Shown: positions 1 to 64,000 of the stretch, piece after piece
Layout of the letters: every line of letters begins with the position of its first letter
Numbering within the stretch: the stretch's first letter is position 1
Assembly (NCBI GenBank): GCA_036365145.1
Contig: JAEOAD010000052.1
Span: 12,833,501 to 12,897,500 of the forward strand
From: Orientallactaga sibirica
Taxonomy: Eukaryota; Chordata; Mammalia; Rodentia; Dipodidae
DNA: 64,000 bases
Direction: 5' to 3'
Translations under genes and position numbers: made by a program
The notes under the pieces: generated by a model
Seen by the model: the letters and a program-made list of their open reading frames with translations, nothing else
What the model was told of the DNA's origin: nothing
The model's database searches: none

Positions 1-494
1 ACTTTAGGCCAGTGAGACCACCTTGATCTACATGGGTTCCTCTTCCCTGTGCCAGGATCTGGTAAATTCTTCCATACAGAAAACCAGGGTGGTGCCCACC
101 GCGTTTGTTTTCACTTTCTCAGAAATTGCAGTCCTGTGATGATTATCCAATGACTAAATGCAGGTTTTTTTCCCGTGTATTTTGTCCAGTTTTGTAGTTA
201 CTGTCTGGACCAGTCTGGTGCTGGTTTCTCCATCACAGCTTGAGCCCAGGTGGAGTTATGAGATCATGGTCATGTGAACTTGTCTTCTGAGATGCTAAAT
301 AACTCAGATGAGAGGTTCTCATCAGCGAGAAATTAGACAAGAGAAACATTTTTATGGATGCTTTCAATTTTTTGGACCATTGTCTAAGAAAATGCTCACT
401 CACTGGCTCAGTTTAACTGAGAATTACCAAGCTGAATGAAGTTAAGTTGTATAGCGAGGTAAAGAAGGCATGCTAATAACCATCTCCAATAAAA
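1..494. other. unassigned unique-looking sequence
   Basis: I see no exon, repeat or RNA signature here. It is ordinary mixed-composition DNA with stops in all frames. Confidence 0.4.
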
Positions 495-579
495 GGCATC
501 TATTGCAGGCCAGGGAGATGGCTCCATAGATAAAGTGCCTGCTGCTCAAATCATAGTACCCACGTTTGAGTCCCCATGT

Positions 580-635
<56 letters not shown>

Positions 636-840
636 AGAGAGAGAAAGAGAGAGAAGCCATGGTGGGCCCCTGCAGTCCCAGGACACTGACAAGAAGATAG
701 TGTGAGGAGCACAACAAAGAACCATAGCAGATAGAGAAGGAAATCTGAGGACCGATCTGATCATTGTTCCCTGACCTCCACACTCATGCCGTGATGTGTG
801 TGTGCGTGTCTGCACTTAACACACACACACACCCCAGAAA
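495..840 (+). repeat. B4/ID-type SINE carrying a CA/GA microsatellite
   Basis: A tRNA-like head ('gccagggagatggctcc', degraded A box, then a 'gtttgagtcccc' B-box-like segment) is followed by a long CA run at about 582-632 that passes into GA. The 3' part resumes with 'cctgacctccacactcatgc' and a second CA run, typical of B4/RSINE-class compound SINEs. The microsatellite appears to have expanded inside the element. Family assignment is from pattern memory. Confidence 0.55.
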
Positions 841-1735
841 GGTATCTAGCGAAGGTTCAACAAATGGTACAAGTGGTTCTGGTGGCTCAGTGGAATTTCA
901 GCTGTGGAAATTTTAAAACAATAATCCTATTGGCTTTTGGCAAGGAGTCAGGCTAAAGAATAAATATCTGCTGAAAATGATGAATTTCTTTTGGGACTAA
1001 GACAGAAGTCAAAAAGCACTCCCAGGGGGAGATGACTTGAGAAAGGAGTCTTGGAAGGGATGCAACAACTGACTTGAAGAGAGAAGGCAAAGGGCCTTTT
1101 ACTATGGGGCAAGAGCAAAATCCGATGCCAAGAAAAGAAGCACTTAGCTGGAGGGAGGAAGAGGAAAGAGGAGATGGAAAGCCACATTGTCCAGTGTGGA
1201 CAGATGTGCAGGCGGGTAAGGTACATGTGTGCAAGAATCAGAACTAGTGAAAACGGTCTGAGGAGTACTGGGGGTCCTGGGGATGGGCGCTAGATCAGAT
1301 ACTATAGATATAAGGCTGGCTTATTCAGTCTGTCATTTAGATTCGATGTTCAAGAAATATGGAAGCATCTAGGTCTTGAGTTGGAAAGGTCCACGTGGAT
1401 CGCAGGTTGACTGGAGAGGCTTCAGGAGATGTCTTTTCACAGTGGGTCTGGTTGGAGGGCCGAGAGGCTGTGGCACTGCTTTCCAGAATGAAGAAATCAC
1501 AGCCAGGCAAAGAGGTAGGTACCCACCCACATCAGAAGCAAAGGGGAGGAATCCAAGTCTAAGGCTTTCATCTGGGGACCCTGAAGACTGGTGTGTTGAT
1601 AAACATGATGGGAACAGGGTGTGGTTGGTGTCACTCTTACATATGACTTTAGTTCTGCTTTAAGTACTGTCCTTTCTCCAACATAAAGGCCCTTCCAGTG
1701 TCTCAAATCGCTAGTTTACATACCCTCAACATTTT
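841..1735. other. unassigned sequence
   Basis: No recognised repeat or gene. The open frames at 948-1234 (minus) and 1376-1663 (plus) have no domain-like composition and no credible splice context, so I treat them as chance. Confidence 0.4.
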
Positions 1736-1838
1736 CCTTTGTCTCCTGTTGAGACAGGGTTGCCGTGAACTCTCATAGCAATCCTGCTTCAGGCTCTTGA
1801 GTGCTGGGATTACAGGTGTAGCTACTGTGCCCATCTTC
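1736..1838 (-). repeat. partial B1 SINE
   Basis: The antisense B1 landmarks 'gagacagggttgccgtgaac' and 'gtgctgggattacaggtgta' are both present, but the middle 'ctggaactcactatgtag' segment is missing. It is an old, internally deleted 7SL-derived SINE. Confidence 0.6.
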
Positions 1839-1854
1839 TTTCCTCTGAATTGTC

Positions 1855-1945
1855 AGTCAACAGACAGCATGCCAGATGCTGGGCAGAGGTCAGTAAGCAC
1901 AACAGGCATGGACTTTGCGTTCATGATGCTTAGATGAGTGACCAC
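1855..1945 (-). repeat. possible L2/MIR-class relic
   Basis: 'catgccagatgctgggcaga' followed by 'gcatggactttgcgttcatg' resembles the antisense L2 3' end (the 'tgtgccaggcactg...ctggggatacag' region). It is strongly diverged. Confidence 0.3.
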
Positions 1946-2015
1946 ATCATATTACCTGTGCAACTTAATATCAACATGTGGGGAGTGAGGAGTGCAGTAA
2001 AAGAAACAGTTGTCA

Positions 2016-2173
2016 GCCAGGTGTGGTGCACGCCTTTAATCCCAGCACTCTGGAGGCAGAGGTAGGAGGATCGCCATGAGTTCGAGGCCACCCTAAAACT
2101 ATATAGTAAATTCCAGGTCAGCCTGGGCTAGAGTGAGATTCTACCTCAAAAATAAATAAATAAATAAATAAAT
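2016..2173 (+). repeat. B1 SINE, full length with TSD
   Basis: This is a complete 7SL-derived B1: 'gccaggtgtggtgcacgcc' at the 5' end, 'atcccagcactctggaggc', 'ggaggatcgccatgagttcg' and a 3' AAAT-rich tail. The direct repeat 'aaagaaacagttgtca' (about 2000-2015) recurs with one extra base at about 2174-2190, which fixes the insertion boundaries. B1 units of this type are common in jerboa DNA. Confidence 0.9.
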
Positions 2174-2190
2174 AAAAGAAACAAGTTGTC

Positions 2191-2815
2191 ATTACTATCC
2201 CTTGCCAGTCTTTTTTATGAAGTATGGGTTTCCGAGTTTCTTCCTGACACCTCTTCTCTTCAGGTGTGGCCTTAAGACAAGGACAGGGTGTCTCTAGTGG
2301 GGTCTGAATGTCTGGGCGTAGTGAGGCTCTTGAATTGGGAGACCTTCTGCTTGGGAGCTTAGGGCAGGAGGGCTGGAGAGAATGAACACAGCTTCCTTCT
2401 GTGAGACAAGGAAACAAATGTGCAGGGAGCCATGCAGAAAGGAAGGTGGGGAGCCCAGGAACGGGGCCAGGCAGTCTTCAATCTGTTCCACGAGGTCTGA
2501 TCTGGGGCCATGCTGAATATATCATGAAGCCATGCATCCCCTTCTTTCCACGGACGCTGCCTTCCCTTCATGCTTCAGCCCCTGGTACCCGCACATCTGC
2601 TTGACAAATGTGGCCAAAGGGAAAGTCACAAGAACTTACAGAGTATGCCTGAGTTGCTGTCGGCAAGTCAGCTGAGAGATGTGTTCCACAGAGTGCTTTT
2701 CTTTCTTCTCCTCCATTTATCCATCCATTCTGTTCCCCTCTATCCCTTCTCTCTCTCTCTCTGTCTGTCTCTCTTTCTGTATTAGTATCAGAACTATAAT
2801 TTTGAAGAACTTGGA
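2191..2815. other. unassigned sequence with CT-rich tract
   Basis: There is no gene-like feature. A short CT/CTGT-rich stretch lies at about 2745-2783. The overlapping small open frames on both strands look like chance. Confidence 0.4.
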
Positions 2816-2819
2816 AGAA

Positions 2820-3000
2820 GAAAAAATGTCATGAAACACAAATGCAGATTTGATACATCTGACCTTTCTTCTCTTCAGAACAATAAATGTCAAATAGCTT
2901 AAATGACAGTTAGGATGGCTAGAGATTATTTATGTGCTTAAATATTTAGGCAAGGAACATAATTCAGACTTAAGCCTCATTTGCATAAAGATTCTGACCT
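2820..3000. promoter_or_regulatory. candidate conserved non-coding element
   Basis: An AT-rich, non-repetitive block contains 'aacaataaatgtcaaa', 'cttaaatgacag', 'gagattatttatgtgctt' and 'ctcatttgcataaag' (an octamer-like ATTTGCAT core). The density of homeodomain/POU/SOX-type words in sequence free of repeats is what developmental enhancers often look like. This is compositional inference only. Confidence 0.25.
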
Positions 3001-3727
3001 ATGAGAGCCATGGACATATTTAAAGAACCATCACTAGTAGTGGTGTTAACATTGCAGTGAATGGAAAATGGGAACTAGAAAATGGGAAACATCAAAAGAG
3101 AATAGAAGTGGCAAATGATCCCTGATGGGGAATGGGGACATTCGATAACATCAAGAAAAGTGTTTTTCAGTACAAAATTGTGTTTGCATTTTTCCTGTCG
3201 GAGGGCTGTGGTGTGGTGGCATCCCAAGAAAGGCCATAATCATTGTGTCCTCTCCTTGATTCAATGCAAAGTATTTTATAGTGCATGTTTACTCGCATTA
3301 TTTATCCTCCTTTTACTAAAGACATTTTATTGTTAAAACAGGAAGAGAATTATCTTACTCCAGCTGTGTAAATCCTGATAGACGTCTAATCCTCCAGCCC
3401 AGAGTGTAATTCTCTACTCAACCTCATACTTCATTATCATCCAAAGCTCTAGCATGCCTTTCAGAGAGGATCTAAAAGATGGGGTTTTGTTTTGCCTTTA
3501 AAAAAAAAAAAAGAGTTGTGAACATTAGTTAACCCATATATTTCTGAAAGGAGACAGTAAAACACTGTGTTTCAAAGAATCTCTAGTTAGTTCTGCACCA
3601 AGTTCCAGAATTGAATACTTAAAGATCCTCAAGCTAGTACAATGATAACTTAGCTTTTTTCTGCCCTTAGCATTCTCATTTATAAGGCAGAGGTCACTCC
3701 AAGACTTATTCTATAGGGGTTTTAGAA
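3001..3727. other. unassigned sequence
   Basis: Nothing recognised apart from a short A-run at about 3500. Confidence 0.4.
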
Positions 3728-3744
3728 GTATGGGGTGATTTTTA

Positions 3745-3780
3745 AAAAATATATATTTTATTTATTTATTTGAGAGAAAG

Positions 3781-3829
<49 letters not shown>

Positions 3830-3981
3830 AATGGGTGCACCAGGGCCTCCAGCCACTGCAAACAAACTCCAGATACATGCGCCCCCTTGTGCATCTGGCT
3901 TATGTGGGTCCTGGAGAATTGAAATGGGATCCTTTGGCTTTGCAGGCAAACACCTTAACCGCTAAGCCCTCTCTCCAGCCC
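3745..3981 (-). repeat. tRNA-derived SINE with TSD
   Basis: Read on the minus strand, the element begins 'ggggctggagagagggctt' (tRNA-like A box), has the body 'agccagatgcacaag' and a GA/CT microsatellite (about 3782-3828), and ends in an ATTT/AAAT tail. The near-identical flanks 'gtatggggtgattttaaa'/'gtgtggggtgattttaaa' (about 3728-3744 and 3982-3999) are the target-site duplication. This is the commonest tRNA-SINE family of the window. Confidence 0.9.
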
Positions 3982-3999
3982 CGTGTGGGGTGATTTTAA

Positions 4000-4884
4000 A
4001 GAGTTTAGACAGCACTTGATACATGGTTAAGACACTGAAGCTATCACTCATGATATTCCGTCTTCTTCTTGCGATCACTGGGAGATTTCCTGCACATTGT
4101 TTTACTTTTTGTCTTCCTTTCCACACTGTCGTAGGATCTAAGTATTCTCACAATTAGAGTTTAACTTATAAACACACAACTAAATAAGGGGACCCAAAGA
4201 AATTTAGATACCATGGACTGGAGCAGCTTTTTTTGGTCAAATGTGAAAGTTGTCAAGAGTGTCTGCTCTGTCTTACTGACCATTACTTGTTTCTGTGTGG
4301 AAGCAGCGAATCATTCATTCATTCATGCACTTGTTCCTGTCAAAGATTCTCACATGGTCAAGAGCGTTTCTCAACTCTTATGGTACTCTTGAGCGGGGAG
4401 AGAGTTCAGCTGGTAAAGTGTTGCTGTGTGAAAGTCTTTCCCTGGGGCGATGTGAACACACATCTCTCCACCTCAGATGGGACATTGATGGCAGACCAAA
4501 GCATGATTGCACCAAAGCCAGTCTTGGTGAATCAATGAGTTTGTTGCAGTTACTTAAAGAGCAGGGTGAGGGGCTGCTTACAGGAGCAATGATCCCTCAA
4601 ATGCAGCTGCATTACTGAAGAGCCCGCACTCGTGGAAGCTGCATGTCTAGAGCACACTGCCGGCAGCTCTGCTGGTCAGAGACTCTCTCCCCAAGACTTG
4701 TTTTCCCTTTATATAACTTCTATAACTTAAGTTTTGAAAACTGCTACAAAACGTTGGTCAGAGCCCGCCCGCCTGCCTCACCAGTTCTTGGCTGCTCCTC
4801 TAACCTCAGGGAGTGGTCATGTGACCTCTTAGTTTTCAGTTCCCCCAGCCTTGTTGACCTCCCTCTTCCCTCCAGGTGGGAATG
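4000..4884. other. unassigned sequence
   Basis: Nothing firm. A weak ID-like fragment ('gagagttcagctggtaaagt', about 4398) lies in otherwise unique-looking DNA. Confidence 0.35.
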
Positions 4885-5085
4885 GTTCAGCGCAGAGGAG
4901 TTTGCTATAGAAGTGTTTGTCATGCAAGCTTGAGGACCCAAGTTAGAGCCCTAGAACCCAAGAAACACATACCTGTCACCACAGAACTGTATAGGCAGAG
5001 ACAGGTGGATCCCCAGTGGCCAGCTAGTGTAGCCTAGTTAGGTGACTCCTGGGTCAATGAGAGACCCTATCTCAAAGAAGTGGAT
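4885..5085 (+). repeat. ID-B1 compound SINE, diverged
   Basis: A tRNA/ID-like head ('ggttcagcgcagaggagttt', then 'cttgaggacccaagttagag') runs into a B1-like half ('ggcagagacaggtggatccc', 'gagaccctatctcaaag'). It is immediately followed by a younger B1. Confidence 0.6.
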
Positions 5086-5089
5086 GGCA

Positions 5090-5246
5090 CCCAGGCGTGG
5101 TGACACATGCCTTTAATCCCAGCACTCGGGAGGCAGAGGTAGGAGGATCAGTGTGAGTTCGAGGCCAGCCTGGGACTACTGAATATGTTCTAGGTCAGCC
5201 TGAGCTAGAGTGAGAACCTACCTCGAGCTTCCCCCCAACCAAAACT
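5090..5246 (+). repeat. B1 SINE
   Basis: A full-length B1 body: 'cccaggcgtggtgacacatg', 'cagcactcgggaggcagagg', 'tagagtgagaacctacctcg'. It abuts the tail of the upstream compound SINE. Confidence 0.85.
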
Positions 5247-5924
5247 TTTTTGACAGAGTCCTAATGAGAAATGACAACCTTCTCTGATTCTTACATGGTT
5301 AATAAATAACAGGCTATGATACGTTTACCTCTAACTTTGAGCCGACTATGGTAAGAGCGAAGAGATTTCGTTTCATTTCTACCCCAGAGGAAGACCAAAG
5401 TATTTTGGTTCTCTTCTGGATATATAGTAAACTCACTCAAGCTGTTGGCTGTGGTTTTCTATTGTAATCATTACAACCAGTGAGTCACTGATTATGTAGA
5501 TAGAGGCAGTCAGTCAATCAATTGGCAGAGACCAATAGTTAATCAATAAGTAACTGTCTACCTACCTTTGTACATGAAATCTGTATTTCCCTTTCGTGAC
5601 TGGGATACATCTTCTATTAGCATTGGGACTTGGGGTCAGGGAGGTGTTTGTTTCAGTTGTCTCCATGGCAGACCCTGGAAGTGCTCAAGGAATATTTGCC
5701 ATGTCTGTGAAGGAGCGAGGGGTATAAACACAGTCCATGCAAAGGGCTGTTTGAGCAAGTCCATTCTGTCTTCAACAGCCCAGGCCTCAGTGGACTCAGG
5801 ATGCGCCTTACAAGTTCACTCTCTCACTGCTTAATGGCTCATTGCCACCCCCCACCCCCCAGCTTCAACTCTCCATTCAACAAATAGTCGTTGATACTTT
5901 CTGGGCATTCAGAACTTTGTAAAG
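5247..5924. other. unassigned sequence
   Basis: No recognised repeat, exon or RNA gene. A short C-run lies near 5850. Confidence 0.4.
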
Positions 5925-6335
5925 TTCCGTGTCAGTTAGTTTCATTATCACTGGACCAAAATACCTGAGAAAACTAACTTCGAAGGAGGAATGATTTATT
6001 GAAGCTTGTGGTTTCTGAGGTTTCAATCCATAGTCTGGCTCTGTTGATTCTGGGCTGGTGGTGAGACAGGAGATCGCAACAATGTTGCTGCACAGGACAG
6101 TGCCACTCACCTCGCGGTGGCTTAGAAAGAAAGAGAGACAGACAGAGACAGAGAGACACCGAGAGAGCCCAGTGCTCAGAATTGCCTTCAAAGGTATGCA
6201 TTCACTGACGTACTTCCTCCAACTAGGCCCACCACCTAACGTTACCACCGCCTCTCCAAATAGCATCACCGTTTGGAGACCAAGTGTTCAACACGTGAGC
6301 CTGGGGGAACATTTTATATTCAAATCCTAACAAGT
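5925..6335. repeat. ancient interspersed repeat, possibly MaLR-internal
   Basis: The block 'ggaggaatgatttattgaag' near the start and 'cattttatattcaaatccta' at the end match, in order, the block at 29110-29510 ('ggaagggatatttattaagc' and 'ccatctattcaaactccc'). The two are therefore diverged copies of one family. The arrangement recalls MaLR internal sequence, but I cannot name the family with confidence. Confidence 0.4.
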
Positions 6336-6732
6336 TCTATAGGGGGAAAATCAATACCAAAAGATGTTCCCTGACTTTAAAGCGATTAGGGCCTACTAAG
6401 CCCAAAGGCAAAGAATTTGGAGTCACAGTTGGGGGTTCAAGACTCGGCATCTTCAGCTCAGTTTGCTGAGTCCTAGTGCAGTGCGGGGGATGTTAACGCC
6501 CCACAGGACTGTTGGGAGACTCAAAGGAGATTGTGCACCGTGGGTGGAAAGGACTGCCCGCACTACGCCAGCTGTTTAATTAAAAGTCTTACAAGATGGC
6601 GTGGGCCTGAAGGTTAAGTGTTCTGCATCAAAGACTGGTGTGAGTAGAAAGTTATGGAGGGAGCTGGAGAATGAGCAGGGTTTGGATAGTTGGGAGGGAA
6701 GAATAGCAAGCATTCCATGTAGGGTGTATGGA

Positions 6733-6736
<4 letters not shown>
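6336..6736. other. unassigned sequence, possible MIR relic
   Basis: A stretch at about 6410-6540 ('gaatttggagtcacagttgg ... gcagtgcggggg') has faint MIR-like order. The rest is unassigned. Confidence 0.25.
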
Positions 6737-6770
<34 letters not shown>

Positions 6771-6786
6771 TGGGTGTGTGTGTGTG
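6737..6786. repeat. GT microsatellite
   Basis: A (GT)n run with GGGTGT interruptions near its 3' end. Confidence 0.95.
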
Positions 6787-8214
6787 GTTTGTTCTGGGGA
6801 TATCAATCCACCTGGACTGAATCACGATGTCTTCCTGCAGTACGTGTATTGAGCTTCATGGTCTGTTCGTTCCTCTATGGGGAGAAGCTTTATGTAAAAT
6901 GCTCTCAGACAGGCAGGGTGAGGTCAGCACCTTGGAGAGCAAGCAGTGGGGTTTTGCAACCTTCTCACAGCAGGAAACAGGCAGCCTGAGCCACTAGATA
7001 TGCACAGTAGTTTTGGAAGATGGAACTTGTAGTGGTGGGTGGTTTGGATTCGTGTGTGTAAACTAGGCTCAGGATTCTGGGGTTGGAGTGGGAAGACTTT
7101 CAGAGTAGTTGATTAAGTGGGATAGCAGAGGAAAGGATGACTCTTGGAGCTCCTCATGGGGGCTGGTGTCAGAAGCAGAAGTGGACTAATCCAAGTATTT
7201 ATTTCTAGAATCTTCCTCCATTAAGATTAGGATAATAATGGTTCAATTGATTAGAAATAAGAATCTCAGAAGAAAAGAAATTTAGGAGGGTGAAGTGGAT
7301 TTCATAAGGAAGAGCTGAGATGATAGACTGTCTGCAGGCACCCACATCTTTCAGGCAGGGGGCAAAGTGAGACTTTCTGTGGTGAGTGTAAGACGCCAGG
7401 ACAAAGCCTGGGGATTTGGGAGACATCTGTACAGAGACTTCTCATAAATTATGCACTTTGCTTAGAACTTAATTTCATGTTTTTTAGAAGATAAGAGGAA
7501 TGAAAAGCTTGCTGAATTATAGATTATGCAACTGTATTAAAAGTGGTTCTCTCTCCACTCCCCCTACACCCCATGTCTCCCTAGTGAATTCTGTGTTCTT
7601 TTCTTCCCTCTGATCTGCTCCCTTTTCCCTTCTTTGTAAACTGAGGGGCACAATAACCTCTGTTTCTGTCAGATCAGAAGATTGTCAGAGGAGGGATTAG
7701 GTGATCATCTGTGTTCACCAGAAGACACGACGCTCCTCTCTGCATCCTCGCCAGGGCTGCGCACATCAGAGGGTCGGAGCTATCCCCGGAGGACAGCAAC
7801 CATTTATATTTATAGGAGGAAATGTTTAAAGAGCTAACCCCTCAGTTCCCTGGACAGTCCCACTGTTTGATTTGCAGCTTTTCTTAAGTAAAGCACTGAT
7901 TCTCAGCAAGAGGTGAGCTGCTTGGGAGACAATGTGATCAGATGCAGTAGGGTCTCCAGTCTTGGTGGACCATGCACTGCATACCAGAATTCCTTTCCAG
8001 GCACCATGCTTCACTCACAGCTTGATGCAAGTTCGCAAAACTAGTGAGTGCCACACTCAGAAGTTGAGCCTCCTTTAGTTTAATCCCTTTCTCTCCCCTT
8101 CAAAGAGGAAACTGTGCTTCAATTTACTGACACATACTGAACATTCATTAGGGTAGGAGGCCGGACCACGGATACGATAGCAGTGAGCAGCGGTAGAGAG
8201 GAAGAATGTGTGGC
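6787..8214. other. unassigned sequence
   Basis: 1.4 kb with no recognised repeat or gene. The short open frames (for example 7205-7426 minus and 7826-8014 minus) show no recognisable protein features. Confidence 0.4.
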
Positions 8215-8420
8215 GCTGATGCTAACTGAACATTTGTCATATGCCAGGTACTTTACAGACACTCTCACTGCATCTCTACAACTGTAGTAGGCAGGAATTC
8301 TCATCTCCGCTTCACATACGAGTCCTGAGGGGTTAAGCACAGGCTGGGTGAGAAGCAAGTGACTGAGCCAGGACTGGATCTTAGGGTTCCATGTCTGAGG
8401 ATTATCCTCATCTTGTTCCA
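8215..8420 (-). repeat. MIR SINE
   Basis: Antisense MIR landmarks occur in order: 'catatgccaggtactttaca', 'aattctcatctccgcttcac', 'gaggggttaagcacaggctg' and 'gagccaggactggatcttag'. MIR is an ancient mammal-wide tRNA-derived SINE. Confidence 0.7.
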
Positions 8421-8474
8421 AGCTTGTGCTGCTTTTTCTTCCCCATTCTAAGGGAACTGTTCCGTTTTAAAAAT

Positions 8475-8705
8475 ACGTTTCAAAAAGCCGGGGTGTTCGC
8501 TCAGATGGTAAAATGCTTGCTAGTCTGGCCCAGTTGGTTAGTGAGTGATCCTGGCCCCTACTCAAAAAAGGGTGGAGGACATTTGAGGGATAACACCTGA
8601 GGTTGCCCTCTGGCCATAACATACATGCATAACACATGTTCACCCACACGTACACATGTGTACATACACATACACACATACCACATGTCATACACATGCA
8701 AAACA
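8475..8705 (+). repeat. B4/ID-type SINE
   Basis: A degraded head ('ggtgttcgctcagatggtaa') is followed by 'ggttgccctctggccataac' and a CA/TA-rich tail ('cacacgtacacatgtgtaca'). Confidence 0.5.
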
Positions 8706-9300
8706 AACAAAAGAAGTCTTGATGTGTGGTCCCAAGTACCTGCCCTGGTCCACTTCATGTTCACTGCCTCGTTGGAAGCTCTACGTGTCCAGGGCTCTCA
8801 CTTACGTAGCCCATTTCCATTGCCGTCCCTCGGGTGGCACCCCACGCAGATCATCGACTTCCCTACATTCTTCATCTCCTCTCAGTCTACTGCACGAATG
8901 AAGGAATGAGATAGCTTACCCTCAGGGTAAATCTGCCCATGATTTCCAAGGCCCGTGGATCTGATCAAGGCAGGGAATCAGTGTGGGCAGAGTCCCTCCC
9001 ACGTGGGGCAGTTCAGGTGCTGACCATTGTAATGATTTAGGTGATGAGGAACAGAGTGAAGATGAACTGACATGGCATCCATGAAGCAGACACAGCAGCA
9101 TTGCCACAGGTCATTGATAAGGTCCTGGGTATTTTAGTGCTTGTGCCCACGAGTAACAAAGGCCCAGGTGGAAAGAGCTAAACGGAAGTGGTGTGGCGCT
9201 TCATGGAAGAGGCCTAGTGTGAGTTCATGTGGCCCTGGCATGGGTTCATTTAGCAGTGTATGACAGGTTCAAGGACAGCCACTCTACCTTCCTCAGGGTT
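8706..9300. other. unassigned sequence
   Basis: No recognised feature. It ends directly at the 60-bp minisatellite. Confidence 0.4.
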
Positions 9301-10080
9301 GGTGGCTCTGTCAGCTTCAGATCACTATGGAAGCTCTGGGTGCCTTCACACATGGCTGTTGATGTCTCCGTCAGCTACAGATCACTATGGAAGCTCTGGG
9401 TACCTTCACACATGGCTGTTGGTGGCTCTGTCAGCTTCAGATCATGATGGAAGCTCTGGGTGCCTTCACACATGGCTGTTGATGTCTCCGTCAGCTACAG
9501 ATCACTATGGAAGCTCTGGGTACCTTCACACATGGCTGTTGGTGGCTCTGTCAGCTTCAGATCATGATGGAAGCTCTGGGTGCCTTCACACATGGCTGTT
9601 GATGTCTCCGTCAGCTACAGATCACTATGGAAGCTCTGGGTGCCTTCACACATGGCTGTTGATGTCTCCGTCAGCTACAGATCACTATGGAAGCTCTGGG
9701 TGCCTTCACACATGGCTCTTGATGTCTCCGTCAGCTACAGATCACTATGGAAGCTCTGGGTGCCTTCACACATGGCTGTTGATGTCTCCGTCAGCTACAG
9801 ATCACTATGGAAGCTCTGGGTGCCTTCACACATGGCTGTTGATGTCTCCGTCAGCTACAGATCACTATGGAAGCTCTGGGTGCCTTCACACATGGCTCTT
9901 GATGTCTCCGTCAGCTACAGATCACTATGGAAGCTCTGGGTGCCTTCACACATGGCTGTTGATGGCTCTGTCAGCTTCAGATCACGATGGAAGCTCTGGG
10001 TACCTTCACACATGGCTGTTGGTGTCTCCGTCAGCTTCAGATCATGATGGAAGCTCTGGGTACCTTCATGCATGATTGTT
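9301..10080. repeat. 60-bp minisatellite, 13 units
   Basis: Thirteen consecutive units, each exactly 60 bp, share 'tcagatcactatggaagctc' and 'tcacacatggctgtt'. Two unit types exist: A ('ggtggctctgtcagcttcag') and B ('gatgtctccgtcagctacag'). They run A-B-A-B-A, then six B units, then two hybrids. A ...gctctt end variant recurs three units apart (9661 and 9841), suggesting a 180-bp higher-order duplication. Because 60 is a multiple of three and the units lack stops, a long frame (9260-10075) stays open; I regard that as a by-product. Confidence 0.97.
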
Positions 10081-10237
10081 TGCAGAGGCAAAAAGGGCAA
10101 GTGTTTGTCCTGTTTCCCTTTTTAAGAAAGAAGAAAACATTTTCCCCCTGTGGATTTCTACTTGTATCCCATTTGCTAGGGCTGCTTCACAGGAAGGTGC
10201 CAAAATCAATTTCTAAAAAAAAAAAGTAATACTTAGA

Positions 10238-10408
10238 CTCAAATTTGAGCATGTGCTGGAATCACCAAGAGGCTTGTTAATCCAGACGTGGCTGGGCTCC
10301 ATCCCTGGAGTTTTTGATTTAGTAGGCCCGAGGTAGGGCCTAAAAATCTACAATTCTAATAAGTACCTTGCTGATCTGGGGACCAGTGCTTGAGAAAACA
10401 TTGTTTTA
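10238..10408 (-). mobile_element. MER5A-like hAT-Charlie DNA transposon fragment
   Basis: The order 'tttgagcatgtgctggaatc', 'aagaggcttgttaatccaga', 'ctggagtttttgatttagta', 'ggtagggcctaaaaatctac' and 'gatctggggaccagtgctt' follows the MER5A consensus in reverse orientation, as I remember it. It is a non-autonomous fossil with no coding capacity. Confidence 0.75.
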
Positions 10409-10722
10409 AAACTCCCAGCCATGAAGCAGCTATTTTGAAGTATCTGTATATCTTAAACTTGATCAAGTTGAAGGCTGTGGTAGTGAGAATGTTCCCAAGG
10501 TTCCGTGTGGGCTAAGATCTCCCTCTGGGTCATACCTTCTCCCTCTTGAAAAGTCACCGTAAGAATTTGGATTACACATTCCACTTGACTGAAAATAGGA
10601 GACATTGCTCTACCTTGTTACACGGGCTTAGGTGTGAGTGTTGTCAGGGTTGGAGACTGGGCCCTGGCAGTCCTAATAAAATCAACCACCTGACCTCAAT
10701 ATGCTGATTAAAAAAACAATGG
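10409..10722. other. unassigned sequence
   Basis: No recognised feature. Confidence 0.4.
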
Positions 10723-11010
10723 AGGGCTGGAGAGATGGCCTAAGAACGCCTGTTCGAATCTCCAGGTCCCACGTCTAGCCAGATGCAAAAGTGACGCAAG
10801 TGCGCAATGCCACGCAATGCCCACAAGGGGATGCATGTGTCTGGAGTTTGTTCACAGCGGCTGAAAAGGCCCTGGCATGCCCATTCTCTCTCTCTCTGCC
10901 TCTTCCTCTCTCTCTCTGTTCTCTCTCTCTCTCTCTCTGTTTCTTTCTGTCTCTCTCTCCCTCTCTCTGTTTCTTTCTGTCTCTCTCTCCCTCTCACAAA
11001 GAAAAACAAA
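10723..11010 (+). repeat. tRNA-derived SINE with long CT tract
   Basis: The head is 'gggctggagagatggcctaa', with part of the A/B-box spacer deleted. It is followed by 'agccagatgcaaaagtgacg', 'gccctggcatgcccattctc' and an expanded CT/CTGTTT tract (about 10885-10995) before an A-rich tail. Confidence 0.85.
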
Positions 11011-11719
11011 AAAAACACAATTGAGAGTGGGAAGTGGAGAAAGGAGATTTAGTCAATGCGGCCACACTGGGAAAAGGAACAAAGAATGAGGTCCTGTGGC
11101 CCCTCCCCTTCAGGGTCCTCACATGCGGGCTGGGTTTAAATGGAGGGCCAGAGGCGTGTATCTAAGGCACGGGCCCGCCATCATCGACCCGTCATTGTGT
11201 CTGCCCAGCCGCCTCCTGCATGGTGATCTGATAGGCGGCCAGAACTGCATGCAGTTTCTTCCCCAGAGATGAGTTCCACCCTGACTGGAATCGGGCTTTA
11301 GTCTTTCTCTTCTCCCAGGCATGAGGGTTTCCTGGGGCAATTCCAGAATGTCCTTGGGGCTTTTTGTTCCAGCATCCTGATGTCCAAAGCGAGGGACACA
11401 AGTTTCTCTTTAGGCTGTCTTCATTCCTGCCAGGACGGTGACATATGAATAGAAAAGACGTAGAGTGATAGACTGTGCCGGTGATGGAGGAGTGTTCTTC
11501 CTGCTCTGCTTCCTCTCCTCCTCCTTCCCTTTTCTTCCTCTTCCTCCCTAGAAACTTCTGTGTCACGTGAAGCATCTCATTTTCTGAAGGTCAAGTTCTT
11601 CTGATGTTCTTCCTCACCTGTAATGGGTATAGCAGGAGCTCCCATTTTGGGGCCATCAGGTCCTTGGGCACCAAAGCCCCAACGGCCTTTCTGTGGAAGC
11701 TAAGCAGCTCTGGCCCCAG
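11011..11719. other. unassigned sequence
   Basis: No recognised repeat. A pyrimidine-rich patch lies at about 11500-11550. Open frames on the minus strand have low-complexity, non-domain composition. Confidence 0.4.
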
Positions 11720-12080
11720 CCATTAGGGAGCTCAAGGCTAACGCTACTTCTAAATGAGCACTCATTATTGATGCTAATTGAACTTGAAGTTAATGAAAAA
11801 GGATTATATTACAGGGCTTAAGTCTAGGCCAAAATTGTTATTACAGGTTAATTATTCTCTTTAAAAGGCACCATTACAGCTATGATTGTTTTTATCAGCT
11901 TTGTCTCTGGTGCTGAAAGAGATTTCTTCGAAGGCAGATCCTTGATATAATTAGTCACCTCATCTAATTCTTAATCACCAATCATTTCTCTCCAGATTGA
12001 GGTTAATCAAAGGTGTATGGGTTGGACACTGTGCCTTAATTGCATTTGATCAGTTTCAAAGGAGCCTTTTTTTTCTTTAC
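11720..12080. promoter_or_regulatory. candidate conserved enhancer-like element
   Basis: About 360 bp of repeat-free AT-rich DNA is packed with homeodomain-type TAAT cores ('attgatgctaattgaacttg', 'tacaggttaattattctc', 'tgatataattagtcacctc', 'ctaattcttaatcaccaatc') and a TCF/LEF-like 'aatcaaaggtg'. This density resembles deeply conserved developmental enhancers. No alignment was possible, so the call rests on composition. Confidence 0.4.
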
Positions 12081-12604
12081 CTTTTGGTTAGGCGTGTGGC
12101 CTTTCCCTCTGTTTTTAAACAACCGAGATCAGGGGGATGGGATCCACATGGGCTCACTGAACAAAATGTCTTCCATTGATCCCAGTGGCACTGGGACTTG
12201 AGCACTTGAGGGAAGGTGGAGGGAGAGTGGTTTCTTGAGGTTCCAAATCCTTTCTTCTCCTCCTCTCTTTCCTTCTTCCGCTCCACCTTCCCCCCCACCC
12301 CCAGCTCTGCTTTCTTCAATTTCATTTCCCTTTGAGCTCTTAACTCTGCCTTTGGATCTGTTTGTCATTTTCTCCTTCTCTGTTTTTCTTCTCTCTCTCA
12401 TGAATGAAAGTCTGCACATTTGACTGGAACTTGGGGCCTGGCTGCTGAAGAAAGGTAATATGGACAAAAAAGAGGGTGTTTGCTACAAAGGGAAAAGGGA
12501 GCAGCTGGGAAGGAGGGACCCGGAGGCTCTGTAGAGAGTCAGGCTTCTCAAGGGGAGTCTGGGGGGCATAGGATTCAGGTACACAATGACGTGAAGCCAT
12601 TGAA
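12081..12604. other. unassigned sequence with pyrimidine-rich patch
   Basis: A CT-rich stretch (about 12250-12300) produces low-complexity open frames on both strands. No gene features were seen. Confidence 0.4.
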
Positions 12605-12905
12605 GGGGCTGGGGAGATGGCTTCATGGGTAGGAGTGCATGCATAGCAAGCACGAGGGACCTGAGTTCGATTCCCAGTACTGGCATCGTGAGCACACTTG
12701 TGACCCCAGTGCTGAGGGGTGGGGCTGAGACAGGAGGACGACTGAGGCTGACTGGCCAAGAAACAGCGAGTTTCAGGTTCAGTGGGAGACTCTATATCAA
12801 GGAAATACAGCCAGCGAGTGACAGCAGAAGACATGACCTCTGACCTCCACAGGTGTGGCCATAGGCGCATGCCCCTGCACACACATGTGCACACACATAC
12901 ATTTG
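12605..12905 (+). repeat. B4/ID-B1 compound SINE
   Basis: The head is 'ggggctggggagatggcttc', with a B-box-like 'ctgagttcgattcccag'. The middle is B1-like ('gaccccagtgctgaggggtg ... gagactctatatcaagg') and the tail is 'cctctgacctccacaggtg' plus a CA-rich end. The order tRNA-like / B1-like / CA tail is that of B4-class composites. Confidence 0.7.
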
Positions 12906-13233
12906 TTCCCCACAAAGATCCATAGATGGGGTGAGGAGGGATTTAATCACTACATCTCGGGATGATGGGTAGAGAGAAGACGACTCAAAACAAGGTGCAT
13001 CTAATTGTGTCAGACTGGAGGAGGGAGGAGCCGCTACAGCAGTCCTGCTGGAAAGACTCGTGAGGGAAGGAGCATGTTCCTGGTGCCTTCTGCCCCTGCT
13101 CTTGCCCACCCTTCCTCCCTCCTACCTTCCCTCCTTCCCTCCCTCCCTCCCTCTGTTCTCTGTACTCAGGAAACACAGAGTATACCATTCATTTTTCTCT
13201 TCCAATCACATTTATTTATAAAAAATGATATGT
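12906..13233. other. unassigned sequence with TCCC tract
   Basis: Contains a short (CCTT/TCCC)n tract at about 13110-13152. Nothing else was recognised. Confidence 0.4.
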
Positions 13234-13447
13234 GGGGCTGGAGAGATGGCTTAGCGTTTAAGGCACATACCTGCAAAGGCTGAGGACCCCAGTTCAATTC
13301 TCCAGATCCCATGTAAGCCAGATGCACAAGGGGGCGCATGCGTCTGGAGTTCATTTGCAGTGGCTAGAGGCCCTGGCATGCCCATTCTCACTTTCTCTCT
13401 CCCCCTCTCTTTGTCTCAAATAAATAAATTTAAAAAATTAAAAAAAA
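13234..13447 (+). repeat. tRNA-derived SINE with TSD
   Basis: A complete copy: 'ggggctggagagatggctta', B box 'ccagttcaattctcc', 'gccagatgcacaagggggcg', 'gccctggcatgcccattctc' and an AAAT tail. The flanking 'aaaaatgatatgtg'/'aaaaaaagatatgtg' pair is the target-site duplication. Confidence 0.92.
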
Positions 13448-13737
13448 GATATGTGAATGTCCTCTCCCCACTTATTCAGGGGAGACTTGATCTCCATACG
13501 TGCTTCTTTATATCTAAGGTTCCATGTGTCTGAAACATCCCACCAGGCTCCACTTTCCTTCCCTAGAAGTAAGTGATATTCACAGTTGGGTGCATAATCT
13601 TCCAAAGATTTTCTGCTCATTCACACAGTGCTTATAGAAACCTACTTACGTGATTCAAGAGTGATCATATGTTGAGTATTTACTCATTTCATGGGTAGCA
13701 TGACGGGGAGGCGAACAAGTGGGCTCTTTGGAGAACA
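13448..13737. other. unassigned sequence
   Basis: No recognised feature. Confidence 0.4.
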
Positions 13738-14300
13738 CGTGTCTTAGTTTGTAGAGCTGACATAATAAAAGGACACAGAATGGGTGGCTGAAGCAACAGA
13801 AAATTTATCTTCTCATAGTTCTTGAAGTCCAAGATGAAGGTCACACCAGGGTTGATTTCCCATGAGGCCTTTCTCTGTGACTTATAGGTGGCCTCCTTCT
13901 CACGGTGTCCCCACAAGACCTCTTCTCTATCTGCATTTCTCCCTGGTGTTCATCTTAAGGACCCAGTCCTGCTCGATTGTTATGTTGCTTTACCTTAATT
14001 ATGACTCTAAGACCCTACTTCCAAATACACTCACACCGAGGCTTCAGGCCTCAGCGAAGGCATTGCAGAGACACAGTGCAGTCCACATCAACACTGCATT
14101 CACCTGCACTGCTCTGTGCTTTTGTCAAGGCCTATGTCTTCCCGGGGATGGGGGCTCCTTTTCCCTTCCTCTCCATCCTGAGAAATGCTCTTCATACCCT
14201 GTGTCTCTGCAAATGCTGAGCTCCTCTGTCATAGTGCCTTCTCTTCCACAGAAGACACTCATCCCCCCTTTCTTTGTGCTTCCAAGAATCATGAGCCCCC
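13738..14300. repeat. ancient interspersed repeat, unassigned family
   Basis: The start 'tgtcttagtttgtagagctg', then 'gggtggctgaagcaacagaa', 'tcttgaagtccaagatgaag' and 'cctccttctcacggtgtccc', follows a widespread mammalian repeat pattern ('gtcttagtctgtttgtgctg...'). I suspect MaLR/ERVL-internal origin. The 3' part (beyond about 14040) is less certain. Confidence 0.45.
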
Positions 14301-14369
14301 GCTTTTAAAGTGCTTTTTATCTCATGCTGTGGCAGAGCTTGCGAATATATGTCTCATAAGAACTTATGA

Positions 14370-14572
14370 AGCCAGGTTTGGTGGCCGGGGCCTGTGACCC
14401 TAGCTACTGAGGAGACTGAAGCTAGAAGATCAAAAGTTCCAGACCTGCCTGAGCTGCTGAGTGAGTTTCAGTCCAGCCTGGGCAACTTAGTGAGATCCTA
14501 TCTCGAAATGAAAAGCTGCTGGATATAGTGGTCCTTGGTAGAGCACTTGCCTGCCCTGGATTCATCTTTCAC

Positions 14573-14611
<39 letters not shown>

Positions 14612-14612
14612 A
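14370..14612 (+). repeat. B1-ID compound SINE with CA tail
   Basis: A B1-like half ('gccaggtttggtggccgggg', 'gtccagcctgggcaacttag', 'gagatcctatctcgaaatg') is followed by an ID-like segment ('ggtccttggtagagcacttg') and a CA run (about 14575-14610). It is strongly diverged, so old. Confidence 0.6.
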
Positions 14613-14939
14613 CCCTGCTGGTAAACGTCCCTGTCCTAACGTCTCTGTGCCAGTCTGTTCTCTCAGTATCATTCCCATCGTCCCACTGCAGTGACCTCAT
14701 AGGGTCCTTCAGAAAGTGTTCCTTATTCCAGGATGGGAATGCCTGTGACAGAACTTTCTGGCATCAAACAAAATGCTTGAGGTATTCATCAAAGGCCAGA
14801 GAAAGAGCCAGACCTATCATCAGTGGCAAGCTCCCTTTCTTCTCCAGTCATGGAGGCTGGATTGTTAGAAACACACTTCTGTGGGCCTCCTTACAGAAGC
14901 CCATTGGCCAGAAGAAGAAAAGCTTAGGGGAGCTGACAG
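14613..14939. other. unassigned sequence
   Basis: No recognised feature. Confidence 0.4.
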
Positions 14940-15080
14940 ACCAGCTGATAAGCTGACAATTGACCAGACTGAGGCTCACAATTAAGTGTTGAATTGAAAT
15001 GGTTAGGGCTGTCCTGAATTAAGCTACTGGAAGGACTATTAAAATGCAAATATTATGGAGAAGGAATAAAATCAGAAACT
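14940..15080. promoter_or_regulatory. candidate conserved non-coding element
   Basis: A repeat-free AT-rich block contains 'agctgacaattgaccagac', 'cacaattaagtgttgaattg', 'tgaattaagctactgg' and 'attaaaatgcaaatattatg' (octamer-like ATGCAAAT). This is compositional evidence only. Confidence 0.25.
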
Positions 15081-15606
15081 ATGGCCAGTGATGCAATACT
15101 CATTTACGAAGCTCATGGATTCTTTTCCACATTTATCTAACCGGTGGCCCAGCAGGTCTCTGAAGGCACACCAGGCCAGACTGCAGTACAGGCAGGCTCA
15201 AAGCCACAACTGGATCCGGGGAGCCACAGGCTCCTGCTTCCATTCTTGATTCTTGGCTCTCTGCCAAACGGTTCAGTCTTAATCACTTCAATTCACACAC
15301 GATTCCTTCTTCAAGGAAAGCATCTTTCAACCCTTGTTCATTTCCAGTGTCTATCTGAAGGGAAAAAAAAAGATTTTCTACCGCAATCCTGACTCCTTCC
15401 AGGGGGGCTTGCTTTCTGATGTTGGCACCCATTCTCATTACAAAACACCTAGGGGAGGCCATCCCAGTATAATTCCCAGAGCTAGTTAAGGTTTTGAACC
15501 ATTCTGGATAATTGAGGATCAACCAGTGGCCCTTGTGTGTGCTGCTAAACCCAAGCCCCACCTATTTCCAGACGTAGAGTCTACATTAAGTTTTAAGACC
15601 TGGTTC
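15081..15606. other. unassigned sequence
   Basis: No recognised feature. Confidence 0.4.
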
Positions 15607-16054
15607 AAAAATGCATTATGGGTCTGGAGAGATGGTTAAGGCACTTGCCTGCAAAGCCAAAGGACCCAGGTTCAATTCCCCAAGGTTGATATAAGCCAGA
15701 TGCACAAGGTGGCGCATGTGCCTTGAGTTTGTTTGCAGCATCTGGAGGCCCTGGTATGCCGATTGTTTTTTCTCTCTCTCCCTCTTTCTCTCTCTCAAAT
15801 AAATGAAGTATTAAAAATGCATTATGGGGCTGGAGAGATGGCTTAGGGGTTAAAGTGCCTGCCTGCTAAGCCTAAGGATGCCCATTCAATTCTCCAGGTC
15901 CCACATTTAGCCAGACGTGATGCAAGGGCATGATGCCACACTTGCCCACTAGGGGATGCATGTGTCTGGAGTTCGTTCATAGCAGCTGAGAGGCTTCTGG
16001 CATGCCCATTCTCTATCTGTCCCTCTCTCTCTCTCCAAAAACAATGCATTATGG
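15607..16054 (+). repeat. two stacked tRNA-SINEs sharing one target site
   Basis: SINE 1 (about 15622-15812) and SINE 2 (about 15828-16042) have the same orientation. The target word 'aatgcattatgg' occurs three times: before SINE 1 (about 15609), between the two (about 15815) and after SINE 2 (about 16043). The simplest reading is that the second element inserted into the target-site duplication of the first. SINE 2 is the longer variant containing 'gatgccacacttgcccacta'. Confidence 0.9.
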
Positions 16055-16244
16055 ATAATGATGACACCTTGATATTAGGTCTTCAGAAAGGAGGCTGAAC
16101 CCAGGACACAACAGATTGAGGTTTTACCATAGGTGGAAATGTTAGGGTTTTGTGGTATCCATTGATATCTAAATAAATACTGTCTTTCTATAGGGAATAT
16201 TGACTACCTCCAAGTGCATTTTAAAAGGAGTAGGTAGGCATGGT

Positions 16245-16382
16245 GTGTGGGTGTGCATGCATGTGTATTTGCATGTGTGTGTCTGTGTTTGTGTGTGTCT
16301 GTGTGTATGTGTGTGTGTGTGTGCACGTATGTGTATGTCTGTGTGTTTGTGTGTGTATGTGTATATGTGCATGTGTGTGTAT

Positions 16383-16420
<38 letters not shown>

Positions 16421-16425
16421 ATGTA
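16245..16425. repeat. GT-rich microsatellite
   Basis: About 180 bp of interrupted (GT)n with CTGTGT, GTATGT and GCATGT variants. The longest pure run is at about 16385-16418. Alternating purine-pyrimidine DNA of this kind can adopt Z-form in principle. Confidence 0.95.
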
Positions 16426-16469
16426 TGTATCACCATCCTCACATACAAATATTGGCATTTTCTCTTTTC

Positions 16470-17530
16470 TTATTCTTTTTTTTAAAATTATTATTTTTTA
16501 TTGACAACTTCTATACTTACATACAAAAAAAACCACCTGATATTTCCCTCCCCTCCCCCCATTCCACTTTAGAATTCCAATCTCCATCATATCCCCTCCC
16601 TCTCTCCATTAGTCTCTCTTTTAATTTGAGTCATCATCTTTTTCTTCTATTTTGAGGGTCTTGCGGAGGTATTGCTAGGCACTGCAAGGTCATGGATATC
16701 GAGGCCAATTTCTGTCTGGGCAGTTGCATTGTAAGAAGTCATACCCTTCCTTTGGCTCTTCCATTCTATCCCCCCCCCTTCCGCAATGGTCCCTGAGCCT
16801 TGAGGGTGTGACAGAGGTGTTTCAGTGCTGGGCACTTCTCCATCCCTTCTTCTCAGCACTATGTTGCCTTTTGGGTCATCCCAGTGGTCATCACCATCTG
16901 AAAAGAGAAGCTTCTCTAACCAGAAGTGAGAGTAGTGTTAATATGTGAATATGAACATCAAGTGTAGTACTTTCAGGGCAGCTTGGTGGGAATAATATAT
17001 ACATTTAGTCAGACAAGAGCAGGCTTTATACCCCTAAGGCTCATGACCTCACCTACCATAGGCTTTTGATTAGGTTTTTCAGTACCAGGTATGTATTCCC
17101 CCCAGTAGAGAGGGCCTTCAGTCCAATTATGGAGCAGTTGGTTACCCCAAGAGTAGACATGCCACTATTGCACCCGTTCAGTCATTGGGCCTGTATGGCC
17201 AAACTTGAATATTCAGTGTCCACTGTTTCCACTGCTGATGACTTCTGTCTCCCATATGTACATGCAATGCAGCTTTTTCCAGCTTTCAGTTGGCTGGTCT
17301 ACAGGGAGAAGGTTTTCTGCTCAGCACCAGCTTGCTTTCTCAGTGACCTTGCTTCTCAGGCAAGAGATGTCTTCAGCAATAGGGTCTTACTATCTGTTTC
17401 TCAAGGGAAACCAAGGGCCTTGGCAAAAGCCTTTAATGTTTTGGAGGCTACAGGGACCTCCTTGGCCAACAACTCACTGGATGGTATCCCATCCCAGACA
17501 CTGAAGCCATGGGAAGAGAATGCATAGAAG
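16470..17530 (-). mobile_element. LINE-1 3' UTR fragment
   Basis: 'ttttattgacaacttctata' starts the antisense 3' end. Further inside, 'gagcagttggttacccca' (about 17132-17150) and 'cttttgattaggtttttcag' recur in the related block at 50490-51450, which has the same gagcagttggttacccca word. It contains no open coding frame and looks like a 5'-truncated copy limited to 3' UTR. The open frame at 17066-17527 is not a known L1 product. Confidence 0.7.
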
Positions 17531-17984
17531 AAGGGCAGGGGAGGTCATTCTAAATTCAAGATATTGTGAATAAGACTTATGTAAAATTACTTTTTTGAAT
17601 AATGGCACATCTAGAAGCTGTAGACTGTCACTAGAAAATTTTCTTTTCTTATTCTTAAAGGCAAAGCAGTGTCTGAGAATTGAAAGGGTGTCCAGAGCCA
17701 ATGAATGTTCTATGTTAAAAAGGGTGTGTAGGAGCAGGAGTGCATTACTAATTACGTCCTATCATCTTGAGTTTTAAACTTCATTTTTCTGCAATGGAAG
17801 AAAATGTCCTAGATTAGAAGTAATGCCCCTTGGGTTCTTGTTGGTCTCTCAGTAATTAACTTGATAATCTTGGCTAGGTTATTCACAATTGCAAGAGCTA
17901 AACATTATTGGGTGTTTCTTCCTTATCAACAACAAAAGACCACAAGCTTAACTTCCGCTTAAGATGCATCCTTCTGAACAATTC
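17531..17984. other. unassigned sequence
   Basis: No recognised feature. Confidence 0.4.
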
Positions 17985-18090
17985 TTTGAGGGGCATTTTT
18001 CCCATTTCATGTAGGTTTAGAGAGATTGTCCTGTGCCCAAGGATCTACTGTTCTTGCTGGTGGAGCTGGAGCTCTTGACCCCGCTGCTCT
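17985..18090 (-). repeat. MIR fragment
   Basis: 'ttttcccatttcatgtaggt', 'agattgtcctgtgcccaagg' and 'ggagctggagctcttgaccc' follow the antisense MIR order (gag...aacttgcccaagg...gctgggattcgaaccc). Confidence 0.5.
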
Positions 18091-18334
18091 TCTTCCTCTC
18101 CTGAGTCCAGCAGCATCAGGTAGTCACGGAGTGCCCACGGGGAGCCATGGGCTGGGAAGCAAGCAGGCATGGTCTCACCTCCAGAGTATATGCCAGCAAG
18201 AGTAACCATAGTCTCCCTGATTACTTGATGTTTTGTACTCTAAGAAAAGCATCTGGATCTTTGCCATCACTTTGAACTTAAGCATTTATGAGCATTTCAA
18301 GTATTTCCAGTGACTTCTGGGCTTCCATTTCTTT

Positions 18335-18560
18335 ATTGATAGTATCAGTCACACCCTTTTATTGGGGGACTGTCATGTGCCAGGCACAGGGTTTTGATGA
18401 GGCCATTGAATTTAAAACTAACTCCAGTTGAAGGAAGGCCACTGAATGAAAAAGGAGGGTCAGAGGTTACTTTGGCTAAATATAATTCAGTTTGCCAGAA
18501 CTGGGATTTGAACATGGCTCTGCCAGCTTCATGCTTCCCCCTCCCCATGTGAACATCTTC
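18335..18560 (-). repeat. MIR-class fragment
   Basis: 'tgtcatgtgccaggcacagg' near the start and 'gaactgggatttgaacatgg' plus 'ctctgccagcttcatgcttc' at the end are in antisense MIR order, with a diverged middle. Confidence 0.5.
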
Positions 18561-19624
18561 CTCAGACTCTTGAAATTTAATAAATTCCACACACTTAAAT
18601 AAGTCACTTCTTATTGTCACAGATGCCAGGGAAATAGAAACCTATGTGTCTGAATATTTTGAGTCCTGGACAACAATCTGCTTATTATAGTCAGTGTTGT
18701 ATGCCAGACATTTGAGGCCTGAAGCGATCTGAGGCCCTTGTGTTCGGTGTCTCTGAAGCTGAGAAGGAATTGTGGAGCTTCCCAGCAGTAACATTCTATG
18801 ACACTGAAATCCCAGCGACTCCAACGCAGGAAGCAGGTCGCTGGCTGTGCCAAAGCAACCATAACAACCACACAAGAACTAACACTTACATACCTCTGTA
18901 TAGTTTCTAGAATGTTCCACATCCATTATTTCGTCTGATAAGGAGGGAAGAATAATGGAATGAGTTTGGAACTGCAACCCTGTAAGATGGTTTTGAGTCT
19001 GTGAGGGAGAAACTGAGAACAGTGGGAACAAGGAGCCAGGTCACTGGTTGGAAGAACGTGGGCTTATCTTTAAATACCCAATCAGGCAAGAGGCTGAGCA
19101 GTAGATAAAGGTAAAAAGGACCACGAAGCTAAGAACAAATGGAGCAATCTTTTTGTGACTGGAAAGTGGCTGAAATTCCAGGGCTAGGGGTGGGGAAAGG
19201 TGGAAATATTCAGAAATTATGGCCTGAGAAAAATCCTAAAGCTGTCAGGCGTCAGGGACAACATCGACCCATCAGGAGTGGCTGAGAATAAATCAAGACA
19301 GGAAATCTTTTGCTCACTGGAAGACTCAGCTGTGTCTTCATGGGGTGTGGGCTAGAGGACTTTATAAGTCTGGGTCAGCTGGGCGGTGGGCACCATGGAC
19401 TTGACCAAGTCAACCGTAGAATGGCTCAAAATTCAATGTGCTTTTAAAATTAGGCTTGTGCTTAGACCATTGTCAAGGCCCACAAATCATTTTGCTCCCC
19501 TTTCCCAAGAGCCCATGTAGAAGAAAACTCAGGCTGCATTCTGTTAGGAAGTAGGGTGCGTGTCGGGAAGCAGAGCGTTCGCACCTGATTCCATCCATGC
19601 CCGTGGAGGCCATCTTGAGTGACA
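18561..19624. other. unassigned sequence, weak MIR-like patch
   Basis: A faint antisense MIR order is visible at about 18845-18950 ('aactaacacttacatacctc ... ccacatccattatttcgtct'). The remainder shows nothing I recognise. Confidence 0.3.
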
Positions 19625-19830
19625 AGAGCCTGGGCTCTGGCTTCGAGGGTCTTAGCTTCAAGTTTCCCATCTGCCACCTGTTGGCTGTGTGACTAGTCCC
19701 TGCCCTGCTCAGCCTCTGTTTTCTCGCCAACAAGATAGGGGCCATGGTATGTCAGTCACTGCTCGTTGTCAGAACCCGAGGAGCCGGCACAGTAAAGCTC
19801 TCAGCATAGGGTCTCAGCAGCAGGAAGTCA
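19625..19830 (+). repeat. MIR SINE
   Basis: 'agcctgggctctggcttcga', 'ctgccacctgttggctgtgt', 'ctcagcctctgttttctcgc' and 'taaagctctcagcataggg' reproduce the MIR order in sense orientation. Confidence 0.7.
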
Positions 19831-19892
19831 CTGGCCATTAACCCAACACATGCCGAATGTAGTCCACCTGGCCGTGCGCCACAAAACCCAGC

Positions 19893-20242
19893 AAACTCTC
19901 TCTCTCTCTCTCCCCCTCTCTCTCTGTGTCTCTCTCTCTCTCTAGGTGCATATGTGTGTGTATGTACGTGTGTGTGCAGGTGCATATGGAGGTCAGAGGT
20001 TGCTGGTGGAGTCTTCCTCCATTTGGTGTCCTGTTTATCATTCTATTGACTGAGCCCAGAGCTTACGTGTTCCACTACCCGCCTTTTTCTGGCCATCTTT
20101 TCTTTTCCCTTTCCAACTACTGAGGAGAGCGCGGGTGGACTGACATCCAGCATTGACATAGACGTTAGGGATCCACACTCCAGTCCTCATACTCCCATGG
20201 CTGTGGGTTCATGCTTTACCAACTGAGCCATCTTCCCAGCCC
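19893..20242 (-). repeat. CT microsatellite and B4/ID-type SINE
   Basis: A CT run (about 19893-19945) is followed by the antisense B4-like body: GTGT-rich start, 'atatggaggtcagaggttgc', and at the far end 'accaactgagccatcttccc' (reverse of the tRNA-like head 'ggctgggaagatggctcagt'). Confidence 0.7.
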
Positions 20243-20245
20243 CAC

Positions 20246-21016
20246 ACCAGCATCCGGCCTGGTGCTTAACAAGAGCTTGATTTATTTCTTCTTCGTGTTG
20301 CTCCGTGGCGCTGTGGGAAGATTGCTGCTGCTTGCTCTGCACCAGGCAATCAGTAGTTCAGATGTGCTGTGTGCGTTTTCTCATTCCGGGATTCAGGATA
20401 AGAGGCATCTTCTATCAAAGAGTTGATATTATCGTGGCCGAGGAAACGTGTGCAAAGGAGCCGGAGGGTGCTGTAGGGAACAGTGGCACTGTCTCTTGTG
20501 TGCACATCTCAACTGGCAATGGTCACCCTGAGGCCAAGGCCGACATCAGTGAGGCATGGCTGTACCTTCTGTGAGAAGTGAGGACAATGGCCGTCTACCT
20601 GTGCTCACAACCATGTCTATGTACCGAAAGCCATGAGCTGGGACCACAGGAGCAGGAGATGCCGATTATATATATTTGAGCCACTGTTTCCTGAAGCAGT
20701 GGATGTGGGATCAGAAAATGGGCTTTTGCTAGATCTTTCTCTTGACTGTGCACTGTGTAAGGGGAAGCAGGAGGGCTGCGCCCAAGTTCTCCCTGCCTCT
20801 GTTCTCTCTCTGGTCTTGTTATATGTGGGCCTTCCCCAGGAGCTTCATGGTGACCTCGGCTAGCTTGCAGTTCCAAACTGATGGTGCATCCGTGTCTCCC
20901 CAGGGCAGCTGGGTGGCAAGGTCCACACGGAGCCTCTGGCAGCAGCAGGGCTCAGCATTGTCTTGAAGTCCTTATTGTTTTTCTCAGAATCCGAAGATGT
21001 TCCCATGGGCCTCGGA
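20246..21016. other. unassigned sequence
   Basis: No firm feature. The stretch 20595-20960 has modestly long open frames on both strands and could be a decayed processed pseudogene, but I recognise no parent. Confidence 0.3.
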
Positions 21017-21443
21017 CTTGTCCATTTTTTAAAATTTATTTTTATTTATTTATTTATTAGAGACACACAGAGAGAAAGACAGAGAGAGATAGATAGATAG
21101 AGAGAGAATGGGCATGCCAGGGCCTCTACTACTGCAAACAAACTCCAGAGGCATGCGCCCCCTTATGCATCTGGTTTATGTGGGACCTGGAGAATTGAAC
21201 TGGGGTCCTTAAGCTTCGCAGGCATGCGCCTTATCTGCTAAGCCATCTCTCCAGACCCTTGTCCATTTTTCTTTTGGGGGGCAGTTTTTTTGAGGTAGGG
21301 TCTCACTCTACTTCAGGCTAACCTGGAATTCATTATGTAATCTCAGGGTGGCCTCGAACTCATGGTGATCCTCCCACCTCCGCCTCCCAAGTGCTGGGAT
21401 TAAAGGTGTGCACCACCACACCCAGCTACCCTTGTCCATTTTT
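21017..21443 (-). repeat. stacked tRNA-SINE and B1 sharing one target site
   Basis: A tRNA-SINE (about 21030-21257, minus) and a B1 (about 21271-21430, minus) are separated and flanked by three copies of 'cttgtccattttt' (21017, 21258 and 21431). Each insertion used or regenerated the same target word. The element ends are intact ('ccatctctccagaccc' for the tRNA-SINE head and 'caccaccacacccagc' for the B1 5' end, both antisense). Confidence 0.9.
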
Positions 21444-21929
21444 AAATGAGACATGGCAGATGGAGCCATTTCTGGTTCCTTTGTTCTATGTCCTAGGTTA
21501 GGTACCAACTGTACCTTCATTCTAGTGACGTGCATTGTGATGGGAGTGGGGAAGGTGTCCTTTCACAAAACAGTGCAATGGGGCGTAGGATATGGGGTAT
21601 GGGGTCAAAAGGAATGCCTGGTGAATGACGAGGCGCTTGTCTGTCTCTTGCTGGTCCCAGCTGAAAGTGAGAATGGCTGCAATTACTTGTCTAGGGACTG
21701 AGTGCCGCTGGGAGTCTGTTTTGTCAGTTCTCTGTTGTCTCTTTGCTGTCTTGTTTCATCATCTTGGGCTCACAATACGCTCCAGCAGTAGCTGCTGGTT
21801 CTTTCTTTTAACAAGCTGGGTCACAAAGAGCTGACTCGATGCTTGGTCTTCCAAGACAAGGAGTTCTCCAGCCCATCTTCAGCAGGGACCCTCTTGCACC
21901 TCCCTCACTGTCTTCTTTGCTGGTTTCAT
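21444..21929. other. unassigned sequence
   Basis: No recognised feature. Confidence 0.4.
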
Positions 21930-22138
21930 GCTCTCTCTTTCTCACTCCTTCCCTTTCTCCCCTTTTCTTTTTCTTTCTCTCTCTGTCCTTCCATTTCTTT
22001 TTGTGAGGCAGGGTCTTATTTTAGCCCAGCCTGACCTGCAACTCACTCTGTAGTGCAGGCTGGCCTCAAACTCCTGGAGATTCTTCCACTTCAGCCTCCC
22101 AAGCACTGGGACTAAAGGCCTGATCACCATTCCCAACC
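21930..22138 (-). repeat. CT-rich tract and old B1 SINE
   Basis: A CT-rich run (about 21930-21995) leads into an antisense B1: 'tgtgaggcagggtcttattt', 'agcctgacctgcaactcact', 'ctcccaagcactgggactaa'. It is more diverged than most B1 copies here. Confidence 0.7.
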
Positions 22139-22484
22139 TCCTTTCCTTCCATCTGTTCCTTCTTTCATCTGCAAAGATCCTTCATGCAGTCCTGGAAACA
22201 TTCGGCTCCATTCGGATGTCAAAAGTCAAAAGTCAAAAGATGGAACTCTTCAGGAAGAGGCTGAAAAACTTGGTTTCTGTTCAAAGTCATCTTTCAGCTC
22301 AAAGTAACTCCTGTCCAGTGGTTTTGAAACACAAATAAAGCACGCCAACAGTGAGTTCCTCAGAAGATGTGGGGCGATGTTCTGGATATTATAGAAATGC
22401 TTCTCTTCTCGTCTTGTCTCATCTCGTCTCTTCTCTTCTGCTCCTCCCCTCCTCTTCCTTCCCCCGCCTCCCTCTCTCTCTCTG
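22139..22484. other. unassigned sequence with short tandem words
   Basis: Contains the triplicated word 'gtcaaaa' at about 22218-22240 and a TCTCG/TCTTC-rich stretch at 22400-22440. No gene features. Confidence 0.4.
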
Positions 22485-22742
22485 TACATGGACATTAAAC
22501 TTGCTATGTATCCAAGGATGGCCTTGAACTCAACCCCCTGCTTCTGCTTCTCAAGTGTTGGATTACAGGTGTGAACACCACACCTAGAGCTGGATTACAG
22601 GTGTACACATCACACATAGTGCTGGATTACAGGTGTACATACCACACATAATGCTGGATTACAGGTGTGCACATCACAGTGCTGGATTACAGGGGTGCAC
22701 ACCACATGTAGTGCTGGATTACAGGGGTGCAGCACTATACCT
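22485..22742 (-). repeat. B1 relic with internal 32-bp tandem expansion
   Basis: The antisense B1 body ('aaacttgctatgtatccaag', 'gatggccttgaactcaaccc') runs into six tandem copies of a unit containing 'ctggattacaggtgtacac'. The copies start near 22558, 22590, 22622, 22654, 22682 and 22714: 32-bp spacing except for one 28-bp step. The unit corresponds to the 5' end of the SINE, including its A-box neighbourhood. Confidence 0.88.
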
Positions 22743-22803
22743 GGAAGAAATGTTTCTCTGATTGCAAAGAAGCCATCTCAGAAATTGACATTTAGTATTT
22801 TTT

Positions 22804-22985
22804 TGCAAGTGGTTATTATTATTTTTTTTTTGTCTTTGCAAGGTAGGGTTTCACTCTGGTCCAGGCTGACCTGGAATTAACTATGTAGTCTCAGTGTGGC
22901 CTCGAACTCTCCGCAATCCTCCTACCTCTGCCTCCTGAGTGCTGGGATTAAAGGCGTGCACCACCACACCCGGCTGCAAGTGGTT
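22804..22985 (-). repeat. B1 SINE with TSD
   Basis: A complete antisense B1 with poly-T start and end 'ccaccacacccggc'. The target duplication 'tgcaagtggtt' is at 22804-22814 and 22975-22985. Confidence 0.92.
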
Positions 22986-22989
22986 TTTG

Positions 22990-23470
22990 AATAAAGGTGT
23001 AAAAGACTCAAAAGTGGTGAATAAGAGAAAATTCTTTTGGGTAAATTAATAGGAATTCACAGACCGCTTAGATTTGACTTCCATGAAATTAGAGAACTCC
23101 AGAGCTAATTACGCATACTGAAAGGAAGACTTAATGATTTCTTTCAGGTAAATTGCAGCATAGATTTCAAGGCCACTGTCATCTGTGTGCCTCTGAGTTC
23201 TGCGGTTGGTTCACCAGAGGGAAACTGCACAGCCCTTGGAAGTTCTACACAGGGCAAAACCTGTTCTCCTTTGAGGGAATCTAAAGACAAAATTCCTTTA
23301 GAGAAAATAGGTCTCATTAAGATATCAGCTTATAACAGCTGCAAATTAATCTAGATTCACCAGCTTGTATTTTAGAGGTCCATTCACATTTCCTTGAGTT
23401 GTATGTCTCTTAGAGGTTCATTCACATTTCCTTGTGTTATATATTTCTTTCTTGAAAGCTGCCAGTAAAT
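22990..23470. promoter_or_regulatory. candidate conserved non-coding element
   Basis: A repeat-free block contains 'gggtaaattaataggaattc', 'cagagctaattacgcatac', 'gacttaatgatttctttcag' and 'ctgcaaattaatctagattc'. Homeodomain-type cores are frequent. Inside it, 'aggtccattcacatttcctt' is locally duplicated as 'aggttcattcacatttcctt' about 36 bp downstream (about 23375-23440). Confidence 0.3.
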
Positions 23471-23539
23471 TGTGTTAGTACTGATCATTATTGTAATACA
23501 TAGGATCCTTTTAAAATATGTATGTGTGAATAAGTATAT

Positions 23540-23566
23540 GCATGCAGGAGTGTGGGAACATGTGGC

Positions 23567-23612
<46 letters not shown>

Positions 23613-23862
23613 GCCAGACAACCTTGGGCATCATTTTTTTTTTTTTTATTGAAACAGTGCCTCTCACTGGCCCACAGCTTGTCAAGCGGGGAGTTTGGCT
23701 ATTTAGTTGTCCCTATGCTTCTGCTTGTCTTGGCTTCCCTGGTGCTGGGATGACAAGAACATCCTACCACTAATGGCATTGTCCACATGGGTCCTGAGGG
23801 TCAAGCTCAGACCCTCAGACTTTACAGGTCAGCACTTTACTGACTGACCTATCTTGTCAGCC
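23540..23862 (-). repeat. B4/ID-type SINE with GT run
   Basis: A GT microsatellite (about 23570-23610) and the antisense composite body ('gcttccctggtgctgggatg', 'gtcctgagggtcaagctcag') end in 'actgactgacctatcttgtc', a degraded tRNA-like head. Confidence 0.6.
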
Positions 23863-23863
23863 T

Positions 23864-23936
23864 TAGGCTATCTTTTTTTCTTTTAATTTTTATTTCTTTA
23901 TTTGCAAGCAGAGAGATAGAGAGATAGATGAGAGGC

Positions 23937-23967
<31 letters not shown>

Positions 23968-24372
23968 ATGGGTGCACCAGGGCCTTTAGCCACTGCAAAT
24001 GAACTCCAGATGCATGTACCCCTTGTGCATCTGGCTTACATGGGTCCTGGAGAATAGAACCAGTATCCTTTGGCTTGGCAGGCAAATGCCTTAACCGCTA
24101 AGCCATTTCTTCAGCCCAGGCTATCTTTTTTTTTTTTTTTTTTTAAATTAAATTATTTATCTATTTATTTATTAGAGAAAGAGAGAGGGAGAGAGAAAGA
24201 GTGAGAATGGGCATGTCAGGGCCTCCAGCCACTGCAAACGAACTCCAGACGCATGAGCCACCATGTGCATCTGGCTTACGTGGGACCTGGAGAATCGAAC
24301 CGGTGTCCTTAGGTTTTATAGGCATGGGCCTTAACCGCTAAGCCATCTCTCCAGCCCTAGGCTATCTTTTTT
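23864..24372 (-). repeat. two stacked tRNA-SINEs sharing one target site
   Basis: Two minus-strand tRNA-SINEs lie head to tail (about 23880-24117 and 24131-24357). The target word 'aggctatctttttt' is present before, between and after them (about 23865, 24118 and 24359). The first carries a pure GA run (about 23940-23967). Confidence 0.9.
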
Positions 24373-25359
24373 GTATGGAGAAAACACTAGTCAATTGACC
24401 CATATGCTCAATGTCCCCAGGCCCAACTGTCCATTTGTGGGAACACAATGGTAGTTGGTCAACTGAATCCAAATACCAGAACCTAGGGCATCGAGGGTGA
24501 TTGGTCAGTGCCTGGCTAAGTCGGGCACTGTCAGAGTTTCAAAGAAGTGATAAGCTTCGGGTGTGTCCTCCCTCCCAGTCACTGTCTGTTTTGGACTTAG
24601 TGTCCACCTGAAGTGGATGGTGCAGATAAAGGTACCCAAAGGCTTTCTGAGTACCTGGTGCTACATCCTCATTTGCCAAAGGGTTTCCCTTTAGCCATTT
24701 TGGACTCTCCTGTGAAATCTAAACACAGGGATGTTTCTTTCCTTTGAAATAAAGCTCTTTGAACACAGCAGTCCTTCCACTAAGCATGAGGAAGGATCGG
24801 CCGGCTCAGTTTTAAATTAAGTGAAGCTTCCAGGAAATGAAACAAGAGATAGAGGCAGGATTTTTGGTATGATGGAAGATGCAACGTGATGGCTTGTCAA
24901 AACATTTTCTACTCACAGTGGACTTGAGAAAATGCAAGTATCAATGTGAGCATCACTTGGGAGTTGGCTAAAATGGAGAATTCCAGGCTCACCCCCAGAC
25001 CAACTGCAAAAGGTTCCCAGGGGTGAATTTAGCAGTGTAGCCTCATCAGTTTGATCCTCTTCTTCTTGGGTGTGTGTGGGGGGCTCTGTATGGTCTCCCT
25101 TTGCATCTGGGCAGCCTTGTTAACTGCTTTGACCAGTGCAGTGTGGCAGCAGTTGCTCTGCACGACTTTGACCCTAGGTTAGAAAAGATCCTGCAGCTTT
25201 CTTGAGCTGGTCATTCTGGCAGGAACCAACTACAATGAAGACATCCGAGTTCTCCCAGACACGGACGCACGTTTGGTCAATGATCTCAGCTAAACCCAGA
25301 CTTCTGGCCATCCTGGAAAAATTACCAGGTAGATGAGTGAAGCTTAAATGGTTTGTTAT
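24373..25359. other. unassigned sequence
   Basis: About 1 kb with no recognised repeat. The part at 25130-25340 reads like decayed coding sequence on the minus strand in places, but no parent gene is recognisable and stops interrupt it. Confidence 0.3.
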
Positions 25360-25527
25360 TTTAAAAATTTTAAATATTTAATTAATTAATTAATTTGAGG
25401 GAGAGAGAGGAGAATAGACACACCAGGGCCTCTAGCCACTGCAAATGAACTCCAGATGCATTCAGCACTTTGTGCATCTGGCTTATGTGGGTATTTTGGA
25501 ATTGGACCTGGTTCCTTAGGCTTTCTT
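25360..25527 (-). repeat. truncated tRNA-derived SINE
   Basis: An antisense tail ('atttaattaattaattaatt') and body ('cctctagccactgcaaatga', 'ttgtgcatctggcttatgtg') are present, but the head after 'ggttccttaggctttc' is missing. Confidence 0.8.
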
Positions 25528-25579
25528 AATCTGTCTCTCTTTCTCACCCCTACTTTACTCTCTCTACCTCTATCTCTCT

Positions 25580-25757
25580 GTGCTGAAAATCAAATCCAGG
25601 GCTTTGTGCATGCTATACCACTGAGCTACATTCCCAGGCCTTGGGTTTGGGAGACAGAGTCTCTCTATGGAGCCCAGACTGGCCCTGAACTCACGATTCT
25701 CCTGTCTCAGCTATCTCAGCCTCTGGAGTGTTAGGATCACAGACATGTGCCCAGCTA
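25580..25757 (-). repeat. ID plus B1 compound SINE
   Basis: An antisense ID-like part ('ccagggctttgtgcatgcta', 'accactgagctacattccc') precedes a diverged B1 ('gggagacagagtctctctat', 'ctctggagtgttaggatcac'). Confidence 0.6.
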
Positions 25758-26539
25758 TACTCTTCCTAGTTTTACACTTTCATGTCTGATGACCATAGTT
25801 CTGGAAGGTGCTTTGCCTGAAGCCAAGGATGCTTTGAGAGCACACCAAAGGTCTCACATGTTTGCTCTTTCACACTCTTTCATGCCACATAGAAAGCTCG
25901 AGAATGATAAAGTTTTAGACCATGAACAAGTCACGTGGGCTGGGGTGTGGACATGAGTCTTTACCAAGCTGCTAAAGAGCTGGGCATCAGGAAAGGTGGG
26001 TGTGGCAAAAGAAACAGTTTTGTGACTCCGTTAGGACTTCCAAGACTTCTGGATTGAGGAACTTGAAACGGTGCCTCCGATTTGATGGGAGCAGAAATGA
26101 TAAGAATGGAGACTTAAGACTCGGGGCAGTGGAGGAGTATGCGTAATGGATACAGTGAGTGGGTTACAGGAAAGAGCAGGGGTGAAGGAGAGGGGCAGGA
26201 TGGAAGAACTTGGAAAAGTTTCACCGAGGAGCTGGCATTGCAGGTGTGACTTAAAATGATGGGTAGGACTCCCCCCCCCAATTTCTCCTGTTCTCTCAGC
26301 CCCATCCTGCTCCTTTGAAAAGGACAGATCAGCCCATGGAGGGGGCAGAAGACAGCCAGTACCTGTTGTGTCTGCGTGAGCTGACAGCAAAGCCTGCCTC
26401 ATAGGCACGAAAATTGGCTGTGCCTAACAATGCCATCATGCCCTTTGCTCCAAGGTCAGGACAACTCACTCCATCTGTCTCCCTGCTTCCTGTGAGACAC
26501 AGCGGCTCTGCTCTTTGAAACTTGGTGAAAGCACCAACC
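25758..26539. other. unassigned sequence
   Basis: No recognised feature. The open frames on the minus strand (26031-26408) show no domain features. Confidence 0.4.
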
Positions 26540-26640
26540 TGCCAATCAGAAGAGGGAAGATCATAATTAATGATAATAGCCTGGTTTTAATTATAGCTAT
26601 TTAGCCAGTTAGCAGAACAATACCAGTAACACAGTGCAAC
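26540..26640. promoter_or_regulatory. candidate conserved non-coding element
   Basis: A short repeat-free block of TAAT/TTA words: 'gatcataattaatgataata', 'ggttttaattatagctattt'. Compositional evidence only. Confidence 0.25.
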
Positions 26641-26929
26641 TCTGAATGGGTTAGGAGCAGCCTGCACGTCCCCTCAGCATTCACAGTGTGCCCCAGGAAG
26701 TTTGCAAGGCTCAGCTCCCTGAAAGGGAAGGTTTGCAAGAGAAAGCTAAGGAAACTGCATCCTCCTCTCCCCAAAGGGCTTCCTCTTTTACTCTGTTCCC
26801 AGCAATTTGCAGAGGCATCTGGCAGGAACCACTTGTCCCTGAGGCTACAAGGGTGGCAATGGACCTATATTGTGTTGTAGACCAGAGTTGGGTCTGCCTG
26901 GGTTCTGATTTGAATCTTAACTGTCTCCC
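26641..26929. other. unassigned sequence
   Basis: No recognised feature. Confidence 0.4.
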
Positions 26930-27245
26930 ATAGACATATGTGTTTCAGCCCCTGTTCCCGAGCTAGCGGCTTGGTTTGGAAGGTTGTAGAATGTTTAGGA
27001 GTTGAGTCTCACTAGAGGAAATGGATCACTAGAAAGGGTCTTGATGTTTTACATCCCGGCTTCACTTCCTGTCCACCGACGGCTTCCTTACTGCAGAAAC
27101 AATGTGATGAGCCTGCTCAGACAACAGCTTTCCTGCCTTCTTCACTGTGATGGTCTGCATTGCCTTGGACTGTGAGCCAGAAGAAAGCCTTCCTCCCTTA
27201 ACTTGCTTCTTGTCAGGAATTAGGTCACTGCAACCAGAAAGGTGA
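26930..27245 (+). mobile_element. MaLR-type LTR relic
   Basis: The 3' part 'ttgccttggactgtgagcca' followed by 'gaaagccttcctcccttaac' and 'ttgcttcttgtcaggaatta' matches the end of MLT1/ORR-type MaLR LTRs (aaactgtgagcc...aaataaacc...). The 5' part ('tatgtgtttcagcccctgtt', 'tggatcactagaaagggtct') is in plausible order. The polyadenylation signal is mutated. Confidence 0.55.
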
Positions 27246-27520
27246 CTGCTGCAGCTTGTCACAGTGCGGTCTCTCAGCTAAGATAGCTACCCTTAACTCG
27301 GCTCTCTGGTCAGACCCAGAGCACTACGAAGTTGACTCTGAAGGGACCTTAGAGAGCTTTGACCCCAAGACTTTCCAACTTCTTAAGGGCAGAGGAATTG
27401 CTTTCATTGAAGGGGAAGAGTCAGAGAAGGGCCACAAGGCCCTGCTCCCTTCATTTCGTCCAGGGCTGTGGCTCTATGATTGCCCCGTGGAACCCTTAAA
27501 AAAGGTGACTCATCCTCTGA

Positions 27521-27522
<2 letters not shown>

Positions 27523-27576
<54 letters not shown>

Positions 27577-27685
27577 GAGATGGAGTATCACATATTCCAG
27601 GCTAGCCTCAAACTTGCTATGTAGCCAAGGATGACTTTGAGTTTCTGATGCTCCTGCTTCCCAAGTGCTGGGATAATAGACATTG
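27523..27685 (-). repeat. B1 SINE with very long poly-T
   Basis: About 50 uninterrupted Ts (27523-27575; the A-tail in sense) precede 'ggagatggagtatcacatat' and 'cccaagtgctgggataatag'. Such an unbroken tail beside a diverged body is unusual, and its length is uncertain because homopolymers are error-prone. Confidence 0.75.
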
Positions 27686-27689
27686 TGGT

Positions 27690-28005
27690 AGTTTTGAATG
27701 TAAATACACCCAATGGCCTCAGATCGTAGTGATTCAGTGTCTTACCTAGCCCTCAGCTGGTGGAGTTTGTAGCCAGCTGAGCCCTGTGGGAAGAGGGGGG
27801 TCATGAGGGGCAGACCTTGAAGCAGAGTCCAGCCCTAAGGTGTATTCTGAGCCAGCTCAAACCCTGGCTTTTCTCTTCCCCTCTCTCTGCTGGGGATGTA
27901 TGATGAAGGGAGCCAGCTTCTTCTACCGTGAGGAAGCTTCCCCTGGAACCTGTGAGCCTGAAAGAAACCCTTCCCTCCCCTCAGCTGCTTCCGGTTGGAT
28001 GTTTT
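27690..28005 (+). mobile_element. possible MaLR-like LTR relic
   Basis: The 5' 'attgtggtagttttgaatgt' and 3' 'acctgtgagcctgaaagaaa' plus 'cccttccctcccctcagctg' follow MaLR LTR order with heavy divergence. Confidence 0.4.
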
Positions 28006-28029
28006 GTCCCTGTTGCTGTAATGCTGAGT

Positions 28030-28105
28030 TTATGTGGTACCAGGGAATCACACCCAGGACCTTGTACATGTTAGGCAGCCACTCTATTTCCCTGGGCCTA
28101 GTCAC
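28030..28105 (-). repeat. ID element relic
   Basis: 'ggtaccagggaatcacaccc', 'aggaccttgtacatgttagg' and 'ccactctatttccctgggcc' are the reverse of a BC1/ID-like head. Confidence 0.5.
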
Positions 28106-29109
28106 CCAATATTTCAAGGCAGGGACACAGGGAAAATGTGGCTTTCCCACATTCAAGTAATTGCGTATGGGGGAAATTAAGTTACATACAGATCACTTCA
28201 TCCAGGCACATGACTTACAAGTCCACCAGGGCTATTCTTTCAGCTCTAAAACTTGAGATCTGCAAAGTAGATGCTTGGTATGTCTTGTGGTGGAGGAGGG
28301 CCACTGAGTCAAAGGCTTTTAGGCTGTGGCCCACAAATGGAGGGTCCATAGTTTTTATCTGCCCTCTTTTACAGGTCCTGTGAACCCCAATATTTAATAA
28401 CTTCTGCCATGAGATTACCCACAAAGTCAGTGGAAGGCTTTGCAAACTCCAGGCCCTTACTTCCTCCCCATGTCGGACCATCACTGTCCTCCTTCCCTTT
28501 ACCTGCTGCTCATTGCCTCGAGCTCACTCTGAGATGACCACAGATGGGGTGAAGACAGAGCCTGGCAGGCAGCGAAGCACAGGGTAGTCTGAGGATGAGC
28601 ACATGGGACTTCCACATCCGCCTGGAGATATTCTCTGAGAGATGACAAAATGGCCTTGTCATTAATGAGGTGGACATCTCCCCAAGGATAAATGGGCAGA
28701 AAAGATGGCATTTCCCTATCCCCTTTCTGACAAGACAGAAGCGTTTAACAGACTTAGAGAAAATCTGCAGGATAGGGTTCTTGGGTCTGCTTTAAACCTG
28801 TCTTGGGACGCTGGCAATCAGTGAAAACCATTTCAGGTGATAGAGTTGGATTAGCATCAAATGACAATGAAGTAATAATTCATCCCTTTGAAAGAATTCA
28901 GGTGGCTTCTCTTCTCCTTGGTAGTGCAGCCCATGAAGTTTTAGCGTTGTTAGTTATCAGATTTATAGGGGACTCACTGGTTGATTCTTAGCATAGGGAA
29001 GAGAAAGCTTTGCCTAAAAGAATAACTTAGGCCTGGCAATCTTCCTTTCTCTTCTCAGCAGGTCCTCACTACTGTTCAAAGAAGAACAGCTCTGTTGCTT
29101 TGGGCAGCA
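28106..29109. other. unassigned sequence
   Basis: 1 kb with nothing recognised. Open frames are short and featureless. Confidence 0.4.
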
Positions 29110-29510
29110 AGGGGGTAAAATTAATCATGCCATCTGTAACAGAAAGCTTCAGGTTCGCTGGGATGAACTTCCAGACCAGTCACGGTTATGGAGGAAGGGA
29201 TATTTATTAAGCTTACAGATCCAGGGGAAGTTCCATAATGGCAGAAGAAGCCGCCTGCTCTCACAGGACCAAACACAGAGAGTGAGAAAAAGCTACAAGC
29301 CAAAAGCCACACAGCACAGCACACTTCAGGACCTTCTGCTAGGCACACTTTGCCTATCTTTACAATGGAATCTCAAACCCACCACCACACCTTAAGATCT
29401 GCCCAGTGACACTGCCTCCAGCCAGTTGGCTGCAGATGCAAACTATAAACTAATAAAACCCTGAATATATTGGGGGCCATCTATTCAAACTCCCACACTC
29501 TCGTTTGAGT
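29110..29510. repeat. ancient interspersed repeat, second copy
   Basis: Collinear with 5925-6335: the 'tttattaagcttacagatcc' zone near the start and the 'gggggccatctattcaaact' end correspond. It is probably the same MaLR-internal-like family, less decayed here. Confidence 0.45.
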
Positions 29511-30177
29511 GAAGCTAGATGGTCTGTTGTCTAGGAGGTAAGTCATTGAGAGATCCAGGTTGCAAGTGGAGCTGTGGGATTGGTTTGAGAGGGGTGGCCA
29601 TAGACCCAGGGGCTGGAGCAAAATAGCTTAAAGCAGGCTGCCACCTCCAGGTAGCCATAGAGTGTTGTGTTGTGGTAAGGTAAGGACTGTACCCAGAGCT
29701 GAGTCATCCTCCTCACTGAGTTTCCAGGTGAGTGTAGTGATGTTTTCATTGAAGCCCTTCTTGGTGCATGCTTGCTGCACACCCCTTACCTTGCCAGTAG
29801 CCAGCACGTGGAGAAGCGTGGAGGATTTCCTTCAGCTGTCTTCTCTAAATTCTGGAAGTTTCCTAAGCCAGATTCTCTCTGACCCAGGAGAAGAGATTGG
29901 AGGAAAGATTCTGACTTCTGAGTCAGGCCTGTGTGTCCTGGCAGCCCCAGGCTGTATGTGGACAGCTACCTGTAGGTCCCTAACAAGAGAAAGCAGAGTG
30001 CCGTGGTTCCCGAGTTGGTCAAATGTGTGGCTCTGGACTCAAAGGCCTCTGGATGTAGTTGCCTTCCCTATAATGTGGACCCCAGACTCGTTTTCCCTGG
30101 CATCAGCTCTGTTTAGCATGCACAGCCATTTCCCTTGGCCATCCTCAGCAAACATGTTGTGCTTCTGTGTGGCTTTT
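29511..30177. other. unassigned sequence
   Basis: No recognised repeat or exon. The 172-residue frame at 29662-30180 (plus) has no recognisable domain and I do not support it as a gene. Confidence 0.4.
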
Positions 30178-30197
30178 TAAAAATACATACATACATA

Positions 30198-30244
<47 letters not shown>

Positions 30245-30255
30245 ATACACACACA

Positions 30256-30291
<36 letters not shown>

Positions 30292-30513
30292 TATATATGT
30301 TTATATATTTGTATATTTATAATTTATTTGAGAGAGAGAAGAGGGAGAGAGAGAGAATGGGCATGCCAGAGCCTCTAGCCACTGCAAACGAACTCCAGAT
30401 GCATGCACCCCCTTGTGCATCTGGCTAATGTGCTAATGGGTCCTGGGGAATCGAACCTGGATTGTTTGGCTTTGCAGGCAAAAGCCTTCACCACCAAGCC
30501 ATCTCTCCAGCCC
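30178..30513 (-). repeat. tRNA-derived SINE with compound microsatellite
   Basis: The tail side carries (ATCT)n (about 30199-30244), (ATAC)n (about 30245-30283) and (AT)n. The antisense body 'gcctctagccactgcaaacg' then leads to the head 'gccatctctccagccccc'. A duplicated 'tgctaatg' lies in the body near 30430. Confidence 0.88.
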
Positions 30514-31968
30514 CCATGTAGCTCTTGACTCTGTCTCCTGTCTCTATCTACCAGTCTCCCCTTCTCCAGTCTGGACTTCTGGCTAGGACTGCCTCTAGGA
30601 GACCTGATAACCCTATGCTCTGCCCCTGTCTACTGTCAGGCTCTGTCACCCCTCAGTCCAGCCTTCTGGCCACTGCAGTGGGCTCCGAGTTCGGGTTCTT
30701 TGCTCTCTAATCTATAAGGAGTCCCTTCATGACAGCGATGGGCACTGTCTCCCTTCTCTGGAAGCTGCAGAGCTCTGCAGTGACCTGATCCCACTGGAAA
30801 CACTCAGTGTGCAAACAGTGTTCTGCTCGGCTTGTCTCCCAAGTCAGGTGGGAGGGTCAGTGGGGCGATGGGAGAATCGTAGGAGAACAGGTGCGCCCAC
30901 CGCCTTGTGGTCTGGTGCTTGTGCCTCTCCTCTGTGTCTGGGAAGGAGCCCAGAATTCCACTGGTCATCTCCAAATCGGAGCTGGGTGAAGTTGCATTAG
31001 AAAAAGGCCTAGCCAGACAGTTAAACATATTGGACTAAGAATGATGGTGAGAGAACAACATGCAGGCTTGGGATTAAGTCTGAGGTTTATAGTTTATAAC
31101 CATGCTGTTGAGGCTCAGATGAGTCAACTGGCTTCAGTATCTCAATCAATTAAACATATATATGGATTTCAAATACATACATGTCATATATATGTGTACA
31201 CATCCATATCTGCTGTGGAAATATTGTGAGGTTGATAAACCTGGTGGACAGGGTGCTCGTCAGAGGCTCGGTCTATCACAGTTTCCATTATTTAAGTCTC
31301 CTGGAGACACAATTTCCCAAGAGACCTATACTTTCTCCTTTGTCTTCTCAGGTTTCTGTGCCTCCTCCTCTTCCGCAGGGTGTAGCACACTGCAGCTCCA
31401 CACTGGTATTTCTCAGAGGCAATCAAGTTCCTTTACAAATGGTAAACAGGTGGTTTCTTGGTAAACAAAAAGCCGTGTGCTTGATTTATCCTGCCATCCA
31501 ACAAAAACGAAAGAGACAGCTTTTGATCCTGTACAATAGCGGCAAAGCCATTCTTACTGAACAATGTACTTCTGAGCTTGTCTCCCACATGGTGGTGGAT
31601 GGGGTAATGGCCCTGCAGACTCTAGTAAACGGGTGGCTCCCCACACTCTGCTGCAGGTCGTGTGTCCTGTGGGTCTGGAAAGCAAAAGCCCCAGACTGAG
31701 CACAGGGAAGAGTTTCCTTAGCTGTTTCGTGTGACATGGAGCATGTGACAGCCAGTCGTTCTATGTGTAATATCAGTTCTCTCGAGTCTCCCTTACATGC
31801 CCCAGACAGCCATAAGGAACGGTTCTCCTGCCCTGAGGCATGGTTCCTACACTGCAGAAAGACAGATTGATGCCAGGGTGTGGTAGGAAGGTGGAATTGT
31901 GAACCAACGGCAAGAGGTGATGGGCTGAGGCCTTGTGAATTCATTCCCAAGACCGTGGACTGACTTTG
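30514..31968. other. unassigned sequence
   Basis: About 1.45 kb without recognised repeats. Several 60-170 residue frames overlap on both strands, which argues against any of them being real. Confidence 0.4.
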
Positions 31969-32134
31969 CATGGAATGAATGAGTAATAAAATGGACAGTT
32001 ATTTATCTCATAGCTACTGCAGGCCAGGCATTTGCAAAAGAGATGGAGCATGGAATGAATGAGTAATAAAATGGACAGTTATTTATCTCATAGCTACTGC
32101 AGGCCAGGCATTGTTCTAGGCAAAAGAGATGGAG
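31969..32134. repeat. 80-bp tandem duplication of L2-like sequence
   Basis: Copy 1 (31969-32048) and copy 2 (32049-32134) share 'tggaatgaatgagtaataaa' through 'agatggagcatgga'. Copy 1 lacks a few bases around 'gttctagg' that copy 2 retains. The 'gccaggcattgttctaggc' segment resembles the L2 3' end, so the sequence is an old repeat duplicated just upstream of a minisatellite. Confidence 0.9.
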
Positions 32135-32154
32135 CATGGACAACACAGAAGCAA

Positions 32155-33652
32155 TGTCCTGCTGTCATCGCGGCTGTGTCCACAGGGGAGCACCGACAGT
32201 GGTCATCGCGGCTGTGTCCACAGGGGAGCACCGACAGTGGTCATTGTGGCTGTGTCCACAGGGGAGCACTGACAGTGGTCATCGTGGCTGTGTCCACAGG
32301 GGAGCACCGACAGTGGTCATCGTGGCTGTGTCCACAGGGGAGCACCGACAGTGGTCACAGCTGTGTCGTGGCAGTGTGTCGTGGCTGTGTCCACAGGGGA
32401 GCACCGACAGTGGCCATGATGGCTGGGAGCACCGACAGTGGTCATCGTGGCTGTGTCCACAGGGGAGCACCGACAGTGGTCATTGCGGCTGTGCCCACAG
32501 GGGAGCACTGACAGTGGTCATCACAGCTGTGTCCCACAGGGGAGCACTACAGTGGTCATTGTGGCTGTGTCCACAGGGGAGCACCGACAGTGGTCATTGT
32601 GGCTGTGTCCCACAGGGGAGCACCGACAGTGGTCATCGTGGCTGTGTCCCACAGGGGAGCACCGACAGTGGTCATCGTGGCTGTGTCCACAGGGGAGCAC
32701 TACAGTGGTCATCGTGGCTGTGTCCCACAGGGGAGCACCGACAGTGGTCATCGTGGCTGTGTCCACAGGGGAGCACTGACAGTGGTCATCGTGGCTGTGT
32801 CCACAGGGGAGCACCGACAGTGGTCATCGTGGCTGTGTCCACAGGGGAGCACTGACAGTGGTCATCGTGGCTGTGTCCACAGGGGAGCACCGACAGTGGT
32901 CATCGTGGCACCGACAGTGGTCATTGTGGCTGTGTCCACAGGGGAGTCAGTGGTCATCGTGGCTGTGTCCACAGGGGAGCACCGACAGTGGTCATCGTGG
33001 CTGTGTCCACAGGGGAGCACCGACAGTGGTCATCGTGGCTGTGTCCACAGGGAGCACTACAGGGAGCAGCACCGACAGTGGTCATGGCTGTGTCACAGGG
33101 GTGGCTGTGGTCATTGTGGCTGTGTCCACAGGGGAGCACCGACAGTGGTCATCGTGGCTGTGTCCACAGGGGAGCACCGACAGTGGTCATCGTGGCTGTG
33201 TCCACAGGGGAGCACTCAGCTGTGTCCAGGGGAGTGTGGCTGTGTCAGTGGTCACAGTGGTCATTGTGGCTGTGTCCACAGGGGAGCACCGACAGTGGCT
33301 GTGTCCACAGGGGAGCACCGACAGTGGTCACCGACAGTGGTCATCGGCTGCTGTGTCCACAGGGGAGCACCGACAGTGCACCGAGCAGTGGTGGCATCGA
33401 CAGTGGTCATCGTGGCTGTGTCCACAGGGGAGCACCGACAGTGGTCATCGTGGCTGTGTCCACAGGGGAGCACCGACAGTGGTCATCACAGCTGTGTCCC
33501 ACAGTGGTCATCGTGGCTGTGTCCACAGGGGAGCAGCAAGTGGTCACCCACAGGGGAGCAGAAGAAACAGGGAGCACTACAGTCCACAAGTACAAAGGGA
33601 GCCGAAGTGGGGAGAGTCAGTGGTTTTGGCCCACATCAACAGTGGTCATCTA
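32155..33652. repeat. 38-bp minisatellite, irregular
   Basis: About 36 imperfect copies of a unit containing 'tggctgtgtccacagggg' and 'agcaccgacagtggtcatcg'. The first two-thirds is fairly regular. From about 32890 on there are many partial units and odd junctions (for example 33048-33075 and 33205-33260), fading out through 33530-33652. Long open frames across it (for example 32590-33666) are products of the repeat and change frame from unit to unit because 38 is not a multiple of three. Confidence 0.95.
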
Positions 33653-34552
33653 ACTTCAGCTTATAGGGCTAACGTGCAAACATGGTAGAAAGTGATTTCT
33701 GATGTGTGAATGTGACAGCACGGGGGCTCCAGAAGGCAGGGTCCTAAAGCAAATGACTTCACAGAGCCTCACTTTACTCTCCCGTGAAGGGTGGAAAGTG
33801 GTGATGTGTCCTGGCAGAGCTGAGGAAGAGCCGCCCTGTGGTTCCTGTGTTGAATGCAGCACTCCAGTGAGGCAGGACATGAGTGGAGCCTGCAAGATGC
33901 CAGCAACCAGCCCAGCAGCTGCGAGAGAGGGTTGATCAGATGGTCCTCAGTTCTAATATGTTGTGATCTGTGGGCTGGAAAGTCCACCCAGAAAGGAGCT
34001 TGGGAGGGCAAATGAGCTTCAAATAGATCATCAGGCAGCATTCAAGGTATGTGACCTCACTTTGTGGCTTGCTTTCATGCCATAAGCCAACCTGGTCTCC
34101 CAAGTTAGGAACCTGGGAGTCAGCCTCACTCCCCCTCACCCTAAGAAGCAGCTAACACTTTTCCTTTAGCCCATCTCCTCAGTGTTCATCCTGTCCCTGC
34201 TCAGCTTGGTTCTGTCTCTCACTTGTCTGGATATAGTGACCACTGTTGCCATCTCCACTGCTTCCAGATCTGCCCTGTCTCACCAAGTCTCTGCCATGGT
34301 GACATCTGAGCTCAGTAAGATGCAAACTTCCAGCACTTGTCTTCAGAGCTGGTGCCTTCACCAGCCTCGGGATGGGAACCAGGAGCAGCATGAAGCCATA
34401 CCCAGCCCTGCCCCTTGCAGCATGGCAGCCAGCTGCCCCCACGCAGTGGCCCAAGAGGGAGAGAATGCACCAAAGCCACAGGATGGCTCTGTGCTTCTTA
34501 GAGAGCAGTCAGTGAGGGCATCATGGGAGCCCTGCGCTATTCATAGCGTCAT
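33653..34552. other. unassigned sequence
   Basis: No recognised feature. Confidence 0.4.
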
Positions 34553-34630
34553 GGGATCGAGGCCAGCCTTAGCTACATACTGACACCTCGTCTGAAACAA
34601 ACTAACAAGCAAACCAAAGAAACAAAGATT
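34553..34630 (+). repeat. 3' half of a B1 SINE
   Basis: 'gatcgaggccagccttagct', 'actgacacctcgtctgaaac' and an A-rich tail are present. The 5' half is missing. Confidence 0.55.
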
Positions 34631-34664
34631 ATTCTAGGTCAAGGGAGGTCATGTAGGCTCTGTA

Positions 34665-34800
34665 TCTTTCTTGAGATGGGGTCTCACTTTGTAGCCCAGG
34701 GTTCTGAAGCGCAGCCCATGTTGTTCCGAAAATCTCAGCAGTCTTCCTGCCTCATCCTCCCCAGTTCTGGGGTTGCCTGCAAGAGTCACCACGCTTACCT
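34665..34800 (-). repeat. old B1 SINE
   Basis: 'cttgagatggggtctcactt', 'tgtagcccagggttctgaag' and 'ccccagttctggggttgcct' are an antisense B1, strongly diverged. It forms an inverted pair with the fragment at 34553-34630. Confidence 0.55.
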
Positions 34801-35234
34801 TCAGCTCTGTGCAGCTGTAAAATATATTTTTACTGGCATACAATGAATTAGGTTTCATTGTGGCATTCTTTTTTCGAACAAAAAATATTTTTTTGATGAG
34901 GCTGTGCGTCTTAATGGGAGGAATATTCAAGAATTTGTGGATGTTTTAAAATCACTACATCCATGTTTATTTTGTAGTTCAGGACCTCATCCCATGGTTG
35001 ATGTTGGAATATCATGTGCTTATCTCCAGGTCAGAGAGGCCTACTTAAATCAGGCCTGGAAGGTGCTTGATAAACATTTGTCCACTTATCAAGGGGAAAG
35101 GCAGAATGAGTGGTCAGTCATTGAAAGCCACACAAGGCCATGTCCCAGCCACTCAGACTCAGTTAGATAAACCTGATCTTAGACTTGATCATAGGTATGA
35201 CTTAAAAAACAAAACCAAAAACCAAAAAACTTAC
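34801..35234. other. unassigned sequence
   Basis: No firm feature. 'ggaaggtgcttgataaacat' (about 35058) recalls a MIR/L2 3' end. Confidence 0.3.
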
Positions 35235-35298
35235 ATCTTCTAGTGCTGGGATTCAATTGATGGTAGGAACATTCTACCACAGAGCTACACCCCTAAGT
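35235..35298 (-). repeat. ID element relic
   Basis: 'ctagtgctgggattcaattg' and 'ctaccacagagctacacccc' are an antisense ID head. Confidence 0.5.
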
Positions 35299-35299
35299 T

Positions 35300-35822
35300 T
35301 ATTTCTTTTTAATTATTTCATTATTGTGGTAAAATATCCATAACAACATTCAAGAATCTCAACTACTTTTAAGCATATGATGCAGTGACATTTCTGACTT
35401 TTTCATCCTTCCAAATTGTAACCATTGAACAATGAATAACACATTGTGCCCAGTAACACTAACTCGCAAGGCTTCTCCCTTTAACTCCTAGTGGCCTCTG
35501 ACTTCCTACCTCTGTATGAATTTGGCTCCTCATAAAAGTGGAACAATCCTATTTACCCTCCTAGAACTCGCTCATCGCACTGAACGTGTTTTCAGAGCTC
35601 CCGTGTGTTGTAGAAGTGCCAGCATTGGATTCTTTCCTTAAGACCCAGCGACATCCCATTTTATATATCCTGCATCTTGTTTGCCTCTTCTGTTGGTGGG
35701 CACCTGGGTGGCTTCCATTTAGTCTTACTGTGGATAATTCTGGCACGAATACTGGCATACAGTGGTGTCACTTCTTTTGGGAATGTACCTAGAAGTGAAA
35801 TTGCTGGGTTACACTGCACTTC
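35300..35822 (-). mobile_element. LINE-1M 3'-region fragment
   Basis: Antisense L1M landmarks occur in order: 'attgtggtaaaatatccata', 'gtatgaatttggctcctcat', 'aaaagtggaacaatcctatt', 'gttggtgggcacctgggtgg' and 'ctagaagtgaaattgctggg'. All are familiar from mammalian L1M copies. No coding capacity remains. Confidence 0.8.
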
Positions 35823-35824
35823 TG

Positions 35825-35866
<42 letters not shown>

Positions 35867-36165
35867 AGTTCATATGCGTGTATCATTTCATATGCACATC
35901 CGTGTACATGCTTATAGAGACCAGAGGACAACTCTGGGTGTGGTTCTTCAGCTACCCCATCCACCTCTTTTTGAGGCAGGATCTTCTAGGCTAGACCTGG
36001 CCGGTGAGCTCAAGGATCACCTGTCCTTGACTTCCCCTGCATGGGATTCCAGGCACACGTCACTATGCCCAGCATTTTCCTCATTCTGCATGGGTGCTGG
36101 GGGTCAACTCAGGTCTTCATGTGACTCAGCCAAGTGCCTAACTGAATGGAGCTATCCCCCAGGCC
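35823..36165 (-). repeat. GT microsatellite and B4/ID-type SINE
   Basis: (GT)n at about 35824-35866 is followed by the antisense composite body ('gagaccagaggacaactctg', 'tttttgaggcaggatcttct', 'gcatgggattccaggcacac') and the head remnant 'ggagctatcccccaggccc'. Confidence 0.75.
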
Positions 36166-38819
36166 CTACTGCTTCACGTTTTGAGGAACACAAACACAGG
36201 GGGATTCTGATGCGGAGCCAGGGTGAGAAGGCCTGACAGTAGGCGAGGACTGCTAAGCAGGTTCATCTAGCGGGTGGGGAAGGCTGGAGCTAGAAGCCAA
36301 GGCATATCCTGGAAGTCAAGTTCAAGTTCAGGGTGCTTGTGTCTATGCCAGCGCTCCCCCAACCTCTTTTTCTGACTTTTTCTCCTCTGGCATGAGAATT
36401 AGCTATACTTTGATGCCGAATCCACTCCTTGGTTCTCCTTGACTTTCCGTAGGATTTTCTGAAATGATGTGTGTCTATCTCAGTTTCCCCATGTGAACAC
36501 CTGTCTCATGCTTGCTCCCCATCTCTCTTCTTGGTCTGCCGAACAACAACATCGACAATGTGGAGATAAAAATTTGAGGGATATTTGAGCAATTTCAACA
36601 GTGTTTCCTCTGAGGACATATGTGGGGGGGAGGGGCATGGGTAGGTGCTGTCCACTGCCCGGCAATGGCCACCGTTAGGGCTCAGGCAGTGTCCCTTACT
36701 CACAATGTCACGTTTCTCATGTTAGTGTCTGAGTCACTCTCAAGACGGAGGAAGCTGTCTGAGCTGATGCTGCTGGTATTTTACACCCAGTCCCTCTGGG
36801 TTCAGCTTGTCACTGCGGAGCGTTATTTCAAGTTGTCAGCCTTTGTCATGCCAGCGGAGCATTTTCTGTTCCTGGCTCACGTTGACAGTCATCAGGAGCC
36901 GCTTGTTCCTAGGTGATGGGGTGGAGTGGAGACCCGTGAGGAAAGTCACAGAGAAAGATGTGATCTTACAACTAACCACCTAAAGTTGCCACAAGAACCA
37001 CAGGAAGTGCTCCTGGATGCATAAGCCCTGGGGTGGGCGGGGGGACTCCCTTTGCTGGTAGATCTGGGCAGTAGTTAACGCTTTGATGGTGGAGCAATCC
37101 TTCCTTAGGATCAGGTTAGTGCAAGGAAGGGCCTGTGTAGAACTAATGCTGTTCCTACTGTGAAGAGTGTGTCACGCTGGGAGAAGGTGTTTTGGTGCAA
37201 ATCGTAGTCCCCTGATGCACTGGAATCGCACTTTATTACCCAGAGGCCACTGCTTTGCTGGGGACATTCAGAAACCCAAAGGAACTCCGAATCCCAGAGC
37301 AGAGGTGAGTGTCCGGTGAGTATCACTGTTGTCTGGGCGACGAGGACACAGTGGGGGCTCTCACCGTTCTGGTGGCGTTTCTGTATCATAGGGTCTCTAG
37401 TAATAATCCTCTGTGTAGCCCAGGACGAGGCTGCTGTGGGTCCCCTTGCGTCTTCAGCTGGCTTCGTCAGGTTTCTGCTTTGACCCCTGATGTCTTGTCT
37501 TCAAACTTTGTTTTTGGCACCTTCTGGGTTCCAGCCTTGGGGAGACAGCTGACCACTTGGCGGGTCCACTGTGTTTTGTTGTCCTGGTATCTTCTTTCTG
37601 ACTTGGGGCCCAGTCCTCTCCCTGTCTTCTTCCCCACCATGAGCTTTTCCATTTCCAGCCTCTGTACCTGCCAAATGCTGGGCTACGGGTTCCGCCCCAG
37701 CTTCTGTTGTTCCCTTGGCACATGCTGACCCGGCTTCAGACACTGTTGGATCCCAGTGCCCATATTCCCTGCAATGACCCCCCCCCCCACCCCTCCACAT
37801 GTCACCCTGGCTCTGCGTACCATCTCTGGAGTATAGCAGAGAAGAGGCAGCTGCTGTCAAGCCACAGGATTTGGCGCTTTTTATCATTAAGATACGGCAC
37901 TTGGATCTCTAGCCTGTTTGAAATGGGAGCCCACAACAACATCGAACTGTCAACTGAAACATCGGAGTCAACGGCCAAAGCCGCAAGCCAGGATGGACTG
38001 TATCCGCGTTTTGATTCCTAGATGGACTGGGGTGGAAACACTTAGTTTAAGAATCCTTATAGCCATGGACATTGCCAAAGACACTTTTGGGAATTCCCTG
38101 GAGTGCTTCCAAGGAGAGGTGTTGTGTGTCTCTTAAATTGCTGCCTTTAGCCTGAGCATGAGGACAGTTGCCATTGAGCAAATCCTCAGCAGAAAGGAAG
38201 AAGAAATGCAAAGCAACCTAGTTGGTAAGCTCTGGAAGCTCTCCCATGTGTCTGCCCGTTTCTTCTTCTTGTCAGGCAGAATCCAGACCTGGAAAAATGG
38301 CCGTGTCCCAAATGCCACACGTTCTACAGCTTTGTCCTCTGCCCAGCTCTGATTTTAAATTTCTTCCATTTACAAGGAACCCTATACCTTTTTTGGGATT
38401 AAGGGTATTCTGAGACCACACAAGTCAACTCCCTTTGTTTAAATATTTTGGGATCTCTTTTCTGGAAACGTCAGAGCAATTTCTTAAAGCCTATGTGTGT
38501 GGGGGTGGGGTGAATACATGCAGCATGCCGCAAGAGCTTGAGTGGCACGTCATGTACCTAACGACAGCCATTCTGTGGATGTAGGGCCTGGGTAGCACAG
38601 ATTTTTTGGCCAGCAGAGCCTGTTAGACAATGCACCTCTACAAAATGTGGGTGTTTTCTCTTCAATCCAAAGAAACAGGCAACATCATAGATTCAGTGTG
38701 TTGCTGCTTCCTCAATGGCAAGCTTTCAGCAAGACTGGGATGCATCATGTTGTGAACTACCTGCAGAACCTTGGATAAGTCACGTTCTCTCACAGTCCTC
38801 AGACTTTCTCCTTTTCCAA
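36166..38819. other. unassigned 2.65-kb stretch
   Basis: The longest repeat-free stretch of the window. I found no exon with credible splice sites and no recognisable domain. Overlapping frames at 37309-37728 (plus) and 37501-37887 (minus) are mutually exclusive and featureless. A C-run lies near 37780. Confidence 0.4.
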
Positions 38820-39013
38820 AATATTTTTATTTATTTATTTTCAAGGAGAGAGAGAATGAGAATAAGTGGATGCACCAGGGTCTCTTGCCACTGCAAATGA
38901 AATCCAGATGCATGCACTACTTTGTGCATCTGGCTTTACATGGAGAATTGAATCTGTGCCATCAGGCCTTGTAAGCAAGCATCTTTAACTGTTGAGTCAT
39001 CTCTCCAGCCCCC
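38820..39013 (-). repeat. tRNA-derived SINE
   Basis: An antisense copy: tail 'atttttatttatttattttc', body 'tcttgccactgcaaatgaaa', head 'gttgagtcatctctccagcc'. Confidence 0.88.
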
Positions 39014-39139
39014 ATTTTTCACTTAATATAAAGAAGAGGAGTTGTTGATATCTGAGGTCTTGGAGACAGTATTGTCTCCTCCCCACGTGGTATTGGTAGC
39101 AGTCACTCAAGTGTCTTTTTTCAAACGTCTCCTGAGGCT

Positions 39140-39292
39140 CTTGTTTTTGATTTTTCGAGGTAGGGTCTCACTCTAGTCCAGGCTGACCTGGAATTCACTA
39201 TGTAGTCTCAGGCTGGCCTTGAACTCATAGCAATCCTCCCACCTCTGCCTCCCTAGTGCTGGGATTAAAGGTGTGTACCACCATGCCTGCTT
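39140..39292 (-). repeat. B1 SINE
   Basis: An antisense B1: 'cgaggtagggtctcactcta', 'gacctggaattcactatgta', 'ctagtgctgggattaaaggt'. Confidence 0.9.
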
Positions 39293-39704
39293 GATTTTGG
39301 TTTTCTTTTTTTAAAAAATATATTTTTTTAATATTTTATTTATTTTCCTATGGGAAAATTGGGGCCTAAGTCTGCTGTTTTTTAAAATTTTTTTTTCACA
39401 AAAAGTAAAAGAAAATATAAGAAATGCATAAAGTAGATAAAGAAATTTACCAGTGATTCCTGGAGACAGCTTGGAATATATTTTCTCACACTTTTATTTC
39501 ATTGTAGAAACATAAATATATTTTCATACTTTTAAGAAAAATTGACTACATTTTCTATATCATTAAAAACTCTTTGTAAAAAAGACTTAAATAAGTATAT
39601 AATGTTTTATAAATGGATGTAATTAGTTTGATTATTCCTCCAGTGTTAGAAATTTACCATAACTCATTTTCAAGTATTTATTTGTTGTAAATGCTGGCAA
39701 CTTA
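39293..39704. other. AT-rich sequence, possible LINE relic
   Basis: Strongly AT-rich with A-runs. It could be a decayed LINE 3' region, but no diagnostic word was recognised. Confidence 0.3.
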
Positions 39705-40131
39705 CCTCACCAAAGGCTTTTGTTCTTTTATGTGTTTGTGTAGAGTGTATCTGGCATGGCATATTATGTGTGATGCATGCATGTATATATGCAGATGTGA
39801 ACACGCTATGCACATGCATGCAGAGGCCGGAGGAGAACTTCGGGCTCTTTATTGCTCCTCTGTGCAATTCCTTGAGACGAAGTCTCTCCTACTTGGGGCT
39901 GCTGTTTTCAGTCAGTGAGCCCCAGAAATTCTTTGGTTTCTGCCTACTTCCCCCCCCACCCCCCGTGGATTAGTGTTACAGATGTGTATGGGAGGGGGCC
40001 ATGCTCATCTTTTCACATTGGTTCTGGAGAATGAAACATGGGTGGCCTTGGGCCCTCTCAGACCCTTGCCCTTAAGCAGTAAGTACACTTTAACCACTAA
40101 ACCATCTTCCCAACCCTCACCAAAGGCTTTT
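39705..40131 (-). repeat. B4/ID-type SINE with TSD
   Basis: The direct repeat 'cctcaccaaaggctttt' (39705-39721 and 40115-40131) brackets an antisense composite SINE that ends in 'taaaccatcttcccaaccc' (reverse of the tRNA-like head). The long intact duplication implies that this composite class was mobile fairly recently relative to its divergence. Confidence 0.88.
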
Positions 40132-40144
40132 AAAAATGAATATT

Positions 40145-40455
40145 TCTGGGGCTAGGAAGATGGCTCAGTGGGGAAGGTGCTTGCGCACAAGCATGAGGAC
40201 CTGCGTTTGGGGCTCCAGGATCCATGTAAAAGATGGGCATGAGGGCACACTTTCTAATCCCAGCAGTGGGGAGGGAGGGAGCCACAGGATCCCTAGGGCT
40301 GGCTGGCTCCCTAATCTAGTCAAGTCAGCAAGCTCTAGGTTCAGCAAGAGATCCTAGCTCAAAAAAGATGGTTGTGAGTGACTGAGGAAGACACCTGATG
40401 TCAGCCTCTACCTTCCACATGCGTGCGCACACACGCACACGCACGCACACACAGG
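40145..40455 (+). repeat. B4/ID-B1 compound SINE, sense
   Basis: Head 'ggggctaggaagatggctca', 'gcatgaggacctgcgtttgg', a B1-like middle ('ctaatcccagcagtgggg', 'agatcctagctcaaa') and the tail 'gatgtcagcctctaccttcc' with CA/GCAC repeats. It lies 14 bp from the antisense copy upstream. Confidence 0.8.
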
Positions 40456-40539
40456 AATACTTCTACCAGCAATGTATGAGACGACCCAAGCCACTACTAT
40501 TATCATTTGGCTGTTATTGTAGATGGAGATCATTATTGC

Positions 40540-41095
40540 CTCATTGTTAGTATTTTAATTTGAAATTCTTTGACAGCTCATCAGGCTAGATGTTTACCAG
40601 TTGAAATTTTTCATTTGGAACTTTTCTATTTGTGTCTTTTGCCCAGTAATTAATTGGGATCTTAGTGGTTTTGTTTGGTGTGTTTGTTTTTTGTTATTTG
40701 TTCTTTGCTTATAACCTTTGCTGCAGATATTGCTTCTAGTCTATTGTCTTTTAATATTGCGCACGATTTCTGTCATGCAATCTAATCCATCAGTGTTTTC
40801 CTTTGTAATTCCTTTCCTTATGAATATGAAAAGCCTTTCCCTTCAAGAAATAAAATATACTTTTATCTATAGTTCCTTCATTATTTGACTGCCTACATTA
40901 AGCTCTTTGACTCAGATGGAATTTATTAAATGTCGAATCTAAATGGACTTTCTTCTAAATAGTTAACCAATTGCTCTAGTATCAATTTTTAAATAATTCT
41001 TCACTTACTTACTGATTTGTAATACCGCCTTACCTTTTATTGGTTTGTTTCTGGCTATTCGTTCTATGTTGGTGAGCTCTATTGGGGGTTATGTT
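40540..41095 (-). mobile_element. LINE-1M fragment
   Basis: 'tttctatttgtgtcttttgc', 'taaccaattgctctagtatc', 'cttactgatttgtaataccg' and 'tttctggctattcgttctat' follow the antisense L1M 3' end order. The copy is highly decayed. Confidence 0.55.
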
Positions 41096-41865
41096 AATGT
41101 TAGGGAATTACTAACTAGGTCAAGGGACCTGAAAACGCATTGCTCTTAGCCCATCCATCTCTCCTCCCTATAAACTATCCTGGGAAGTTGTTGCTCACAA
41201 AGTGCATTGAAGTTAAGATACATTTTATTATCTGCTGGAATAGGGCTGTATGTTCTAGTTGTCACTTGATAAGTTACTGAATAACAAACCCCTTGAATTC
41301 AGAAGCATGAAATAACTACTTTATTATGCCTGTGGATTACATGGTCAGAGACGTGGAAGAAAATTGCGAGGATGCTTATTTGTGTTCCATAGTATATGAG
41401 ACTTCAATCACTGTTCTGTCTATTGGTTGGTGACAGCTGTCCACTGTAACTTCAGCTGAGGCCATTGGTCAGAACTATTCTCTGTGTGTAGCTGTTTAGG
41501 CTTTTTTAGAGCTTAGTGGCTAGATTCCAAGAAAGAATATGCTAAGAGAAGCTTTGCTACTACGGCTTAGCTTCAGGAGATCTGTAGGACCACTTTTGCT
41601 ATGGTTACAAGTATGTCTAGATTCAGGGATGAAGAGCATTTTCCTCACCCCTTGAAACAAGGTCAAAGTCACACTGAAGGAGGACACAAAGGAAAGGATT
41701 TCTGGCTGTGGCTGCCTGCGAGTGAAGGTTCAAGTTTCAGAGTGAGTGAACTCTGACAAGCTAGCCTAGACTACTTCTGCTCACGTTGTCTTCCTCCAGT
41801 GTCCACATGGCTCACTGCCCCAGTAACCTCAGATCTATGCTTAGAGACCTTCTCTCAGTGAGATA
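41096..41865. other. unassigned sequence
   Basis: No recognised repeat. It leads directly into the 36-bp minisatellite. Confidence 0.4.
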
Positions 41866-43619
41866 CCTGACCAGGACTCAGACTCGATCCCACTCACATG
41901 ATCTGACCAGTACTCAGACTTGATCTCACCCCCATGATCTCACAAATACTCAGACTTGATCCCACTCACATGATCTCACCAGTCCTCAGACTCGATCCCA
42001 CTCACATGATCTCACCAGTACTCAGACTTGATCTCACCCCCATAATCTCCCCAGTACTCAGACTCGATCCCACTCACATGATCTCACCAGTACTTAGACT
42101 TGATCTCACTCACATGATCTCACAAATATTCAGACTTGATCTCACTCCCATGATCTGGCTAGTACTCAGACTTGATCTCACCCCCCATGATCTCCCCAGT
42201 ACTCAGACTCGATCCCACTCACATGATCTCACAAATACTCAGACTTGATCTCACTCTCATGATCTGACCAGTACTCAGACTTGATCTCACTCCCATGATC
42301 TCACCAGTACTCAGACTTGATCCCACTCACATGATCTCACAAATATTCAGACTTGATCTCATTCCCATGATCTGACCAGTACTCAGACTTGATCTCACTC
42401 CCATGATCTCACCAGTACTCAGACTTGATCCCACTCACATGATCTCACAAATATTCAGACTTGATCTCATTCCCATGATCTGACCAGTACTCAGACTTGA
42501 TCTCACTCCCATGATCTGACCAGTACTCAGACTTGATCTCACTCCATTATCTCACAAATATTCAGACTTGATCTCACTCCCATGATCTGACCAGTACTCA
42601 GACTTGATCTCACTCCCATGATCTGGCCAGTACTCAGACTTGATCCCACTCACATGATCTCACAAATATTCAGACTTGATCTCACTCTCATGATCTCACC
42701 AGTACTCATACTTGATCTCACTCCCATGATCTGACCAGTACTCAGACTTGATCTCACTCACATGATCTGACCTGTACTCAGACTTGATCCTACTCCCATG
42801 ATCTCACCAGTACTCAGACTTGATCCCACTCCCATGATCTGGCCAGTACTCAGACTTGATCTCACTTCCATGATCTCACCAGTACTCAGACTTGATCTCA
42901 CTCACATGATCTCAGCAGTACTCAGACTTGATCCCACTCCCATGATCTGACCAGTACTCAGACTTGATCTCACTCCATTATCTCACAAATATTCAGACTT
43001 GATCTCACTCCCATGATCTCACCAGTACTCATACTTGATCTCACTCCCATGATCTGACCAGTACTCAGACTTGATCTCACTCCATTATCTCACAAATATT
43101 CAGACTTGATCTCACTCCCATGATCTCACCAGTGCTCAGACTTGATCTCACTCACATGATCTCACCAGTACTCAGACTTGATCTCACTCACATGATCTCA
43201 CCAGTACTCAGACTCAATCCTACTCACATGATCTGACCAGTACTCAGACTTGATCTCACTCCCATGATCTCACCAGTACTCAGACTTGATCTCACTTACA
43301 TGATCTCCCCAGTACTCAGACTTGATCTCACTCACATGATCTCACCAGTACTCAGACTCGATCCTACTCACATGATCTGACCAGTACTCAGACTTGATCT
43401 CACTCCCATGATCTCACCAGTACTCAGACTTGATCTCACTCCCATGATCTCACCAGTACTCAGACTTGATCCCACTCCCATGATCTCACCAGTACTCAGA
43501 CTTGCTCTCACTCACATGATCTCACAAATACTCAGACTTGATCTCACTCCCATGATCTGACCAGTACTCAGACTTGATCTCACTCCCATGATCTCACCAG
43601 TCCTCAGACTTGATCTCCT
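41866..43619. repeat. 36-bp minisatellite, about 48 units
   Basis: The unit contains 'actcagacttgatctcactc' and 'ccatgatctcaccagt'. Variants (cccatg/cacatg; caccagt/gaccagt/cacaaat) are arranged non-randomly. For example a three-unit, 108-bp block around 'cacaaatattcagacttgat' recurs near 42333 and 42441. Each unit carries two GATC tetranucleotides. One unit is shortened ('actccattatctcac', three occurrences). Confidence 0.96.
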
Positions 43620-43703
43620 CAAATCCTGGAATTCTGTTATGCTTCCTGGCTTTACTTTTTTTCAATGACACTTAGCATACAAATATATTTGACATGTTAG
43701 TAT

Positions 43704-43724
43704 AAACACACACACACACACATA

Positions 43725-43762
<38 letters not shown>
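43704..43762. repeat. CA/TG inverted microsatellite
   Basis: A CA run is joined through 'catatgtatatg' to a TG run, giving two complementary arms of over 20 nt with a 2-nt centre. It can fold back on itself on either strand. Confidence 0.93.
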
Positions 43763-43764
<2 letters not shown>

Positions 43765-43814
43765 AGTCTCCACAAGGGCAGAATCTTTGTTTTTTTGTTC
43801 GTGTATATCTCCCA

Positions 43815-43900
43815 AGTATATGAAATGGTGACTGGTACCTGGTAGGTGCTCAAACTTCCTAAATGAACCAGGAAATGAATGAAAGGCAGGATTTCTTTAT
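43815..43900 (+). repeat. L2/MIR-class 3' end relic
   Basis: 'tgactggtacctggtaggtg', 'ctcaaacttcctaaatgaac' and 'gaaatgaatgaaagg' recall the L2 3' end (catagtaggtgctcaataaa...gaatgaatga). Confidence 0.45.
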
Positions 43901-44189
43901 CCTCTTCTTTCTTCTTAGCATCCCTTGTGTGTGTCCCTTGGAAGCCAGAGGGACACAACCAGTCCATCTATTTATCTTCCTTTTCTTCCTGTTCCAACTC
44001 TATAGTCTTTCTGCTCAGTTCTTCTTCAATGGCCAGTTACCCCTCTGCTCAGCCAAAGTGGGAGGTCCTCCCCAGGCTCTGAGCCTTCCAGGGACACATA
44101 CTTGCTCCTGCATCCTTATGTTCCATCTGACTCTGTCCTTTACTCTATGGAAGTGAGGGCCCCACTATCTGGAAGTTACACATTTCTCC
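43901..44189. other. unassigned sequence
   Basis: No recognised feature. Confidence 0.4.
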
Positions 44190-44370
44190 TAGCTTGACAC
44201 CTCATTCCAGCACAAGGACACTGCATCCTTAGAACAACCTCAAGGGAGGGGCTTAGAGGTCAAGTGTTGAGGCCCCTGCTTGCAGATGAGGAAACTGAAT
44301 AGCCATGCAAGAAAAGAGCTTAGCTAGGGTTGTACAAAACCACAACTTGAGCTGAGGTGTCCCATCTTGG
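44190..44370 (-). repeat. MIR fragment
   Basis: 'ttgcagatgaggaaactgaa', 'agctagggttgtacaaaacc' and 'acttgagctgaggtgtccca' lie in antisense MIR order. Confidence 0.5.
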
Positions 44371-45341
44371 AACACATGAATGTCCACTTATATGCCTCCA
44401 TTCCCTTAGGATGAGGCGGTTGTGTTATTTGGGGGCTCCGGGCTACTTGTCAGACTCATTGTGTCCCAGTTTCCCCAAAAGGGAGATGAAAAGCCATCCC
44501 AAGTTATAAGACAATTGTAAGTCCTCAAGTTGTCAGGGACCAAACAGCCTTGTTATACAATCCAGAGTCCGTTGAATAGCATGAATGCAGCAACAGAGTG
44601 GTTGAATGTGTCTTTGGGACAAGTGAACCTTGTAATTTCATCCAATTACCTTCCAGAAATACAACTTTGACTATTTTTGAATACAGAAGTTACATACTGA
44701 GTAAATGATTATTTTGGTTCTTCCACCCTGGCTACCTTTGCTCTGAACATTTTGAGAACTTAGAATTTTTTGTTTAATGTACTAAACTTCTTTGAAGGTA
44801 CATCAGGACACAGAAAAGAACTTTATTGTGTCTTCTTTGATATACTTATTTGAACTCTGGGTCTTAATAAAGTGGGGATAATTTTCCAGAAGATTCCCTC
44901 TAAACCTAGCATCCTTCTGTTATAAGGAGTAGATGGTGCTGTAGAAGATGGAGTGGGCTAGAGGCTTTCTTTATGTAAATCTATTAATCCTTCCACCACC
45001 CTGGAATCTACCATCCAGTGCCAGGCAGATAATGAGTGTTATCCTTCAAATGTTGAACCACTGTATACATTTCAGCCAAAAGGTAGAAGCAGGCTTGTTT
45101 GTAGGTGCCAGAAAGGAATAAGTATTCACAGTTTGGATAAGAGCCTTGGGATTCTAGTGCACACTGCTGTGAGCCACATAGTAGATTAGTAGAGAGCCCC
45201 GAAGATTCTCATGGGGTTACTCACCTTACCCTCAGGGCGACTGCAAGAGTTTTGGAGTTTCCAGCTGTTCGATTGCACTCCTCCACCTGGCTCATTTTCA
45301 ACAGGCCTTTAAGGCTCCCCCCCTTCAATCCTTTCTCTGTT
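44371..45341. other. unassigned sequence
   Basis: About 1 kb with no recognised repeat or exon. It is AT-rich in 44570-44900. Confidence 0.4.
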
Positions 45342-45557
45342 TCAGTATCTCTCAACCCTTTTAATCATGGAGCTCTTTTCATCTTCTAACTGTAATTCCT
45401 TCTCATGTACTTTCTCTTTACTGGCTGCCAGTTCCTGGTAGATCTGCATATCACAGTGATCAGCCTGGGGCACAGGGATATAGCACGTAAGTTTAGCCTG
45501 TAAATAGAGCTGGAGTTTTAAGCTCCTTATTACCATAGAAATTAAAAATTCTTCCAC
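45342..45557 (-). other. short coiled-coil-like open frame
   Basis: A 71-residue frame whose last 35 residues are charged and heptad-like (for example 'IYQELAASKEKVHEKELQLE') and end at a stop. A possible acceptor ('ctgtgccccag', minus strand near 45467) precedes the charged part, but no good donor follows. It could be a decayed exon, a processed-pseudogene fragment or chance. I recognise no parent protein. Confidence 0.2.
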
Positions 45558-47024
45558 TCACAAGTAGGTTTGGTCCTTAGACAGGGTCTGCTAAACCCAT
45601 GGGCTCCTCGTGGGCTATAAGAGTTTTGTGCCTGCCACACACCGCGTTGGCACGATGCTCTGAGAGGTATCAGATGCTGCCAGCTCCCCCCCCAGTTGAA
45701 GTCTCCCCCCCCCGGCCCATGTCTTGTGTAGTGTGCTCTCGGGGCTGCTCGCTAACTAGGTGGGACTCACTCCCCCCCCCCACCCCGAGTTCCCAGAATC
45801 AGTGGGAGTGAGCATGGTTTCTGAAGCTGGGCTGGAGAGATGAGGAGTGGTGTGGAGGAAGAAGAGCCCCCTCCTGGGGAAGGGGGGGGCGAGGCAGCAT
45901 CACCCCCACTTTCTGAGAAGCAGCAGGTTCCTTTCTGGATGGCTCAGGGTCAGCCCCAGTTTTCCCTTGTGTTCCTCCGGGCAGGGCTTGTGTTCCTTCA
46001 TCTGAAGAGAAAGATGGTGATGTGGCCGTGAGTCTGCAGACAGAGTGTAGAAAACTGTTACCTTCAAAGACAAAAACAAAATGTCCACTTCCCGTGGTGC
46101 TCAGGGCTGGGCTCCAAAGAGAAAACTGAGTAGATGGAGCGCAGTGTTGTCCCCACAGACCTTGGACCCCAGAAGAAGCAGCCTGGGAATCGGGAGCCTG
46201 GCTTCACTTTCTGACTCTTGCTGGCAATGTCATCTTAGGCAAGAGAAACAGTATCGATAGCATTAACGAGTTCTCCTCTTGGAACACTGCGCACCACGCA
46301 GAACGTTAGGTAATCCCACACGTTATTTATATAAGCTTGTCTTTTCAGCTTCCAATTCCTCATACTAGACAGATTGTTTTTGTCTGCCCGGCACCTTCCT
46401 AAACCGTGCTCCAGAGAGCACGTTGAGGAAATTTGGGGACAGGACTGAGTGGCACCAAGGAAGAAACAGCAGGGGGAGTCCAGGAGTGTACGGAGGAACA
46501 GACTGTTACACGTGCTACCCGGGAAGGGAAGGGTGGAGCGGCACAGGAAGCCAATTCCATATGAGGAAGAAAGCAGACGAGAGCCGCAAGATGGCCATGG
46601 GCTTCCCAGCCTCGGGCTCCAGGGTGCTGCAGAGACCCCGCTGTTTGTTTGCTCTTGGGCTCTGCGGGCACTCTAGCAAAATCTTCCCTCTGGGCTGGAG
46701 GGTTGCACTGGATCCCTAGCCCCTGTGACAAATGTCCTAGTGATACGTTTCCTTTGTAAAGACCAGGGCTGTTGTCAGGTCTAACGATGCTGATGCCTGA
46801 GGAGCTTTGTTAGCTTTGTAATTTAAGGGGTTACAGGATGTGAGGGTGATGGTGACCATGGAGGTGACAAGAGTGGTGGTGATCAAAACTGATAGCATTA
46901 TTCTGCAGTGGAAACCTCTGCCGTCTGTAAACTGGATCAGGGGGAGAAGCTGGCATTGCCTGGTGTTGGATCAAGGAAGCCACGGGTTTGTCGCTGGACC
47001 TAGTTGCTTTTCGAATGGCCTTGG
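45558..47024. other. unassigned sequence with C-runs
   Basis: Several poly-C/poly-G patches (about 45685-45715, 45770-45790 and 45882) occur here. No exon is supported. A weak MIR-like order is present at 46190-46340. Confidence 0.35.
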
Positions 47025-47260
47025 AGGTGCAGATGTGGTTCAGTTAGTAGCGTGATTGCCTAGCACATACCATCACCATACACACTGAGTTTGATTCACA
47101 AACTGGGCAAAGTAACACACAACTATAACCCCAGCATTCAGGAAGTGGAGACAGGAAGACCAGCAGTTCAAGGTCCTCAGCTACAAGTTAGTTCAAGGCC
47201 AGCCTGGGCTACATGAGACACGGTCTCCAGCACAAACTGAACAAAACAAAAAACGAAAAA
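47025..47260 (+). repeat. ID-B1 compound SINE
   Basis: The ID-like head 'gatgtggttcagttagtagc' is followed by a B1-like half ('aaccccagcattcaggaagt', 'aaggccagcctgggctacat') and an AAAAC tail. Confidence 0.65.
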
Positions 47261-48049
47261 GGAAAAGGAAGCCAGAATGACCTTGGAGCTAGTCTGGAAA
47301 TTTGAGTTCAGTGAGGGTGGAACTTGGGCCACAGGAGGAAGAGAGCTCTGAGAAGTGGTGCCTCAAAGGATTTCTCCTCCTCCCCAAACATATCTGTACC
47401 TCCCTGCCCCTGACAGGCTCCCCCCCAACTTGAACGAGCACCAGCCAGATGCTCAGAGAGAACAGGGGGGCTAGATCACAGTTATATAGAGTGTACACGC
47501 CGGGGAGCAAGCTGCCTTAGAGTGACAAGGATATCATGACAATGTTAGGGAGACTCCGTTGAACCCAGGCCTCCCCCAACCCCCAGCCACCAGCTCTGTG
47601 GATTTAACTGTTGGATACAGAGTTCTGCCTTGGGCACAACAGGGATAAAGCCATTGAACTCAGCAGCATCGGGTCAGAGTGTGGCTAAAAGAACTTGGCC
47701 GACACCTTTGATGGAGATCAGCCCTGCCTGATCTCATTGTCCTTCAGGAGAGAGCTGAAGATGTTTGTTATCCTAACGTGACATGCATGTTGACCTGCTA
47801 GTTCTATACTTCTCTCTTCTAGGAAAAGCACTTCCAGGTCTTTAGAGAGGACATGTGTGTGCATGCAGGCTGTGGCCTCTCCTGTCATTAGACACACCCT
47901 GGCACGGGGACACTTGGGGCGTGTGGAAGCGATCTCTTCCTCTTGTCTGACAGATTTAACCTTTCACTTCCCTATGTATGTATTCTCTGTCCCCGCCATT
48001 AAGTGAGATCATGTATGTGAAGAAATTAAATGCAATTACATGGACTTGC
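47261..48049. other. unassigned sequence
   Basis: No recognised feature. Confidence 0.4.
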
Positions 48050-48270
48050 CTACCCACTCATTCACTTAGTCCACAAATGTTGACTGTATGCCAGAGACTG
48101 TACCAGGATTTAACAATAGAGAGGGAAGAGAGAAAGATAGGATGCTTGGTTTTGTGGGACATACATTATAGAGACAGAAAAAGACAAAAGCACTGTGTAG
48201 AAAAGTAAGTAATTGTTTTCTGAAGTAAGTGACTACTATATATGAAATAAACCAGGGACAGAAGGAGAGG
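48050..48270 (-). repeat. L2 3'-end fragment
   Basis: 'cccactcattcacttagtcc', 'aaatgttgactgtatgccag' and 'gggacatacattatagagac' follow the antisense L2 3' end (attcattcattcaacaaatatt...tgtgccaggcactg...gagcttacattctag). Confidence 0.55.
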
Positions 48271-48489
48271 AAAACAGGAAGGTTCCACTCAGAGAATCCA
48301 GGGAATTCTCTACAAGATTCACTCCATGACAAGGAGCTGGCCCTTCCAAAGAACAGCAGTCAGGCTCTCTAACCAGGGTGGGCAAAGCTCAAGGCAGGAA
48401 GAGTGGAGTGTGTGTGACAATGATGTTCCACTGTGACTCCAGTGCGGTAGATGAAGAGGTCCTGTGTGCATATGTGGGTGGCCAGGGGA

Positions 48490-48605
48490 CTGGGCAAACT
48501 GTAGTCAGATAGACCTGGCTTTGAATCCCAGCTCTGACCACATACTAGCTGTATGATCTTGGGCAGGCACTTTGTTTCCTTTAGATTTGAACCCAGAAGT
48601 GAAAT
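48490..48605 (+). repeat. MIR core fragment
   Basis: 'ctggctttgaatcccagctc', 'tgaccacatactagctgtat' and 'gatcttgggcaggcactttg' are a clear MIR core. A GT run follows at 48630-48665. Confidence 0.75.
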
Positions 48606-48628
48606 TTCTGTGTCAGATTGTAGACAAG

Positions 48629-48629
<1 letters not shown>

Positions 48630-48666
<37 letters not shown>
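48630..48666. repeat. GT microsatellite
   Basis: A pure (GT)n run. Confidence 0.95.
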
Positions 48667-48667
<1 letters not shown>

Positions 48668-48783
48668 TTGAGGAACTCCACACCATTTTCTGTAACAGTG
48701 ATGTTAACTTACTTCCCCATCAAGTGCACAAGGGTTCCCTTGTGCCTGTCTCCTCACTAATGGCTGTTATCTCTTGCCTTATA

Positions 48784-48975
48784 AAAAAAGATAGTATTAA
48801 GCCGGGCGTGGTGGCTCACGCCTTTAATCCCAGCACTCGGGAGGCAGAGGTAGGAGGATTGCCGTGAATTCGAGGCCACCCTGAGACTACATAGTGAATT
48901 CCAGGTCAGCCTGAACTAGAGTGAGACCCTACCTCGAAAAACCAAAAAAAAAAAAAAAAAAGATAGTATTATATT
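48784..48975 (+). repeat. B1 SINE, near-consensus, with TSD
   Basis: 'gccgggcgtggtggctcacg' at 48801 starts a nearly undamaged B1, ending in a pure A tail. The target duplication 'aaaaaagatagtatta' is on both sides. It is probably among the youngest B1 insertions here. Confidence 0.95.
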
Positions 48976-49012
48976 TAATCCAGCTTGGCCCAAACTGCTT
49001 CTACATGTACTT

Positions 49013-49214
49013 TAATTCTTATTTATTTGTTTACAAGTAGAGAGAGAGAGAGGAAAATAGATATGCCAGTGCCCTTTTGGCACTGCTTACAACTCCAGAT
49101 GCATGTGCTACTTTGTGCATCTGGATTTACTTGGGTACTTACTGGGAAGTTGAACCCAGGCTGTCAGGCTTTCGAAGCAAGCACCTTTAACCACTGAGCC
49201 ATCTCTCCAGCCCC
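49013..49214 (-). repeat. tRNA-derived SINE
   Basis: An antisense copy with tail 'attcttatttatttgtttac', body 'ctttgtgcatctggatttac' and head 'gagccatctctccagccccc'. It belongs to the same subtype as 38820-39013 (shared 'tactttgtgcatctgg'). Confidence 0.88.
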
Positions 49215-49216
49215 CT

Positions 49217-49584
49217 GACATGGACTTTAAGTTTGGCCTAAAGGTTTCTCCATACATAGTAAACTGTACCTACCTTACTGCATAGAGACTATAGTCTAGT
49301 CTTATAGTAAGCAGTCCAGTCTTAGCCAATCAGTGTAGCTAAACTTCAGTCAGCCACAGGCAGCCAACTGTTCTAGCCAGATTCCAATAAGGAAAGGGCC
49401 AAAATTGTAGCCAATCCAGTTGTTTTGGCACCTCACGTCCTTTTGCGTCTATAAATGTTACATACCCACAGGCAGCCCCAGAATCACTCTGATGTATTCT
49501 GTGTCTACAGACTGTCCAATTCTCAAATCATTTCTTGCTCAGTTAGATTCTATTGAATTTAATGTCTAAATTTTTCATTTAACA
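49217..49584 (+). mobile_element. candidate solo LTR
   Basis: A roughly 370-bp block begins TG ('tgacatggactttaagtttg') and ends CA ('tttttcatttaaca'). It has two CCAAT boxes ('tagccaatcagtgtagc' and 'gtagccaatccagttg') followed at promoter spacing by a TATA-like 'gtctataaatgttaca', and an R/U5-like 3' third. This is the architecture of a gammaretroviral/ERV-type LTR. No internal retroviral sequence adjoins it. No target duplication is visible because a SINE abuts the 5' edge. Confidence 0.5.
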
Positions 49585-50290
49585 ATGGCCACTCTAATAG
49601 GTGAGAGAGGAGATCTCATTGTAATTTGACTTTTTGTTTCCGTCTTTGGTGATGACCGATAGCGAGTGCCGAGGGCTTTTACCTGGGTCTGTGGTCATTT
49701 GTATGTTGTGTTTTAAGAAATGTCTTTCCAGGTCCTTGTCCATTTTGAAATTGGGCTGTTTGTTGGCTTGCTATTAAACTGGTTTGAATTCCTTATATTT
49801 TGCATGTTAACTCTTATTAGACACGTGGTTTGTGTATTTTCCACCATTGCATGGGCTTTCTCCTTACCGCATTTACTGTTTCCTTTGCTCTCCGTAAGCT
49901 TTTCTTTTGAGGTAATCCAAGAAGCCTATTTTTGCTTTTGTTACTTGTCTTTTTGGGGACATAGCCAAAACAAAACAAAAACAAAACAAAAACAAAAACA
50001 AAAAAAAAACCTCTTTACTTAGACACATGTTGATAGCTTCATTGTCCTTTTTTTTTCTGATAGTTTTATAGCTTCAGGTCTTAGGTTTAAGTCTTTTTTC
50101 TTACTTGAGTTCTTTTTAACTGTGTGGGGACATACGGGTCTGATTTTAGTTTTCTGCATGTGGATGTAACAGTTTCCCCAACACCATTTGTAGAAGCAAC
50201 TGTCCTTTTCCCCTGTGTGTTTTTCGTCAACAGCAACCTATCGTCAATACAGGTAAGGGTTTATCTCAAGGCGCTCTTTCTTTTTGAAAA
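49585..50290 (-). mobile_element. LINE-1 ORF2 C-terminal/3' region, decayed
   Basis: Antisense L1 order: 'tctcattgtaatttgacttt', 'gaaatgtctttccaggtcct', 'tccattttgaaattgggctg', 'gttttatagcttcaggtctt' and 'cccaacaccatttgtagaag'. It continues beyond the insertions at 51450, so both parts belong to one old element. Confidence 0.85.
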
Positions 50291-50311
50291 CTTTTAAATT
50301 TATAATTCTCA

Positions 50312-50480
50312 TTCTTTTTTTTTTTTTTGTTTGTTTTGGTTCTTTGGTTTTTTGAGGTAGAGTCTCACTCTAGCTCAGGCTGACCTGGAATTCACTCTGT
50401 AGTCTCAGGGTGGCCTTGAAGTCATGGTGATCCTCCTACCTCTGCCTCCCGAGTGCTGGAATTAAAGGCATGCACCACTG
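50312..50480 (-). repeat. B1 SINE
   Basis: An antisense B1 with poly-T start: 'tttgaggtagagtctcactc', 'gacctggaattcactctgta', 'cccgagtgctggaattaaag'. Confidence 0.88.
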
Positions 50481-50489
50481 TAATGCATT

Positions 50490-51450
50490 TTTATCACAAT
50501 GTCCTTTAACTTCGCCTGCTCCCCTCTGCTGTCTTTCCAACTAGGCCCTCTTCGATTTTTGTTGTCTTTTTATCTCTTTTTTTTTTTTTTTTTTTGCCTT
50601 CCTCCATCATGCAGAATGGAATGCTGATGGGCTTGTACAGGTAATCACAGTCACTGTGAGCTCACCAAGGCAAGAACCTCTTCATTTCGAGAAGGCAGCA
50701 TTCCAAAGCTCTTCTCTCCTGGCTCGTACATTTCCTCTCCTTCCACAATGTTTCCCTGAACCTTGAGGGGGAGTTCCTGCATAACAGAGGTGCTTCCTTT
50801 AGTGCTGAGCACTCAACATTCATTTATTCTCAGTATGCTGACAAGTTTTTCTTTTTTTTTTTTTTGAGGCAGTCCCAACAGGCTGGCCTTTTTTTTTTTT
50901 TTTTTTTAGGTGAGAGAGCAAAAGTGAGAGTGAGAGCAAAGAGAGAGGGAGAATTGGCACACCAGGGCCTCTAGCCACTGCAGTCAAACTCCAGACACTC
51001 ACGCCACCTTGTGAGCATGTGCAACCTTGAGCAATTGTGTCACTTTGTGCGTCTGGCTTACGTGGACAGTTGAACCTGGGTCCTTCGGCTTCGCAGGCAA
51101 GCACCTTAACCACTAAGCCATCTCTGCAGCCCTGATGACAAGCTTTGAGTTTCCCCAGTAGTCACCACCATTCGCAAAAAGAGTTACCTCTGACCAAAGG
51201 CAAGCGTAGTGCTAACCTATGGGCACAGCCATAAATGTTGAGAGGACTGTGATGGGCCCCACTTACCCATGTAGCTGAGCTACAGTAGTGCCTCCCCCAA
51301 GTCCTGGGGCCTTCCCAGCCATAAGCTTTTCTCTAGGCTTTTAGTACCAGGCTTTAGTTCCTTTCTGGGAAGCTGGCCTCAAATCCAGTCCAAGAGCAGT
51401 TGGTTACCCCATAATCGTCATACCCTGGATTCTCTGTGTTCTGTTGGCTG
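50490..51450 (-). mobile_element. LINE-1 3' UTR fragment inserted in older LINE-1
   Basis: It shares 'gagcagttggttacccca' (about 51396) and the 'cagaggtgcttccttt...gtgctgagcac' order with the fragment at 16470-17530, marking it as 3' UTR of the same L1 lineage. It lies between two halves of an older L1, together with a tRNA-SINE. Confidence 0.7.
50893..51133 (-). repeat. tRNA-derived SINE
   Basis: An antisense copy of the longer subtype ('gagcaattgtgtcactttgt' insert) with the head 'gccatctctgcagccc'. It is inserted within the L1 3' UTR block. Confidence 0.88.
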
Positions 51451-52125
51451 ATGTGTGCATTTGTGTAGAATGGTGCTTTTCTTGATTGTTATAGCTATGA
51501 AATGGATTTTGGAAATTAGGTATTTCAACATCTCCACCTTTGTTCTTTTTGCATGCATGGTGTGACTGTCATGGGCCTTTTGTGATTATAAATGAATTTT
51601 TAGGAAAACCTATTTTTCTGAATGATATTGTTATGATTTTGATAAAGATTGCTCTGAATTTGTAGGCTGCTTTGAGTAGTATGAATATTCTAGCGATGCT
51701 AATTCTTCCGATCTAAATTTCTTTCCTCAGTACATTTTACAGTGTACAGGACTTTCACCTCTTTGCTTAAAGTAACCTAAGTATTATTTTTGTTGTTATT
51801 ATAATTTCATTTTCATATCATTCATTACTAGTATAATAAGATGCTATTGATTTTCTATGTTGATTTTTGCATCCTACAACTTTATCAAGAAGAGGCTGAC
51901 AGTTCTAGTAGGGCCTTCAGGATTTTCTCTATGTAAAATGATCTTGTATTCAAACAATGCCAAGTAACTGTATCTTTTGCATTTGGATACCATTTACTTG
52001 TTCATTCATTTATTTTGATTATGCATTCTGGCTAGATTCCTGGTACTACGTTAAATAGGAGTGTTGAGAGTGGGTATTCTCATCGTGTTCTTGATCTTAG
52101 AGGAAAAGCTTTCAACTTTTCATCA

Positions 52126-52343
52126 TCAAATATGTTATACAAGGGCTGGAGAGATGGCTTAACAGTTAAGGCATTTGCCTACAAAGCCAAAGGATCCCGG
52201 TTCGACTCTCTAGGACCCATGTAAGCCAGATGCACAAGGGGGTTCATGCATCTGGAGTTCTTTCGCATTGGCTCTCTCTATCTGCCTCTTTGTCTTCCTC
52301 AAATAAATAAATAAATAAAATATATTTAAAAAATATGATATAC
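52126..52343 (+). repeat. tRNA-derived SINE with TSD
   Basis: A sense copy with the head 'agggctggagagatggctta', B box 'ccggttcgactctct' and an AAAT tail, flanked by 'aaatatgttata'/'aaatatgatata'. Confidence 0.9.
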
Positions 52344-52390
52344 GACCAGCCATGGGCTTTTATTGTTGAGCTGTATTCCTCCTATACCCA

Positions 52391-52535
52391 AAAGATCAAG
52401 CTTTTTTTTGTTTGTGTTTTGAGTAGGTTCTCACTCTAGCCCAGGCTGGCCTTGAACTCATAGCAGTCCTCCTACCTCTGCCTCCTGAGTGCTGGGATTA
52501 AAGGCATGCGACACCACACCCAGCAAGGTCAAGCA
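52391..52535 (-). repeat. B1 SINE, shortened, with TSD
   Basis: An antisense B1 lacking the central 'acctggaattcactatgtag' segment, flanked by 'aagatcaagc'/'aaggtcaagc'. Confidence 0.85.
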
Positions 52536-52974
52536 TTTTTATGATGAAATAGTGTTGAATTTTATCACATGCCTTTTCTGCATCTATTGTGATGGTCACA
52601 TGGTTTTATTTTTGTCATTCCTCCTGCAATATAATCTGTCACATTTAGTCATTAGCATATGTTGAACTCTCTTGGCATCCCAGAGAAAAGTCCTACTTGA
52701 TTTCAGTGAGCAGTTCTTTCAATGTGCTGGTGAACTCAGCGTGCTAGTATTTTGTTGAGCATGTTTAAATCTATATTCATCAGATATATTAGCTTGCAAT
52801 TTTCTTTTCTCGTAATGTCTCTGTCTGGTGTGGGTATCAGGGTAATTGTGGCCTCACACAGTGAATTTAGAAATAGGACTTGCTCTTCAAGGTCTTGAGA
52901 AGGCTTGGTACTAGGTATGTTTTTAAGAGTTTGGTAGAATACTTCCAGGAAGTCCTGACACTGGACTATTCTTC

Positions 52975-53225
52975 CATTTGGGATTTTTTTAAAAAAATTA
53001 TTTATTTATTAGCAACAGACAGACATAGAGAGAAAGAGGCAAAAGAAAGAGAGAATAGGTGCACCAGGGCCTCCAGCCACTGCAAATGAACTCCAGATGC
53101 ATGTGCCACCTTGTGCATCTGGCTTACGTGGGTCCTGGGGAACTGAGCCTTGAACAGGGGTCCTTAGGCTTCATAGGCAAGCGCTTAACCACTAAGCCAT
53201 CTCTCCAGCCCCCATTGGGGATTTT
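52975..53225 (-). repeat. tRNA-derived SINE with TSD
   Basis: An antisense copy with the head 'gccatctctccagccccc', flanked by 'catttgggattttt'/'cattggggattttt'. Confidence 0.9.
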
Positions 53226-53699
53226 TGATTAGTGATCCATCTCTCTCCATTCTAGTCATTAGCGTATTAAGCCTTTCTAACAGAAATCAGTAATCGATGT
53301 TGGTAGGTTGTAAATTCAACAGCTTAGTCTTTGCAGGGATAACCGTTTATCATTTCATCCTGGTTATCCAACTTGCTGGTATATAATTGTTCACAGGGTC
53401 TCTTATGAGCCTTTATATTCCTGTGGTCTCACTTGTGTGTCTCCCAGTCCATCTCTGATTTTATCTGAGTCTCTTTTTCTTAGTTGAACTGAAGGTTTGT
53501 CAATTTGTTTAGGTTCTCAGAAAATCAACTCTCAGATTCATTGACCTTTCTGGTTGTTTTTCTGGACACTTTCATTTACTTCTGCTCTGGTGTTTACTGT
53601 TCCCTTCTTTCTGATAACTCTCGGCTTAGTCTGTGCCCATTTTTATTATCCCTTGAAGTATATGTTGGTTGTTTATTTGAAGCCTGTTATTTTTTACTT

Positions 53700-54052
53700 T
53701 TTGTAGTGTTAGGGATCAAACACCAGGACTTCCACATGCCAGGAAAGTACTGTCTCGCTGGCCACATTCCCAGCCCTCTCCTTTTTTACCTTTGAGCGTG
53801 TGTGCGTTGTATGTATGCTCACATGTGTGTGAGTGTGTGTGTATGTGTGCAAGTGTGTATAGACACCGTAGAACAACCTTGGGTGTCAGGTGTACCTCAG
53901 GAACCTCACCTTTGATATGGGGGCATCTCATTGGCTTGGAGCTCACCAATTAGGCCAGACGAGCTGACAGGGGAGCCCCAGGGATCCCCCAGTCTTTCTC
54001 TCACCAGTGCTGGCATTATACAGGCGTGTACCACCATGCTCAGCATCTCACT
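53700..54052 (-). repeat. ID relic followed by B4/ID-type SINE
   Basis: 'agggatcaaacaccaggact' and 'tggccacattcccagccctc' (ID-like, antisense) are followed by a TG-rich start and composite body ('agtgctggcattatacaggc', 'gtgtaccaccatgctcagc'). Confidence 0.6.
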
Positions 54053-54484
54053 TCTGTAAATGTATTTATTGCTTTACACTTCCCTCTTTTTTTTTTTTTT
54101 GCATTTCTTAAGTTTTGGTGCATTGTGCTTTAAATTTGGCCTCAAGATTTTTAATGTTCTCTTTTATACTTATTGGTCGTTCAGTAGTGTGTTTCATTCA
54201 CATATATTTGAGAATTTTCTGAAATGTCTTCTATTATTTACTCATACGCTCATGCTACTCTGGTCAGAAAAAAAAATGATTGATATGATTTCAGTCTTCT
54301 GAAAATGTGGTAAGACTTGATTTGTGGCATAGCATATTGTGTACGCTAAAAAAAAATCCCATGAATGTGTGTTTTGCTACTGTTGGATGCCTGTAAATTC
54401 CCTTCAGTTTAAAGTGTAATTCCGGTCCATTATTTTCTTATTGATTTTCTGCTTGAATGATACAAGAAATTTTGATAATTACTC

Positions 54485-54734
54485 TTGTTATCTTGTGCTC
54501 ATCTTTGGGCTTACTTTCTGTTCTCGTTACTTCAGCTCACTGCTGGGGCCCTTGGGTGTCACCGTTCCTCACTGGTAAGCTAGGGGGTTCTTAACAAGAA
54601 CTGAGTGAGCAGTAGCTACACAGTGGGACTCGAGGATATCATTAGAGTCGCCCTTTCACAAACAAACCCACCTGTCAGAATATCAGAAGTCCTACCATTG
54701 AGAATTTCTTCCTTCTGGTGAAATCCTGTCAGCT
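54485..54734. other. unassigned sequence
   Basis: No recognised feature between two L1 fragments of opposite orientation. Confidence 0.35.
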
Positions 54735-55032
54735 GAGAAAATGTGGCTAGAACTGTGAGAGGTTATGTTGAGTGAAGTGAGCCAGGCACAGGAGGACAAG
54801 GACCGCACATGTGAAATCAAAAACAGCTGACGTTACAGCAGAATGGAATTATGGTTACCAGAGCCAAGGAGGGTAGATGAGAAGCACAGGAAAGGTTGAT
54901 GGTGGACGCCTGGTCAGAATTAGAAAGGAAGGTGAAATTCTGGTGTGCTACTGCATAGTCAGACGACCATGGATAATGATGACACACTGTATATCTTCTC
55001 TGCACTTTATATATATATATATATGTATATAA

Positions 55033-55085
<53 letters not shown>

Positions 55086-55425
55086 CAGACAGAGAGAATG
55101 GGTGCACCAGGACTGCCAGCCACTGCTAACAAACTCCAGACACACGTGCCACCTTATGCATCTGGCTTATGTGGGTCCTGGGGAAGCAAACCTGAACCCT
55201 TAGGTTTCGCAGGCAAGTTCCTTAACCATTACACCATCTTTCAAAAGGCTAGAAGAAAGGATTTTGAATGATTTCACCATAAATGGTAATTATTTAAGGA
55301 GGTAAATGTTAACCCTGACTTGAGCATTATGCAATGTCTATGTGTGTTCAAAACATCACATGGGGCCTTGTCAATATGTACAATTTGAATGTATCTATCA
55401 CTTAAAGACATATTTTCACTTTATG
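54735..55425 (+). mobile_element. LINE-1 3' end, sense, split by a SINE
   Basis: 'gttgagtgaagtgagccagg', 'aattatggttaccagagcca' and 'ttctggtgtgctactgcata' lie before the SINE, and 'gctagaagaaaggattttga', 'tgagcattatgcaatgtcta' and 'aaaacatcacatggggcctt' after it. This matches the familiar L1MA/MB 3' end continuously across the insertion. Confidence 0.85.
55005..55246 (-). repeat. tRNA-derived SINE with AT and GA runs
   Basis: (AT)n and a pure GA run (about 55037-55082) precede the antisense body. The head is degraded ('attacaccatctttcaaa'). It splits the L1 3' end. Confidence 0.85.
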
Positions 55426-55628
55426 ATAAAAATTAAAGTATAACAAAGTTTCTTCCTTTGGGAGAAGCCTTAGAGCATGGCGCTCACAGGGAAGATGTTC
55501 AGGACCCGACCTCGTAGGTCTTTCTTTTCCTTTCTTATTGTCAGTCACCTGGAACCACTCACCATTGTGTAACCTCTTCTTAAAACTGAATCCACCAGTC
55601 TCACGGGCCGTAGCCATTCTGTTTTTTT

Positions 55629-55676
55629 CCTTCCTTCCTTCCTTCCTTCCTTCCTTCCTTCCTTCCTTCCTTCCTT

Positions 55677-55751
<75 letters not shown>
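55629..55751. repeat. compound polypyrimidine tract
   Basis: (CCTT)n (55629-55678), (CT)n (55679-55702) and (CTTT)n (55703-55751) form about 120 uninterrupted pyrimidines on the plus strand, next to the A-tail side of a B1. Confidence 0.97.
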
Positions 55752-55752
<1 letters not shown>

Positions 55753-55906
55753 TTTTTTTTGGTTTTTCAAGGTAGGGTCTCACTGTAGCCCAGGCTGACC
55801 TGGAATTCACTGTGTAGTCTCAGGGTGGCCTCGAACTCACAGCGATCCTCCTACCTCTGCCTCCCCAGTGCTGGGATTAAAGATGTGTGCCACCACGCCC
55901 GGCTGT
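55752..55906 (-). repeat. B1 SINE
   Basis: An antisense near-consensus B1: 'caaggtagggtctcactgta', 'gacctggaattcactgtgta', 'ccaccacgcccggc'. The polypyrimidine tract has grown from its tail. Confidence 0.92.
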
Positions 55907-56107
55907 GTGGTCATTCTTATTTCAGCCTCACTCCTCTTCCCTATTGTTTCTCTACATGTACATTCTTTTCTGACTTTATTTCCTTTACTCATCCTGTGGA
56001 AACTGTAAGGCTGTCTGAGCCCCTTTCCCTCAGAACTCCACTTTGACATCAGCGGGAACAAGGCTGGCTTTCCTCTTCCAAGCATCATATTGCATCTATC
56101 GACTTTG
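55907..56107. other. unassigned sequence
   Basis: No recognised feature. Confidence 0.35.
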
Positions 56108-56470
56108 CTGTGGCAAGGTGAGAGTTTGTATATGAAATGTCCCTCAGAGGTTCACGTGTTGAATGCTTGGTCCCCAGCTGGTGGCACTATTTGGAGAAAC
56201 TTCAGGAGGTGTGTCCAACCTGCAGAAAGTGAGTCACTATGAGTGTGCCTTTGAGCGGTCCATCTGGTCCCAGGTCCCCTCCTTTCCCCCTGCTACTTCA
56301 GTGCTATGAGGTGAAGCAACTCCAGTGCCACACTCAGGTGCTCACAGTGTCCTACCATGTATGTGCCTGAGCAGCTGTGGTCTGAATTCTCTGAAACTGA
56401 CAACCAAAAATAAATCTTTTCTTCTTTGAGTTGTTCTCTCAGATATTTTGAGCCAAACTTTGAAAAATAT
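56108..56470 (+). mobile_element. MaLR-type LTR
   Basis: 5' 'tgtatatgaaatgtccctca', 'cacgtgttgaatgcttggtc', 'ggtggcactatttggagaaa', then 'ctctgaaactgacaaccaaa' with the polyadenylation signal AATAAA (about 56410) and 'tgttctctcagatattttga'. The order is that of an MLT1/ORR-class LTR. It is a solo element. Confidence 0.65.
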
Positions 56471-56480
56471 CACAACGGAA

Positions 56481-56655
56481 GGGTTGGAGAGATGGCTCAG
56501 CAGTTAAAGGCTCTTGCTTACAAAGCCTGAAGCCCGAGTTCAGTTCCCCAGTACCCATGCAAAGCCAGATGCACAGAGTGGCGCAAGTACCTGGCGTTGT
56601 GTGCAGTGGCAAGAGGTCCTAGCGTGCCTAGTAGCCGTTTCTTACTGACAAAGTT
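56481..56655 (+). repeat. tRNA-derived SINE, 3'-truncated
   Basis: The head 'gggttggagagatggctcag' and B box 'gagttcagttccccag' precede 'agccagatgcacagagtggc'. It ends without the CT tract or A tail. Confidence 0.8.
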
Positions 56656-56816
56656 CTCGTTGTCACTCATTCTGCTCAGGCTTCTCCTCCCTCATCGCCT
56701 GCCCTTGGGTTTCCTACTCACTCAGGCTGGAAATCTGGGGTGCATGATGACATTTACTATGGCCCCCCACTTGCAACACTTCTCATTTTCTATTCTTTTT
56801 GAGGCAAGCCCAACAG

Positions 56817-57121
56817 ACTGGCCTTTTTTTTAAAATTATTTTTTATTTTTAGAGAGAGACACAGAGAGAGAGAGAGAGAGAGAAGGTGAGGGAGACAGAT
56901 AGAGATGGGCATGCCAGCAGTCTCTCAGCTGCTGTGAACGAAATCCAGATGTGTGCACCCCCTCGTGGGCAAGTGTGGCATTGCGCCCTTGCATCACTTT
57001 GCATCTGGCTAAACGTGGAACCTGGAGATTGGAACTGCTGGAGATTGGAACCAGCGTTCTTAGGCTTAGGAGGCAGGCCCCTTAACTGCTAAGCCATCTC
57101 TCCAGCCTGGGACTGGCCTTT

Positions 57122-57124
<3 letters not shown>
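56817..57124 (-). repeat. tRNA-derived SINE with TSD
   Basis: The long subtype ('gcattgcgcccttgcatcac' insert), antisense, with the head 'aagccatctctccagcc'. It is flanked by 'gactggcctttttt' at 56817 and 57111. A small internal duplication, 'tggagattggaac', occurs twice (about 57022 and 57040). Confidence 0.9.
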
Positions 57125-57159
<35 letters not shown>

Positions 57160-57320
57160 GGCATGCCAGGGTCTCCAGCCACTGTAATTGAACTCCAGAT
57201 GTGTGTGCCACCTTGTGCACATGTGTGATCTTGTGCATGCATCACGTTGTGCATCTGGCTTATGTGGGTTCCTTAGGCTTTTCAGGCAAGCACCTTAAAA
57301 GCTAAACCATTGCTCCAGCC
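57125..57320 (-). repeat. tRNA-derived SINE
   Basis: A GA run (about 57127-57153) precedes the antisense body and head ('aaaccattgctccagcccc'). It abuts the previous SINE's target duplication. No third copy of the target word follows, so stacking is incomplete or decayed. Confidence 0.85.
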
Positions 57321-57725
57321 CCTCTATTTATTCTTTGCAAGCACTGTGCTCTACAATGATCTTAATTCCGGTCACCGCCCCCACCCCTGGGGCTTTGCCA
57401 TAAGTCTCACTAGGTTTTTGTTCCGGTCCTGGTCTTCCCACTGATTCCAAGCCATTTGTTGAATATTCAGTATATACATGGGAAGTCACAGTGCCTTGTA
57501 AAGTTATGGAGAATGCTCTGTCATCAATTTCAGCCTTTCGTGAAGTCTTTTTTGCACATGTCACTTATTCCTAGACCAGGTTTCTAAGTGAGAGCAGAGA
57601 CTCATTTTTCAAATCGACAGCCTTAAATAAGTCTGGTTCCTAAGTGAGATGAGACCAGAAGCCAACGTCACCTTTTGCCTCTGTAGCCTTTCTCTTTCTT
57701 TCCTTCTTACCACCCTGTCTGTGTC
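57321..57725. other. unassigned sequence
   Basis: No recognised feature. Confidence 0.4.
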
Positions 57726-57749
57726 TTCTCTCTCTCTCTCCCTCCCTCT

Positions 57750-57790
<41 letters not shown>

Positions 57791-57905
57791 TTCTGTGGAG
57801 ACAGGCTGTAGCCCAGGTTGATTAAAGCTTGTTCTATAGACGAGGATGACCTTGAACTCCTGCCTCCACCTTCCCAGACCTGGGATTGCAGGCAAGCAGC
57901 ACTCT
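57726..57905 (-). repeat. CT microsatellite and old B1
   Basis: (CT)n with CCCTC interruptions (about 57729-57784) is followed by an antisense B1-like 'tctgtggagacaggctgtag', 'atgaccttgaactcctgcct', 'cagacctgggattgcaggca'. Confidence 0.65.
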
Positions 57906-58284
57906 GGTTTTCTGGCCTTTCGTTCAAGCCCAAGCCAGACCCGATCACTTGCAGTATCTAAGTAAGATCTTTTCAGAAACTGCATCTTCTTGCCAATCTT
58001 ATATCTTTGGGGGTTCTGGTGCCGAGTACATGCCCCCTCTCGTGGACCAAATCCAATTTCTAGCTAAGTCGCTTCCTTGTATCTTTCTCCATCAACTCTG
58101 TTCAAGTTGTTAAATGAAATGAAGTAACCATTTTCTGAAAGCATCCGAAAGTTCAAGTTCATTAGGCCCATCTCCCTGTATCCCACTGTTAGAGCAAAAG
58201 AAATGTGCTTGTGGGTCTCAATTATCACCTCAAGGGACATTCCTCGTCCATAATTGTGTGCTGTTATCCATAAAATGTTATAGC
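57906..58284. other. unassigned sequence
   Basis: No recognised feature. Confidence 0.4.
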
Positions 58285-58865
58285 ACCAGTGATTCCATTT
58301 ATATAACATGAAAGATGACAAAATTATAGAGCTGAGCATAGATTAGTAGGTACTGGGTGATAGGGATGGGGTAGAAGGAGGTGGGCGTTTTGCTAAAAGG
58401 GCAACACCAAGGTTCTTGTGGTGAGAATGTGTTTCTTGACTGTGGTTGTGGATACAGAAACTGGTGCATGGGATAAAATTGCATAGAACTAAAACACACA
58501 CACACACACTCACACACACAGCTGCACATAAACTAGGGAAGTCTCACTACTGTTGTTGGATTGTGTCTATTGCACTATTGTTTTCAAGATGTCACCAGTT
58601 GGAAAATCTGGGTAAGAGGTTAATCACAGGATCCCCGTATTATTTCTTTTTCTTTTCTTTTGGTTTTTTGATGTAGGGTTTCAGTGTAGCCCAGGCATTC
58701 ACTATGTAGTCTCAGGCTGGCTTTAAACTCACAGCGATCTTCCTACCTCAATCCCCAGAGTGCTGGGATTAAAGGTGTGCACCACCATGCCTTTGTATTG
58801 TATCTTATGATTGCATGTGAATCTGCATTTGCTCAAGATAACTTTTAATTATAAAAATGTTAGCA
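58285..58865 (+). mobile_element. LINE-1M 3' end, sense, split by a B1
   Basis: 'gtgattccatttatataaca', 'ttgactgtggttgtggatac', 'taaaattgcatagaactaaa' plus CA run, 'attgcactattgttttcaag' and, after the B1, 'attgcatgtgaatctgcatt' follow the L1ME 3' end order. Confidence 0.7.
58645..58797 (-). repeat. B1 SINE, internally deleted
   Basis: An antisense B1 with 'ttttgatgtagggtttcagt', missing 'ctgacctgga', ending 'gtgcaccaccatgcc'. It interrupts the L1 3' end. Confidence 0.85.
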
Positions 58866-59194
58866 CTTCTTAGGTCTAACATTTAGTGGTAGCTGCTGAG
58901 CGGAACCATTTCTTCTGTCAGCGAGTTGTTATCAAGTACCATCAGTTATTAGTCAATTATTATCCAAGCAATGGGTTTGTGGGATTTCTGTCCACTTACT
59001 GACCACTTACATTTCAAAATGTGCTGCTGGGCTCGGCGCCTCCAGCTTCCTCCTTGTTCTTGAAGGCGTGGTTTTTCAGGTAGCGGTTATATGCTGCAGA
59101 TGCTCTCGTGCGTGGCCTGGAATCTCACGGCTTTCCCTCAAGCCTCCGTGTTTCTATGGTTGTCGTGAAGTGCTTTCCCAGGAACTTTACCATG
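58866..59194. other. unassigned sequence
   Basis: No recognised feature. Confidence 0.35.
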
Positions 59195-59430
59195 CATTTC
59201 GGTTTTCTAAAGCCCATGGGAGACACCTCCACCAAACCATTGCCAGCGTCATAATTTGGCCCAGTCAGAATGGGATCACCTATTTGCATTTCATTTCCTG
59301 TCTTACTCCTTTTTGGTTCCATGTCTTAGCTCTTGTGAACACTGCAGCCATAAACATGGCTGTGCATATCTATGGCCATAGAGTTCTTTTGGTAGAGACT
59401 CAGGTATGGTGCAGTCGGATCACATATGCC
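59195..59430 (-). mobile_element. LINE-1 fragment
   Basis: 'ggttccatgtcttagctctt', 'gaacactgcagccataaaca' and 'ctgtgcatatctatggccat' are antisense L1 text. Confidence 0.5.
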
Positions 59431-59433
59431 ATG

Positions 59434-59679
59434 AAAGTAAGACGAGGGTTGGGGAGATGCTCAGCGGTTAAGGGAGCTTGCTTGCAAAATCTTGATGGCC
59501 TGGATTTGATTCCCCAGTAGCCACATAAAGCTGGATGCACAAAGGGGCGCATGCATCTGGAGACTGTTTGCAGTGGCAAGGCGGCCCTGGCATGCCCATT
59601 CTCTCTTCTCTGTCTCTCCTTTCTCTCTCTAATAAATCAATCAATAAACATGTTTTTAAAAAAGAAAGTAGATGAGGGT
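59434..59679 (+). repeat. tRNA-derived SINE with TSD
   Basis: A sense copy: 'gggttggggagatgctcagc', 'gatttgattccccag', 'tggatgcacaaaggggcgca', 'cctggcatgcccattctctc' and a tail with AATCAATAAA. The flanks 'gaaagtaagacgaggg'/'gaaagtagatgaggg' are the target duplication. Confidence 0.9.
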
Positions 59680-59739
59680 GACCAGCACAAGGATGATAAG
59701 GGGTATGGTAAGGGCAGTAGAAGGTGAATAAGAAAAGAT

Positions 59740-59812
59740 ATTTATGTATATATATATATATGTGTGTGTGTATATATTTATATACATACATATATAATAT
59801 ATATGTGTGTGT
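59740..59812. repeat. AT/GT-rich microsatellite
   Basis: Alternating TA with TG interruptions. Confidence 0.9.
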
Positions 59813-59854
59813 TTTTTTTAAAATGTCACAGTGGAACATATTTCTTTGTACGCT

Positions 59855-60003
59855 AACAAAATTAATACTAGTAAAAATATCTATTGTTGGAATTGCACCA
59901 CATTTCAAATTTGCTCAACCTCAACAAAATTAATACTAGTAAAAATATCTATTGTTGCTCCTGCTAATTGCACCACATTTGGGCAAATTATTAGCTCAAC
60001 CTC
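59855..60003. repeat. imperfect tandem duplication
   Basis: Copy 1 (59855-59922) and copy 2 (59923-60003) share 35 identical bases starting 'aacaaaattaatactagtaa' and the order 'aattgcaccacattt' ... 'gctcaacctc'. Copy 2 has about 13 extra bases in three places. Confidence 0.9.
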
Positions 60004-60047
60004 AGACTTCATTTCTTCTCATGGGGAATGTGCAACTAGTGACTGAT

Positions 60048-60388
60048 GTGATGAACTAAAATTCAAAAGGTTTTTCTGACAGTTTTCCTGCTTCCTCCAG
60101 TAGAAGGCAATGTGACAGTATCAGTATTTGAAATCAAGGCACTTTTATGCTGATGGCTGGTGTCTCTAGTAATTCAATCAGTAAACAAATTTGCATATTT
60201 CTCTTGATGTTTATGTAATTATCATGAATTTCAAATTAATGTCATTAGTAATTACTTTTGGGTTTTAAAATTTGATGATTCTATATACTTAGCAAATTAC
60301 AGAGAAATAAACAACTAAATAATTGAGAAGGCTAGATTTGATCAGGGCTATTCTCTGCACCCCAAATCCAAAACCTTCCCAAGACAAC
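60048..60388. promoter_or_regulatory. candidate conserved non-coding element flanking the array
   Basis: A repeat-free block contains an octamer-like 'aaatttgcatatttct', 'ttatgtaattatcatgaatt', 'ttaatgtcattagtaattac' and 'gtaattcaatcagtaaac'. The spacing and word content resemble deeply conserved enhancers. Pieces of this same block reappear in order inside the neighbouring minisatellite (see findings). Confidence 0.35.
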
Positions 60389-63300
60389 ATGGGCCAGGCC
60401 TCCATCTGCCCCATTCTTCCTGACCGTGCCCCATCTTGTATGTAACAACATGGGCCAGGCCTCCATCGGCCCCATTCTTCACTTTGCATGGGCCAGCCTA
60501 TTCACCGTGCACCCGTATGTAACAACATGGGCCAGGCCTCCATCGGCCCCATTCTTCTTGACCGTGCACCATCTCGTATGTGCCAACATTATTTCCCATG
60601 GGCCAGGCCTCCATCGCCCCACAGATGAGGGCCAGGCCTCCAGCCTCATTCTTCCTAGTGCCCCAGTAACAACATGGGCCAGGCCTCCATATGCACCATC
60701 TCGTATGTAACAACATGGGCCAGGCTGCCCCATTCTTCTTGACTGAAACATGATGGAACTAAAATTCATGGGCCAGGCCTCCAGGTTTTTCCTGAAAGTA
60801 GTAACAACATGGGCCAGGCCTCCAAGATTCTTCCTGAGTCATGGGCCAGGCCTCCATCGCCCCATTCTTCCTGCTTCCTCCAGATGGGAATCGCCCCATT
60901 CTTCAGCCCCACCTTCATCATGGGCCAGGCCTCCAGCCCCATTCTTCACCGTGCCCCATCACATCTAACAACATGGGCCAGGCCTCCATCGCCCCATTCT
61001 TGAATCTCGTATGTAACAACATGGGCCAGGCCTCCATCGGCCCCAGCCCCATCTAAACATGGGCCAGGCCTCCATCGCCCCATTCTTCCTGTGCCCCATA
61101 TTAACAACATGGCCAGGCCTCCAGGCCCCATTCTTCCACCGTGCCCCATCTGTATGTAACAACATGGGCCAGGCCTCCATTGATGTTTATGTAACAACAT
61201 GGGCCAGGCCTCCATTATTCTTCATGCCCCAATTTGGGCCAAATTCTTCCTAATGTCATCTGTAACAAATAAATGGTGCACCATCTCATGTAACAAAACA
61301 AATATACAAAAGGCCTCCATCGCCCCATTCTTCCTGACCGTGCCCCATCTCGTATCTAATAACATGGGCCAGGCCTCCATCGGCCCCATTCTTTTGGGTT
61401 TTAACATGGGCCAGGCCTCCATCGGCCCCATTCTTCCTGATTCTGGTATGATGGGCCAGGCCTCCATCGGCCCCATTCTTCCTGACCGTGCACCAATTAC
61501 AGAGAAATAAACAATCGGCCCCATTCTTCCTGACGCACCATCTAAATAATCAGAAGCCAGGCCTCCAGCCCCATTCTTTGATGCCCCAGGGCTATTAACA
61601 TGGGCCACCTGACCGTGCCCCATCCAAATGGGCCAGGCCTCCAAACCTTCCCAAGACAACATGGGCCAGGCCTCCATTTGCCCCATTCTTCCTGGGCCAG
61701 GCCTCCATGCCCCATTCCATCTTGTATGTAACAACATGGGCCAGGCCATCAGCCCCATTCTTCTGGCCCCATTCTTCCAACATGGGCCAGGCCTCCATCG
61801 GCCCCATTCTTCCTGACCGTGCCCCATCTCTAATAACATGGGCCAGGCCTCCATCGCCCCATTCTTTCTTCTTGTATGTACAACATGGGCCAGGCCTCCA
61901 TCGGCCCCACCATGCCCCATCGTATGTAACAACATGGGCCAGGCCATCGGCCCCATTCTTCCTGACCGTGCCCCATCTCGTATGTAACAACATGGGCCAG
62001 GCCTTCATTCTTCCTGACCGTGCACCATCTCGTATGTAACAACATGGGCCAGGCCTCCATCCATAACAACATGGGCCAGGCCTCCATCGGCCCCATTCTT
62101 CCTGACCGTGCCCCATTCTTCAACATGGGCCAGGCCTCCACCATCTCGTATGTAACAACATGGGCCAGGCCTCCATCGGCTCCATTCTTCCTGACCGTGC
62201 ACCATCTCGTATGTAACAACATGGGCCAGGCCTCCATCGGCCCCATTCTTCCTGACCGTGCACCATCTCGTATGTAGCAACATGGGCCAGGCCTCCATCG
62301 GCCCCATTCTTCCTGACCGTGCACCATCTCGTATCTAATAACATGGGCCAGGCCTCCATCGGCCCCATTCTTCCTGACCGTGCCCCATCTCGTATCTAAT
62401 AACATGGGCCAGGCCTCCATGGTTATGCCCCAGTAATAACATGGGCCAGGTTGATTCTTCCTAGTAATTTATTTTTAACAACATGGGCCAGGCCTCCATC
62501 GGCCCCATTCTTCCTGACCGTGGCGCCATCTTATGTAGCATCATGGGCCAGGCCTCCATGCTCCATTCTTCCTGAAAGTTCAACATGGGCCAGGCCTCCA
62601 TCGGCCCCATTCTTCCTGACCGTGCACCATCTCGTATGTAGCATCATGGGCCAGGCCTCCATCGGCTCCATTCTTCCTGACCGTGCACCATCTAATGTAA
62701 CAACATGGGCCAGGCCTCCATCCCATTCTTCCTGAGTGCACCATCTTGTTAATCATGGGCCAGGCCTCCATGCCTCCATTCTTCCTGACACCATCTCCAA
62801 CATCCCCATTCTTCCTGACCGGTATGTAGCATCATGGGCCAGGCCTCCATCATTCTTCCTGACCGTGCAGCCCCAAGACCGTGCCCCAGGTATCTAATAA
62901 CATGGGCCAGGCCTCCATCGGCCCCATTCTTCCTGACTGTGCCCCATCATAACATCCTCATGAATGAGCCCCATTCTTCTTGGCCATCTCTGTAACAACA
63001 TGGGCCAGGCCTCCATCGCCCCATTCTTCCTGGCCATCTCTTGCACCATCTGCTTAACAACATGGGCCAGGCCTCCATCAGCCCCATTCTTCCTGACCGT
63101 GCACCATCTCGTATGTAGCATCATGGGCCAGGCCTCCATCGGCTCCATTCTTCCTGATCGTGCCCCATCTCGTATCTAACAACATGGGCCAGGCCTCCAT
63201 CGGCCCCATTCTTCTTGACCGTGCCCCATCTCGTATGTAACAACATGGGCCAGGCCTCCGGTGCACCATCTCGTATGTAGCATCATGGGCCAGGCCTCCA

Positions 63301-63497
63301 TCGGCTCCATTCTTCCTGAGTCCCATGGGCCAGGCCTCCATCGGCCTCATTCTTCCTGAGTTTGCACCATTATCTAACAACATGGGCCAGGCCTCCATCG
63401 GCCCCATTCTTCCTGACCGTGCACCATCTCGTATGTAACAACATGGGCCAGGCCTCCATCGGCCCCATTCTTCCTGACCGTGCCCCATCTCGTATCT
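60389..63497. repeat. 61-bp minisatellite with two flank-mosaic zones
   Basis: The regular unit is 61 bp and contains 'aacatgggccaggcctccat', 'cggccccattcttcctgacc' and 'gtgcaccatctcgtatgta'. Clean units dominate at about 62150-62420 and 63060-63497. At 60756-61660 and 62421-62969 units are truncated and interleaved with words from the unique 5' and 3' flanks, in flank order. Because 61 is not a multiple of three, every frame is visited in turn, and the many short open frames here are not genes. Confidence 0.95.
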
Positions 63498-63504
63498 GCT
63501 TCTT

Positions 63505-64000
63505 TAGGGAGGTGGTTATCAGTATGTTGATTCCTAGTAATTTATTTTTAGGAGCTCTTATGTTAAATGTCCCTAAAGTTCAAGGGTGTACTCCTTGGCT
63601 ATTGACCAATTAATTGAAGGCTATCTATAGGCTTGTTAATCAAGGTTCTGATCTTTACATTTCCATATCCCCAGGGGTATGAGGCAGTCATCTCTCGGTA
63701 GAAGGAGGAGGAGAAATTCGTACTGTGTCATTCCTCATGAATGAGCTTGGCTCTGCCTAGACAAGGACTCTTGTGCTTCTGGGTGTCAGCACTGGACACT
63801 CGGCATAGCATGGACCCAGGGTCCACGTTGACTCGGACCTGAGTCCCTTTGCCCACGAGTTTTCAGCATTCAGTTATGGAAATCAGTACAGATCAGGAGC
63901 AAGGCAGCCTTTTGTTCTGGTGGGTAGGTAGCTAGGGACTGGCCCCTGGAAAGATGGATGCCACCTTGCCTGCTCTGGCAAGACTAGAACCCAGGTCTGA
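63505..64000. other. unassigned 3' flank of the array
   Basis: Unique-looking sequence starting 'gggaggtggttatcagtatg'. Its first 240 bases are echoed inside the array. No gene was recognised. Confidence 0.4.

Follow-up and report, generated by a model that had tools for sequence, protein, structure and literature searches.

Results

Organization of the locus

Near the end of the 64,000-nucleotide window, as we call the whole stretch of Orientallactaga sibirica DNA analysed here, lies a minisatellite array in which 61-bp units follow one another head-to-tail (Table 1). The unit, CATGGGCCAGGCCTCCATCGGCCCCATTCTTCCTGACCGTGCACCATCTCGTATGTAACAA, is accompanied by two further common variants, and 53-55 unit cores can be counted across the array. 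The core of the unit is GC-rich and the flank is AT-rich. According to the repeat finder, 62139-62420 is regular, with 4.6 copies of the unit, 97% matches and no indels, and a second regular stretch spans 63055-63258. In most of the array outside these two stretches, the units are cut and re-joined, ragged and in many cases partial.

Upstream of the array, the 5' flank carries a duplication of its own, in which 59855-59889 recurs as 59923-59957, 59891-59905 as 59966-59980 and 59913-59923 as 59994-60004, with offsets rising from 68 to 75 and 81. As for the remaining content of the window, no Pfam family reached the cut-off in the 7 ORFs searched of the 18 listed, where one sub-threshold match was obtained, and no Rfam family reached its gathering score. 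SINE copies in the window are presumably of the jerboa-family type.

Table 1. Features of the 61-bp minisatellite locus, in window coordinates.
Feature	Position	Strand	Remarks
Partial duplication with small indels, 5' flank	59855..60004	+	Three copied pieces
Continuous 5'-flank copy, to just beyond the array edge	60040..60388	+	Source of the left-side words
61-bp minisatellite array	60384..63497	+	Unit variants ending GTAACAA, CTAATAA, GTAGCAT
Left threaded zone	60740..61660	+	5'-flank words in order among array pieces; 10 words of at least 9 bp
Second flank/array boundary copy	61643..61677	+	35 bp identical to 60371-60405
Array centre	61662..62420	+	Free of ordered words of the 5' or 3' flank
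Right threaded zone	62420..63324	+	3'-flank words in order among array pieces
Right-zone word starts	62420, 62458, 62529, 62575, 62745, 62802, 62955, 63315	+	In this order: TGGTTAT (source 63513), TTCCTAGTAATTTATTTTTA (63531), TCTTATGT (63556), AAAGTTCAA (63575), CTTGTTAATCA (63632), ATCCCCA (63667), TCCTCATGAATGAGC (63732), CCTGAGTCCC (63838)
Continuous 3'-flank copy	63513..63847	+	Source of the right-side words

The 5' flank is threaded in order through the left part of the array

A preliminary description of this DNA had reported nine words of the 5' flank that recur, in the same order, inside the array. All nine were found again, eight of them exactly as described (flank/array starts 60053/60756, 60085/60868, 60204/61180, 60255/61391, 60295/61495, 60315/61542, 60343/61587 and 60371/61643). 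The presence of the remaining word, TAATGTCAT, in the array was borne out, but its flank copy starts at 60237, one base before the reported 60238; likewise, the words had been called unique, and CAGGGCTATT has one further copy in the window, at 28227. By word coordinates, 336 bp of the 5' flank are spread over 905 bp, as had been estimated. The point at which the threaded flank re-enters the array is the second boundary copy listed in Table 1.

Order was quantified as a chain of exact words of at least 7 bp shared by flank 59830-60376 and array 60400-61662. The forward chain amounts to 157 bp against 77 bp in reverse order, in agreement with the reported conservation of order, and it is reached by none of 300 dinucleotide shuffles (maximum 85) and by none of 116 controls, each a piece of real sequence of 547 bp taken from the window (maximum 82). 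When the whole array was used, none of 115 controls reached the 5' chain (maximum 104). The gapped score of the left zone, which was chosen by the analyst, is 336, compared with at most 223 in 175 controls. Three of the 15 words in the chain, namely those before 60740 (TGCACCA twice and TTCTTCT), fit array units too, and therefore the threading on the left is shown only from 60740 on.

Among longer words, 59000-60376 has 19 matches of at least 9 bp to the array, ten arising from 59830-60376 and nine from 59000-59829. Nine of the former ten are in order, while the tenth (CTAGTAATT, at 62461) lies within a longer word of the 3' flank; the nine from 59000-59829, 9-10 bp in length, are scattered, as expected by chance. 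The exact flank words include lengths of 13-20 bp. Against the centre and the right part of the array, the chain scores of the 5' flank remain at shuffle level. At 59923 the offset of a copied piece from its source is 68; by 60756 it has risen to 703 and by 61643 to 1272, as would be expected if a shorter version of the locus slips out of register.

We rejected a simple flank duplication because array text stands between the words and the word-to-source offset varies word by word; the preliminary description had also stated that no ordinary duplication interleaves in this way.

The 3' flank is threaded through the right part of the array

The pattern has a second half, lying beyond what had been described before: words of the 3' flank stand in their original order among array pieces in 62420-63324. 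Between 63500-64000 and the whole array there are five matches of at least 9 bp, all of which fall in the right zone and all of which are ordered. The 3' chain consists of eight words summing to 87 bp; in the right zone, which was picked after the words had been seen, none of 300 shuffles (maximum 79) and none of 116 controls (maximum 77) reach it, and in the whole-array test 12 of 115 controls do. The gapped score of the same zone, again as picked after the words had been seen, is 247, compared with at most 183 in 177 controls. On this side the offset falls from 1093 to 523. By word coordinates, 335 bp of the 3' flank are spread over 905 bp, and we take the equal spread on both sides as a coincidence, set by the end words.

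Each flank keeps to its own side, ordered words of the 5' flank being confined to the left part of the array and those of the 3' flank to its right part, and a flank scored against the opposite zone or the centre gives gapped scores of just 114-157. This confinement argues against several real insertions accumulated over time, whether pieces of the array entered the flank or pieces of the flank entered the array, as might happen with polymerase-theta filler DNA at repeated breaks. In favour of such a history, the array is ragged and has many partial units, like unstable minisatellites. Independent events, however, are not expected to preserve the order of nine words on the left and eight on the right, to leave continuous copies of the flanks outside the array or to restrict the words of each flank to one side, and we regard such a history as extremely unlikely.

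Chance matches in low-complexity sequence were weighed against the same data. Single words of 7-9 bp do arise randomly, the nine scattered words of 9-10 bp from further upstream (59000-59829) are of this kind, and the whole-array 3' chain is within reach of some controls. The 5' chain of 157, in contrast, stands against control maxima of 82 (window stretches) and 104 (whole array), the gapped scores exceed all control values on both sides, and the words extend up to 13-20 bp. Chance was rejected for the 5' side by the chain and gapped-score controls, and its probability as an account of the pattern is close to negligible.

An unconstrained decoder, which accepts flank segments of at least 8 bp and imposes no order, recovered 11 segments of the 5' flank and 6 of the 3' flank; order was broken in 10 of the 55 pairs formed by the former and in 6 of the 15 pairs formed by the latter. 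The out-of-order segments are 9-11 bp long; one of them (61232) has an in-order parse in the gapped alignment, and no such parse exists there for those within 61266-61310. The AT-rich text of this last interval (CAAATAAATG, AACAAATATACAAAAGG) matches neither the unit nor any in-order position of the flank.

Fine structure of the junctions

In the gapped alignment, array pieces of 3-6 bp break up the flank text, as exemplified by 61222-61259 and 62420-62477. The first of these intervals reads TCATG[cccc]AATTT[gggc]CAAAT[tcttcc] followed by TAATGTCAT, where the flank itself has tcatgaatttcaaattaatgtcat. From 62420, the sequence reads TGGTTAT[gccc]CAGT[aataac]AT[gggccag]GTTGA[ttc] followed by TTCCTAGTAATT, where the flank has tggttatcagtatgttgattcctagtaatt.

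The 15 words of at least 9 bp possess 30 edges, 22 of which adjoin clean array and are thus testable; among these 22 is the place where the flank itself meets the array. At every one of the 22 testable edges at least one base fits both flank and array, the overlap ranging from 1 to 7 bases with a mean of 2.55, so that at these edges the sequence changes source only after a position at which the two agree. Random blunt joins have a mean of 0.65 shared bases and 57% zeros, and among 20000 resamples none reached a mean of 2.55 and none lacked a zero. Additionally, the joins placed by the decoder avoid the unit core (phases 3-12), where, among 103 array segments, only 4 begin and 6 end, compared with 16.9 expected for each.

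Microhomology of 1-7 bp at all testable edges is also predicted if the stretch is real DNA, written by a polymerase that, in an MMBIR/FoSTeS-like process primed by microhomology, switched repeatedly between the flank and a misaligned array of the sister or homologue while moving always forward on both templates. The exactness of the flank words is likewise what a recent event of this type would leave. Such an origin would nevertheless require a minimum of about 30 switches, since every one of the 15 words of at least 9 bp needs two, and perhaps more than 100, given the 82 and 80 blocks of a permissive alignment, whose numbers are inflated by chance matches. All of them would have to run forward, on both flanks and with excursions of 3-6 bp. 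Jumps free of a single forward order, which MMBIR/FoSTeS would predict, are not what the data contain (157 forward against 77 reverse; nine of ten and five of five words ordered), and blunt junctions, commonly found in such events, occur at none of the 22 edges. Repeated template switching is therefore very unlikely in our judgement, and it is equally doubtful that the sequence is a real germline allele for which a polymerase, going forward on both templates, passed back and forth dozens of times between the minisatellite and the adjoining flanks and so left an ordered interleave at either side of the array. The number of forward-only switches is in line with the earlier opinion that a biological origin of this kind is much less economical.

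Other tandem arrays in the window

The same chain analysis was applied to three further arrays. The flank chains of the 60-bp array (9298-10068) are unremarkable, being reached by 19 of 115 controls on the 5' and 19 of 115 on the 3' side, and so are those of the 36-bp array (41870-43617), reached by 84 and 16 of 115 controls, respectively; the repeat finder reports 0% indels in both arrays. In the 38-bp array (32164-33546) the 5' chain is reached by 111 of 115 controls. Its 3' chain of 76 is reached by none of 115, but the reverse-order 3' chain is 73, which is so near the forward value that common composition, not order, accounts for it.

The surroundings of this ragged 38-bp array have peculiarities of their own. 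Just to its left, 31968-32140 contains a 65-bp exact direct duplication followed by one of 21 bp, with offsets of 80 and 86, alike in kind to the duplication at 59855-60004. On the opposite side, at 33535-33660, the 3' edge of the array grades into flank mixed with array-like pieces, such as ACAGGGAGCACTACAG at 33567, which is repeated at 33047. No clean copy of the flank was found beside 33535-33660, and the chain test gave no order there.

Simulated alignment and consensus

The behaviour of an aligner was simulated by unit-cost global alignment of one read per error level against a backbone of 55 units. With a read of 12 units, 549, 446, 507, 463 and 598 flank bases, both sides summed, were placed into the array at 0, 1, 5, 10 and 15% error, respectively, the alignment at zero error being tied in cost with the correct one. 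The aligner thus smeared the flank unprompted at all five levels for 12 versus 55 units, with one read each. With a 30-unit read, between 0 and 49 flank bases entered the array (nonzero at three of the five levels), and with a 45-unit read none did at any of the five. The aligner spreads the flank because the missing length is paid for as gaps in any case, so that spreading costs little or nothing.

The passage from alignment to printed sequence is the weaker step of the account. Exact partial-order alignment (POA) over the whole length produced no smear in any of 8 runs. Windowed noisy POA (36 runs) yielded ragged arrays with at most four 5' and three 3' flank segments, and largest chains of 89 (5') and 74 (3'), compared with 163 and 94 observed by the same measure. 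In low-depth graph consensus, strong ordered threading appeared in 1 of 42 runs, six of which were long-only controls, and on one side only. When the short version had 12 units, 7 of 144 runs gave a clear excess of ordered words on a flank, and in 1 of the 144 both flanks had at least three 9-bp words; with a 40-unit short version, ordered excess appeared in none of 12 runs. The word edges in the seven simulated cases share a mean of 1.26 bases (39 edges), below the observed 2.55. Forced-alignment merges with unit costs and simple printing rules never matched cores and words together.

A closer match was given by an affine merge, in which flank pieces were aligned to clean units (scores 2, -4, -4, -1), 85% of gap stretches were kept and the flank was taken in 50-70% of disagreements. 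This merge was fitted, its setting being one of 18 per side, or two of 18 if both flank shares are counted apart, with 15 replicates each. On the left it gave scores of 348-390, chains of 141-165, 6.9-8.6 words of at least 9 bp and 17 cores, where the observed values are 336, 163, 10 and 18. On the right, scores of 237-251, chains of 74-83, 4.1-4.9 such words and 15 cores compare with 247, 87, 5 and 17. Score and chain of both zones are hence within about 16% of the observed values, with fewer words; the merged sequences exceed the observed length by about 10%, and their longest words measure 14-16 bp versus 20 bp observed. Taken together, the full consensus procedures left the pattern absent or rare, and the fitted affine merge alone matched it. 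In these models, the pattern can arise when such an alignment is printed as one sequence.

Discussion

Our results point with high confidence to 59.85-63.86 kb being a chimeric consensus that combines a short-array and a long-array version of a single locus, as judged from sequence and simulation rather than from reads. In keeping with this, the interleaved stretch is probably not real DNA. The short version likely has about 12-16 units and the long version at least 50. The preliminary description had proposed a gapped alignment of two different sequences printed as one consensus. Both the sequence and the simulations favour that proposal, and four features not included in it add to its support, namely the 3'-side pattern, the word-free centre, the shared bases at the junctions and the array inserts of 3-6 bp. 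The "two different sequences" are most likely short-array and long-array versions of the same locus, which may be alleles; misplaced reads or a paralogue may instead have supplied them.

The following sequence of steps would give rise to the chimeric consensus. The array of the short version would have been laid onto the middle of the array of the long version, and both flanks of the short version would then have been forced into base-by-base gapped matching against array units. At columns in disagreement, the consensus would have printed the flank at some and the array at others, and the unit core would have been left mostly whole because AT-rich flank has few matches in the GC-rich core. In this regard, GAACTAAAATTCA followed directly by TGGGCCAGGCC exemplifies an interleave that would be expected from merging and not from clean versions.

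The centre of the array would correspond to the portion common to both versions of the locus. The units in 61662-62139 are cut too, and 61656-62420 has 47.8 bp per core compared with the 61-bp unit. The centre also looks as if it were a merge of two out-of-register arrays.

Ordered flank words stand out on the 5' side against the controls, and on the 3' side through all five matches and the within-zone scores. Column-by-column alignment leaves just these marks, in that both sequences retain their order, the two share a base wherever one gives way to the other, and inserts of any small size occur. A chimeric consensus is, with high confidence in our assessment, by far the most economical account of the locus.

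Long-read assemblies are known to suffer collapses, expansions and false duplications at VNTRs. The present locus resembles VNTR consensus and haplotype-merging errors in such assemblies in its two array lengths, ragged units and disturbed adjoining flank. The titles and abstract openings of the literature surveyed contained no mention of an order-preserving interleave of both flanks. Complex rearrangements of the MMBIR/FoSTeS type consist, as here, of short templated pieces joined at microhomology; to our knowledge, the known cases have far fewer switches and do not advance strictly forward along two templates simultaneously. Also comparable are the templated insertions that arise at double-strand breaks, most of which are reported to be about 5-34 bp and to be templated inverted duplications (PMC11724301). 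Their pieces are similar in size to the threaded words at this locus, although the latter have direct orientation, keep their order and extend across about 0.9 kb per side.

For the organism, biological meaning should be withheld from about 59.85-63.86 kb pending a check of the reads. If our interpretation is true, the locus would provide a recognisable error signature, in which unique words of both flanks recur within an array, each on its own side and in the original sequence, with a shared base at each switch. Such a signature would be searchable mechanically in assemblies, marking loci that probably have two very different array lengths, and would serve as a warning against taking arrays of this kind for complex rearrangements.
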